In this document: positions 1 through 40,435 of the stretch, one piece after another | Layout: each line of letters starts with the position of its first letter | Numbering within the stretch: position 1 is the stretch's first letter | IMG/VR virus record: IMGVR_UViG_3300042090_000759 | Location: 1 to 40,435 of that record | From: a virus | Reading direction: 5' to 3' (one strand) | DNA: 40,435 nt | Notes under the pieces: generated by a model | What the model was told of the DNA's origin: nothing | Seen by the model: the letters and a program-made list of their open reading frames with translations, nothing else | Databases searched by the model: none | Translations under genes and position numbers: made by a program

Positions 1-1
1 A

Positions 2-79
2 ATAGGTATTAAGATATGCCTAAAAGGTAATTTTCCTTCTGATTATGGATATTTATCACCCAGAGAATTAGGTGAATGA
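2..79 (+). CDS. 3' end of an unidentified gene (partial)
   Basis: An open frame enters from the left edge and ends at TGA 77-79, giving the last 25 codons (ending SPRELGE). The stop overlaps the ATG of the next gene as GAATGATG, the translational-coupling pattern used throughout this genome, so this is probably the tail of a real + strand gene. Nothing in the fragment identifies a function. Confidence 0.5.
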   Translation: MGIKICLKGNFPSDYGYLSPRELGE

Positions 80-603
80 TGAACGAAATAATAATTGACC
101 GTTTAGAAACACACGACAGACTTCTTGAATTCAAAAAACAAGGCGATACCGTCGCAAAAGGTGTCCAGGACTGCATTAACAATAGACCAGAGGAATTTAA
201 AAATTACCCCTTTTACATATTTGCGCATGCTAGAACCGCTGAAAACGGTCGAGATAAACGTCTCATCTACCAACCACGATTGCGTAAGCCCAAGGCGCAA
301 ACAAACTCAATGCTATTCAAGGCATATCCACCAACCGATAAAATTAAAATTATTTGGATGATACCTGATCGAGCACTATGGCCTAATTTTAAACAAAAAA
401 TGATCACTGAACAGGCCGAAGTCTCTCGAAGTATTCATCAATTTCAATATAACAGGAAAGAACTTGAAAAAAATGAGCCAGATGATCTCCAGGATGAACT
501 GATAAACCAGATTTACACTGAGATGGCTATCAATCAAAAGGCTAAATTGCTAAAAAAAGAGGCGGATAAGATTCAAAGAATAAAAAATATGGGAATAACA
601 TAA
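76..603 (+). CDS. unknown phage protein, 175 aa
   Basis: The protein is charged, soluble-looking and without transmembrane segments. The middle (about residues 85-105) is aromatic and hydrophobic, with the string KIIWMIPDRALWPNF; the C-terminal third is Lys/Glu-rich and probably helical. An AGGTGA ribosome site lies just before two consecutive ATG codons at 76 and 79, so either could be used. It is first of a three-gene + strand set (604 and 930 follow with no gap or a 4-nt overlap). I do not recognise the family; the position at the edge of the early region suggests an accessory role. Confidence 0.75.
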   Translation: MMNEIIIDRLETHDRLLEFKKQGDTVAKGVQDCINNRPEEFKNYPFYIFAHARTAENGRDKRLIYQPRLRKPKAQTNSMLFKAYPPTDKIKIIWMIPDRALWPNFKQKMITEQAEVSRSIHQFQYNRKELEKNEPDDLQDELINQIYTEMAINQKAKLLKKEADKIQRIKNMGIT

Positions 604-933
604 ATGTTCGGATACACAGAAAAGTTAAATAATATCTTTAATATAGTTAAAGAAATTAGACACGAGCAAGTGGCCAGAATGGACGCTGTAGATGCAATTG
701 AAGAAAAAGACGATGAAAAAGATATTTGGTGGAAACTTGAAAAAATAGAAGACCATCTTGACGGTATTCACGACGATATCACAAAAATTGATATGGTTAA
801 GGCTGAAAAAATACACGAAGATAATCAAAAAATGATGAATCAACTTGAATATATGATGAAAGAGTTTAAAGGATTAATTGAAATAAATGTTAAAATGGCT
901 TCTAAAGGAAAGAAAAGGATAAAAAAATCATGA
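604..933 (+). CDS. small coiled-coil protein, 109 aa
   Basis: Starts directly after the TAA of the previous gene. The sequence is dominated by Glu, Lys, Asp, Ile and Met with heptad-like spacing over about residues 10-95, which suggests one long helix or coiled coil; the last ten residues are strongly basic (KGKKRIKKS). No catalytic or metal-binding motif is visible. It may partner its neighbours, but no function can be assigned. Confidence 0.7.
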   Translation: MFGYTEKLNNIFNIVKEIRHEQVARMDAVDAIEEKDDEKDIWWKLEKIEDHLDGIHDDITKIDMVKAEKIHEDNQKMMNQLEYMMKEFKGLIEINVKMASKGKKRIKKS

Positions 934-1130
934 ATGAAGAAACTTTTTTAATGTATAAAAATCTTGAAAACTTTTTTAACCTGTCTCTTCAAGTTTGTGA
1001 TCCAATTGAGTTTCAGGTAAGACAAAGAAATTTACTGTTGAATTTATCCGCTATAATATTGAAGCCCTATCTTGAGGAAGTGGCTAAGCGAGTGTCGGAG
1101 TCTTCCCCTTCGAATTCTTCTGATTCTTAG
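930..1130 (+). CDS. unknown small protein, 66 aa
   Basis: ATG overlaps the TGA of the preceding gene (ATGA), indicating coupled translation. The protein is mixed helical with a Ser-rich tail (SESSPSNSSDS). It ends convergently inside the last small gene of the opposing packaging operon, with 47 nt of 3' overlap. No family is recognised. Confidence 0.6.
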   Translation: MNEETFLMYKNLENFFNLSLQVCDPIEFQVRQRNLLLNLSAIILKPYLEEVAKRVSESSPSNSSDS

Positions 1131-1302
1131 GTTTAGCTATATCCATATAAGAATCTATTTTCTTTCCTACTGGATTGCGCACACCTGACCCGTACATATC
1201 GAAGTTAGCCTTGGGACTATTTGGAGTATGCGCTTGCTTTAAGCCTTTTGGCGCTTTCATTGGTTTGATTGTCTTTACTGCTTTATTCATATGGGTTGGC
1301 AT
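1084..1302 (-). CDS. small basic protein, 72 aa
   Basis: Lys/Pro/Gly-rich and probably unstructured. It contains GSGVRNPVGKKIDSYMD, resembling the short basic proteins encoded next to phage structural genes. It overlaps the preceding gene by 20 nt; an alternative start is the internal ATG at 1290. It is the last gene of the packaging operon and converges with the + strand set. Function unknown. Confidence 0.55.
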   Translation of the reverse strand: MPTHMNKAVKTIKPMKAPKGLKQAHTPNSPKANFDMYGSGVRNPVGKKIDSYMDIAKPKNQKNSKGKTPTLA

Positions 1303-1525
1303 TCTGCTTGCGGTTAGTCATAGGCATTGTTTCCGCTGTAGCTTTTGGTTGCCCCATATGACCTGTTGGATTGCGATAACCCACGCCGTAATTAGTGCCA
1401 GCAGTCACAAACTCACCTGATCGCTCATCATATGACGGAGTACGGAAATCCCAGCCTGGCGTCTTTCCATTTTTTGGCTCGGCTCTTGGCTCGTGCTTTC
1501 GTGGAGAAATGGGATCTTTGAACAT
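1283..1525 (-). CDS. unknown small protein, 80 aa
   Basis: Polar, Pro/Arg/Lys/Gly-rich and probably disordered, with two similar short pieces (FRTPSYDE and YRNPTGHM). It shares the RNP(T/V)G motif with the gene immediately downstream, so the two may be related duplicates. It lies in the string of small genes after the portal. No enzyme motif is seen. Confidence 0.6.
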   Translation of the reverse strand: MFKDPISPRKHEPRAEPKNGKTPGWDFRTPSYDERSGEFVTAGTNYGVGYRNPTGHMGQPKATAETMPMTNRKQNANPYE

Positions 1526-1531
1526 ACTACC

Positions 1532-1720
1532 TCACTTTTTAGCTGTCCAACACATCATTTTTGTTTTCCTAGCACAATGTCGGCAAGCTTTATTGTCAAA
1601 ATCAGGATCTATTTTCCTTTCCTCTTCACATAAAACACATAATTCAAACTTATAAGCCTGAACCATATCAGGAATCCAAGGAAAATTAATTGCTAAAGTG
1701 TCACTAACTTTTTCAATCAT
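1532..1720 (-). CDS. small zinc-binding protein, 62 aa
   Basis: Contains CVLCEEERKID followed by CRHCARK and a last Cys, a compact four-cysteine (CxxC...CxxC) site likely to bind zinc. Its ATG shares one base with the stop of the upstream gene (TAATG). It belongs to the post-portal cluster of small genes. Whether it binds nucleic acid or a virion protein cannot be told. Confidence 0.65.
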   Translation of the reverse strand: MIEKVSDTLAINFPWIPDMVQAYKFELCVLCEEERKIDPDFDNKACRHCARKTKMMCWTAKK

Positions 1721-1974
1721 TAATTTCTATAATCCGGCTTAACAGGTCTACCCTTAATCTTGCTGATCCCTTGCTCTTGCTGCGCTTTGATTGCTGGCTC
1801 TGTGTCCTCATACTTAGATAAAGAACCTGCACCCATTGGCGTGGTATATTCTTTCACATGGTCACCATCTGGAAATACGGAACCTTTAGAACCTTTCCCA
1901 GCCCAGAAGGAATGGTTATCAATGCGCATGCCCCCAGATACCTGCCCGGAAGCTCTTTGTCCTGATCCTGCCAT
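1720..1974 (-). CDS. Gly/Ser-rich small protein, 84 aa
   Basis: Polar and low-complexity at the N-terminus (GSGQRASGQVSGG), then a more ordered middle (FPDGDHVKEYTT). It begins 40 nt after the portal gene, with a GAGGTAAT ribosome site close to its ATG. Its place directly after the portal suggests a virion-associated or assembly role, but no family is recognised. Confidence 0.65.
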   Translation of the reverse strand: MAGSGQRASGQVSGGMRIDNHSFWAGKGSKGSVFPDGDHVKEYTTPMGAGSLSKYEDTEPAIKAQQEQGISKIKGRPVKPDYRN

Positions 1975-2013
1975 AATTACCTCTTGTGTTTACACACTTT
2001 TAAATTTACTTCT

Positions 2014-4083
2014 TTATAACACTTGCTCTTGATTTTGACTAGGGTTTTGTTGCTGCTGTGGATTTACGTTACTTTGTGATTGGCTCTGTAATGCTTTACC
2101 TAGAATCTCTTCTACAAACTTGTTAGATTGACTTCGCCTTTCAACGTCTTGTTTCTCTGCTTCTTCAATCATCATATTCTCTTGAGCTTGTAAGTCAAGT
2201 TTAGTTTGCTGGTGGTTCGTTTCAATTTCTCCGAATTTCTGTATATTTTCTAGAAGTGATGTAAGAGCAGCTTGTTTTTCTTTAAGAGAAAGGCTTCTAT
2301 TCCTTTCTATCATGCTCAATCTCTCTTCATACAATCCTAGGTTACTTTCGCTACGGCTATGATCTTCCCTAGCTTTTGCCAGATTAGCAGTAGCTTTACT
2401 CATCAATTCTTGCAACTTAGCATGTTCGAAGGCGTGAGCTACTTCTGCCTGCTCTTGCTGCATTTCGGCGGCGCTCTGTTCTTGGCCTTTGAGATATTCG
2501 AGGATTTCGCCTTTTCCTTGAATGTTCATGTCCTTGATAATCATGCTAGGAGGTAGTACCTCACGGCCGAATGTTGTGTTAATTTCCAACATTTGTGAAG
2601 CTTGTAAGTTTCTCTGCGTAGCTGTTAGCAATCCTTCTTGTACTACTGTATGATATTTAGCAAAGATTCTGCTATAGAAATATGGCGTAGGTTCTTCGCC
2701 AATCATAATTTCTATTTTCTCAGGTGACCATTTATTGAGAGCGATAAGTAATAAACGCTCTCCTAATAGCTTCTTAGACTCATCCCATTGGTCAAAGAAT
2801 TTCTGGAAAGGTAGCAAATTAGCAGCCATCTTAGTGAGTAATGTTAACGTGGAAATCTGCTTTTCCTGCTGGCCTGCCCAGTTTTCTAGGTCGATACCGC
2901 TTGTCTTGAATATTAGATCATTCATCTGCTGAGCTAATGCTAGATCACTCTCAGGAACAGCCGAAGGAATTATCTTCTCAACATCCGTGAGCTCGTAACC
3001 GCTATTAATAATAACGTCGTAGCCCTGGCCAGACTTTTTGAGGTTATCCTCGTTAGCCACAGCCCCTGTCTTACGTTTCCATCCTGCGTTAATTGTAGCA
3101 GCGGTTATATCGTTATTTTGGATTACTTTGTAGTTGAAAAGGAATTGCGGCGACCGCATAGGAAAGATCAATGAGCGCGAGCGTAAATCAAACTGGTTAA
3201 TGTGTGGGTCATAGTTCCAGAAGTTACATACAAATGGGCACTCTGGACCATCCCACAATGGATTAACGCCTTGCCACATAAGCTGATCGTTAAGAACAAT
3301 AGCACACTTCCAGCATGGCGATTCAACGGTCACAACTTCTAAATCATCTATAGCATACAAAATCTGCTCAAGATTGCCATCGCCACCAGCAAAATCAAAA
3401 AATTGCTTACGTTTTCTGCTGTATAGACGTTTACGCTTCTGCTTCCATTTATACCACACGTAAGATAGAACCATGAGGTCGTTTCTAGCCATATTATAGT
3501 TTTCAGGAAGAAAATAAAATGTTCCATAGCGTTGAGGCGTTCCATACATGGGGTTAATATCTTGCACTTTTCCAGGAAAGCGTAACTCTGCTTCTTGCTT
3601 TGAAATATATTCTTGACACCACACGAACTGAGCATCGGACATATCAGGATTTCGGAAATATGGATCAACTAAGAAGGAATTGTATTCCCACACCTTTATT
3701 TTTAGCTGGCCCTGGGCCGGATCGTCTCCAGAAAAATCAAGATAAGGCTGCATAAGATTCATGCCGGCAATCGCAGCTAACTCGCATGATTTGCTGTAAC
3801 GCTCGTGCAAATTCTCTTTCTGGCAGCAATTCATGATCAATTTTGTGTACTGATCCGTAGTCTGAGGATCGCTACCATCTATAGCCTGATAAACAATGCT
3901 CTTGCGATGCTGCCTCTCATAGCCAGTCACCATGTTAATGGGCTGCTGGCATATGTTAAAATAAAATTGCTGCGGAGTGATGCCAGGGCTAAACGTAAAG
4001 TTTCGGTTTATGAAGGACTGATTTCCTGCATAAAATAGCGTGTCTGTATTGGATTGGTTCCATCTCGCTTGCTCCACGGGCAT
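2014..4083 (-). CDS. portal protein (P22 gp1-like)
   Basis: The portal forms the dodecameric ring at one capsid vertex through which DNA is packaged and ejected. Length (689 aa from the ATG, 719 from the alternative start) is close to the 725 aa of P22 gp1. Family-like features: an N-terminal QPINMVTGYERQHRKS segment, the core KVWEYNSFLVDPYFRNPDMSDA (a membrane-free β region typical of the P22 portal family), an anti-parallel wing domain, and a long C-terminal helical, Gln-rich tail (about 560-689) corresponding to the P22 barrel. It follows TerL by two small genes, the usual packaging order. The start is doubtful: the frame stays open for 30 codons upstream to an AUU preceded by a perfect AGGAGG, while ATG 4083 has only a weak ribosome site. 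Confidence 0.9.
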   Translation of the reverse strand: MPVEQARWNQSNTDTLFYAGNQSFINRNFTFSPGITPQQFYFNICQQPINMVTGYERQHRKSIVYQAIDGSDPQTTDQYTKLIMNCCQKENLHERYSKSCELAAIAGMNLMQPYLDFSGDDPAQGQLKIKVWEYNSFLVDPYFRNPDMSDAQFVWCQEYISKQEAELRFPGKVQDINPMYGTPQRYGTFYFLPENYNMARNDLMVLSYVWYKWKQKRKRLYSRKRKQFFDFAGGDGNLEQILYAIDDLEVVTVESPCWKCAIVLNDQLMWQGVNPLWDGPECPFVCNFWNYDPHINQFDLRSRSLIFPMRSPQFLFNYKVIQNNDITAATINAGWKRKTGAVANEDNLKKSGQGYDVIINSGYELTDVEKIIPSAVPESDLALAQQMNDLIFKTSGIDLENWAGQQEKQISTLTLLTKMAANLLPFQKFFDQWDESKKLLGERLLLIALNKWSPEKIEIMIGEEPTPYFYSRIFAKYHTVVQEGLLTATQRNLQASQMLEINTTFGREVLPPSMIIKDMNIQGKGEILEYLKGQEQSAAEMQQEQAEVAHAFEHAKLQELMSKATANLAKAREDHSRSESNLGLYEERLSMIERNRSLSLKEKQAALTSLLENIQKFGEIETNHQQTKLDLQAQENMMIEEAEKQDVERRSQSNKFVEEILGKALQSQSQSNVNPQQQQNPSQNQEQVL

Positions 4084-4170
4084 GACTTTACTTTTTAGGT
4101 TTTCAAGCCATGCGCGAACATTTCCTTGATTGGGTTCTTGGTTGGTATCCCAAGGTGCAAGAGAAAAAGA

Positions 4171-4184
4171 AATATACCCCTCCT
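4171..4184 (-). promoter_or_regulatory. strong ribosome site before a possible AUU start of the portal
   Basis: The - strand reads AGGAGGGGTATATT. The AUU at 4173-4171 is in frame with the portal, and no stop intervenes before ATG 4083. The 30 extra residues (for example GNVRAWLENLKSKV) look like genuine coding sequence. No ATG, GTG or TTG lies in frame at a suitable distance from the Shine-Dalgarno sequence. Confidence 0.5.
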
Positions 4185-4195
4185 AAAGGAATAAT

Positions 4196-4260
4196 TTACC
4201 CTTTCTCTACTTTATACCCATGTCTAATTAAAAATTCAATATACCATTTAATCTTATCCT
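4196..4260 (-). other. short open frame without a start codon
   Basis: Between the zinc-ribbon gene and the portal, a frame of about 22 codons (KIKWYIEFLIRHGYKVEKG then stop) looks protein-like but has no usable start. It could be an extension of the upstream gene after a frameshift near its TAG stop, or a decayed small gene. The rest of the gap holds only the portal ribosome site. Confidence 0.3.
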
Positions 4261-4683
4261 CTACTCGCTATAACCTATTTGTTTGACTTTCCCGCAATTA
4301 GTGCATTGCCATTTATCGGCTAGATCAACAAAAATAAGCTCTTCGAATTTACATTTACGGCAAGTAAATAGGATTACCGGTCTTGATGATGTATGCACGT
4401 CTCTTTCAGTTTCTAGCATCCCTCGCAATGATTTCAACGATGTTTTAAGTGTGAGTTGTAAATCCTGTGCGCTATGTAAATGTGCGTTAACTTTATCTTC
4501 TAGAATCTTGACTAATTGTATCACGTAGTGAATATCATATTTGCCTTTAGGAAGGTGAATGCGTAGATCATCTTGTGATGTCAACTCCTGATTATATCCC
4601 AATTTTCTCAAAGGTATGAAGGTCACGTCTTTGCTGTAATCTTTCATGTATTCTTGTTTTTTAGATGGCATTAGCTTCATCAA
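4261..4683 (-). CDS. zinc-ribbon protein, 140 aa
   Basis: The C-terminus has CRKC (about residues 109-112) and CTNC (about 131-134), two CxxC knuckles 18 residues apart, as in zinc ribbons. The N-terminal part is basic (MPSKKQEYMKDYSK), followed by a helical stretch (YVIQLVKILEDKVNAHL). The start overlaps the preceding gene by 23 nt; ATG 4680 or 4671 are alternatives. It sits between TerL and the portal and might help packaging or act on DNA, but no named family is recognised. Confidence 0.7.
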   Translation of the reverse strand: MMKLMPSKKQEYMKDYSKDVTFIPLRKLGYNQELTSQDDLRIHLPKGKYDIHYVIQLVKILEDKVNAHLHSAQDLQLTLKTSLKSLRGMLETERDVHTSSRPVILFTCRKCKFEELIFVDLADKWQCTNCGKVKQIGYSE

Positions 4684-4879
4684 GTTTTTTGCGTCTTTTA
4701 AATCTCATCGTTTCACGACTGGAAAGAGGAAACGGTTTAAACCCTATGTCTTCGCGCTCTAATTGTTCCAAATAACCTTGGCTTATGTCTATTAATTTCT
4801 CTAAAGTAAGTGAGGGGTTCCGGGAAGCGGCCCTTTGTTTTTTCTTTAAGCTCATCCTCTTTAATCTTCGCCCGCTCAT
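4661..4879 (-). CDS. basic small ORF overlapping the gene downstream of TerL
   Basis: Strongly basic N-terminus, then a convincing helical part (LTLEKLIDISQGYLEQLERED). It overlaps the 4737-5093 gene by 143 nt in the +1 frame. Its second half looks more protein-like than the C-terminus of the gene it overlaps, so the two may be halves of one gene joined by a +1 shift near the A-rich run at about 4830-4840. Alternatively it is a separate nested gene with start at 4879 or 4855. Confidence 0.45.
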   Translation of the reverse strand: MSGRRLKRMSLKKKQRAASRNPSLTLEKLIDISQGYLEQLEREDIGFKPFPLSSRETMRFKRRKKLDEANAI

Positions 4880-5093
4880 ATATTCCTAAAAATTTAGTTT
4901 TAAGTTTTTCTAATTTGGCCATCCATACAGGATTATTTCTTGCTTTTGGTATCATTTTTTTCAAAATATATTGATACACTTCCCACAACACTTCACAATC
5001 ATCACAGAATTTAGGACAGGGAGATGACAACAATTTTGATGAAAAACTTTGTAAAATCGCAGGAGGCAGCATACACGTTGTCTTGATATCCAT
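4737..5093 (-). CDS. unknown protein after TerL, 118 aa
   Basis: ATG overlaps the last base of the TerL stop, so it is probably translated in concert with TerL. The N-terminal 85 residues are plausible (two Cys pairs CPKFCDDC, then Trp/Tyr-rich helices). The last 30 residues, rich in Arg and Pro, are less so, and may be read-through past a frameshift into the overlapping 4661-4879 frame. Function unknown. Confidence 0.6.
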   Translation of the reverse strand: MDIKTTCMLPPAILQSFSSKLLSSPCPKFCDDCEVLWEVYQYILKKMIPKARNNPVWMAKLEKLKTKFLGIYERAKIKEDELKEKTKGRFPEPLTYFREINRHKPRLFGTIRARRHRV

Positions 5094-6559
5094 TAGAACC
5101 CAAATCGACCTTGCATATATTGTGAAGGATTATGCTTATATTCGGGATGCTCATTTGTTATCATTTGTAGACCACAGGCTAGTGTACGCATAGCATCGGC
5201 TCCATGGCTTGCCCAGTTGTGCAAAGGTTGAGACCGCCATGTCGCATTGCGTTCATCCCAATCTTTTTTATAGCCATCTAAACATTCAAGACCTCGCTTG
5301 CATTTTTTTTCATCGAACCAACATCTATTTAACATGCTACGCACTTGGTCGATCCCGGGTATAATATCAACCTTGGGAACAGGAATAAAGTTGTATCCCA
5401 TTTTTCTTGCGGATGCCTGACGAGTCATCCCGCTTGTATATTCATGGACCATTATATCATGAGGTGCTAAATGTTTGTCATATGTGTATGGTTTATATTT
5501 GACGATACCTAGCCAATGTTGTAAGCTGTCGCCTCCCTCTACATAGTCAATCAATCGGATTTCTTTGTTGTAAATCTGCACAAACCATATGGCCGTAGAA
5601 TCATTGAAACCTAAATCCCATGCAGTATGAACGGGAAGGCTATCATCATAGGGCACAAAACAAATACGCTTCTCTGCTCGAATCTGTGTCATTTGCCTGC
5701 TAAAATATAACCCCTCATGAGACACTTCCCATGCTTCCTCTGGCGTAGATGGAAACTCGCGCCTCATATCATCTTGTTGGCTGCTTTCTTTTGCTATGTA
5801 CCAGGCTTTTTGCTGTTCATCAAGATTAATCTTTAAACTTGCCAGATGATCGAAATAGGCTTGCATATCATCGCTGATGCTAAATGTGTTGCCGATGCGA
5901 TATTCGGGCTGTTTGTACCAAGGGAAAAAGTGAAACTTGAAATCTATTTGCGATAGCTCGCGTTTGCTCTCGCGGTCCTGTTGGGCCTTCTTGCAAATAT
6001 CGAAAAAATAACCCGATCTTCCCTCAGCCGTTGATTCAATGAAGATATATTGGCCGGGCGCGACTGTATTAAGCGAACCCGTGACAATTTCTTGTGCTTT
6101 ATCTGGATATTTTGCGCATATCTTACCGAACTCAGAAATGTGCAAATACTGGAAAGTGGAAGAACGGAGAGATGTACCGACACGGATACTTGAACCATTT
6201 GAGAATTTAAGCATTTGTGCGGTGTCATTTTCAGCGGTAACAACTTCCTTGATTTGATCGGGCAATCCGTCATATGCTATTTTAACCCTTCTAAATAGTG
6301 CTTGAGCATCTTCTACGGTATGCGCAATGATACCCGCCGACATGTTGCTATTGAATAGACATCGATCTAGAAATAACAAGCAAATAAACGTGCTAATACC
6401 TAGCTGACGGGCCTTTAATACAATATTACAATACCACGCATTATCGTATAGCTCTTGCTGGGCCCAATTAGGCTTAAATATTATTTTACGACCTTGCTTG
6501 TCGACTATGTGATAGAGATTGTTTAATCTCCATGTAGGATCAGAGAGAGGATTTGTCAC
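5093..6559 (-). CDS. terL: terminase large subunit
   Basis: TerL is the packaging motor: its ATPase domain pumps DNA through the portal and its nuclease domain cuts concatemers. Visible motifs are a deviant Walker A KARQLGIST (residues 49-57), Walker B with catalytic Glu in YLHISE (138-143), and an RNase-H-like nuclease start in HTAWDLGFND (Asp near 315) with a later acidic site in SHGADAMR (about 450). The length, 488 aa, is normal for the family. It overlaps the end of TerS by 20 nt and is followed by small genes and the portal, the standard packaging order. The start gives MTNPLSDPTWRLNNLYHI, typical of this group. Confidence 0.95.
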   Translation of the reverse strand: MTNPLSDPTWRLNNLYHIVDKQGRKIIFKPNWAQQELYDNAWYCNIVLKARQLGISTFICLLFLDRCLFNSNMSAGIIAHTVEDAQALFRRVKIAYDGLPDQIKEVVTAENDTAQMLKFSNGSSIRVGTSLRSSTFQYLHISEFGKICAKYPDKAQEIVTGSLNTVAPGQYIFIESTAEGRSGYFFDICKKAQQDRESKRELSQIDFKFHFFPWYKQPEYRIGNTFSISDDMQAYFDHLASLKINLDEQQKAWYIAKESSQQDDMRREFPSTPEEAWEVSHEGLYFSRQMTQIRAEKRICFVPYDDSLPVHTAWDLGFNDSTAIWFVQIYNKEIRLIDYVEGGDSLQHWLGIVKYKPYTYDKHLAPHDIMVHEYTSGMTRQASARKMGYNFIPVPKVDIIPGIDQVRSMLNRCWFDEKKCKRGLECLDGYKKDWDERNATWRSQPLHNWASHGADAMRTLACGLQMITNEHPEYKHNPSQYMQGRFGF

Positions 6560-6971
6560 GCACTAAATCCTTGCTTTTACCATCCTCTTGAGCTATCCAT
6601 TCTGGTACAACGCCCGTGTGAACCACTTTGGACTCTGTTTTGTCTTTGTAGCCGTGCTTGTTACATAGGACCATTTTAACAACAGACGAATTAAAACCCG
6701 TTGTCAAGCCACCATTAATAAGCCTAGACTCCTGACGATGATTTGCAATTTCATAAACTCCGCGAAATTTTTCTGATACTTCGCACCATTTTGACATGAA
6801 ATCAGGATTGATATCGCGATCTAAACAGAAATCTTTATACCAAATGTTTTTTGGATTTTTAAGCCATTTAAGAAATTCGTCGGCAAATTCTTCTATTTCT
6901 TCTAAGCTATACTTCGGAGGTCGTCCCCCTGATCCATTAGTATAATCAGGGTGACCTTTAGGGGCGGCCAT
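6540..6971 (-). CDS. terS: terminase small subunit
   Basis: TerS recognises the pac/cos site and hands DNA to TerL. The N-terminus (GHPDYTNGSGGRPPKYS) has the GRPPKY signature common in phage terminase small subunits, followed by a helical bundle and a C-terminal charged tail (about 120-143) that would contact TerL. Position directly upstream of TerL with a 20-nt overlap supports the call. The pac site may lie in this gene, as in P22, but none can be pointed out from sequence alone. Confidence 0.85.
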   Translation of the reverse strand: MAAPKGHPDYTNGSGGRPPKYSLEEIEEFADEFLKWLKNPKNIWYKDFCLDRDINPDFMSKWCEVSEKFRGVYEIANHRQESRLINGGLTTGFNSSVVKMVLCNKHGYKDKTESKVVHTGVVPEWIAQEDGKSKDLVRDKSSL

Positions 6972-7031
6972 AACAAACCTAAATTAAATTATTTAGTTTC
7001 AATGTAACAAATTATCTTTAAAGGGGCAAGC

Positions 7032-7415
7032 ATGAGAAATAGAGCTAAATGCAGATCGTGTCAGAGCGTTATTGAGAGCTATCATAGCACAGATTTAGTG
7101 TTGTGTAAGTGCGGTGAAATTGAAGTTGATGGAGGAGATGCGATGAAATGCGCTGCACGCAATTGGGATAATTTTTTGCGTGTTGATGATGATGGAAATG
7201 AGATTGTGCCGGTGATTAAAAATGATGGCGAAGATGTAAAGCCGCTTTACAACGCAGAGAATCCGGAAGGACCAACGAAAGAAGATCTTTTTGGAATGCT
7301 GGAGGAGATGATAAAGAGCATTGAGAGAATGCCGCAAGAGGCATTGACGGCGACAGTCACGCATTATGATCATTGGGCATTAATGACGATATTGCTAAAA
7401 ATATTGCGTAAATAA
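7032..7415 (+). CDS. small zinc-knuckle protein, 127 aa
   Basis: N-terminal CRSCQ (residues 8-12) and CKCGE (about 25-29) form a probable four-cysteine zinc site, followed by VDGG and RVDDDGNEI. This matches a small phage family with the pattern CxxC...CxCG...DGG that is common but functionally unknown. The C-terminal half is acidic and helical. AAGGGGCAAGC provides the ribosome site. It is divergent from TerS across about 60 nt and ends at a hairpin. It is the lone gene of its transcription unit. Confidence 0.75.
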   Translation: MRNRAKCRSCQSVIESYHSTDLVLCKCGEIEVDGGDAMKCAARNWDNFLRVDDDGNEIVPVIKNDGEDVKPLYNAENPEGPTKEDLFGMLEEMIKSIERMPQEALTATVTHYDHWALMTILLKILRK

Positions 7416-7440
7416 AAAACCCCTACCTTTGGGCTAGGGG
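7414..7440 (-). terminator. terminator for leftward transcripts
   Basis: Six-base stem CCCCTA/TAGGGG with a nine-base loop. On the - strand it is followed by TTTTTT, the layout of an intrinsic terminator. It would stop leftward transcripts leaking from the replication operon before they enter the packaging operon. Confidence 0.7.
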
Positions 7441-7458
7441 AAACTCAGAGGAAAAAAT

Positions 7459-7533
7459 ATGTATCTATGCAAATACGTATTCAAGGTAAACTTTTTCTTT
7501 ATTTATGTCAAAATATTGTTTGGCTACATGTAG
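7459..7533 (+). CDS. possible 24-aa hydrophobic peptide
   Basis: AGAGGAAAAAAT precedes ATG, and the frame encodes a peptide rich in Phe, Tyr, Val and Ile (VNFFFIYVKILFGY) that could span a membrane. It is too short to judge by composition alone, but the ribosome site and placement in an otherwise empty stretch make it worth listing. It could be a leader peptide. Confidence 0.3.
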   Translation: MYLCKYVFKVNFFFIYVKILFGYM

Positions 7534-7609
7534 TTACATTTCTGTGGTGTGTATATGGGTGTTATTTTTGTAGTATTTCACTTTTCCTGTTGCGATAAAT
7601 TTGCGTGGT

Positions 7610-7627
7610 GTGATATGTTTATATCAC
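7610..7627. promoter_or_regulatory. operator-like inverted repeat
   Basis: GTGATAT-GTTT-ATATCAC is a perfect 7-bp inverted repeat located 25 nt before the first gene of the rightward small-gene operon (ATG 7652). A related GTGTGAT...ATCACAC repeat lies at 14890-14912 before the leftward replication operon, suggesting one regulator with two sites. Confidence 0.5.
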
Positions 7628-7651
7628 GCAACAACAAAAAGGAGTCTTAGG

Positions 7652-7819
7652 ATGATCACTACAAGCAAAATAGCTATCAGACATGTTTATACAGATCAAA
7701 TTGTCATAGCTGATAAAGATATGATCGAAAGGAGGAAACTTGATCTATTTTTTACACATAAAGAACGCGGAGAAACTGGATTGCAAATGGTTTTTCAGCA
7801 CAGAAAAGAAATTAAATAA
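7652..7819 (+). CDS. unknown small protein, 55 aa
   Basis: AAAGGAGTCTTAGG gives a strong ribosome site for ATG 7652 (MITTSKIAIRHVYTDQ). The frame is open further upstream, but that part crosses the operator and is unlikely to be translated. Mixed basic/hydrophobic composition, no motif. First gene of an overlapping + strand set reaching 8634. Confidence 0.6.
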   Translation: MITTSKIAIRHVYTDQIVIADKDMIERRKLDLFFTHKERGETGLQMVFQHRKEIK

Positions 7820-7826
7820 TTATTTG

Positions 7827-7991
7827 ATGAGGAAGATCCCTTTATCGCTTTACATTCAATGGAACGATAGAGAATATTTCGATAAAACGGTAGTTGAGTT
7901 TCTTGAAAAATGTACGGAAATTCTTTTAATAGATGAAGAGAAATGTCCGGAATATAGAACGATTTACAGAGCTGAATTTTATGGCGAATGA
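7827..7991 (+). CDS. unknown small protein, 54 aa
   Basis: Starting at ATG 7827 the product is MRKIPLSLYIQWNDREYF followed by an acidic helical half with two Cys. A longer form from a TTG at 7740 is possible but would overlap the previous gene. The C-terminus overlaps the next start. No family recognised. Confidence 0.5.
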   Translation: MRKIPLSLYIQWNDREYFDKTVVEFLEKCTEILLIDEEKCPEYRTIYRAEFYGE

Positions 7992-8220
7992 GCGCGATTT
8001 TCAGATGATGATAAGAATACCAAGAGAGATGAGGAAAAAGATAGCTAGATATCTTAGCAGTCTTGATGATGAAGTGCTAACGCGCAATGATTTTATCAAT
8101 AATTTGCTTGAGGGTTTTTTTGAACAAGAGGGACGATTTCAGGATTACTATAATTCATGGCGTGGAGAAAAGCCTAAAGACAAGCAAGTTAAAGAATTTT
8201 TAGATGGTTTTAAACAATGA
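7981..8220 (+). CDS. possible ribbon-helix-helix protein, 79 aa
   Basis: From ATG 7981 the sequence begins MANERDFQMMIRIPREMRKK. A short β-strand-like segment (FQMMIRIP) is followed by helices (REMRKKIARYLSS and TRNDFINNLLEGFF), an arrangement seen in ribbon-helix-helix DNA-binding proteins. The ATG overlaps the previous stop. It could regulate the nearby operator, but that is inference from fold-like pattern only. Confidence 0.5.
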   Translation: MANERDFQMMIRIPREMRKKIARYLSSLDDEVLTRNDFINNLLEGFFEQEGRFQDYYNSWRGEKPKDKQVKEFLDGFKQ

Positions 8221-8420
8221 CCACAATTCAGCTTGAATTTTTCAAAACGCAGGAGCAGTGCGAAATTGAGGCTTTACGTAAAGAGGTTAAATTTAATTTT
8301 AACAGATTAGAGGCAGTACGTAAGGGCACGTATAGCGAGATCAACAAGATTAAAAAAGAAAATATGGAAATGAAGGAAGATATAGAATTGATTAAAAGGA
8401 ATATTTGCCAAAATGGATAG
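8217..8420 (+). CDS. small coiled-coil protein, 67 aa
   Basis: ATGA overlap with the previous gene. Charged helical sequence with heptads over about residues 12-60 (KKENMEMKEDIELIKR). No catalytic motif. It may dimerise through the coil. It lies in the rightward small-gene operon. Confidence 0.55.
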   Translation: MTTIQLEFFKTQEQCEIEALRKEVKFNFNRLEAVRKGTYSEINKIKKENMEMKEDIELIKRNICQNG

Positions 8421-8634
8421 AACTTCAATAGAATGTCCTAGCTGCAACAGAAAAATTTTCATAGCATTGATTCCGCCATTGGTAAGTGAACTACTACCCC
8501 TAGATTTAACTTATTCGCATTTACCAAATAAAGAATATGATTTAAGGGATTTACTTTACGTACATGAAGAACTTATAAGAGAAAATTCCTATTTGAGAAA
8601 AGTTATATCAAAACTCCAAAATAATTTTAAGTGA
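8413..8634 (+). CDS. small Cys-containing protein, 73 aa
   Basis: An N-terminal CPSCNRK gives one CxxC knuckle, followed by a hydrophobic and then helical part (YVHEELIRENSYLRKVISKL). A single knuckle could complete a zinc site in a dimer. It overlaps the previous gene by 8 nt and its 3' end overlaps the opposing RusA gene by 27 nt. Confidence 0.55.
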   Translation: MDRTSIECPSCNRKIFIALIPPLVSELLPLDLTYSHLPNKEYDLRDLLYVHEELIRENSYLRKVISKLQNNFK

Positions 8635-9081
8635 ATAAGTCTTAGCTTTTTCCTGCTTGTAAATCCAAATAATTTCTTTATTTGAGTCACCTCTACCATT
8701 GGGTAAACCTGTGAGTAATTCAGCCACCTGATCTTTCAAAAATTTTATTGACATTGGGAGATTGTCTTCTTGATCCAATTCGCGCTTTCCATATCGAATA
8801 AACGTCACTTTGCATGGGAGTCGAAGGAGGTGGCGTTTTTCGAGGAGAGCAATCCATAGCCAGCGTTTTTCTTTTTTTTGTCTTTTGTGTTTTTTTGTCC
8901 AATGTTCGCTAACGTTGGGGCTAATTGTTCGAATGGGTAATGTTACCTCAATCGCCTTAAGTTGTCCATTATTGCAATACCTCAAAATCGCAATAGGAAG
9001 GCCGCTGTTGCGTTTTCTTTTTTCAACCTCCGATTTTACCTTTGAGATATTTTGCGAGCTCCTGAATGAAATTAGACCCAT
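8608..9081 (-). CDS. rusA: RusA-like Holliday-junction resolvase
   Basis: RusA proteins are dimeric nucleases that cut four-way DNA junctions made in replication and recombination, freeing branched DNA for packaging. The family pattern is clear near the C-terminus: RYGKRELDQEDN then MSIKFLKDQVAELL and GRGDSNKEIIW, giving the conserved acidic residues (Asp in LDQED, Asp in KDQ) and the basic cleft. From ATG 9081 the protein is 157 aa, slightly longer than E. coli RusA (120). Longer in-frame extensions overlap the SSB-like gene and are unlikely. It is the last gene of the replication operon, which also encodes RecT and an exonuclease. Confidence 0.85.
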   Translation of the reverse strand: MGLISFRSSQNISKVKSEVEKRKRNSGLPIAILRYCNNGQLKAIEVTLPIRTISPNVSEHWTKKHKRQKKEKRWLWIALLEKRHLLRLPCKVTFIRYGKRELDQEDNLPMSIKFLKDQVAELLTGLPNGRGDSNKEIIWIYKQEKAKTYSLKIILEF

Positions 9082-9091
9082 TGGCGGGCCA

Positions 9092-9490
9092 TCAAAACGG
9101 AACCTGTTCTTGGCTTTCGCCGACCCCCGCGAAAAAATCAGGTTGAACTGGAGCAGGCGCTTGAGGCTGGCAAAGGCCATGCGGATAATGCACAGGTTGA
9201 GCTTGACTTGCTGCCGATTCTTTCTTTCGTTCGGCCATGACATGGGATCGGATGAATTCTAAAAGCATTTTTTCGTCGGAGCGTGAATCTAAGTAAAAAC
9301 TTTGTTCATGAGTTTTTTCGCCATTTTCCGTAATAGTGTGGCTAGCCGTAGCCCAGAATGTACCCCCTGTTTTTAGGGCTTTTTCCGCATAGGTGACTAC
9401 GTATTTGCGGTCAATGCGCACTGTTGCCAGGGCTTTTGTGTATTGGTCTGTAGGTGTAGATTTGTATCTTATAAATTCGAAGTTGTTCAT
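9092..9490 (-). CDS. possible single-strand DNA-binding protein, 132 aa
   Basis: The N-terminal domain is β-rich with alternating residues (VRIDRKYVVTYAEKALKTGG), compatible with an OB-like or small-barrel fold. After about residue 95 it becomes Gln/Pro/Ala-rich and ends in the acidic-hydrophobic tip GESQEQVPF. Bacterial SSB proteins have the same plan: OB domain, flexible linker and a C-terminal Pro-Phe tip that recruits partners. It lies in a recombination operon with RecT, YqaJ and RusA. I would call it SSB-like only, as sequence identity with SSB is not evident. Confidence 0.45.
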   Translation of the reverse strand: MNNFEFIRYKSTPTDQYTKALATVRIDRKYVVTYAEKALKTGGTFWATASHTITENGEKTHEQSFYLDSRSDEKMLLEFIRSHVMAERKKESAASQAQPVHYPHGLCQPQAPAPVQPDFFAGVGESQEQVPF

Positions 9491-9492
9491 TT

Positions 9493-9816
9493 TTAGTCCT
9501 TTATATTTAATAAATGTTTTCTATAATATTTTATAATTGATTCTGGAATTGTTTGATTTTCAATGCTTTCTTCTTTTAAATCTATGGGTGTCATTTTGTG
9601 TTTAATTTTTTGAGATTGACCCTGTTGAAAAAACTTTTGATATTCTTGCTCGGTCATTTCGCAAGTGAAGTATCGGATTGACTTTTTGTCTTCTTCCTCT
9701 TCTTCGTCATCCTCATAAACGTTCGCTTTGGCATTGCCTTGCATAATTTGTAATATGCTGCAAAGATCGGCCGCATGTTGTTCAATAATTTTCAAATCTC
9801 GCAAAAATTCGTTCAT
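9493..9816 (-). CDS. unknown acidic-stretch protein, 107 aa
   Basis: An N-terminal helical part is followed by a run of acidic residues (EDDEEEEEDKK, about 36-46) and a C-terminal helix. Its start overlaps the stop of the 53-aa gene upstream (ATGA). No family recognised; acidic runs of this type often interact with basic partners or mimic DNA. Confidence 0.6.
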   Translation of the reverse strand: MNEFLRDLKIIEQHAADLCSILQIMQGNAKANVYEDDEEEEEDKKSIRYFTCEMTEQEYQKFFQQGQSQKIKHKMTPIDLKEESIENQTIPESIIKYYRKHLLNIKD

Positions 9817-9974
9817 TTTTCCTCTGAATTAAAATAATGTTTATATTCTTTCATGTATTTTTCTTTTTCTCTTATAATTTTTTGCACTAGAAATGGTGTT
9901 ATTACATCATTCATAGCTTTTAGCAATGACTCATATTCGCATTTAAGTCGTTTAATGTCAAGGTTTTTGTCCAT
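9813..9974 (-). CDS. unknown 53-aa helical protein
   Basis: A small gene filling the gap between the methyltransferase and the 107-aa gene. ATG 9974 overlaps the end of the methyltransferase gene by 17 nt, and its TGA overlaps the next ATG, so both junctions are coupled. The product is helical and basic (KAMNDVITPFLVQKIIREKE). No motif. Confidence 0.6.
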   Translation of the reverse strand: MDKNLDIKRLKCEYESLLKAMNDVITPFLVQKIIREKEKYMKEYKHYFNSEEK

Positions 9975-10761
9975 AAAATTCGATTCTTTTTTTAGCTATT
10001 TCGTAGTACTCGGGATCTTTTTCGATGCCTATGCAATTTATGCCAAGCTGGGCTGCTGCGCATAAGGTAGATCCACTGCCTGCAAATGGGTCAAGGCATA
10101 ATGGTTGCAAGGGATATTTTGGATCGTATGGCAACCAAGGAGGAGCTAGCAATTTTAGTATGTATCTCATTAAGGATAAAGGCTTTACTGTGATCTTTAC
10201 TATATCATTTGGAATATTGTTTTTCAAGCTCAATATTTGTTCGTTAAATTCATCCAAGATTAAATTACTTGGCCATCTTTTGCCTTCCACTCGCGAATCG
10301 TCAATGTTGATTCCAGCCACGCCCCATTTTTCTGCATTTTCTCTAAAGGTTCCGTCTAAACCCTTCATTGCCAGAACTATAATTTCTACTGAAGGCTTTA
10401 AGGCTGTGCCATATCCATGCCATTCAGGGCCAAGTTGCTTACCGAAATTGTGAGACTTGGGGAAGCTTTGGCCCGTGACCCAGTAAATGCATGTCCTAAT
10501 TTCGAATCCTGCAGCCTCCAGTGCGTTCATCAAGTGGTGGTGTGTACGATCCCCGCCAAAAGCTGCGATCATCGATCCTGGCTTAACTATGCGTAAAACT
10601 TCACGCCATGTTTCGGATTTAAATGCCACTTGATCTTTGAATTTATCGAAATCGCGAGACATGAAGTCAATGCCATAAGGTGGATCGCAGACAACAAAGT
10701 CGATGGAGTTATCCTGCATTTTACGCATTTCGGTCAGGCAATCGCCTAGTAGCATTGTCAT
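9958..10761 (-). CDS. site-specific DNA methyltransferase
   Basis: An amino-methyltransferase that would transfer a methyl group from S-adenosylmethionine to adenine N6 or cytosine N4 in a specific sequence. The catalytic DPPYG is at residues 26-30 and the SAM-binding DPFAGSGST at 224-232. This order, catalytic motif first, is the β class. Other family-like strings are AAFGGDRTHHHLM and GPEWHGYGTALKPSVE. The 267-aa length is normal. No restriction partner is adjacent, so it is probably an orphan phage enzyme protecting against host restriction or marking DNA. It abuts the 10762 gene without a gap. Confidence 0.92.
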   Translation of the reverse strand: MTMLLGDCLTEMRKMQDNSIDFVVCDPPYGIDFMSRDFDKFKDQVAFKSETWREVLRIVKPGSMIAAFGGDRTHHHLMNALEAAGFEIRTCIYWVTGQSFPKSHNFGKQLGPEWHGYGTALKPSVEIIVLAMKGLDGTFRENAEKWGVAGINIDDSRVEGKRWPSNLILDEFNEQILSLKNNIPNDIVKITVKPLSLMRYILKLLAPPWLPYDPKYPLQPLCLDPFAGSGSTLCAAAQLGINCIGIEKDPEYYEIAKKRIEFYGQKP

Positions 10762-11097
10762 TTATTTCTTTAACCAAGTTACATATTTATTTTTATTTAC
10801 TTTTTCAAAACCTATATATTCATTTTTTTGTAAAAATTGCAAGTGCAATAAGAATTGCCTTGGTGTAAGTGGCCATTTCCCCATGCATTGATGCATAAAT
10901 TCATCATAAGAAATGTAGGATAAGGAACCTGGTCTATTCGATAAGTAACTGGTCTTCAGAATATTTAAAAATAGATATGTAAATAAAATAAAAGTGACTG
11001 GCCTTTGCGAAATTTCTAGAAATTTTTCAACATCCAGACCACAAAAACCATACATTCCATCGCCATTTGCTAAGCATCTATCAACACTAAATTTCAT
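10762..11097 (-). CDS. probable winged-helix protein, 111 aa
   Basis: The second half reads as a small wHTH: ISYDEFMHQCMG, then LTPRQFLLHLQFLQKNEYI and GFEKVNKNKYVTWL, a pattern of helix-helix and β-wing common in phage replication-associated proteins. It follows the replication initiator by 4 nt and precedes the methyltransferase. It may assist initiation or control transcription. No named family recognised. Confidence 0.6.
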   Translation of the reverse strand: MKFSVDRCLANGDGMYGFCGLDVEKFLEISQRPVTFILFTYLFLNILKTSYLSNRPGSLSYISYDEFMHQCMGKWPLTPRQFLLHLQFLQKNEYIGFEKVNKNKYVTWLKK

Positions 11098-11101
11098 ATT
11101 T

Positions 11102-12013
11102 TTACCTTTGTTGTTTTGATCCTGCGTAATTGTTTTTGCAAGAGATTTTTAAAAATGCTTCCGGTTTTAACACGGGCTTTTCACTTTTTTTATTGTCAAA
11201 ACTTTCTTGACATCTGACCATATGGGTTAATTGATCCTGGAAATAATCGTAGCCGTGTTTTTTTAAGAGGTTTTCAAACGTTTGCAATGGAAGTAGCCAA
11301 TCGTTACCCCAGGTAATTTCCTCGGAATAGGTAGGAGTGATCTTGCGTTTGCGTGTTATGGTCGCTTGGTTATCTAGCCAGGTCTTAAGACTAAAGGCCG
11401 CTTCCTCGATAGCGGCTTCTTGCGTTTGCTTAGAAACAACATCAACAGCTTCCCCTTTTGAAGGGGTAGGGGTTGTTGTCTTTTTATCTATCTTTTCTAA
11501 AGCTATATCTTCTTTGTGGCCCTTTTTTTTGCCGAACTGCTGGCCCTTCTGCTGGCCCTTTTTTGCTTTAAACTGCTGGCCCTCAATTTGTGTAAAAGAC
11601 TCTGTCCTTAGTCTGTAGACTGTAAAAGTGCTGGCCCTTTTTTGCTGTGAACTGCTGGCCCTTTTTGCTTCCGAACTGCTGGCCCTTACTGTAGAAAAAT
11701 GCCTTTCAGATACTGTGACAAGCATAATTTCTTCTAAATAACTGCTGGCCCTTAATCGATTAATTCTAGTACGAATAACCTTGTCAGAACATGAACATTC
11801 TTCGGCTGCTTTATCTCTTCCATAAACAAATTGCCAAGCGTCCAAATCTATCGTTATGGAAGTTCTATTATTCTTAAATTCTTCTGTATGTGGTTTCGTT
11901 CTTATTCGTTTGAAAATGTATCGAATAAGTTTCATCATAGGAATATCTTCGATGAATTCATCTGTAAAAAATTCCTCTGGGATTGATTTGAAGCGGAATG
12001 GAATATCAGACAT
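11102..12013 (-). CDS. replication initiator-like protein with iterons in its gene
   Basis: The N-terminal domain (MSDIPFRFKSIPEEFFTDEF, then helices) contains a clear helix-turn-helix (DKAAEECSCSDKVIRTRINRL) resembling phage replication proteins of the λ O/P22 gp18 type. The middle is a low-complexity basic linker made of repeated RASSS and KGQQF units, followed by a C-terminal domain (TWGNDWLLPLQTFENLLKKHG). As in λ O, the linker is encoded by iterons, so the origin is probably inside this gene. ATG 12013 is chosen because AAAGGATTGCT precedes it and a promoter lies just upstream. The frame is open to 12217, but that extension covers promoter and small-RNA signals. It would give 303 aa instead of 371. 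Confidence 0.7.
   Translation of the reverse strand: MSDIPFRFKSIPEEFFTDEFIEDIPMMKLIRYIFKRIRTKPHTEEFKNNRTSITIDLDAWQFVYGRDKAAEECSCSDKVIRTRINRLRASSYLEEIMLVTVSERHFSTVRASSSEAKRASSSQQKRASTFTVYRLRTESFTQIEGQQFKAKKGQQKGQQFGKKKGHKEDIALEKIDKKTTTPTPSKGEAVDVVSKQTQEAAIEEAAFSLKTWLDNQATITRKRKITPTYSEEITWGNDWLLPLQTFENLLKKHGYDYFQDQLTHMVRCQESFDNKKSEKPVLKPEAFLKISCKNNYAGSKQQR
11516..11753 (-). repeat. iterons, probable replication origin
   Basis: The + strand 12-mer CTGCTGGCCCTT (one-base variants allowed) occurs at 11537, 11549, 11573, 11628, 11652, 11676 and 11742, with a partial copy at 11516. Spacing is mostly 12 or 24 nt, about one or two helical turns. The repeats are read in two frames (KGQQF and RASSS), so DNA rather than protein sequence is conserved. 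Their place inside the initiator gene parallels oriλ. Confidence 0.75.
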
Positions 12014-12055
12014 AGCAATCCTTTGCATAAATGATTTATTTAGCGAAGGTATTTC

Positions 12056-12084
12056 TTGAGTGCAATTTGCAAGTGTGCTATAGT
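12056..12084 (+). promoter_or_regulatory. divergent promoter sharing its -10 with the initiator promoter
   Basis: TTGAGT at 12056-12061, a 17-nt spacer, and TATAGT at 12079-12084. Both promoters use the palindromic CTATAG in the centre, so polymerase can bind in only one direction at a time. Expected start is near 12091. Confidence 0.5.
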
Positions 12085-12105
12085 GAGAAGTAGACAATTC
12101 CTCAA
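12077..12105 (-). promoter_or_regulatory. promoter for the replication initiator
   Basis: TTGAGG at 12105-12100 and TATAGC at 12082-12077 on the - strand are separated by 17 nt. Transcription would begin near 12070, about 57 nt before ATG 12013. Its -10 box overlaps that of a + strand promoter. Confidence 0.5.
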
Positions 12106-12163
12106 TATAGCGGATTCCTTCGCTATCGAAAAGGTTGCCGGCTCCAACCGGCCCTTTTCTTTC
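12091..12163 (+). ncRNA. candidate small RNA upstream of the replication gene
   Basis: Between the + strand promoter and an intrinsic terminator there are about 70 nt with two hairpins: ATAGCG/CGCTAT (about 12107-12126) and GCCGG/CCGGC (12137-12152) followed by CCTTTTCTTTC. No credible reading frame lies inside. It could regulate the replication operon or simply be an attenuated leader. Confidence 0.4.
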
Positions 12164-12300
12164 AAAGACTGTACCACATGCACCATTACAAGGCAATCTT
12201 AACGCGATCTTTATCATATTTCGCTAAATAGATGTTGTTGATAATTTTTTTAATTGATATACGTGAATTGTCCATCTTTGAATGTCCTATTGTTTGGGTT

Positions 12301-12330
12301 GGGGCTGACACAGGGTTAGCCCCTTCTTTT
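12301..12330 (+). terminator. intrinsic terminator, rightward
   Basis: GGGGCTGAC/GTTAGCCCC forms a nine-pair stem (one G·U) around a 5-nt loop and is followed by TTCTTTT on the + strand. No + gene ends here, so it may end or attenuate the transcript from the 12056 promoter. It separates that unit from the membrane-peptide gene at 12432. Confidence 0.55.
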
Positions 12331-12379
12331 AAACTTATCCGTTGTTAAACTTCAAGTTTTAATTTTTCTTGCAAAGTGC

Positions 12380-12428
12380 CCCACACGTGTTATAGATTAT
12401 TATTAAGCACAAAACTTAACACGGTGGG
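12380..12428 (+). promoter_or_regulatory. long hairpin burying a ribosome site
   Basis: CCCAC-A-CGTGTTA (12380-12392) pairs with TAACACG-GTGGG (12417-12428): twelve pairs with one bulge and a 24-nt loop. The 3' arm contains GGTGGG, the ribosome site of the peptide starting at 12432, so folding would block translation. AAACTT-C-AAGTTT, a small palindrome at about 12348-12360, lies just upstream. Confidence 0.5.
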
Positions 12429-12431
12429 ATT

Positions 12432-12557
12432 ATGTTAAAGATTAAAGAAATTATTAATTATATGTGGCAGGACAAATTGTTATTGCTGTTCACTAGTATC
12501 ACAATGCTTTTTGCTTTCATGCTTATTTATTTTATTTTTGTTGCGTTGAGTAAGTAG
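12432..12557 (+). CDS. 41-aa single-span membrane peptide
   Basis: The frame begins MLKIKEIINYMWQDK and continues with one strongly hydrophobic segment (LLLLFTSITMLFAFMLIYFI) and a short C-terminal tail. It lies opposite the XRE gene, overlapping its 3' end by 78 nt. GGTGGG six nt upstream is a usable ribosome site but is sequestered by the hairpin at 12380-12428. This size, topology and structured leader recall small type I toxins and holin-like peptides. That is a resemblance only; no homologue is named. Confidence 0.45.
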   Translation: MLKIKEIINYMWQDKLLLLFTSITMLFAFMLIYFIFVALSK

Positions 12558-12752
12558 CGATTTAGCTTTTACGTCTCCATTGCTAATGGCTTCAATTCTC
12601 TTTGCAAGCCATCGTGAGGGTATTTTTCCGCCGACTATCAGGGAAATGTAGTTGGGTGTTATGTCCAGCATTTCGGCAAAAGTCCGGTGGGTGATTCCAT
12701 TTTTTCTTAGATAGATTCCTAATCTCATTATTTTGGTTCCTTTTCTAGCCAT
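12480..12752 (-). CDS. XRE-family helix-turn-helix regulator
   Basis: A DNA-binding regulator of Cro/C1 type. The HTH is visible at about residues 8-50: LGIYLRKNGITHRTFAEML, then ITPNYISLIVGGKIPSRW and a third helix. The C-terminal tail is Lys/Asn-rich and polar. The gene overlaps the zinc-protein gene upstream by 25 nt, and its tail is antisense to the 41-aa membrane peptide. It is last in the recombination block before the control region, so it may regulate the initiator promoters or the palindromes in the window. Confidence 0.8.
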   Translation of the reverse strand: MARKGTKIMRLGIYLRKNGITHRTFAEMLDITPNYISLIVGGKIPSRWLAKRIEAISNGDVKAKSLLTQRNKNKINKHESKKHCDTSEQQ

Positions 12753-12940
12753 TTTTTAAGACATGCTAATCCGCAAAAGTGCATTGTATGAGGGATCATA
12801 GGCTCCCAATATATGCCTAAAGATATACCAGTATTATTTGGCATCGTTTCTTCAAATAAACATAGATTTCTCATTTCTGAAGCGCCTCCATCGGATAAAT
12901 CTCTCTGACAGTAGTCACAAATACATATCTGTTTTTTCAT
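12728..12940 (-). CDS. small zinc-finger protein, 70 aa
   Basis: CDYCQ (residues 8-12) and a C-terminal CGLACLKKW form a likely four-Cys/His site, with an intervening hydrophobic stretch. Overlaps the exonuclease stop by 4 nt (ATGA) and the XRE start by 25 nt. Small zinc proteins of this kind are frequent in phage recombination operons, role unknown. Confidence 0.65.
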   Translation of the reverse strand: MKKQICICDYCQRDLSDGGASEMRNLCLFEETMPNNTGISLGIYWEPMIPHTMHFCGLACLKKWLEKEPK

Positions 12941-13554
12941 GATCTATTTTCCTTGAGTTCCAATGTGTAATCTTCAGGCGCGATAAACTGCTTCATATTG
13001 ACCTCATAAAAAATGCGTTCTGCTTCGAAAAGCTCGGCCATTTTTTCGTAGTCGGGCAATATTTCAATTATAGCCAAAGGCTTTTCCATGTATTCTGGGC
13101 GGTAGCTGGCGAAATAACATTTATCGCAGCCTGTGACTAGAAGTTGATGCTGAACTTGTATGAAATAAATATGTTTAACTTCTCCAGATAATGTAAAATT
13201 ATGAAGATCTTCGGATCCTGCCTTAATTTCGCATATAAACCGCTTGCAATCGCTTAACCCGTCGAGGGAGCAAGAAAGCCACTCGTGATCGTTGTGCTCG
13301 ACGCACATAGGCTTAAAATTAATTCCTGTTTTTTCAATTAGAAGTTTACGGGCTGGTTCTTCTAAATCTTTTCCACGACGCATTTTTTCATTTTCTTGCT
13401 CAGGTGGTACTAAATCCCATTTTCTTTGCCAAAGGAGTTTTCGACTAACGTATTTATTTTCCCCTAAAATAACGGCGGCATCGGTCCCCATCACATGGGT
13501 TTTTCTGTATTGCAACCATTTTTCGCTACCTTGTTCTAGATCAATTATTCGCAT
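12937..13554 (-). CDS. YqaJ-family (λ-type) recombination exonuclease
   Basis: A 5'-3' exonuclease working with the RecT/Bet annealing protein encoded just upstream to make single-stranded ends for recombination. Motifs: GSEKWLQYRKTHVMGTDA (start of the YqaJ fold, residues about 9-26), the catalytic region CSLDGLSDCKRFICEIKAG (Asp then ExK), and a final QHQLLVTGCDKCYF. The length, 205 aa, is typical. It starts 2 nt after the RecT gene and overlaps the zinc protein by 4 nt. Function in DNA repair, concatemer formation and replication restart is inferred from the family. Confidence 0.9.
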   Translation of the reverse strand: MRIIDLEQGSEKWLQYRKTHVMGTDAAVILGENKYVSRKLLWQRKWDLVPPEQENEKMRRGKDLEEPARKLLIEKTGINFKPMCVEHNDHEWLSCSLDGLSDCKRFICEIKAGSEDLHNFTLSGEVKHIYFIQVQHQLLVTGCDKCYFASYRPEYMEKPLAIIEILPDYEKMAELFEAERIFYEVNMKQFIAPEDYTLELKENRS

Positions 13555-13556
13555 GA

Positions 13557-14387
13557 TTAACCTATGTTATTTAATTTTTTAATCTGGATGATCGCATTTT
13601 TAACTTTCTCGAAATCGTCAATCTTAATCTGATTTATCATTGTTATTTCAAATGTTTTCTTTATGTTTTCCTTTAGATTTTGAGGTAGATTTTTGGATAA
13701 ATTTGCCAATTCCTGAACTTGATCTTTGCTAATTGTCATCGGTTTACCGGAGTCGGCAACCTGTTCCTCTATTAGTTTTGGAGGTTCATTTTTTATTTGA
13801 TGGTTAATTGATGGCTCAGGATTTTGTAATTGTTGTGGCAATAATTCAATGTCGGCCTGGTCCATTTCATCTTGTGTAAGGACTCCAGCAAGTTCTGCGG
13901 GGAATGCTTTGCGTAAGGCTAAAGCCTCTGCGCATTTAGCAATCATGGTATGGGGCATTTTCTTCCAGAAAGGACCCACGCCAGGGTTATATTCAGAAGA
14001 ATAGGCGGTGGCAGCCACTTCATGCCAAGTGCCGTCAGCAGTCATTTTCTTAATAAATGCTGTGGCACAGAGTACTTGTCCTTCTTTACCATATTTGAAT
14101 TCAGGTTCTCGACCTGGGCTGTATTTTCCTGTGCGTTCAGCAATAAGTCTATAACCATCTATCGACGTCTGAATGGTCATTTTATTTCCACGCATGACCG
14201 GATAAATGTGTTTAAGGAATGGGTCAAGCTTCGTATGCTTGCAAACGTGACCAAAGATTTTTATTTCGTCTATTGAAAGCCCTTGAAAATAGGTTCTTTG
14301 AATAGTTTCAAACTGTGATTTCGTCCAACCGAACTCTTTAAGGCAGAAATCGTCAGTAAGTACTGCGGGTGTGTTTGGTGTGCTCAT
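13557..14387 (-). CDS. RecT/Bet single-strand annealing protein
   Basis: The annealase of a two-component recombination system; binds single strands and promotes annealing. The Bet/RecT signature is seen in ARTYFQGLSIDEIKIFGHVCKHTKLDPFLKHIY-like sequence (about 31-62), MTIQTSIDGYRLIAERTGKY (about 70-90), and the conserved C-terminal part MIAKCAEALALRKAFPAEL (about 143-163). The acidic/Gln-rich C-terminus is variable in the family. ATG 14387 has GAGGAATT upstream and overlaps the stop of a 23-aa leader peptide. Confidence 0.92.
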   Translation of the reverse strand: MSTPNTPAVLTDDFCLKEFGWTKSQFETIQRTYFQGLSIDEIKIFGHVCKHTKLDPFLKHIYPVMRGNKMTIQTSIDGYRLIAERTGKYSPGREPEFKYGKEGQVLCATAFIKKMTADGTWHEVAATAYSSEYNPGVGPFWKKMPHTMIAKCAEALALRKAFPAELAGVLTQDEMDQADIELLPQQLQNPEPSINHQIKNEPPKLIEEQVADSGKPMTISKDQVQELANLSKNLPQNLKENIKKTFEITMINQIKIDDFEKVKNAIIQIKKLNNIG

Positions 14388-14455
14388 AATTCCTCTTTTT
14401 TATTTGTAAAATTTGTATTTTTATGTATTGTTGAGGAGGTATAGATTTCATCCAT
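14384..14455 (-). CDS. 23-aa leader peptide of recT
   Basis: A perfect AAAGGAGG Shine-Dalgarno lies before ATG 14455, and the frame (MDEIYTSSTIHKNTNF...) ends in TGA overlapping the ATG of recT. Such a coupled short frame usually works by bringing ribosomes to the next gene. The ribosome site and start lie in a hairpin (14434-14466). Confidence 0.5.
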   Translation of the reverse strand: MDEIYTSSTIHKNTNFTNKKEEL

Positions 14456-14466
14456 CAATACCTCCT
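14434..14466. promoter_or_regulatory. hairpin over the recT leader ribosome site
   Basis: AGGAGGTAT/ATACCTCCT is a 9-bp stem with a 15-nt loop. On the - strand it traps the leader's AGGAGG; opening it would allow translation into recT. On the + strand the same hairpin is followed by TTTTT, so it could also stop rightward transcripts. Confidence 0.5.
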
Positions 14467-14486
14467 TTTTAGTGTTATGCGACTCT

Positions 14487-14513
14487 TTAGGCAGAGTAAA
14501 CGGCTCTGCCTAA
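14487..14513. terminator. symmetric hairpin between small gene and recT leader
   Basis: TTAGGCAGAG/CTCTGCCTAA, a 10-bp stem with a 7-nt loop, just downstream of the 53-aa acidic gene stop (14515). Neither flank has a good T-run. It may partly terminate or stabilise transcripts between the first two small genes and recT. Confidence 0.45.
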
Positions 14514-14514
14514 T

Positions 14515-14676
14515 TTATTCCTCGATGATTTCATCTTCATCTTCCATGTCCTCTTCTTCAGTATATCCCGAATAAGCCATAGCGTCTTTTAGAGAAGCAA
14601 ATTTTTCGCTATCATATTCATAATCTCCTTCTTGTTTCCAACCAGGTGACCAAGGTGATGACATTAGTAAACTCAT
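14515..14676 (-). CDS. acidic 53-aa protein
   Basis: The N-terminus is hydrophobic/Ser-rich (MSLLMSSPWSPGW), the rest strongly acidic (YTEEEDMEDEDEIIEE). Its ATG overlaps the stop of the preceding gene (ATGA). Such acidic early proteins may mimic DNA or bind basic proteins, but no evidence points to a target. Confidence 0.6.
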   Translation of the reverse strand: MSLLMSSPWSPGWKQEGDYEYDSEKFASLKDAMAYSGYTEEEDMEDEDEIIEE

Positions 14677-14879
14677 TCTTTAACACGTTCTAGAACGCTA
14701 ATTTTTATTTTTTCAACTTCATAATATGTCGAGGCCAAGAATGACCCGTAATCTGTATTAAAATTATCGTCCTTGGCGAACGCACTTGATAACTCTTCTG
14801 TTACCATATTCAGCAAAACGACTAGATTTCTAGATGCTAGCTTCATTTGTGTATAATCTGTTTTCAAACTAACCTCCAT
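14673..14879 (-). CDS. first gene of the leftward early operon, 68 aa
   Basis: Predicted helical (LVVLLNMVTEELSSAFAKD) without motif. It begins 11 nt from an inverted repeat (14890-14912). Position just after the operator suggests an immediate-early product. GAGGTT before the ATG is a usable ribosome site. Confidence 0.6.
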   Translation of the reverse strand: MEVSLKTDYTQMKLASRNLVVLLNMVTEELSSAFAKDDNFNTDYGSFLASTYYEVEKIKISVLERVKE

Positions 14880-14889
14880 GGTTTTTGTG

Positions 14890-14912
14890 GTGTGATTTAC
14901 AATATATCACAC
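14890..14912. promoter_or_regulatory. operator-like inverted repeat
   Basis: GTGTGAT-N9-ATCACAC, 7-bp arms, immediately before the leftward operon. It resembles the 7610-7627 repeat but has a longer spacer (CRP-like arms yet wrong spacing for CRP). It probably binds a phage or host regulator. Confidence 0.5.
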
Positions 14913-14917
14913 ACTGG

Positions 14918-14936
14918 TTTTTATAGTCTATAAAAA
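14918..14936. promoter_or_regulatory. 19-bp perfect palindrome in the early control region
   Basis: TTTTTATAG-T-CTATAAAAA, with two more TATAG half-sites just downstream (to about 14953). The TATA-like centre could also serve as -10 boxes in both directions. From here to the gene at 15201 no other frame is convincing. Confidence 0.5.
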
Positions 14937-15136
14937 TTATAGTTTTTTTATAGTTGATATGTTTAAAGCATTTATGCTAATGTTTGATTGCTTTCCAACA
15001 GCTTAATAGATGGCGTGTAAAGGTTCGAAAACTGAAATGATACGCATTCTAGATTATGTGTGAGTAGTTTATTGATTTGAGCCTCATAAATAAATCAAAC
15101 GGACTGTGCATCATGCCGTATAATGTGATGTAGGTT

Positions 15137-15172
15137 GCCGGCGCCTGTTAGCTACAAAGCCGGCCTTGTTTT
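15137..15172 (+). terminator. terminator or attenuator before the 15201 operon
   Basis: GCCGGC at 15137-15142 pairs with GCCGGC at 15159-15164 and is followed by CTTGTTTT. It shares GGTTGCCGGC and CCGGCC with the terminator of the candidate RNA at 12131-12160. A TATAAT box at about 15119-15124 lies upstream. It could attenuate transcription of the following operon. Confidence 0.45.
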
Positions 15173-15200
15173 AGGAAATGAAAAAAAATGAAGAGAAATC

Positions 15201-15545
15201 ATGATAAAATATTTATTCACTGGATTAAGCATAGGATTGTTCGCTTTATCTGCAAATGTATATGCGGACGATCGAATATACATAGACGAAGAAGAATTCT
15301 GTTATGAGGCCGGTAATTGCTGGATACATTTAGGAGGTAATGAATGGATTAGAACGGAAACCGTTCACTTAGATGATACTGGCCTATATACGCATGAATG
15401 TAGTATTGCACGTTTTCAGGGAAAAGACACGCCTAAGCCGAGCAACTGGTGGTACGAGAAACACTGGAAATGCCCCTATTGCCATAAATATTGGCCACAA
15501 GGTAAAGCTTGCAAAAACGAGAATTGCCCATCAAGGTTCAAATGA
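15201..15545 (+). CDS. exported zinc-ribbon protein, 114 aa
   Basis: A signal peptide is visible: basic MIKY, hydrophobic core (LFTGLSIGLFALSANV) and an A-D-D cleavage region (VYADD near 21-24). The mature part has CPYCHKYW and CKNENCPSRF, four cysteines spaced for a small zinc ribbon. It would act in the periplasm or envelope, perhaps as a superinfection or host-modifying factor. First gene of the rightward operon. No named family recognised. Confidence 0.7.
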   Translation: MIKYLFTGLSIGLFALSANVYADDRIYIDEEEFCYEAGNCWIHLGGNEWIRTETVHLDDTGLYTHECSIARFQGKDTPKPSNWWYEKHWKCPYCHKYWPQGKACKNENCPSRFK

Positions 15546-15649
15546 CAAGTGGTGAAAAAATATTTTATGTAATTATCACGATATTATCTGTTGCTTTTGG
15601 TTCTATTTTAGGAAATGTAATGTCTAAAATTTTAGAGATGTCAAAATGA
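15542..15649 (+). CDS. 35-aa membrane peptide
   Basis: ATG overlaps the stop of the previous gene (ATGA). The sequence MTSGEKIFYVIITILSVAF continues with GSILGN and a short basic end; one transmembrane helix at about residues 8-25. Size and pairing with the next membrane peptide fit holin/antiholin-type proteins, but there is no adjacent lysin. Confidence 0.5.
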   Translation: MTSGEKIFYVIITILSVAFGSILGNVMSKILEMSK

Positions 15650-15759
15650 TCGAAGTTCACCCTTTTTTAACGTGCTTAATATGCTTCGTTCTTGGATTTT
15701 GCATTTTCGGGGTAATGCGATGGCTCTATCTTGAATTTGGTAAACATACTAGGTTTTGA
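15646..15759 (+). CDS. 37-aa membrane peptide
   Basis: ATG overlaps the TGA of the previous peptide. One hydrophobic segment (FLTCLICFVLGFCIFGVM) is followed by RWLYLEFGKHTRF. Membrane topology is probable; function is not evident. It is second of a tandem membrane pair. Confidence 0.5.
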   Translation: MIEVHPFLTCLICFVLGFCIFGVMRWLYLEFGKHTRF

Positions 15760-15761
15760 TT

Positions 15762-16007
15762 ATGAGCATTGAAGAAATGATCTCTAACGGCACATTCTCC
15801 ATCCCCTACATACAGATGAAGCTTCGAGTATCAGCAGATCAGGCTAAAAAGATGCTGGCAGAATATGGCATTGAATTGCGTCATAATGAAAATGACTCAA
15901 AATTATGTCAAGGAGCCTGGAAGAAACGAAGACAAAAACGAATACTCAAAAATAAAATACTGAAGGCTGAAAATGATCAAATTTTATCCGGAAGAAATAA
16001 TCAATGA
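15762..16007 (+). CDS. small winged-helix-like protein, 81 aa
   Basis: From ATG 15762 (MSIEEMISNG) the segment TFSIPYIQMKLRVSADQAKKML resembles the FtsK-γ type winged helix, an SIxxIQxKLR...A..L pattern that binds DNA. The C-terminal half is Lys/Arg-rich. It may bind DNA. It overlaps the next gene by 35 nt. Confidence 0.55.
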   Translation: MSIEEMISNGTFSIPYIQMKLRVSADQAKKMLAEYGIELRHNENDSKLCQGAWKKRRQKRILKNKILKAENDQILSGRNNQ

Positions 16008-16200
16008 ATTAGAAAAAGGCCTAGGAAAGGACGGTGATTTAACGATAGGAATCTACTGCTGTAAATGTGGCGCACAATTCGAAATAGGGCGAGAAGGTGC
16101 TGCAATGGCCGTTCTTAGTAAAACTACATTTTTGGAATATTTGAGATGGGTACAAAGTTCTAAATGTTCTAAATGTAATGGAAAGGCTGAAAATGGATGA
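15973..16200 (+). CDS. small four-cysteine protein, 75 aa
   Basis: CCKCG (about residues 29-33) and CSKC (about 65-68) form a zinc-binding pair, with YFLEYLRW-like helical sequence between. Its start is preceded by AAGGCTGA, the repeated gene-junction motif of this operon. Function unknown. Confidence 0.6.
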   Translation: MIKFYPEEIINELEKGLGKDGDLTIGIYCCKCGAQFEIGREGAAMAVLSKTTFLEYLRWVQSSKCSKCNGKAENG

Positions 16201-16411
16201 TGAACTCCTTCATAAGATCACTCAAGACATAGCTAATAATCACAGAAAAATTATAGATGATTGGTGCAAGGCTTATATCGCTCAAATATATGAGGAAACA
16301 GGAAAAATGTGTAAGCCTGGGGATTTCATGCTTAATCAACAATCATATACACCTGAAAAAATGATTGCTGGGTATAAATATTGGTTTACTAGAAAGGATG
16401 ATGAAGGTTGA
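16193..16411 (+). CDS. unknown small protein, 72 aa
   Basis: From ATG 16193 (MDDELLHKITQDIANNHRK) the product is helical with a Tyr/Trp-rich end (IAGYKYWFTRKDDEG). The junction AAGGCTGAAAATG precedes it. No motif recognised. Confidence 0.6.
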   Translation: MDDELLHKITQDIANNHRKIIDDWCKAYIAQIYEETGKMCKPGDFMLNQQSYTPEKMIAGYKYWFTRKDDEG

Positions 16412-16413
16412 AA

Positions 16414-16638
16414 ATGGAATGGATTAAAGTATCTAAGCGTCTACCTGGAAAATACAAAAGAGTCCTTATTTCTGACGGAAAAGGCGTTTGCATAGGCATC
16501 CAGCAATCAGGGTTTGACTCGCTTATATATTGCTCTCGTTATTGTGAGACGTGCAATGCAAATGGTTATGAAGATTATGCTATAACACATTGGGCTGAAC
16601 TTCCAGAACTTCCAAAGGATGAAAATGAAGTGGATTAA
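16414..16638 (+). CDS. DUF551-like protein, 74 aa
   Basis: MEWIKVSKRLPGKYKRVLISD at the N-terminus and ITHWAELPELPK at the C-terminus match the DUF551 pattern (W-I-x-V/I-S...LP...V, then HW..LP..P), a small phage/prophage family of unknown function. ATG 16414 is favoured by the AAGGTTGAAAATG junction. Confidence 0.75.
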   Translation: MEWIKVSKRLPGKYKRVLISDGKGVCIGIQQSGFDSLIYCSRYCETCNANGYEDYAITHWAELPELPKDENEVD

Positions 16639-16873
16639 AATTTCTGATCGTTTACCTGATTTCTATGATTTTGTGCTAGTATTAGCTGATAATTTAGGAA
16701 CGAATGAGCCTAAACCTATTTCGATAGCTAGAATTGATAAAAATGGATTTTGGGAATTTTGTAACAAAGCTCCATTAATGCCAAATTATGGAGCATGGAT
16801 GGATATAGAATATCCTATGGATATGGATGACATTACTCATTGGATGCAATTGCCAAAAATGCCGATGAATTGA
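16619..16873 (+). CDS. DUF551-like protein, second copy, 84 aa
   Basis: MKWIKISDRLPDFYDFVLVLAD at the start and DDITHWMQLPKMP at the end show the same DUF551 pattern as the gene before. The two are tandem paralogues with about half of positions similar. It overlaps the first copy by 20 nt. Confidence 0.75.
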   Translation: MKMKWIKISDRLPDFYDFVLVLADNLGTNEPKPISIARIDKNGFWEFCNKAPLMPNYGAWMDIEYPMDMDDITHWMQLPKMPMN

Positions 16874-16883
16874 AACTGTAAAA

Positions 16884-17057
16884 ATGAATATTCATCATGC
16901 GGAAACATCCCAAGAAACTAATAGATGGGTCCTTGTCGGTTTAGCAAATTCTTTAGAGGAAGGTTGCGAAAAATCCAAAAAATTACAAAATTTACTTTGT
17001 GATAGGAATAATAAAAAACCATATGGAATTGAAGAATTATTGTATAACGATAAATAG
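16884..17057 (+). CDS. unknown small protein, 57 aa
   Basis: MNIHHAETSQETNRWVLVGLA followed by a charged helical C-terminus. It continues the operon after a 10-nt gap and is followed by about 50 nt that hold the next ribosome site only. No family recognised. Confidence 0.5.
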   Translation: MNIHHAETSQETNRWVLVGLANSLEEGCEKSKKLQNLLCDRNNKKPYGIEELLYNDK

Positions 17058-17110
17058 TTTTAAACAAATTTAGTGATTTTTTTACATAACGTACACTATC
17101 GGACATTACT

Positions 17111-17347
17111 ATGACTAGATCATGGGATAAATTTGAGAACGATGAAATAGCCGCAATTTGGCGAGGATATCTACAATCGGAATTTAGAGGATATGATGTT
17201 CTAAGACAAAGTATTGCCCCAGGCATTGATAATTTTAGACTTACACCTATGGAGATCATTAGACTTGTTCAAGAGCTAATGAGACGCTTAGACATAAAAT
17301 GCCCCGATGAACCTTTCTTTAGAGATAAAGATGACAGAACCTCTTAA
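17111..17347 (+). CDS. unknown small protein, 78 aa
   Basis: Helical, with WDKFENDEIAAIWRGYLQ and PMEIIRLVQELMRRLDI. The end overlaps the Lar-like gene by 17 nt. No catalytic or metal motif; function unknown. Confidence 0.55.
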   Translation: MTRSWDKFENDEIAAIWRGYLQSEFRGYDVLRQSIAPGIDNFRLTPMEIIRLVQELMRRLDIKCPDEPFFRDKDDRTS

Positions 17348-17525
17348 AAACTGTCCGTTCTGCGGAAGCGATAATATTTATTACGTTTCTTGCTATCCAT
17401 GGGGTGCTTATTCCTGTAAAGGTTGTGATGCTGATGGGCCTCCAATTAGAAGGGAAGAAGATTGCAAATTTGATGATATAATTAGAATGAATGAAGCAAT
17501 AAAAGCATGGAACGAAAGAAAATGA
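17331..17525 (+). CDS. Lar-like small zinc protein, 64 aa
   Basis: CPFCGSDNIYYV, then YSCKGCDADGP and IKAWNERK at the C-terminus are the hallmarks of the Lar restriction-alleviation family: two CxxC knuckles and a final W-N-R. Family members reduce type I restriction of incoming DNA in some hosts. ATG 17331 (MTEPLKNCPFC) is the best start. Role here is inferred. Confidence 0.75.
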   Translation: MTEPLKNCPFCGSDNIYYVSCYPWGAYSCKGCDADGPPIRREEDCKFDDIIRMNEAIKAWNERK

Positions 17526-17719
17526 AAATTTACACGCATAAAGTTAATATGAATCCTATGGACGGATGGGGCCGAAATAACGGCATTTCTATAGAAGTTT
17601 TAGGTCGATATGATACAAAATAAAAAGATGTAGAAGCTAAGAATAAAAGAGATACTAATAAAGATCATTGCTATTGCGATGTAGTACCATCTTGGATTGA
17701 AGAAGAAAGCGTTTTATGA
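17522..17719 (+). pseudogene. small gene with an in-frame TAA
   Basis: MKIYTHKVNMNPMDGWGRNN ... LGRYDTK ends at TAA 17621, but the same frame continues (KDVEAKNKRDTNKDHCYCD... to SWIEEESVL) and ends in TGA overlapping the next ATG, as all junctions here do. Both parts read like one 65-codon gene. It may be a recent nonsense mutation (AAA to TAA would restore Lys), a sequencing error or a readthrough site. Confidence 0.5.
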
Positions 17720-17910
17720 CTGAACTTAAAAGCTGCCCGTTCTGCGGAAGCGATGATTTGAGAAAATCTAATAATTTTTATTTTTGTAAAAAAGAAAAAC
17801 AAGTTAAAGAAATGGTAACTTTCGTCCAATGCAATAACTGCGGTGCTGATGGTCCAACGATTGCATATGTTGAGGACACAGTAAAAGCATGGAACGAAAG
17901 AAAAGGTTGA
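17716..17910 (+). CDS. Lar-like small zinc protein, second copy, 64 aa
   Basis: CPFCGSDDLRKSNN, CNNCGADGP and TVKAWNERKG repeat the Lar pattern and closely resemble the gene at 17331. Tandem duplication with divergence. It ends one base from the convergent small gene. Confidence 0.75.
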   Translation: MTELKSCPFCGSDDLRKSNNFYFCKKEKQVKEMVTFVQCNNCGADGPTIAYVEDTVKAWNERKG

Positions 17911-18090
17911 TTATTTTTGCTGAACTTGACCGTTGTCTAGTTCTTTATCAGCTTCTTGATATAATTTACGAAGCCATTCGCCAGCTTCTTTCCAGGCCTG
18001 TTGTTCTTCTGGTGTGTCGTCAATGCAAATCACTCGATCAGTAAGTGTTATTTGCTTTCCGAACCAGTCATTTTGATTGGGTTTGTCCAT
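17911..18090 (-). CDS. unknown small protein, 59 aa
   Basis: Begins inside the lipoprotein gene's 3' end (23-nt overlap). MDKPNQNDWFGKQITLTDRV then a Trp/Glu-rich helix and the tail KELDNGQVQQK, which echoes the lipoprotein's tail ELDNGQTQSK. Soluble and highly charged. Function unknown. Confidence 0.55.
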   Translation of the reverse strand: MDKPNQNDWFGKQITLTDRVICIDDTPEEQQAWKEAGEWLRKLYQEADKELDNGQVQQK

Positions 18091-18268
18091 TGTCTAACTC
18101 GATAGTGCATTTAACATTTGTGTTTCGTTGCAATGATTCGCGGGACACCTTTTGCGTGATCGCCGTATCGTCAATAACGTCTTCAGCCGTCTTCAATATT
18201 TCAGGAAACATCGTCGAGCAGGAAGTAAAGCACACTAGGCTTAAAATGGTAAAATAAGCACGTTTCAT
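18068..18268 (-). CDS. small lipoprotein, 66 aa
   Basis: MKRAYFTILSLVCFTSCST has a basic start, hydrophobic core and an L-x-x-C-type lipobox (CFTSC or LVC), so lipidation near residue 13-17 is likely. The mature part is polar. It would sit in the envelope. Phage-encoded lipoproteins include o-spanins and superinfection exclusion proteins; there is no i-spanin next door to support the first. Confidence 0.65.
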   Translation of the reverse strand: MKRAYFTILSLVCFTSCSTMFPEILKTAEDVIDDTAITQKVSRESLQRNTNVKCTIELDNGQTQSK

Positions 18269-18468
18269 GATTTTTCCTCAAGTTTTACAAACAAATTGTC
18301 TACATATTTTTCAGCGTCTTCGAATTTTTCAAAATTTCCTATATCATAAATTTCATCATTATTTGATTGTAAAAAAACATAATGACGATCTCTAGATTCA
18401 ATATAGATTGAATTAACGCCATTTGAATTAAAAATTTTGCTATTAATAGTCTTAATCCATTCAGCCAT
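18265..18468 (-). CDS. unknown small protein, 67 aa
   Basis: ATGA overlap with the lipoprotein gene. WIKTINSKIFNSNGVNSIYI, then HYVFLQSNNDE and a helical acidic end. β-rich then helical; no motif. Possible partner of the lipoprotein. Confidence 0.55.
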   Translation of the reverse strand: MAEWIKTINSKIFNSNGVNSIYIESRDRHYVFLQSNNDEIYDIGNFEKFEDAEKYVDNLFVKLEEKS

Positions 18469-18537
18469 AAAGAAATTCCTTTTTATACCAATTTATACAC
18501 GGTTATATCCCAAATCGAGTATAACTGCCACAACAAC

Positions 18538-18876
18538 CTATTTCTTACGTCTCAAGATTTTATTCTCTGTTTTCTCGTGAAAAGCTACTTCTGGCCTCAG
18601 CTTGGATGGAACCTTTGAGCTTACCTCTATTTTTCCTGATCGTGTGTTTTTTCCTGCCAACTCATGTTTTGGCAATTTGGCATCGATTTTTTTGAGTTGT
18701 TGATAGCCTTTTGGATACGCACTTTTTTCTGCCTTATCAGCTTGTTCATGGGCACTCTTATATCGACTTGAAGAGGTCGGAAATCCTTTATCTTTGAGTC
18801 TTGGTCGAAGTTCATATCTGTCGTGATACTCCGTTGAATGATCTTCTGCTTCGCATATCTTACAATGTTTTGACAT
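18538..18876 (-). CDS. basic Cys/His-containing protein, 112 aa
   Basis: An N-terminal CKICEAEDHSTEYH provides a possible zinc site; the rest is Lys/Ser/Pro-rich and disordered-looking, ending ENKILRRKK. It has a good ribosome site (AAGGAAAACCTTAATG). It lies just downstream of the tRNA-like genes. Function unknown; basic character suggests nucleic-acid or scaffold contact. Confidence 0.6.
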   Translation of the reverse strand: MSKHCKICEAEDHSTEYHDRYELRPRLKDKGFPTSSSRYKSAHEQADKAEKSAYPKGYQQLKKIDAKLPKHELAGKNTRSGKIEVSSKVPSKLRPEVAFHEKTENKILRRKK

Positions 18877-18909
18877 TAAGGTTTTCCTTAAAAATTGACA
18901 TATGAAAAA

Positions 18910-19014
18910 ACTGGAGGCAGGGATTGCACCTGCGGCCTCTCCTCATGATAAAACAAGCGTCGACCGTCTTCCTTATCATGGATCATCACGCTCTAACTGC
19001 TGAGCTACTCCAGT
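18910..19014 (-). tRNA. tRNA-like gene with about 33 extra nt in the anticodon region
   Basis: ACTGGAG/CTCCAGT acceptor stem (7 bp), UA, a perfect GCTC/GAGC D-arm, and a GCAGG-TGCAATC-CCTGC T-arm are present. Between D- and T-arm there are 55 nt instead of 22. They contain CATGATAA/TTATCATG as an 8-bp inverted repeat around 21 nt, so no normal 5+7+5 anticodon arm forms. The anticodon cannot be read. It may be a tRNA disrupted by an insertion, a tRNA with an intron, or a tRNA mimic. Confidence 0.55.
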
Positions 19015-19018
19015 ATAT

Positions 19019-19088
19019 TGAGTCCGGCAGGACTTGCACGCTGCATCCTTGGATAAAGTGTCCACCATTCTGCTTGAACTACGAACTC
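19019..19088 (-). tRNA. short aberrant tRNA-like gene
   Basis: GAGTTCG/CGGACTC pairs over 7 bp and a T-arm-like element (TGCAAGT loop) follows. The D-loop is only about 5 nt, the T-stem has a mismatch, and the best anticodon arm TGGA/TCCA gives loop CACTTTA, which lacks U33 (apparent anticodon CUU, Lys). It begins 4 nt from the first tRNA-like gene. Reduced or degenerate; may be non-functional. Confidence 0.45.
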
Positions 19089-19091
19089 GTG

Positions 19092-19226
19092 TTATTTCAT
19101 GCCTTTAGATTTCTTGGCGGCTCCGCACTTAGCTCCGCAGGCTTTGTCCCGTTTTTGATCTTCCTTAAGCAATTTATTCATACCTTTGTCAATTTTACGT
19201 TTTTCTGCCTTAATTTTATCGTCCAT
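19092..19226 (-). CDS. basic 44-aa protein
   Basis: MDDKIKAEKRKIDKGMNKLL, then KEDQKRDKACGAKCGAAKKS and a short end. Highly basic, with CGAKCG. AAGGAAATATC precedes the ATG. Similar short basic proteins often accompany virion genes. It ends 4 nt before the tRNA-like pair. Confidence 0.55.
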   Translation of the reverse strand: MDDKIKAEKRKIDKGMNKLLKEDQKRDKACGAKCGAAKKSKGMK

Positions 19227-19235
19227 GATATTTCC

Positions 19236-19319
19236 TTAGCATTGTATCATTTTTTTATGAATTTCTTTTTGTTCTTTCAACAACTTATGAAAACCTTCTT
19301 CATCATAAGCAAGGTTCAT
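19236..19319 (-). CDS. possible 27-aa peptide
   Basis: MNLAYDEEGFHKLLKEQKEI followed by a short basic end. Spacing (9 nt) to the next gene fits an operon, but no strong ribosome site is seen. Low confidence. Confidence 0.3.
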   Translation of the reverse strand: MNLAYDEEGFHKLLKEQKEIHKKMIQC

Positions 19320-19334
19320 AACAATCGTGGTCGA

Positions 19335-19550
19335 TCATTTTTTCTTGCGCGCTTCTGAATATCCGATTGCCAAAGCTTGCTTTTTATCTGTAACCTTAGC
19401 ACCTGACCCGCTGTTGAGTGTACCACGACTGAATTCTTTCATTACAGTTTTAATTTTGTCCTTAGCAGGAAGTACTTTTCTTTTCTTAGCGCCTTCACCA
19501 AGCTTATCTGGATGCTGCATTGCTTTTTTTATTGACGCTTTCTCTTTCAT
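19335..19550 (-). CDS. DUF6496-like basic protein, 71 aa
   Basis: KIKTVMKEFSRGTLNSGSGAK and KKQALAIGYSEARKKK match the small DUF6496 family, whose members have an M-x-E-F...GTL.SGSG..V....QA.AI..SEA pattern. Function unknown; probably nucleic-acid or virion associated. It heads a leftward run of small basic genes. Confidence 0.7.
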   Translation of the reverse strand: MKEKASIKKAMQHPDKLGEGAKKRKVLPAKDKIKTVMKEFSRGTLNSGSGAKVTDKKQALAIGYSEARKKK

Positions 19551-19578
19551 GTTCTAGTATACCTGTAAACGAGGTTTT

Positions 19579-20367
19579 ATGATAAAATTTATTCTTTCCA
19601 CAACTCTACTATTTTCAGCTTTTTTGCACACGCAAGAATTTAATTTATCCATATGTACCATTTTTCATAACGATGCTAAATATTTGCCCGAATGGATTGA
19701 ATTTCATCAAAAACAAGGTGTAGAACATTTCTACCTCTACAATAATTTGAGTGAAGATGACTACAGGAATATCCTCAAGCCTTATAAGAAATTCATCACT
19801 TTGATCGACTGGCCATATGACTACATGGTAGAGACTGAATGGACGAAAATTCAATGTGGATCCTATATGCACTGCGTAAAGAAATATGGCCGTAAATCAA
19901 GGTGGATGGCTTTTCTAGATACTGACGAGTTTTTGTTTTGCACAGATTTTAAAAAACTGCCTCAATACCTAAAAGAAAATATCCAATACAATTCAATCCA
20001 TGCACATTGGCTTATGTATGGTACATCAAATATGACAGTTCCTGAAGGCGAAAAGATTACTGATTATCTCGTGTTTCGTGTTAAAGATAGTCATCACACC
20101 GCTAACACAATGAAGCCTATTGCTAAGCCTAAATTCATTTCTGATATCGTTAATCCTCATTTTGTGATACTCAGCCAGGGCATCACGAAAGAATGCGATT
20201 TAAAAGAACTACGGATAAATCACTATTGGAGTAGGGACCTAGATTTTTTCTACAATGTAAAGCTGCCTAGGCGTGAAAGATGGTATCATGATCGACAGAT
20301 ACACATAGACATGGAAAAAGAATACAACGAAGTCTATGACCCTATTTTATCTGGAAAGAGAGATTAG
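19579..20367 (+). CDS. secreted GT92-type glycosyltransferase
   Basis: MIKFILSTTLLFSAFLHT is a signal peptide or N-terminal anchor; the rest matches glycosyltransferase family 92 (DUF23): SICTIFHNDAKYLPEWIEFH at the start, GVEHFYLYNN, then the DxD in FLDTDEFLF (about residue 115) and an HYWSRD near the C-terminus. It would transfer a sugar to a surface glycan in or beyond the inner membrane. This is the only long + strand gene inside the late region, converging with the fibre gene by a 4-nt overlap. It is a moron-type gene, possibly altering the host surface to block other phages. Confidence 0.8.
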   Translation: MIKFILSTTLLFSAFLHTQEFNLSICTIFHNDAKYLPEWIEFHQKQGVEHFYLYNNLSEDDYRNILKPYKKFITLIDWPYDYMVETEWTKIQCGSYMHCVKKYGRKSRWMAFLDTDEFLFCTDFKKLPQYLKENIQYNSIHAHWLMYGTSNMTVPEGEKITDYLVFRVKDSHHTANTMKPIAKPKFISDIVNPHFVILSQGITKECDLKELRINHYWSRDLDFFYNVKLPRRERWYHDRQIHIDMEKEYNEVYDPILSGKRD

Positions 20368-21692
20368 CCCACACGTGTTCCAGATATACGGCCCCACGCA
20401 TAACCGCTATTTGTGGAAAAAGTTAAATTAGCTACCAAATAAACTGTCGTAGTTGTTGATAAAGTCATTCTATATGATGGTATAGCTAATGAAGTTATAA
20501 TAGTTGCATTTGTCTGTTGCCATGTCACTTGATTATCTCCGATGCTATTATTACCAGGTAAAGTCGCACTTGTTGTGCTTATTCCTGCGGAGGCACTCGT
20601 ACTTGCACCTGTACATTCAAAACATATGAGAGCAGAAACATCCCAAATTCCTGCCGTTAAGGAAATAGACGTTATATTTGATGTACTATTTGTTGATAAA
20701 GTTACTAGATTGGAAATATTGACAAAAGATCTAAATTGTTCACCCAAATATCCAGCGCTAGGCGCATTTCCTGCGCGTATGCCTTGGATTGTTCCGCCTG
20801 ATTGTGTAGTAGTATTGACTAAATAAGTCGTTCCCTCTTGAAATGTTAGTCCTGTAAAATCAAGGGTTCCTGCTCCTGTTATTGCATCGGTATTACTGCT
20901 GTTAATATGCGCATTGGTTAAAGTCATTGTTGTTCCAGAACCTATGCTTAATGCAGATGCTGTACCTGATGAAAATGAACACATTTGAACGTTTGAAGAT
21001 TCGGTACCTGCTAAAGTTATGCAAGCTGTGTTAATTCCTGAAGTATTAAAAGTTGAAAAATAATGAGATATTGTCCCTGTACTTGATGTCGAAATAGCTC
21101 CTTCTATAACACTATATTCAATAACAACTATACCAGCAGAATTTGAGCTGGCGGTTGTGCTCCCACCGCTATTATAAAAACCGGAACAACCTGAAATGAA
21201 TATCTCACCGGCACTAGACATTGTCCAATAGCCGATACCTGTTGTGCCAAGATTGCCGGAGCAGTTATAAAGGTTTATTGATGAACTGGATGATGAGCTT
21301 GTGTAGTCGATGGCTGTATTGTTGCTCGCGTTAATGTAGCAGTTTGTTAGGTTCACGACAGATGCTGCACTGCCTGTCACAGCTAGAACATACTCGGAAT
21401 TCGTTTCTAGCTCTAAATTGCTAAGGTTGACAGTGATTGCACTAGTGATGGTGAATTTACCATTCACGATAACTTGTCCGTTAGCATCCCCAGTATGGGC
21501 ACATATATTAACTGCCGTACTGATCGTATTATCCTCGGTATACGTTCCTGGCATTATAACAATCGTATCTAAACTAGAAGCAACACCTAATGCCCCTGCT
21601 ATCGTCGTGTGCGTGCCTTCTCCTGCTGTTTTACTTACAACCCACTTCGCCGGGGAAAAGTAATTGATCGCGTTTGAATTTGTGCCTGCCAT
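20364..21692 (-). CDS. tail spike or fibre with β-helix character
   Basis: From ATG 21692 (MAGTNSNAINYFSPAKWVVS) the product has 442 residues. The segment TIAGALGVASSLDTIVIMPG and repeated short β strands rich in Ser/Thr/Asn/Ile indicate a parallel β-helix, as in tail spikes. The C-terminal domain (QVTWQQTNATIITSLAIPSY) may trimerise or bind receptor. RBS AAGGATATC lies before the ATG. The longer frame to 21833 overlaps the preceding gene and is unlikely. Confidence 0.75.
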   Translation of the reverse strand: MAGTNSNAINYFSPAKWVVSKTAGEGTHTTIAGALGVASSLDTIVIMPGTYTEDNTISTAVNICAHTGDANGQVIVNGKFTITSAITVNLSNLELETNSEYVLAVTGSAASVVNLTNCYINASNNTAIDYTSSSSSSSINLYNCSGNLGTTGIGYWTMSSAGEIFISGCSGFYNSGGSTTASSNSAGIVVIEYSVIEGAISTSSTGTISHYFSTFNTSGINTACITLAGTESSNVQMCSFSSGTASALSIGSGTTMTLTNAHINSSNTDAITGAGTLDFTGLTFQEGTTYLVNTTTQSGGTIQGIRAGNAPSAGYLGEQFRSFVNISNLVTLSTNSTSNITSISLTAGIWDVSALICFECTGASTSASAGISTTSATLPGNNSIGDNQVTWQQTNATIITSLAIPSYRMTLSTTTTVYLVANLTFSTNSGYAWGRISGTRVG

Positions 21693-21720
21693 GATATCCT
21701 TTATGTAAAACCGTTTTACA

Positions 21721-22206
21721 TTACGTAACTGTAAAAGTTCCAATAACTTGCGTTGCAATCCAAGAGGAATCGCTATTTCTAAATACAAGCGTAACTGAAT
21801 CTCCGTCAAAGTTACTAGCTGCCGTTCCTGCACTAGCTGAAACCGCTTTACCGATACGAATTGTTTGGCCAGTATTTGCTTGAATTGTTAAAATACCACT
21901 TGAAGAGTCTACTGCGAAGGCTATTGTCTGGCCCTGAGTTGGAGCACTAGGAAGGGTGCCCGTACAAGTTGCAGTCGCAAAATATCCGTTTGACGCAGCC
22001 GCATTGAAGGCAGTTGCTTCATCTGTCCATGCACCAATTAAAGTGCCAGTAGTTGCGATAGTAGTATTTCCTGATACGCCAGAGGCGTTAGTTAGACTGA
22101 TACCTGTTCCTGCTTGGAACGTGCGTCCTGTAAAAGTTGCTGTACCGTCAAAAACTTGATAGCCGGCTGTTACGGCATTTATTGCGTTACTCGGTTGAGC
22201 TGCCAT
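21721..22206 (-). CDS. fibre-type protein, 161 aa
   Basis: Ala/Thr/Gly/Ser-rich, with GRTFQAGTGISLTNASGVSG and a C-terminal β domain (ILTIQANTGQTIRIGKAVSA) that recurs in the next gene as a related module. These look like short fibre or baseplate subunits with shared receptor-binding folds. It is followed closely by the spike gene. Confidence 0.7.
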   Translation of the reverse strand: MAAQPSNAINAVTAGYQVFDGTATFTGRTFQAGTGISLTNASGVSGNTTIATTGTLIGAWTDEATAFNAAASNGYFATATCTGTLPSAPTQGQTIAFAVDSSSGILTIQANTGQTIRIGKAVSASAGTAASNFDGDSVTLVFRNSDSSWIATQVIGTFTVT

Positions 22207-22216
22207 TGTAAACTCC

Positions 22217-22735
22217 TTAATTTAAAGTTAGTGTGCCCTGAGGGGCAAAGCTCTGAAATAAATTTGAACCCATGTAAACTAATTCTATAAAATCACCAAC
22301 TGTGTTCGACGTGCAATTTCCGCTGCCAGCCGTGCTATAAGCGTTTCCTATTTGAATTTGCTGGCTTCCATTTTGATTTATTTGAAATCGGCTAGTAGTA
22401 GATGCCACGATGAAGGTATCTCCGAAAGTTGGCGCAAGAGGCAGTATAAACGTCACTAAGCTAACTCCTTGGCAACTGTAACCATTCTGTTTAACCAATT
22501 GGATAGGATTTGCAGGGGAAACGCTAGTTACTACATTCCAGGTAAAGCCGGTGGTGACAACATTTATATCAATGGTATTACTTGATCCTGGGGCTGATGT
22601 AGTAACTCCACCAACACCAAGAATATTAATAACATTAGCTATGGCGGTAGCCGTTCCCGAATTAGTTACAAATTCTAATGGGACATCGGGAGGGAGTATC
22701 TGGTCGGTTACTTTTGCGATGCCAGCTTGTGACAT
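22217..22735 (-). CDS. fibre-type protein, 172 aa
   Basis: The C-terminal half (FIVASTTSRFQINQNGSQQI, then IQIGNAYSTAGSGNCTS and LVYMGSNLFQSFAPQGTLTLN) parallels the previous protein's last 100 residues. The N-terminal part (QILPPDVPLEFVTNSGTATA) is different. A paralogous pair with exchanged N-termini. It begins 4 nt after the coiled-coil gene. Confidence 0.7.
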   Translation of the reverse strand: MSQAGIAKVTDQILPPDVPLEFVTNSGTATAIANVINILGVGGVTTSAPGSSNTIDINVVTTGFTWNVVTSVSPANPIQLVKQNGYSCQGVSLVTFILPLAPTFGDTFIVASTTSRFQINQNGSQQIQIGNAYSTAGSGNCTSNTVGDFIELVYMGSNLFQSFAPQGTLTLN

Positions 22736-22739
22736 GAGG

Positions 22740-23618
22740 CTAACCGCCTAGCTTAAGCTTATCGAGTAGTAATTGAAGCTGTTCGACTTTCTTTTCGAGT
22801 AGGAACATTTTCTTTTCGGTGTTCTCGCTACGTAGCTTGGCGTTGGCTGCGTCAAAACGGATAGGCTCATGCTGGGCCTCTATTGACTTGATTTGAGCGC
22901 TGTAGTCAGGAATTTGTGGTTTTGGAAGCTGTTTTAGTCTTTCCTCTATTTCTTCAGGAACCTGGCGCATTATATTTGCTATCGAATCACTAAATTTTAC
23001 TTTCAAATCAACAATACGTGCCGTAGCCAAGTTTGCGACTTCTCTTGCAGAATTAGCAACATTAGCATTTTGATTTAGATCAGCGGCAATCTGTGTCACT
23101 TGATCTTTTAGATTATCATGTGCCCTTTCAAGCTTTTGTTGATCACATTCAACTAAAACGAGATGCTTATCTACATACGCTTCTAGATCATTGACCCGTC
23201 GATTTAATGTCGCTAAATGATCAGGCGTAAGATAGGTGGGTGATTTTATTTCGAGTGAAGTCACTCGATTACATGTTTTAGTGTGATCTATAGCAAGATC
23301 AGTATATAATTTTTGAGTTTTTTCTAGGTCGTTTCTAAATGAATTAATTGCCGATGAATTGACTTCTACAAGATCTTTTAGGGAATTGTGACAGGTGACA
23401 GATCCATCTCTAACACTTTTAGACCATTCGACAAATTTTTCATATTCCGTTTGATTTGCATTCACCTTGGTTGCTAAATCACCAACAAGCACATTGAACC
23501 TAGCAACCAAATCTTTTAAACCATCAAATGACCTAATCGAATCTTGAAACTTAGAAGACATATATTTCGAAGATTCAAGAAAATCTTTGTGCATTTTCTC
23601 TAAATCAGGGTCTAACAT
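22740..23618 (-). CDS. long coiled-coil virion protein, 292 aa
   Basis: Helical almost throughout with heptads (LKDLVARFNVLVGDLATKVN; LFLLEKKVEQLQLLLDKLK-like end). No enzymatic motif. A trimeric coiled coil such as a fibre shaft or needle would fit its place among fibre genes. Its start abuts the previous gene. Confidence 0.65.
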   Translation of the reverse strand: MLDPDLEKMHKDFLESSKYMSSKFQDSIRSFDGLKDLVARFNVLVGDLATKVNANQTEYEKFVEWSKSVRDGSVTCHNSLKDLVEVNSSAINSFRNDLEKTQKLYTDLAIDHTKTCNRVTSLEIKSPTYLTPDHLATLNRRVNDLEAYVDKHLVLVECDQQKLERAHDNLKDQVTQIAADLNQNANVANSAREVANLATARIVDLKVKFSDSIANIMRQVPEEIEERLKQLPKPQIPDYSAQIKSIEAQHEPIRFDAANAKLRSENTEKKMFLLEKKVEQLQLLLDKLKLGG

Positions 23619-23963
23619 TTATTCACCTTTTCCATAAATCGCCACAAGATAAAACGCTCCATCCATCGGTGTTGTAGGAGCCGATATATATTTAACATAA
23701 ATTTGAGTGCCGTTTTGATAACGGAAAGTTTCGTTTGTGTCTTCATCGGAGGTTAGGTCATATAAGGCAAAACCCTCTGCCAACACTGGAACGTTATCCG
23801 TGACACCATCAAAACTTACCATCATGTCACCGTTCGTGTTGTTAATGAAGTGGAGCACACGCATAGCATGGGCAAATGGAATGCCCACAGGCAAATATGA
23901 ACCAGTAATACTTGCCAATGCTATTGATCTAACCGCATCGAATCTAACAATATTTGAAGTCAT
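23619..23963 (-). CDS. unknown structural protein, 114 aa
   Basis: β-rich, with HFINNTNGDMMVSFDGVTDN and a C-terminal IYVKYISAPTTPMDGAFYLV. Short virion proteins of this type are often fibre connectors or decoration proteins. It sits between the long fibre and the coiled-coil protein. No named family. Confidence 0.65.
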   Translation of the reverse strand: MTSNIVRFDAVRSIALASITGSYLPVGIPFAHAMRVLHFINNTNGDMMVSFDGVTDNVPVLAEGFALYDLTSDEDTNETFRYQNGTQIYVKYISAPTTPMDGAFYLVAIYGKGE

Positions 23964-23971
23964 GATTTATC

Positions 23972-25042
23972 CTAATTTAAAACTAAGAATGTAAGAACTA
24001 GGGAGCCTGTGCTGTTAGTTACAGCTGAAGCGTTTTGTACAACTACAGCTGATTGACCAGCAGAGTTTGTGACACTCTGTATAGTGATTGCTGATCCTGT
24101 TGTGCCTCCCGTTAGACCATAAAGAACTTGTGTAGTAGATCCGGTGATCGCGCTATTTGTGATAGTCATTGTGAAAGTGGCTCCGGCATTAATCGTTGGA
24201 GTCGTTATAGTTACCTGACCTGATCTACCGTTGAGCGTAGCTGTGGTGGTTCCCGATGTTGCTCCGGAATTAAGAACAATGCCATTACCGAGAGTACTTG
24301 AAACAAAATTACCTGCCGTTGCCGTTATATTTCCTAGAGTAGCTGTAATGGTAGTTGCTGCGGTCAATGATCCGGAAACAGAAGGAGAACCAGTATATGC
24401 AGGAATTACCCCAACACCACCGCTAGCTAGGACTTGACCGACTGCCACATCGGCTATTTGACCAACAACGTTTGTTGCTGTTGCAGCAATTAAAGCGCCT
24501 GCTGTTGCCGTTGCTGGATATGTTGCCGTTGTCCATGCTGGAGGTGAGGAAGCTCCACCAGCTGATTGTAACAATTGTCCTGATGTTCCTGCGGCTGTTG
24601 CTCCAATTGAGTTTGCTGCGTTACCATAAAGAACCCCATCTAAAGTATATGTAACAGGGGTGTATGGACCAATAAGAGAAAATGTTACTGTAGAACCAGA
24701 AGCAGCCGTTGCAATTTGTGCAGCCGTTCCGGCAAGTTTAATGCTACCTGCTGATGGAAGGGCTGTTCCTGTATCACCTGTTAAATTAAGAAGGTCTCCC
24801 GATGCTGTGGCAAGTTCCACCCAATTAGCACTCAGGCCAGCACTAGAAGAGGAAAATCCTATAAGCTGATAAATACCGGAATTCTGAACTACAGCAACCT
24901 GGCCAACAAGAAGCAAACCAGCAGGTCCATATATTGTACTAGACGTAGGCGCAGTAGCCAAATACATAACGTTTGTGAGACCCGCTGGAGTAATCCCAGC
25001 ATTTGCAGAATAAGAGGCTGATCCTGGGGCTGGAAAGGACAT
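23972..25042 (-). CDS. repetitive tail-fibre protein, 356 aa
   Basis: ATG 25042 (MSFPAPGSASYSANAGITPA) has AAGGAGAACACT before it. The sequence is Thr/Ala/Gly/Ser-rich with short β repeats (LTAATTITATLGNITATAGN), typical of fibre shafts. The C-terminus (GSAITIQSVTNSAGQSAVVV) would form a receptor-binding or trimerising end. Upstream extension to 25069 lacks a ribosome site. Confidence 0.75.
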   Translation of the reverse strand: MSFPAPGSASYSANAGITPAGLTNVMYLATAPTSSTIYGPAGLLLVGQVAVVQNSGIYQLIGFSSSSAGLSANWVELATASGDLLNLTGDTGTALPSAGSIKLAGTAAQIATAASGSTVTFSLIGPYTPVTYTLDGVLYGNAANSIGATAAGTSGQLLQSAGGASSPPAWTTATYPATATAGALIAATATNVVGQIADVAVGQVLASGGVGVIPAYTGSPSVSGSLTAATTITATLGNITATAGNFVSSTLGNGIVLNSGATSGTTTATLNGRSGQVTITTPTINAGATFTMTITNSAITGSTTQVLYGLTGGTTGSAITIQSVTNSAGQSAVVVQNASAVTNSTGSLVLTFLVLN

Positions 25043-25123
25043 AGTGTTCTCCTTGTAAGTTAAATTCAAATTTAAATCTTACACGGATAAAACGCTAGTG
25101 CTTTGTATAGAAAATCATTCAGG

Positions 25124-25152
25124 TTGTGAGGTAGGTAGAAGTTTAATATAAT
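25124..25152 (+). promoter_or_regulatory. strong + strand promoter for the 54-aa gene
   Basis: TTGTGA at 25124-25129, a 17-nt spacer, TATAAT at 25147-25152. Transcription would begin near 25159, shortly before the AAGGAGAG ribosome site of the 25176 gene. It stands inside the leftward structural operon. Confidence 0.65.
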
Positions 25153-25175
25153 AGAGAAAAACCAAGGAGAGAAAT

Positions 25176-25340
25176 ATGTTGACTGCTTTATTATTTTCTT
25201 TATTCATAATTTTTATGTATTACATGGATTATTTAGATTTTTGTCGTAGCTCAGAATATTCTAGAAAAAAATATGAGGAAGATGAAAAAAGACAAATAGA
25301 AAAAGAAAAAAGAATTATTGAAAGCTTTGATGTAAAATAG
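25176..25340 (+). CDS. 54-aa membrane protein with its own promoter
   Basis: MLTALLFSLFIIFMYYMDYL is an N-terminal transmembrane segment, followed by a charged coil (EEDEKRQIEKEKRIIESF). It is the only + gene between 20.4 and 40 kb and overlaps the end of the opposite ejection-type gene by 26 nt. N-in membrane anchor plus charged coil resembles i-spanins or superinfection-exclusion peptides. The independent promoter suggests expression in a different phase from the surrounding late genes. Confidence 0.6.
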   Translation: MLTALLFSLFIIFMYYMDYLDFCRSSEYSRKKYEEDEKRQIEKEKRIIESFDVK

Positions 25341-28098
25341 ATTTTTCGACAGTAGGTTGCATTGCTTGCAAAAGCTTCTGAAATTTCTTAGGATCGTTTT
25401 CTAAAATAAGTTTTTGATATTCTTTTAGAAATACAGGATCTGAAATAAGTTTTGCCAAAACGTACGATCCGCCTATCTTCACAATAGCAGGAAGAGCCAT
25501 AAAGGGATTTCCTGTCAAAACACCGGTAGCGGCCGCTCCAATAAGTCCCATATCTGTTATGGTCGTCCCAGACTTAGAAGCATTGAAAAATTTCTCTGCC
25601 GATTTAGCAAGTTGACCTGAATTTTTTTGAAGTTGGATTAAACGATTGTAATTCACTTCTCCCAACAATTCCTTAGCTATAGCGTTGCTCTTTGTATCTT
25701 TCAAAAGATTAGAAAATGTGCCTAACTTAACTTGATTTGTCACTGCATCTTTCATCTTTTTATCGATCATTTCGGCCAATTTGAATCTGGAAAGCTCTTT
25801 AAAAAGTTCTCTACCTTCTGGAGTAAGGCTCAAAACTCTCTTTAATTCCCTAATGCCTTGAATTGTGTCCATCTTCTTAAATATTCTTGATGGATCTTTT
25901 TCACCAAGTTTAGATAGATATTCATAAGCTTTTTTACGAGCCCCTTCGCGCGCAGCATGTGTTCCTGTCTCTGATATTTTTCTTCCTGATATTGGCGCTA
26001 TGGCTCTGGTTTGAGGCGTTGGAACATTTACCCCTAAGCGTTGACCTCTGGCAGCTCTAGGCAAAGGATGTTCTATAGCATGATTTCTAGCTTGTAAGAA
26101 TTCCATGATAGGCTCTTGAAATTCAGGCCCCAATGCATTGATTAAGTTATGCGCATCCCTATGAGAGAAGTTTGGTTTTTCGATGATGGTCTGGGCATGA
26201 TCTCGCTTGACTTGGTTGATTAGTTGCTGACCTCTTGGGTCATTATGAAAGACATCTTCCAATGAACGTAGTTTGTCAGGATTTGAAATAAATTCATTGT
26301 GCAAAGCATTGTAATTTTGATTTTTTGGTTCAAATAATCTTTTAACATTTTTATTTTCGAAAACATCTTTATATGCTGCGTATTCAGCATTAAGTCTTTG
26401 AAATGTTTCCAAAAGTTCCGGATTGGTGGCTTGAATAGACCTAGAAATAGCCGTATCTAAATCACCGACAAGTTTTTTATAAGCCGACTCAAAATTAGAT
26501 CCTCCAAATTCCCAATTTGCTATATCTGCAAGCGTACGTTTTGTTTTAATCAACTCATCTACAGTTGCACCTATGCCAAATTGATTTCTTTGCTCTAAAC
26601 TTTCTAAAAGTCTTTCCGCATCTCTTATTACTCGATATTCGGGTGTAGATGATCCTAAATTTATTGAACCTCTATGTTCTTCTACAAACTGCCTCAATTC
26701 ACTTTCTAATTCAGGCTGTATGACGGGAGGTAATTCTCTTACAGCCTCGTTAAAATCAGTCCATTGTCTTTCAAATTGTTCTTTGATAGGCTGCTTGATA
26801 TCTTCGGCAGCCGTTTTAAGATTGAGACCGGCTTGCGAATTGCTTTCAAATTCTTGCGGAGCAATCCTATTTAAGAAATTTTCTTGATATGGTTCTCGTG
26901 GTTCTACAGAAACACGTCCTTGTAACGATCTCGATCTTTCCGCCTGTTTTTCCAACGGTTCTTTATTTATACCCAGGGATGTTTCTTCAGTTTTTAAAGC
27001 GCTTCTAACAGCTTCGCCAGCTTGATGCGAGTTTTCAAAAGATAATTGTCCAAGCTCACCTACAATATTTTCATATTCTCTTGTTATCTGCCCGGAAAGT
27101 TCCTTTCTAAAATTTTCTAATGCGTCTCCTGTTAATCCTGATTGAGCTAATCTAGCTTGCATCATCTTAACAAGATTAGATCCGCTTAATGTGCCTGCAT
27201 CTAATTGTAAACCTGATTTTTCAAAATCTTCTACCAATTGCTTAGTAACTGCTTTTTTGCTGTTTGCACCAGTGAATAAATTGAATACTTGGGCAGCGGT
27301 TTTCTTTGGTTCCGTTGCTACTTTATAGATTCCTTTTGGAGTATGTCCCACTAAATCACCAGTTATGGCAGCGGCAATTGTTCCTAAAGGCCCAAAATTA
27401 CCTTGTTCAGCCATTTCTAAAGCTGTTCCTGCAGATAACCCTCTGGATATTTCTGTAAATCCTGGTAAAATAGCTTTAGTCAGTTCTTTTGGTTTCAATC
27501 CTAAGTTAAAGATGTTCTTTATATTTTTAGGATCTTTAATCCAGCCTATCCAATTAGCTGCTTTTTCCAAAACGCCTTCCGGCTCTAAATCTTGGCCAGT
27601 AGCTTTCTCAGCTAATCCACGAAGACTAATATCCGCTGTTTTTACAAATGGATGAGTTTTACTAGGAGTTTTGATTTGATCTTGCAGGTTTTGAAAAAAT
27701 TCTTCATCTTTAGGTGTCCACTCTCCAAGACCCATAGAGGCATTTTGTTTCTGTTCTGCCATCTGCTCAATATCTTCCATAACATTTTGCTTATAGGAGA
27801 CTGTTTGAGCTTCTTTAGATGCTAAAGGTGCTGTTGCAATGTCATATACTAGTCCAGAAGGAGAAGCTTGAGCTAAACCTAAAGCATACTGCCCTGCAAC
27901 TCGCGCACCTTGTTCTAGCTTTCCTTTTTTTGGTTTATATGTAGAAAGAAAATGATTTATTTCTTTTGGAGAGTATCCGGATTGTGAGGCTGATTGAAAA
28001 TCAAATTTTGGATGTTTTTCTTGAAGAAAAGGTAATATTTCCTCATCGGAATAACCGGCATCTAATGCACCCTGATAATCAAATTGTTGATTTTTCAT
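25315..28098 (-). CDS. large internal virion / ejection protein, 927 aa
   Basis: Begins with two similar units (FDYQGALDAGYSDEEILPFL and FDFQSASQSGYSPKEINHFL), each ending in an LxxY-like helix; then a long helical body with Ala/Gly-rich hydrophobic stretches (GTIAAAITGDLVGHTPKGIY; AATGVLTGNPFMALPAIV). Proteins of this size and place in P22- and T7-like phages (gp16 type) are ejected with DNA and form a channel across the envelope. No muramidase or protease motif is obvious. It abuts the 232-aa gene with one base between. Confidence 0.7.
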   Translation of the reverse strand: MKNQQFDYQGALDAGYSDEEILPFLQEKHPKFDFQSASQSGYSPKEINHFLSTYKPKKGKLEQGARVAGQYALGLAQASPSGLVYDIATAPLASKEAQTVSYKQNVMEDIEQMAEQKQNASMGLGEWTPKDEEFFQNLQDQIKTPSKTHPFVKTADISLRGLAEKATGQDLEPEGVLEKAANWIGWIKDPKNIKNIFNLGLKPKELTKAILPGFTEISRGLSAGTALEMAEQGNFGPLGTIAAAITGDLVGHTPKGIYKVATEPKKTAAQVFNLFTGANSKKAVTKQLVEDFEKSGLQLDAGTLSGSNLVKMMQARLAQSGLTGDALENFRKELSGQITREYENIVGELGQLSFENSHQAGEAVRSALKTEETSLGINKEPLEKQAERSRSLQGRVSVEPREPYQENFLNRIAPQEFESNSQAGLNLKTAAEDIKQPIKEQFERQWTDFNEAVRELPPVIQPELESELRQFVEEHRGSINLGSSTPEYRVIRDAERLLESLEQRNQFGIGATVDELIKTKRTLADIANWEFGGSNFESAYKKLVGDLDTAISRSIQATNPELLETFQRLNAEYAAYKDVFENKNVKRLFEPKNQNYNALHNEFISNPDKLRSLEDVFHNDPRGQQLINQVKRDHAQTIIEKPNFSHRDAHNLINALGPEFQEPIMEFLQARNHAIEHPLPRAARGQRLGVNVPTPQTRAIAPISGRKISETGTHAAREGARKKAYEYLSKLGEKDPSRIFKKMDTIQGIRELKRVLSLTPEGRELFKELSRFKLAEMIDKKMKDAVTNQVKLGTFSNLLKDTKSNAIAKELLGEVNYNRLIQLQKNSGQLAKSAEKFFNASKSGTTITDMGLIGAAATGVLTGNPFMALPAIVKIGGSYVLAKLISDPVFLKEYQKLILENDPKKFQKLLQAMQPTVEKSILHQSFQ

Positions 28099-28099
28099 A

Positions 28100-28798
28100 T
28101 CATTTCATAAATGAAGTTAATGGAGGTCTTTCTTTTTTTTGTCCATGATTTATAAATCCAGGCATTTGTTGGCTTTGTGGCATTTCAACGCCAGAAGTAT
28201 AAGCTGACATGTTTTGTTGAATAATCCTTTCCATAGCATCTAAAATACCTTCTCTACGAGCATCCGGTAATGATGGATCATAAAGATGTTCTGCTAATGT
28301 TTCAAATTCTTGTCTGTTTCTAATAGGTATGGTTGAAGCTAATGAAATTAAATTTTTTCCTAAAGTCTCATATTCTCCACGATCTTTATTTCCTTGTTCG
28401 CTAAAAAAACCTAAAACACTGCTACCACGACCGAGATTACCGCCTTTTCCTAGCTGACGCATTCTTTGAATAGTTTGTAGACCAGATTGAAAAGGAGCGA
28501 TTTTTTCTCTATATTTCCCTGCTAATTCTTCTCCCTTGGCTTCTTTTTTAGAAAAATTTGACATTTCTTGTAATTCTTTTTTATGAGCAAAAAGTTTTTC
28601 TTGAGATTTATCTCTAAAATAAGCTGCTTGCGCTTCTTTTGGAAGGGACAATACGCCTGGATTTAGACCCATGCCTTTTAAAGATTGTTCTTGTTTTTGC
28701 TTTTGTTGATGTTGATTATATTGGTCAAACGAACCAAGAATTTCATCACCAAAAGATCGCTTAGGCTGACGTGGAGTCGGTGTTAATACTGGAATCAT
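28100..28798 (-). CDS. probable ejection or tail protein, 232 aa
   Basis: Charged, helical and Gln-rich (KQEQSLKGMGLNPGVLSLPK) without transmembrane parts; middle rich in Arg/Glu helices. Position between the Gly-zipper gene and the 927-aa gene matches the gp7-gp20-gp16 block of P22. It starts at the last base of the previous stop. Assignment is by synteny only. Confidence 0.6.
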   Translation of the reverse strand: MIPVLTPTPRQPKRSFGDEILGSFDQYNQHQQKQKQEQSLKGMGLNPGVLSLPKEAQAAYFRDKSQEKLFAHKKELQEMSNFSKKEAKGEELAGKYREKIAPFQSGLQTIQRMRQLGKGGNLGRGSSVLGFFSEQGNKDRGEYETLGKNLISLASTIPIRNRQEFETLAEHLYDPSLPDARREGILDAMERIIQQNMSAYTSGVEMPQSQQMPGFINHGQKKERPPLTSFMK

Positions 28799-29577
28799 TA
28801 TAAACCTCCGTAATTTCCTGTTCTAAAGGCATCTTCAAGACCTGGTAAAGCGTTATAACCACTATCATTATAAACCGTTGATCCTGAACCTTGATTATTG
28901 AATAATCCACTAAAATTACCAAAATTTATTCCAGATCCTCCTGAATCTCCTCCACCTTTAGAAAAATACCCTGCTGTTCCACCTATTAGCCCTCCGGCTA
29001 ATGCTCCATAAGGTCCTAAAGCTGCACCTGTTGAGGCACCTTTTAAACCTCCTGATAACGCTCCTCCCCATCCTGCTTTTTTTTGTTCTGGAGGCTTCTC
29101 AACAAGAAACTGCTGGTAGGGACGCTGACCAAGCAACTGATCGCTAAATCCCATGAGATCGTTTATGGCTTGCCTCTGTAATTCCTGTCGGCGTGAGGCT
29201 AAATCTTGGGCGAAATCTGAACCTAGTTGACCGGCCGTATTCTGAAAGCCGCTGCTACGTCTAGAACCACGTGAACCCATACCACTAAAACGAGATCCTA
29301 GTTGACCTTGTAATTGATTAAATTGACGAAATGCAGGTGCTTCTATCTGATTGAAAATATCTTCATCGCCAGCCGCCAATCTTCCGGTATAGCTTTCAGG
29401 GGAGACATGAGCAAATTGCTGACCATAAAGTTGCATTTGTTCAGGAGTGTATTGCTGTAACTGCCCTTGCTTATAACCTTTAGGTATTTTGTTTCCAGAA
29501 AGACCGCCTCCAGATAACCCACCAGTAGCAGTAATACCTGGGTTTAAACCTGTTGCACCTACCATACTTGAACTCAT
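28798..29577 (-). CDS. Gly-zipper ejection-type protein, 259 aa
   Basis: The central region GLKGASTGAALGPYGALAGG continues as GLIGGTAGYF, a glycine-zipper pattern that inserts in membranes. It is preceded by Gln-rich helices (QLQQYTPEQMQLYGQQF) and followed by a Gly/Ser/Asn-rich tail. Such zippers occur in phage pore-forming ejection proteins. First of a three-gene block (259, 232, 927 aa). Confidence 0.6.
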   Translation of the reverse strand: MSSSMVGATGLNPGITATGGLSGGGLSGNKIPKGYKQGQLQQYTPEQMQLYGQQFAHVSPESYTGRLAAGDEDIFNQIEAPAFRQFNQLQGQLGSRFSGMGSRGSRRSSGFQNTAGQLGSDFAQDLASRRQELQRQAINDLMGFSDQLLGQRPYQQFLVEKPPEQKKAGWGGALSGGLKGASTGAALGPYGALAGGLIGGTAGYFSKGGGDSGGSGINFGNFSGLFNNQGSGSTVYNDSGYNALPGLEDAFRTGNYGGL

Positions 29578-29606
29578 GACATCACCAATTTTTTATTTTA
29601 ATCATA

Positions 29607-30077
29607 TCATACCATAGATAACCATTCGAGTAATACAAAACCCGAAATAGCTTGAGGTGATCCTGCACTCGAAACAAATACTACTTCAGTAGGTGTTACA
29701 TACATTTCTACCGAATTAGTGACTACGGTTCCATTCACAAAAGGCAATGGAAAATAATTTGTCCCATCAAATCCAATTCCGGAAATTTTAGTAAAAGTAG
29801 AAACACTGTTAAAATTTATATTGTGATTAAAGGATGAATAACCGCTGATTGAGTAGATTTGACGTAGTGATTGTTGCCTCTGATTAGTGAAAAACCAAGA
29901 TTCACCGGTAACTGCCGGTACATTTGTAGGAAAAATTCCAATGACACGTTGATTTACAGCGTTAGCAATATCGACATACGAACGATCAACTTCTACGGTC
30001 AACTGTCCTATTTCCCTTGGAAAATTCCTGGAGGTTCTTAAATAGGCTACGGAATTAACCACATTGCTAGAAGACAT
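29607..30077 (-). CDS. unknown structural protein, 156 aa
   Basis: β-rich (FPREIGQLTVEVDRSYVDIA, then FFTNQRQQSLRQIYSISGYS). It resembles small tail-completion or fibre-adaptor proteins in size and location (between the hub protein and the ejection block). It abuts the hub gene by one base. No named family recognised. Confidence 0.6.
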   Translation of the reverse strand: MSSSNVVNSVAYLRTSRNFPREIGQLTVEVDRSYVDIANAVNQRVIGIFPTNVPAVTGESWFFTNQRQQSLRQIYSISGYSSFNHNINFNSVSTFTKISGIGFDGTNYFPLPFVNGTVVTNSVEMYVTPTEVVFVSSAGSPQAISGFVLLEWLSMV

Positions 30078-30078
30078 G

Positions 30079-32883
30079 TTATGCCAACATTTGAGAAGGA
30101 TTTAGATCTAAAATGGCACTATGAAATTCAATTTCTGCAAACTGATTTGTAAGAGTAGGGTCTCTCATTTGCGTATCACTCATAGTAAAACCTATCTGCA
30201 CAGTATCTCCAATCAATGAAGTATTCATTCTATGCCATATGGCTTCCTGTTGAGCTGCTGTAACCATTTGTAGGTTTATATTTGCAGGAGTTAACCCTAA
30301 ATTAGTGCTTTCAGGGCATGTATAAAGGACAGTACTATAAACTAAAGAATTATTTGGAGAATTAGGATCGGGATAAATAGGCCCCATGTTAAAGGCTGAG
30401 TTATTGAATGGATTTAATGAAATGGGATTCTGACTCAAGAATATAAGCAAAGTAATCTGTGATTTAGCTGTAGTGGTAAATAAATATTGTTGTGGTCCCA
30501 TTCTCGTTTTTCTTCCCAAATCCCAAGCAACTGGGAATTGCTTTGTTTGAATAAATGGAATGTACATTCGAGTAATAACACCACCGCCAAGATATGTACC
30601 AGAACCACTAATTGAAGGATTCAAAACAAAAGTGTTCGTAGTTATTGTTTGAACAGAAAAAACTTTTCCATTAACTAATGCTCCAATCGTTCCAAGTACT
30701 CCACTAATTGTTATATAATCATCGTCATTTAGGCAGTGGTTTGGGCTAGTAATCTGAGATCCCGAAAAGCTCTGAATATCAAGTGTTGGTGATTCATTTG
30801 TCCCTTCTTCTCTAAAAACAATAAAACCTTGTTGATTTCCAGCTATAACCTGTTGCTGCAATAATGTAGAAGAGCCAGAATTCCAGGGTTCGTTCCATTG
30901 TCCCCATGTAGCAAATACAGTTCCTATAGTTGCCCAAGTATAACCTGTACGTCTTCTAAATAATCCATACGTGGTATAACATTCGTTGAAAATACCCCAC
31001 GAATTGTCTCTATAGTTATATTGTAGAGTCTGATTGGGAAATTTATTTGACCACTCATTACTAGGATATGTAAAATATATCCATTCACTAATAAAATCCC
31101 TCTGAGAGCACACTCTCTCTGTGCCATTATTTAAAAGACTTATCTCAAAAACTTGATCAGGAGTCTCAATATCAATTCTCTGCGCTTGTGTTTGGCTAGT
31201 GATTATAAACCCACGATTTCCACGGCTAATGACACCTTGATCCATAGTGATAGAGGAAAATGTAGATGATGACCCTAATTCACTATTTACCGTAAAGAAA
31301 TTGAAGGGAACTATGTCATTTCCTGAAGCGATTAATCGAGTCTGAAAGCTATTGAAACCCACAATTAAAACATCTTCATTTGCTCCCACTGTAACTATAG
31401 GTTGATCATATCCAGCTACGATAAATCCGCCGAATCCTGTTGAATCTTCGAAATAAGCAGAAGGTGTTGCCGTTTGATTGACAGGTACTAGAATAGGTTG
31501 ATAAGTAAAGCCATTGGGTCCAGGATCTTCCGGAGGATTTGTGGGTGTATCTGCCGTTGATGAAGGAGCATTCGTATATGAGCATGTATAATAAGACGTG
31601 CCATTTTGACTATAGATAACTGTATCTTGAAGATAAATAGGACTTCCAGAAGATGTCTGGACAACTGGACCTAAAAATAACAGGCGATCTTTGAAAGGTA
31701 CAATCATTCTTGCACCTACAAGATAATAAATAGCTGATGGTAAATTAGATATCGAGTAAGAAAGATTGGATAATGGAGGCGCGAAATTTACCCAGCCATT
31801 ATTAGTGGTGTTAGGATTACCATCATACCAGCGTAGGCAGTCTTTTGCGGTATTAGATCTATTCGTAAGATATTGAGCAATACCTCCAGTTCCATTCGTG
31901 GTTATTGTGGCATTTGGAAAAGTAACCACAACATTATTTGAATTTGTTACCGTTGTGACATATCCAGTTTGAAAGTTTATTCCTGTTGTTGTGACTACCT
32001 CATTGATAAATAAAAAATCACCCACAACTAATCCATGACCGGTTATCTGTAAACTAACAACGGCTGGCCCAGAATTGGATGTTATAGTGACAGTTACAAT
32101 CGGTTTAAATTGCATGCTGATATTAGTTGTAGAAAAAACACCGCTGGTAATAGCAATACCATTTGTCGCCCACAAGGCCCCTTGATAGTTAACAGTCCAG
32201 AATTGTTGGTAATCTGCTCCGTTCCATGTCGTTGCCGTATCGGTTGACTTTTGAACATAATTGGTATAAGAAGCAGTAGCTGGCGGGTTTTTGTAGAAGC
32301 TCACGTCGCTAATGGCATATGGTTGATTTGTGTTTATATTGTAAGAATAGGACGTGTCAAAGGCTAGCGTCCCAGGAAATTGATTAACCTCTAAAATCAA
32401 GTCCTCAAGACCCATGACAGGCAATGTTGGATAATAAGATAATGCATATACATGAACGTTAGAATTATTTTGTCCACTGTTGAGCAATGTGACATCACCT
32501 GTGGCATAATTAATTGTTCCTGTGCCTCCCGATCCATTACTAAGAGTTCCATCGGGCGGGACTGGTTCAATATAAGTTCCATCTGAATTCACGTGTATTT
32601 GAACTGAACCCTGTACGATGGAAGGGTTGGATTCAGGTATTGATAAAGCCGTAAATAGATTTCCTGTGTAGTTACCCGATCCATCAGTCATACCTATTAA
32701 AGGCTGACCGACTATAGCTCTTTGAAGTTGTCCTAAAAATGATGTTCCACGCTTTCTCTTAACCCTTCCCCTCCATTGATAAGCATTTTGAAGCACAGGA
32801 AATGAGTCGTTATCAATATTAAAAGCTGTTCTATCTGTACGTATACCCTTGTTAATCGGGCCTATGACTAGCTTTTGACCCAT
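30079..32883 (-). CDS. tail hub / stabilisation protein, 934 aa
   Basis: The N-terminus (GPINKGIRTDRTAFNIDNDS, then FPVLQNAYQWRGRVKRKRG) is typical of large tail-tube/hub proteins that stabilise the head-tail junction (P22 gp10-like or tail tubular B type). The rest is β-rich with many Asn/Thr/Ser and short repeats (TTNGTGGIAQYLTNRS). It follows the connector and precedes the ejection block, as gp10 does in P22. No catalytic motif. The family call rests on position and N-terminal pattern. Confidence 0.7.
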   Translation of the reverse strand: MGQKLVIGPINKGIRTDRTAFNIDNDSFPVLQNAYQWRGRVKRKRGTSFLGQLQRAIVGQPLIGMTDGSGNYTGNLFTALSIPESNPSIVQGSVQIHVNSDGTYIEPVPPDGTLSNGSGGTGTINYATGDVTLLNSGQNNSNVHVYALSYYPTLPVMGLEDLILEVNQFPGTLAFDTSYSYNINTNQPYAISDVSFYKNPPATASYTNYVQKSTDTATTWNGADYQQFWTVNYQGALWATNGIAITSGVFSTTNISMQFKPIVTVTITSNSGPAVVSLQITGHGLVVGDFLFINEVVTTTGINFQTGYVTTVTNSNNVVVTFPNATITTNGTGGIAQYLTNRSNTAKDCLRWYDGNPNTTNNGWVNFAPPLSNLSYSISNLPSAIYYLVGARMIVPFKDRLLFLGPVVQTSSGSPIYLQDTVIYSQNGTSYYTCSYTNAPSSTADTPTNPPEDPGPNGFTYQPILVPVNQTATPSAYFEDSTGFGGFIVAGYDQPIVTVGANEDVLIVGFNSFQTRLIASGNDIVPFNFFTVNSELGSSSTFSSITMDQGVISRGNRGFIITSQTQAQRIDIETPDQVFEISLLNNGTERVCSQRDFISEWIYFTYPSNEWSNKFPNQTLQYNYRDNSWGIFNECYTTYGLFRRRTGYTWATIGTVFATWGQWNEPWNSGSSTLLQQQVIAGNQQGFIVFREEGTNESPTLDIQSFSGSQITSPNHCLNDDDYITISGVLGTIGALVNGKVFSVQTITTNTFVLNPSISGSGTYLGGGVITRMYIPFIQTKQFPVAWDLGRKTRMGPQQYLFTTTAKSQITLLIFLSQNPISLNPFNNSAFNMGPIYPDPNSPNNSLVYSTVLYTCPESTNLGLTPANINLQMVTAAQQEAIWHRMNTSLIGDTVQIGFTMSDTQMRDPTLTNQFAEIEFHSAILDLNPSQMLA

Positions 32884-32889
32884 GAAGCC

Positions 32890-33498
32890 TCAGATTTGAA
32901 GAACTAAAAAATTAAATGTTGGCGTTACACTGATTACAGATGAAGATAAAGCGGTAAATGTCAAAATATTTGACACAAAAGTATAGCCTAAAGCTTGAAC
33001 ACTAAAAGATCCAAAGATGAAAACAGCTACATTATTCGTAGTAGTTGTATTTGAATTTAGGGTTATTTGAAATGAGGTATTAGGGCTTCCAACAGTTTGC
33101 ACAATGCTTCCATTCACGTTATACTGAATACTTGGAGTAATATTGCCAGAAGTAGAACTGCTCACAAACGATCCAAAAGAACGAATAGCACTTAAAGGGA
33201 AGGCTCTAGCTAGAGCATTTTGAAAATAATATTGAGCATTTGTATTATCTGCTACGCCAGCCGCTGGATATGCTACCGATGGGTGATTAGCTCCTCCATC
33301 TGAAGGTAATACAGGCGATCTATAATCGGGAAATCCAGTTTGAAGATGAGATCCACCATTATTCGAATTATAACTAATGTGGTCTACTGCCCAAATTGAA
33401 TTTTCTGAACCGGTATTTTCCAACATATCAGGTTGATCAATGGAAGGGTTATTATCTGTAGCAGGAACACCAGTATTGAATGGAAAATTATTGCTCAT
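32890..33498 (-). CDS. unknown structural protein, 202 aa
   Basis: Asn/Ser-rich N-terminus (NFPFNTGVPATDNNPSIDQP), then a β domain (FQITLNSNTTTTNNVAVFIF). Probably a tail or adaptor component. It overlaps the connector gene by 4 nt and lies 6 nt before the hub. No family recognised. Confidence 0.65.
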   Translation of the reverse strand: MSNNFPFNTGVPATDNNPSIDQPDMLENTGSENSIWAVDHISYNSNNGGSHLQTGFPDYRSPVLPSDGGANHPSVAYPAAGVADNTNAQYYFQNALARAFPLSAIRSFGSFVSSSTSGNITPSIQYNVNGSIVQTVGSPNTSFQITLNSNTTTTNNVAVFIFGSFSVQALGYTFVSNILTFTALSSSVISVTPTFNFLVLQI

Positions 33499-34682
33499 AT
33501 TCCGCCTCCGCCAAAATTGTTAAATCCTCCCTGACCATAGTTCATCCCTTGACTATAAATTGTCTCTGTTCTAGTTGAGGTAAATTGTCTTTGACTGCGC
33601 TTCCATACCAGCTCTTGTTGCCTCTTAAACTCAGGCTCATAAAATTGAAATTGCTCTATATCTCCAGTATCCAAAAGTATCTTTCTCGCAGCTCCTCGCG
33701 CAATGTATTCGGCCATATAACCAAAAGGCATAGAGATTGGGTCGTTAAAAAATGCTGCTGGGGACAAATAGGCATCCAATTCAACGAGATATTGCTGATC
33801 TGGAGGAGAACGAATGTATAAAATATTGTTGTAAAAGCACACCGCACGAGGTAAACCGGTTTGAAAATAATAAGCCTGGGCATTGATTTGTGCCCCTGGA
33901 GGAATATTTACTGGAAACGTCACATTAACGACACCAGAAAGGTAATTCACTGTGTTATTTAATGGTCCATAAGTACCTAGAGATGTATTTCCTATAGTAT
34001 TATTGTTTCCTGGAATCATCAATAAACCTAGATTTGCATTAGTGGTATAAAATTGACCACTATCAGCGACAACCACACTATTGCCATTTGCATCAATAGT
34101 CGTTAAATAAAATGCCGGAAACGTGTTAGCTGCAGGAATATTGGTATTTAAATCAGTGACACGAGGAGGATCTACGTTTTGTCCTGTAGAAATTATCCCA
34201 GTAATATCAACATGACCTCTAAGAATACAATTTACAGGCGGATTTAACGGAACCGGAGGAGCCGACAAAATAGGCAATTGAATAGTATAAGATGACCCTC
34301 CATTACCGGTGGCCACAACTTGCATCAATTGCAGCACAGGAGGATATATATTGAAAAAACTATTCTTTTGAGTCTGAAATGATACCCTTACACCATTTAC
34401 ATAAACAGGTTCTAAAAATCCCTGATACATGGGATACATGCCTATTGTCTGTCCCCCTGGTTCAGTCTGAGGGTTATACATAGGCATGTTGTATTGATCG
34501 ACCCCTGGAACTGTCTGAAACTGGTATTTTGTCTTAAGGTCGAATAACTGCATCTCTGCGCTGACATCACTTATCCAGAATCTGTTGACATAATCTATAA
34601 GTAAATTATCTGTTATAGATGAATTAGAAGGACTTTTTATGATCCTGCGGATGTATGTCAAAATATCAGAAAGAAAATTCAT
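33495..34682 (-). CDS. head-tail connector / adaptor protein, 395 aa
   Basis: MNFLSDILTYIRRIIKSPSN begins a helical connector-like domain (SSITDNLLIDYVNRFWISDV) seen in head-completion proteins of P22 gp4 / T7 gp11 type. The large middle part is β-rich (insertion domain), and the C-terminus returns to helices (RKILLDTGDIEQFQFYEPE) ending in a Gly/Asn/Phe tail. It would seal the portal and anchor the tail. Overlaps the 198-aa gene by 4 nt. Confidence 0.7.
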   Translation of the reverse strand: MNFLSDILTYIRRIIKSPSNSSITDNLLIDYVNRFWISDVSAEMQLFDLKTKYQFQTVPGVDQYNMPMYNPQTEPGGQTIGMYPMYQGFLEPVYVNGVRVSFQTQKNSFFNIYPPVLQLMQVVATGNGGSSYTIQLPILSAPPVPLNPPVNCILRGHVDITGIISTGQNVDPPRVTDLNTNIPAANTFPAFYLTTIDANGNSVVVADSGQFYTTNANLGLLMIPGNNNTIGNTSLGTYGPLNNTVNYLSGVVNVTFPVNIPPGAQINAQAYYFQTGLPRAVCFYNNILYIRSPPDQQYLVELDAYLSPAAFFNDPISMPFGYMAEYIARGAARKILLDTGDIEQFQFYEPEFKRQQELVWKRSQRQFTSTRTETIYSQGMNYGQGGFNNFGGGGI

Positions 34683-35275
34683 GCAGCAAAACTATTTGCC
34701 CCCATGAAAATAGATCTCTGTGTACTTACTGGCAATGCATCTAGTCTTTGGATCGTGGTATCTACCGCCATCTGACCATATTGAGCCGTCATTCCATCAT
34801 CAGACACTTTCTTAGATTCATCCATGACAAGCCTATGATAGGACGAGCGTTTAATCTTCTCGGCCACAAAACGAGGTGCCCATACTGGTTTATTTACAGG
34901 AATCACCCACTCTTGCGCTGGCATACCTGGAAATGGCTTTGTCCAAAACTCAATCGCTTCTCCTACGATTTCATTATTATAGGCTTTGAAATGCACATAT
35001 TCACTCTGAAAGTTGTAATCGTTACGGAATTTTTCGTTGAATTTCTCTATCGAACCTATGCTACGACGAGGTTTGATATAAATATCTTTAGACTTAGCGA
35101 GATCAACCTGTGCAATAGGAGCAAATTTTTCCCTCTCCGCAGGTTTAGCTTCTGCATTCATTCTATCAAGTGTTAGTGACTTGATGTTTTCATCGAATTT
35201 TTCAAACTGAGTCGCGGCTTTATCGAGTTCTTTTTCTGCGAGTGAACCAACGACTTTGGGTTTTTCTAAGGACAT
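34679..35275 (-). CDS. unknown virion-cluster protein, 198 aa
   Basis: The N-terminal third is charged and coiled (ELDKAATQFEKFDENIKSLT); the C-terminal two thirds are compact with a Pro/Trp-rich core (FWTKPFPGMPAQEWVIPVNK). It sits between small capsid-associated genes and the connector. No motif of known enzymes. Probably a minor capsid or assembly protein. Confidence 0.65.
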   Translation of the reverse strand: MSLEKPKVVGSLAEKELDKAATQFEKFDENIKSLTLDRMNAEAKPAEREKFAPIAQVDLAKSKDIYIKPRRSIGSIEKFNEKFRNDYNFQSEYVHFKAYNNEIVGEAIEFWTKPFPGMPAQEWVIPVNKPVWAPRFVAEKIKRSSYHRLVMDESKKVSDDGMTAQYGQMAVDTTIQRLDALPVSTQRSIFMGANSFAA

Positions 35276-35344
35276 AGGTCACCTCAAAGTTAAATATTTA
35301 ATTCCATTTATACTCTTATTTTGAGCATAGGGCAAATTAAAAAT

Positions 35345-35761
35345 TCAAATTGGACTTATGTTGATGAAACTGGCTGGAATATCTAATGATTGGAAGTTTG
35401 GACCTTGGGCATTTATCTGGCCTGAATTTACGTCCCCTATAGCCATGATTTGCGCTTGTGTGGTTGCGCTTGATGCTATGTATGGGTCGTATGTCTTGCT
35501 GTTGATATTTATTACAACCTGATTCAGTTCTGGTACGTCTATGACCAATGCTTGCTGTTCGTTAAGTTGACGGCAACCGAATGTCGGCGGGATTATCAAA
35601 CGAACTTGTTGGCCTACCAAATAATTTACATTTTGAGTTGTAGTAATAGTCGTCACAGATCCCAACGTTATAGCACTTATCACAAAGCGACTAGGCTGGT
35701 AGTACTGAGCCATGATTGGCACGTTCTGATAGGCAGCTTTTGGGCCAGGAGGAAATGACAT
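35345..35761 (-). CDS. small capsid-associated protein, 138 aa
   Basis: β-rich with VSVTTITTTQNVNYLVGQQV-like pattern and QVRLIIPPTFGCRQLNEQQ. Parts of it resemble the larger 389-aa gene just upstream, for example VGQ(Q/E)VRL/GFRIP followed by a Cys-Glu/Asn motif and IDVP/VTSV. The two may be paralogues of a decoration protein. It lies between capsid and connector genes. Confidence 0.65.
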   Translation of the reverse strand: MSFPPGPKAAYQNVPIMAQYYQPSRFVISAITLGSVTTITTTQNVNYLVGQQVRLIIPPTFGCRQLNEQQALVIDVPELNQVVININSKTYDPYIASSATTQAQIMAIGDVNSGQINAQGPNFQSLDIPASFINISPI

Positions 35762-35834
35762 ATAGACCTAATGGGTGAAGGATTTTACCCCTCCACCCAA
35801 AATACACAAATATTAAATATTTTAATACTTAATA

Positions 35835-37004
35835 TTAATTGTAAGCATAGTCCGAAAGGTACGCAACCCAGTAGACTACGTTGGTGCTTGCCCCTACCAA
35901 ATTCGCAGTTGTAAGAACCCTACCTGCACCAGAACCAATAATGAAACCTGCTGAGGTGTTATTAATATAAGCCCCAGAAATTGCAGGACCATTAATCGTT
36001 GGAGATGAAAGCAATTGGTTTTCACCAAAAACGTTTGGCGATGGATAGAGTTGAGTACCACTATACAACGTCCCACCAGTATTGATATCACCCACCGCAA
36101 ACACTTCAGGAAACCTCAATCCAGGGAATGAGGCAAACGTCTGATTCACGTTAAATGCTGTCAATGTCCCAGAATAATTAAATGTAAAGCTGCAGTTGTT
36201 CGTTGCCGTATCAACCGAAGTTACATAAAAATATTGAGGGAATCCAGGAGTTTGATTAGCAGGATATGTAGTTGGTAATACATTAAGTTCTCCAGCACAC
36301 CAAGCTTTTGGAATCCTGAATCCAATTTCTTGACCTACAACAAAATTGCAAGCTGCTGTCGTTTTAACAGTCACTACGCCATTAGATTGTGAAATAGACC
36401 ACGGCACAGATACACCAGGTACATAAAGAGCAGGATATAAGATTTGCTTAAATCCAGCAGCTCCAGTTGCTGAGCCATCAATTGCCGTTAAATTGGAACT
36501 ATTACCTACCCAACCTACTGTAAAAGTAGTCGTAGAACCTACCGAAAGAACTTCAAAAGGAATACCAGCAATTTGCTGCATACCTGTTGTTGACGTTTCG
36601 TACAAGTTCTGGAATGTAACCCAGTTACCCGGAGCCAATCCATGAGCCGAAGTTGTAGTCACTGTCAACACAGTAGCACTAGTCTTTGCAATTCCACCAG
36701 AATCACCCAGCAATACTAAAGGACCGTATTGAAGAGATAAACCTGCTGAAAATGTGCTAATACCACCTGTTGAAACAACATCATAAATCAGTGCTGGTGT
36801 GGCATTATACCCTTCTACTACTGCAAAACCCTGTCCCATAGAAACATCCCATTTAGCTGAGATGATATTTTGAGACGTTGCATTTGTATTAGCCAAGGTA
36901 TAGTTAGTCATTTCTATCCTATCAGGTTGAAACGGCAAATTAACAGCTTGCGCGTTACCTGTAGAAGTAAAATGCCCTTTCGCAATTCTTGAATATTCAG
37001 CCAT
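35835..37004 (-). CDS. capsid-associated structural protein, 389 aa
   Basis: The protein directly after the major capsid gene (9-nt gap). β-rich, Thr/Ala/Val/Asn-rich; the N-terminus IAKGHFTSTGNAQAVNLPFQ and internal VGQEIGFRIPKAWCAGELN are characteristic strings. Decoration, vertex or minor capsid proteins commonly occupy this place. No catalytic motif. The related 138-aa protein follows, so the pair may form a complex on the capsid. Confidence 0.7.
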   Translation of the reverse strand: MAEYSRIAKGHFTSTGNAQAVNLPFQPDRIEMTNYTLANTNATSQNIISAKWDVSMGQGFAVVEGYNATPALIYDVVSTGGISTFSAGLSLQYGPLVLLGDSGGIAKTSATVLTVTTTSAHGLAPGNWVTFQNLYETSTTGMQQIAGIPFEVLSVGSTTTFTVGWVGNSSNLTAIDGSATGAAGFKQILYPALYVPGVSVPWSISQSNGVVTVKTTAACNFVVGQEIGFRIPKAWCAGELNVLPTTYPANQTPGFPQYFYVTSVDTATNNCSFTFNYSGTLTAFNVNQTFASFPGLRFPEVFAVGDINTGGTLYSGTQLYPSPNVFGENQLLSSPTINGPAISGAYINNTSAGFIIGSGAGRVLTTANLVGASTNVVYWVAYLSDYAYN

Positions 37005-37013
37005 GATACCCTC

Positions 37014-39448
37014 CTAGAATAATGTGCTTATGCGTGTGCATAAGACGTTTCTGATTCCGGTATCCTGGGTTACAGCTTGCGCTTGAGCAAACTTAATAGC
37101 CAAGGTTGCGTTTTGGGCTAACATGCCACTATAGTACGGATCACGATAGATCAGCTTCATGCTGAAACCATCCTGAGTCACGTGTGTTAAAGCCTGTTTA
37201 CCCAATACAGTATTGTAATAGACATCCTGACCGTTTGCAGATGCTCGACGAGCAACCGGAGCTTCCGAGCTAGTCAAGATTCTATGGTTATAGACGCTAC
37301 CCCATTCCGTTGGCAATGCCGACGTATTGTTGGGATAGTTCCAGTTGTTAAACACGCCTTGCCCAGTCAGACAGTCGAAATCAGTCTGAAGCTCTGTAGA
37401 GCTTAGCATGAAGTACGACGAACGTATTGGGCCTGTCAATCTGTTACTTTAATAACCTATTTGATATACTTGCCATTTGCTATACAGCAAAGTTGCTTAC
37501 TCCCACCTGACCGGTAAATCGTTGTGGGGCAGCTCCTTCACTAATCGCCTGATGAGTCGCCTGACGAAACTCTTATGAGTCGCGAAGCGCCACCAGAAGG
37601 AGTCGTGTTGTGGCAGTGGCCGGTCATTTTTCAAATAGGCGAGCAAGTCATTTCTGCTTGCTTCTCTACCTTTATTTATTCGTAGAGTTCAGACTATCGC
37701 TTATGTTAATATTAGGCATTGGTGAGTTGCATAATTTACTTCTGAAATAAGATTTTGCAGCATCACAATTCAATGGATTATTAACATCCTCAGGACTTAG
37801 TCGTTCAAGCCGATTATTAAAATATTTTTCTATTTCTTCTTTATTCATCCAAACTTTTTCTATTTCATTCCAAAATATTTCCATAATCTTGCCCCTTGTT
37901 AACCTTCTATGCTGCCATAGTAAGGCACTCCAAGTCAATCACCCAAGGTTTTAATTCGGCACACACTTTACCGAATCTGTCCATGCCTTCGATACCCGAC
38001 ATGAACTTAAAGGCATTGTTAGAATCCAACGTAGTAGCTACAAGGCTAAAATCCGACAAACCTAGGTTTGTTGGGTTGTCACCATTGTTTCCACCACCTG
38101 CATTAATTTCCGACGCCGCGGAAACTACGTAGTCGCGGAGGATTAAATCCTCGGCTTGACGCATTGCTACAGCCAAGCGTTCAGAAACCCAGGCCAAAAC
38201 GCCTTCTTGCGCATTGTTACTCCTCGTAATGAGGGGTGAAGTCATTTCTGCTTCACTCTAACGGTTTCCTCGTTAGACCCGACTATCGCTTTATCCCGTT
38301 ATCAAGGATATCCAACCGCTTTAGTCTGTCACGGCGCATAATTTTTTTCTGACTTCTTTAAGCCAGTCAATTCTTTCTCTAAAAGATAAATTGTTTTCTT
38401 TACAATATTCATTGATTATGAAATAGGCTAATCTATTTAACCCTTCATCTTTTTCAGAAACTTCTATCAATTTATCATGTTCTATAAAAATTGAATCATT
38501 CATGCTTCCGCCTTATTTCCATGCCACCCATTAATTTGGGCGGTTTAGGAGTCCAAGTCAATTAGGTCAGATTTAACCAGGACCAAATTATATAATAAAT
38601 CCTGGAGAATAACTTGTTCGTTAATTATGCAACCAGTCTTTCATAATTACAAGTTAATTCATTTTCGGCACTGTAATTAAATAAACCGAAAAAAGCCATT
38701 TGAGTGTCAATAATATCCCTCTGCGGAATTTGCGCAGCAGGGTCGATCCCACTATTGCCCAGTTGGACAGTAGGTGGTTGTAGTGCTCTCGGACGCATGA
38801 ACCGGCAAGTTGTACCGCCGTTTGTGGGCATTGCTACCTTGTCACAAACTGTAATATAGTTCATACTTGGAGTAGGCACATACAACATAGCTGGCAATCT
38901 GTTACTTGTTGACCAGTCGGTTACATTTTGTAACTTACTGGCGGGCCAAATCGTCTCCGCTGGCCTCTCTATGTCTCCATAGAGTTCAGAGCACCGCATC
39001 CTAATAAATCTGGATTTACTCCTGCACAATTCTTTACAAATTCTACATCTTGATCAAGACGCATTTTTGTCAACGTTTCTGGCTCAGGAGGAACCATCAT
39101 TTCAATTAGGTCTTCTCGCTTGCTGCGTTCAGGCTGATTATGTTTTTCAAAGATATATCGACGCATGTCATTTGAACAATCCGAACAATATTGCATAGTC
39201 GGTGCCATCCCAAATTTTCTATAACCTTCTTCACATTCTGCTGGCACTAGCGCCATTTGTATATATTCGTCTGAATCTAAAATTTCATATTTACATGCTT
39301 TACATTTCATAATCTTGCCCCTTGTTGTCCTTCTATTTTTATATAGTTAGGAGTTCCAAGTCCATCAGAGAAGATTTATACTCGCCCAACATTAAGCGAG
39401 TGATTGGAGAATCATTGGCCCCAAATTTGAAGTCGTAGTTAAACTCAT
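37014..39448 (-). CDS. major capsid protein (N4-gp56/HK97-like), split by three group I introns
   Basis: Exons: 39448-39395, 38912-38685, 38631-38599, 38209-37970 and 37436-37014. Joining them gives 325 aa: MSLTTTSNLGPMILQSLA, then ASTSNRLPAMLYVPTPSMNY, the conserved NGGTTCRFMRPRALQPPTVQ, QMAFFG|CIINEQVILQD|QEGVLAWVSERL, then MDRFG|TGPIRSSYFMLSST to the end. The GGT..F-R-R..L...T.PL..G and Y-V-x-I-x-x-x-V.L patterns fit the N4-gp56 capsid family (HK97 fold). It lies directly after the scaffold gene. Each intron has predicted splice sites (P1 and P10), and all splices keep the frame. Between the second and third exon, 50 nt must be skipped (see separate entry). GAGG (39461-39458) is the ribosome site. 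The 3' splice site of intron 2 might be 38222 (adding four residues). Confidence 0.85.
37437..37969 (-). ncRNA. group I intron 3 in the capsid gene (about 533 nt)
   Basis: P1: exon ATTCGGT pairs with GCCGAAT, U·G after GGT 37970. Core: ATTGACTTGGAGTGCCTTA, P5 CTATG/CATAG, TTAACAAGGGGCAAG, P7 GACTA (37796-37809) with TAGTC (37687-37698), P9 CTCTAC/GTAGAG, P9.1 GCAAG/CTTGC with the same CAGAAATGA loop as intron 2. A long GC-rich 3' extension (37460-37650) holds several hairpins before the end GATTG (37437); P10 ACA/TGT. P7 bases differ from intron 1 by compensating changes. Confidence 0.75.
37672..37884 (-). CDS. intron 3 ORF, 70 aa
   Basis: ATG 37884 follows AAGGGGCAAGATT, the same start context as intron 1's ORF. 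MEIFWNEIEKVWMNKEEIEK, then NRLERLSPEDVNNPLNCDAA and a Cys-containing basic part. The frame runs through both P7 strands and ends in P9. No known homing-endonuclease motif. Reading ERLSPED / ERSKRED in intron 1 shows the two ORFs share the coding over P7. Confidence 0.55.
   Translation of the reverse strand: MEIFWNEIEKVWMNKEEIEKYFNNRLERLSPEDVNNPLNCDAAKSYFRSKLCNSPMPNINISDSLNSTNK
38210..38598 (-). ncRNA. group I intron 2 in the capsid gene (about 389 nt)
   Basis: P1: CCAGGAU/GUCCUGG with U·G at the splice after GAT 38599. Core in order: ATTGACTTGGACTCCTAA, P5 CCGCCC/GGGTGG, P6 GGCGGAAGCAT with ATGCGCC flanking the ORF, P7 (R) GACAGACTA at 38330-38342 with (S) TAGTCGGGTC at 38276-38287, P8 TATCC/GGATA, P9 CTAACG/CGTTAG, P9.1 GTGAAG/CTTCAC. 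This is close to the Azoarcus-type plan and the best-preserved of the three. 3' splice after GCG 38210 gives CAAG pairing to TTTG (P10); 38222 is the alternative. Confidence 0.8.
38321..38503 (-). CDS. intron 2 ORF, 60 aa
   Basis: The start ATG is part of the P6 stem, preceded by AAGGCGGAAGC. The product (MNDSIFIEHDKLIEVSEKDE, then helices FRERIDWLKEVRKKL) is small, acidic then basic. No endonuclease or maturase motif is visible. It ends before the P7 5' strand, so it lies wholly within the P6 loop. Confidence 0.5.
   Translation of the reverse strand: MNDSIFIEHDKLIEVSEKDEGLNRLAYFIINEYCKENNLSFRERIDWLKEVRKKLCAVTD
38632..38684 (-). other. 50-nt coding gap with landing GGT, bypass-like
   Basis: Between GGT (38687-38685, ends AFFG) and GGT (38634-38632, precedes CIINEQ) lie exactly 50 nt that are in frame until a TAA at 38627-38625 and put the following exon in the wrong frame (50 = 3n+2). 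They contain TAATTAC/GTAATTA (7 bp, 22-nt loop). Skipping from one GGT to the other yields a protein that aligns without gaps to the family. T4 gene 60 uses matching GGA codons around a gap of similar size. A sequencing indel plus true insertion is the alternative. Confidence 0.5.
38913..39394 (-). ncRNA. group I intron 1 in the capsid gene (about 482 nt)
   Basis: P1: exon CTCGCT pairs with GGCGAG, U·G at the cut after GCU 39395. P10: CAACA of the 3' exon pairs with TGTTG. Upstream of the ORF are the shared element ACTTGGAACTCCTAA, P5 hairpin CTAT/ATAG and ACAAGGGGCAAG (P4 3' strand). P7: CAGCA near 39119-39132 with TGCT...G at 38984-38995 (GGTGCTCTGAAC). Then come P9 CTCTATG-GAGA-CATAGAG and hairpins GGCCA/TGGCC and GTTACA/TGTAAC; final G at 38913. 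An ORF fills P6-P8. Confidence 0.75.
38969..39310 (-). CDS. intron 1 ORF, four-cysteine protein, 113 aa
   Basis: Starts in the intron's P6 region (GGGGCAAGATT before ATG) and reads through the P7 sequences to TAG in P9. CKACKYE and YCSDCSND give two CxxC pairs, a probable zinc site; the rest is helical and charged. It shows none of the HNH, GIY-YIG, LAGLIDADG, PD-(D/E)xK or His-Cys box signatures of usual intron endonucleases. It could be a novel homing factor, a maturase or a passenger gene. Confidence 0.6.
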   Translation of the reverse strand: MKCKACKYEILDSDEYIQMALVPAECEEGYRKFGMAPTMQYCSDCSNDMRRYIFEKHNQPERSKREDLIEMMVPPEPETLTKMRLDQDVEFVKNCAGVNPDLLGCGALNSMET

Positions 39449-39651
39449 TCTTGAAAACCTCTATTGAGGTTAATGTCGATATGCTATTCCGTGGACGAAA
39501 GCGTGCTACGTCCGTTTTTCACATATCTAATGAGGGATGCGGTCTCCTCTTACGCGACTGCTATTAACGTCTAGCTGACGATATTTTGTGTATACCAAAA
39601 TATTTAATATGTTGTCTAGTCTTTATGTAAAGCGGCTTTACAGCCGCATAT
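39449..39651. promoter_or_regulatory. structured leader of the capsid gene
   Basis: Two hundred nt between scaffold and capsid genes contain no gene but three strong hairpins: GCGGCT/AGCCGC (39632-39647), ATATTTTG/CAAAATAT (39581-39603), and AACCTC-AATA-GAGGTT (39456-39471), which buries the capsid's GAGG ribosome site. This would modulate the scaffold-to-coat ratio or be recognised by the coat protein. An R-like AAAGACTAGAC near 39620 hints at a degenerate intron but is weak. Confidence 0.45.
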
Positions 39652-40359
39652 TCAACCAATCCTCAGATTAGCCTTTAGTTGCTGCATTTTGTCGTAAGCC
39701 TGCTTCATCCCTGTTGCGCTGAAGTCGCCTCCTACAACATAAGGCGATGTTCCCACCTGTGATGGTTGATAAGACGGCCCTCTGCGATTAGCATCGACTT
39801 TATCCTGAATGCTTTCTTTCTTCTGCTCTGGACGATCTAGACCTAGTTCTTTCACAGTTTGATACACCAGCTTTTGCCTGTCGAAAGTATCCGGCATAGC
39901 AAGAATTGATTTAGCAAGAGCAGGGGATTTTGTTTTAATTTTTTCCGCATGTTGCTCCAGGACATCCCAGAAATCGGGATTACTTTCCAAAAAAGCCTCT
40001 TGTTTAGCTTGAAGTTTAGCCTCGTGAATAGCTTGTTGAACCTCTTGCAAAGTTTGTTGCTTAGTGTTAACGACTTCTTGCTTAATCTTAGCGGTTTCTT
40101 TCTTGAATCTTTTCTTTTCGAGGTATGGTTCACTTTCATTATCATCTTCTTCGTCATCATCGTTTCTATTCATGCGTTGGGTCATTTCTTGGTATCTACG
40201 CTCTGCTTCTAGCCTAGCAGATTTTTCTTGTTCAATCGCCTGTTGCAATTGCTGGGCCTGCCGATTAAATTTTGCCTCTAACGCGCGAAAATTTAGCTCT
40301 TTGTCATTTGGTTTTTGATCTGTTTGTGTGGTATTTTCTTGAACTGCTGGGGCTGTCAT
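39652..40359 (-). CDS. scaffolding protein
   Basis: 235 aa, acidic-basic and helical, Gln/Glu/Lys-rich, with coiled-coil segments (ALEAKFNRQAQQLQQAIEQE; VVNTKQQTLQEVQQAIHEAK) and a disordered C-terminal third. A short hydrophobic cluster (FLESNPDFWDVLEQH) may bind coat protein. Scaffolds typically precede the coat gene, as here, and guide procapsid assembly before being expelled or cleaved. AGGAGATATATC is a strong ribosome site for ATG 40359. Confidence 0.8.
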   Translation of the reverse strand: MTAPAVQENTTQTDQKPNDKELNFRALEAKFNRQAQQLQQAIEQEKSARLEAERRYQEMTQRMNRNDDDEEDDNESEPYLEKKRFKKETAKIKQEVVNTKQQTLQEVQQAIHEAKLQAKQEAFLESNPDFWDVLEQHAEKIKTKSPALAKSILAMPDTFDRQKLVYQTVKELGLDRPEQKKESIQDKVDANRRGPSYQPSQVGTSPYVVGGDFSATGMKQAYDKMQQLKANLRIG

Positions 40360-40435
40360 GATATATCTCCTTGCTTTAACGCTGCCTTGCGTTGGATTTA
40401 AATAGTTAATACTAAATATTTAATTATAGGTCAAT
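40360..40435. other. upstream edge of the structural operon
   Basis: AT-rich, no frame. A TATAAT on the - strand (40427-40422) could belong to a late promoter, but no -35 box at the right distance is visible. Nothing else supported. Confidence 0.3.

Follow-up and report, generated by a model that had tools for sequence, protein, structure and literature searches.

Group I introns are known from phage structural genes, such as the capsid gene of mycobacteriophage LittleE (PMC3706429) and, as cited in the same paper, the capsid gene of lactococcal phage Tuc2009. Catalysis in trans has been achieved by engineering, in a group I spliceozyme whose core excises a short intron from another molecule (PMC4094466). 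Among bacterial degradation signals, a C-terminal -xAA corresponds to ClpXP C-motif 1 (PMC9775585). In yeast, the unspliced HAC1 message contains an intron-encoded degron, shown by Di Santo et al. as reported in PMC8002603. Outside subscription journals, we found no report of intron degrons in this sense, or of coreless or trans-acting natural viral group I introns. As far as we found, no natural group I core has been documented to act in trans on a neighbour that lacks one.

Here, we describe a viral gene for an N4-gp56-type major capsid protein (MCP) in five exons. We consider it likely that the message is produced by group I splicing, that a coreless mini-intron is served by the core of the intron downstream, and that truncated fragments from unspliced messages receive ssrA-like tags.

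The capsid gene and its inserts

The window, the whole 40,435-base stretch of viral DNA that was analyzed and a single contig, contains a capsid gene in pieces at positions 37014–39448 on the minus strand. It also encodes a portal, a large terminase and tail fibres. Profile alignment with 65 uninterrupted relatives divided the capsid gene into five exons and four inserts, three of them long and one of only 47 nt (Table 1). An initial annotation, made from the sequence alone, had predicted three introns whose removal would join the exons in frame into a 325-aa product. When only the three long introns were taken out, the reading frame shifted and stopped after 107 codons (...ERLVA-stop), so the 47-nt insert must come out as well and the predicted in-frame joining fails. 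With all four inserts removed, the exon junction sequence reads TTTTTCGGT followed directly by ACTGGTTGC, and the product is 321 aa. The short first exon of 18 codons was correctly predicted. A coding role for the 47-nt insert was ruled out, as homologues read FFG-TGC without it. This overlooked insert, with splice signals and no core, is the most unusual part of the locus.

The predicted product is an N4-gp56-type MCP, as the initial annotation had proposed. An uninterrupted relative, 79–92% identical to the window exons, matched TIGR04387 with E = 2.7e-23 (82.8 bits against a cut-off of 60), and uninterrupted relatives matched the PHROG major head protein family phrog_1357 (E = 1.6e-17). A protein search of cultured phages brought up nothing closer than remote capsid matches (25% identity, E about 6e-3). 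Genome contigs, examined as a route to the host, fell into six metagenome bins of unrelated phyla and gave no host assignment.

Three scans of a viral collection yielded 239 locus entries, which together with the window represent 132 distinct capsid genes (131 relatives, from uncultivated viruses of bacteria). Sixty of the 132 genes are uninterrupted and lack exactly the segments found in the window, showing that the window inserts are not due to chance. In 65 genes we mapped 152 inserts, which occupy 40 sites and number at most six per gene. One gene, L048, was excluded from the counts because automatic mapping broke there, and inserts called ahead of residue 5 were regarded as artefacts arising near the start codon. 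The genes are kin to one another, so the counts do not represent independent events. The alignment score favoured a T and a G at the insert ends; P1, P10, the 3′ helix and the tails described below were not favoured. By these counts, the capsid gene family is a hotspot for predicted introns. Three introns in one capsid gene, considered unusual in the initial annotation, are indeed so for described phages, but in this clade one to six inserts per gene are common.

Table 1. Predicted features of the capsid gene in the window, in the direction of transcription. Sites are residues of the capsid protein; CM, covariance model.
Feature	Positions	Strand	Basis
MCP exon 1, 18 codons, ATG start at 39448	39395–39448	minus	PSSM of 65 uninterrupted MCPs, protein-to-genome alignment
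Intron 1, 500 nt, site 18, putative group I	38895–39394	minus	P1 ACTCGCT/GGCGAGT with U·G; CM R1 matches 39240–39380 (E = 8e-5) and 38984–39069 (E = 0.015)
113-aa Cys-rich ORF within intron 1	38969–39310	minus	ORF list
MCP exon 2	38685–38894	minus	Profile alignment
Coreless mini-intron, 47 nt, site 88	38638–38684	minus	Missing from uninterrupted homologues; frame +47; P1, P10, terminal G
Mini-intron P1 5′ strand TTTTCGGT, exon side, T forms U·G	38685–38692	minus	Fold and pairing analysis
Mini-intron P1 3′ strand/internal guide GCCGAAAA	38662–38669	minus	Fold and pairing analysis
Mini-intron guide P10 strand CAGT	38670–38673	minus	Partner ACTG at 38634–38637, exon 3
Helix spanning mini-intron 3′ splice site	38622–38649	minus	TAATTATG (38642–38649) pairs with CATAATTA (38622–38629)
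ssrA-like read-through tail ERLVA-stop, unspliced message	38625–38642	minus	Stop TAA at 38625–38627
MCP exon 3, 13 codons, TGCIINEQVILQD	38599–38637	minus	Profile alignment
Intron 2, 389 nt, site 101, putative group I	38210–38598	minus	P1 CCAGGAT/GTCCTGG; CM R1 match 38452–38577 (E = 1.5e-3)
60-aa ORF, P6 loop of intron 2	38321–38503	minus	ORF list
MCP exon 4	37970–38209	minus	Profile alignment
Intron 3, 533 nt, site 181, putative group I	37437–37969	minus	P1 ATTCGGT/GCCGAAT; CM R1 match 37788–37948 (E = 8e-7)
ssrA-like read-through tail LTMAA-stop, intron 3	37907–37924	minus	Capsid frame read into intron
70-aa ORF overlapping intron 3 core	37672–37884	minus	ORF list
MCP exon 5 including stop codon	37014–37436	minus	Profile alignment

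Core structure of the long inserts

Alignment of 31 small introns of 196–248 nt yielded a core comprising P3, P4, P5, P6, P8 and the P7 pseudoknot. In this core, 97.6% of the cells were paired, with two-sided changes in 23 of 28 pairs, and the covariation score was 0.629, compared with 0.195 after shuffling (0/500). Pairing in the P7 pseudoknot reached 99.4%. When the partners were slid by 1–3 columns as a control, pairing fell to 36–43%. A covariance model built from the relatives' small introns matched all three long introns of the window on the minus strand, and nothing else at a comparable score. Applied to 65 sources at E values up to 0.01, it gave 120 matches, every one inside an MCP gene span and 118 inside inserts previously mapped from protein alone. 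All 118 long inserts have a terminal G and a U before the 5′ site, both of which the alignment score favours, and their P1 averages 5.9 bp.

The three P1 helices that had been named in the window, each placing a U·G at the splice site, were found on the minus strand, as were the common core element TTGACTTGGA, P7 and P9-like hairpins. Searches of the window with Rfam (Intron_gpI) gave no group I match at either gathering or relaxed thresholds. Two sub-threshold Rfam matches, SL2 and LOOT, were attributed to chance. The site-90 intron of a relative matched RF00028 with 76.9 bits against the gathering value of 50, a library threshold and not a biological criterion. Taken together, the splice signals, the covarying core and the intronless relatives support the assignment of the three long window inserts as group I introns, each with its own ribozyme core and predicted to be removed by splicing; the group I identity in the initial annotation was right, but its count fell one short of the four inserts. 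A homing endonuclease was sought in the window introns and none was found, the ORFs of 113, 60 and 70 aa having no convincing family match. Intron 2 is homologous to an ORF-less 242-nt intron in relative L072.

Short inserts without a core

Thirty-four inserts of 29–93 nt, located at residues 88, 91, 104 and 114, were classified as coreless because they are too short to hold a core. In the coreless inserts, whether 29–93 nt or endonuclease-filled (see below), no covariance model match to a catalytic core was found. A terminal G is present in all 34, and an automatic count found a clear P1 in all but that of L061, averaging 6.1 bp in addition to the U·G. P10 forms between the insert's own 3′ exon and the bases immediately 5′ of the wobble G, averaging 4.6 bp, compared with only 0.4 bp for pairing with the 3′ exon of the next intron; the latter value ruled out a splice that would join the mini-intron 5′ site with the 3′ site of the next intron. 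P10 occurs in covarying variants (ACUGG/CCAGU, ACAGG/CCUGU, ACGGG/CCCGU, GUAUU/AAUAC and GUGUU/AACAC), and its total was never reached by within-site shuffles (0/2000). At site 88, which is occupied in 18 genes besides that of the window, an extra helix averaging 7.9 bp lies over the 3′ splice site (0/500 in within-site swaps); the same helix is seen in the folded window sequence. The window insert is bounded by TTCGGT and ACTGGT. Judged by these elements, the 47-nt insert is a predicted group I substrate, not an autonomous group I intron.

Four more inserts at site 104, of 946–976 nt, and one in L048 have the guide sequence at the 3′ end, as in the short class. These ≈950-nt site-104 inserts gave no core match, and an ORF of 289–296 aa fills the P1 loop; the ORF in L011 matches LAGLIDADG_1 (E = 2e-9). 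The last codons of this ORF (ACGCCCTCTTAG) double as the guide sequence. In L061, the 93-nt insert retains the end of the endonuclease gene (ATGTTGAACAACACGCCCTCTTAG), direct evidence that endonuclease loss can give rise to mini-inserts.

Probable dependence on a neighbouring core intron

In all 35 genes with a coreless insert, a core intron starts 24–96 nt downstream, in nine different site combinations, whereas the same spacing occurs in 5 of the 30 other core-bearing genes (p = 2e-13 among core-bearing genes). This constant association suggests that the coreless inserts probably borrow the ribozyme of their neighbour. Identity to the consensus is 99.4% in the short exons that separate a coreless insert from its core intron, indicating that these exons stay in the product. 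In the window, intron 2 starts 39 nt downstream of the mini-intron, and we infer that its ribozyme core is the one by which the mini-intron would most likely be excised.

Alternatively, the coreless inserts could be removed by any free group I core acting generally in trans, or by a protein factor, and not specifically by the adjacent intron. P1, P10 and the terminal G are generic substrate features, and excision in trans is what the engineered spliceozymes accomplish (PMC4094466). However, all coreless inserts lie within 24–96 nt upstream of a core, and none was found in the 25 genes with core introns only elsewhere or in the 60-odd intronless genes, which makes this general mode of removal rather unlikely. 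We moderately favour the view that coreless introns are a natural, non-autonomous class of group I introns removed by a neighbour's ribozyme, and that the two form obligate pairs in which the coreless partner adds an ssrA-type tag.

Read-through tails

Tails were called by reading the capsid frame into each insert up to the first stop. Ahead of the in-frame stops, many inserts encode an ssrA-like -xAA or -LVA tail, a feature overlooked in the initial annotation. From residue 60 onwards, an -AA ending is present in 65 of 76 exposed inserts, compared with none of the 76 in either of the other two frames and 3.9% of shuffled inserts; before residue 60, the count is 0 of 17. Some tails closely resemble ssrA, such as EYALLAAA and AEQYALAA. 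Core introns directly behind a coreless insert end in -AA in only 2 of 38 cases, compared with 44 of 49 exposed ones (p = 2e-16). Because these shielded core introns lack the tail, the coreless insert would appear to provide the tail and the core intron the catalyst. The window is arranged similarly: ERLVA, from the mini-intron, is a variant ending in -LVA rather than -LAA, and intron 2 behind it has no degron of its own (LIDLDS-stop). LTMAA, from intron 3, fits the -xAA motif, and reading into intron 1 leads to an immediate stop (...QSLA-stop).

The -AA tails could be by-products of RNA structure in P5/P6 that have no role in turnover, the stops serving only to bar ribosomes from the ribozyme, which is the usual account of in-frame stops in group I introns (PMC3984707). 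In keeping with this, about nine of the -AA tails coincide with the conserved P6 sequence GCAGC(G/C)TGA, so that RNA structure could be partly responsible for them, and the T4 td, nrdB and nrdD introns have immediate stops without an -AA tail. On the other hand, the tails are encoded by 42 codon combinations, use all three stops and all three insertion phases, and also occur in mini-introns that have no P5/P6; the variety of codons and stops argues for selection on the peptide and not on one RNA motif. Tails are also missing where the peptide is short or where an upstream insert already tags it. Codon choice within the exon itself points the same way. Eleven mini-intron genes have their stop in the next exon, read out of frame, and there the residue 92 codon is ATA, which makes the shifted TAA, in 10 of the 11 genes where it is needed, compared with 4 of 65 intronless genes. 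We find the structural by-product explanation improbable. The read-through tails would instead probably act as ssrA-like ClpXP degrons, the comparison being with the motif in its general form and not that of a particular host.

Discussion

According to the model that we consider likely, the MCP pre-mRNA would be assembled from five exons through group I RNA splicing. The three long inserts would use their own cores, and the 47-nt insert would keep only P1 with its U·G, P10, the 3′ splice-site helix and the terminal G. A LAGLIDADG endonuclease in the P1 loop may accompany the origin or spread of such coreless inserts across the clade and can then be lost. Ribosomes translating the unspliced message would enter the first insert and stop, giving the truncated capsid fragment an ssrA-like C-terminus (-LAA, -LVA, -MAA and similar). 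We infer that the tagged fragment would be directed to ClpXP-type proteolysis instead of poisoning capsid assembly, while splicing of the core introns, which would also serve the coreless inserts, would give the full capsid message.

In a different model, the short inserts would be skipped by the ribosome through programmed translational bypassing in the manner of T4 gene 60, with the hairpins as take-off structures. Gene 60 has a 50-nt gap and is linked to a mobile endonuclease. The insertion concerned is that of mobA (PMC2988022). The inserts described here are alike in their length of about 50 nt, in the hairpin that marks their 5′ edge, in having stop codons in frame and in their link to a homing endonuclease. 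Unlike gene 60, they have no matched in-frame landing codon: take-off is at GGT, and the inserts end in ttg, gcg, tag, aag and so on. Moreover, P10 pairing with the 3′ exon covaries and is accompanied by a terminal G, four inserts at site 104 that belong to this class reach ≈950 nt and hold a whole endonuclease gene, and a core intron always adjoins. Bypassing is thus very improbable. A defect in the genes with inserts, or an artefact of assembly, is scarcely credible as an explanation, since, even though every record is a metagenomic contig, the sites and structures recur across many independent metagenomes and the exons are conserved over their full length, reaching 99% even where a short exon lies between two inserts.

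If group I splicing with a borrowed core is correct, these would be the first natural group I introns, as far as we found, that lack a catalyst and rely on that of another intron. They would offer a small, testable model of the shift of intron catalysis from cis to trans, and a group I parallel to the transition by which self-splicing introns became trans-catalyzed. The tails would represent a self-splicing intron adapted to protein quality control, in which a protease tag in the intron handles the cost that a cell lacking a nucleus incurs by translating unspliced mRNA. With a coreless and a core intron paired, both claims can be tested with short plasmid constructs.

The introns share with those of LittleE, Tuc2009 and T4 td, nrdB and nrdD the U before the 5′ site, the G at the 3′ end and the in-frame stops after the 5′ exon, and, like phage introns, they sometimes carry an endonuclease. 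Those earlier introns, however, occur one per gene, with no coreless companions described, and those of T4 have no -AA tail. Like the substrate of the engineered spliceozyme, a short intron of 64–100 nt (PMC4094466), the coreless inserts bear only recognition sequences near the splice sites; that system was designed, with the guide and 3′ recognition on the ribozyme, whereas here it is natural and each coreless insert bears its own guide. As in ssrA/tmRNA tagging (PMC9775585), a C-terminal -LAA or -xAA would mark truncated proteins, but the tag would be encoded in the message and not added by tmRNA. The HAC1 case, as reported in PMC8002603, resembles the present one in that translation runs into a retained intron and appends a C-terminal degron directly ahead of an intronic stop. 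It differs in being eukaryotic, Ire1-processed, confined to one gene and based on another degron, whereas the introns described here are putative group I introns of a virus capsid gene with a bacterial ssrA-type tail.

Insertion sites, guides and coding sequence

Sites 88 and 181, numbered by residue of the major capsid protein (MCP), have the local sequence TTCGGT|AC in common, both in the window and in its relatives, and their inserts share the P1 3' strand, or guide, GTGCCGAA. This sharing of local sequence and guide is what would be expected if introns are mobile through reverse splicing or retargeting. Some related MCP genes (L035, L033 and L054) contain two mini-introns each, at site 88 and at site 104 or 114, so two or more coreless inserts may be served by a single core.

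In the coreless site-104 inserts of loci L011 and L063, the guide sequence coincides with the final codons and stop of the LAGLIDADG endonuclease, so that the splice signal and the C-terminus of the endonuclease are mutually constrained. The long introns of L002, L012, L020, L030, L059 and L186 contain long plus-strand ORFs of low-complexity appearance; these may be opposite-strand endonuclease genes read in antisense. Introns with the read-through tail inside P5 have an extra small P5-loop hairpin (CTGC..GCAG; columns 32-48 of the small-intron core alignment) that encodes -LAA; early-site small introns mostly lack it.

Other observations

The window also contains a tRNA-like element that scores 38 bits against the Rfam tRNA model and is not called by ARAGORN. 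Its acceptor and T arms are good, but the normal anticodon arm is replaced by about 50 nt that include a long hairpin. The metagenome bins that contain capsid relatives L240-L245 belong to unrelated phyla (Nitrospiraceae, Bacteroidales, Chlamydiia and Patescibacteria), and these relatives are probably misbinned.

Coordinates of the features discussed
Feature	Record	Position	Strand
Shared sequence, site 88	window	38685-38692	
Shared sequence, site 181	window	37970-37976	
Endonuclease-containing insert	L011	3535-4484	
tRNA-like element	window	18909-19014	-
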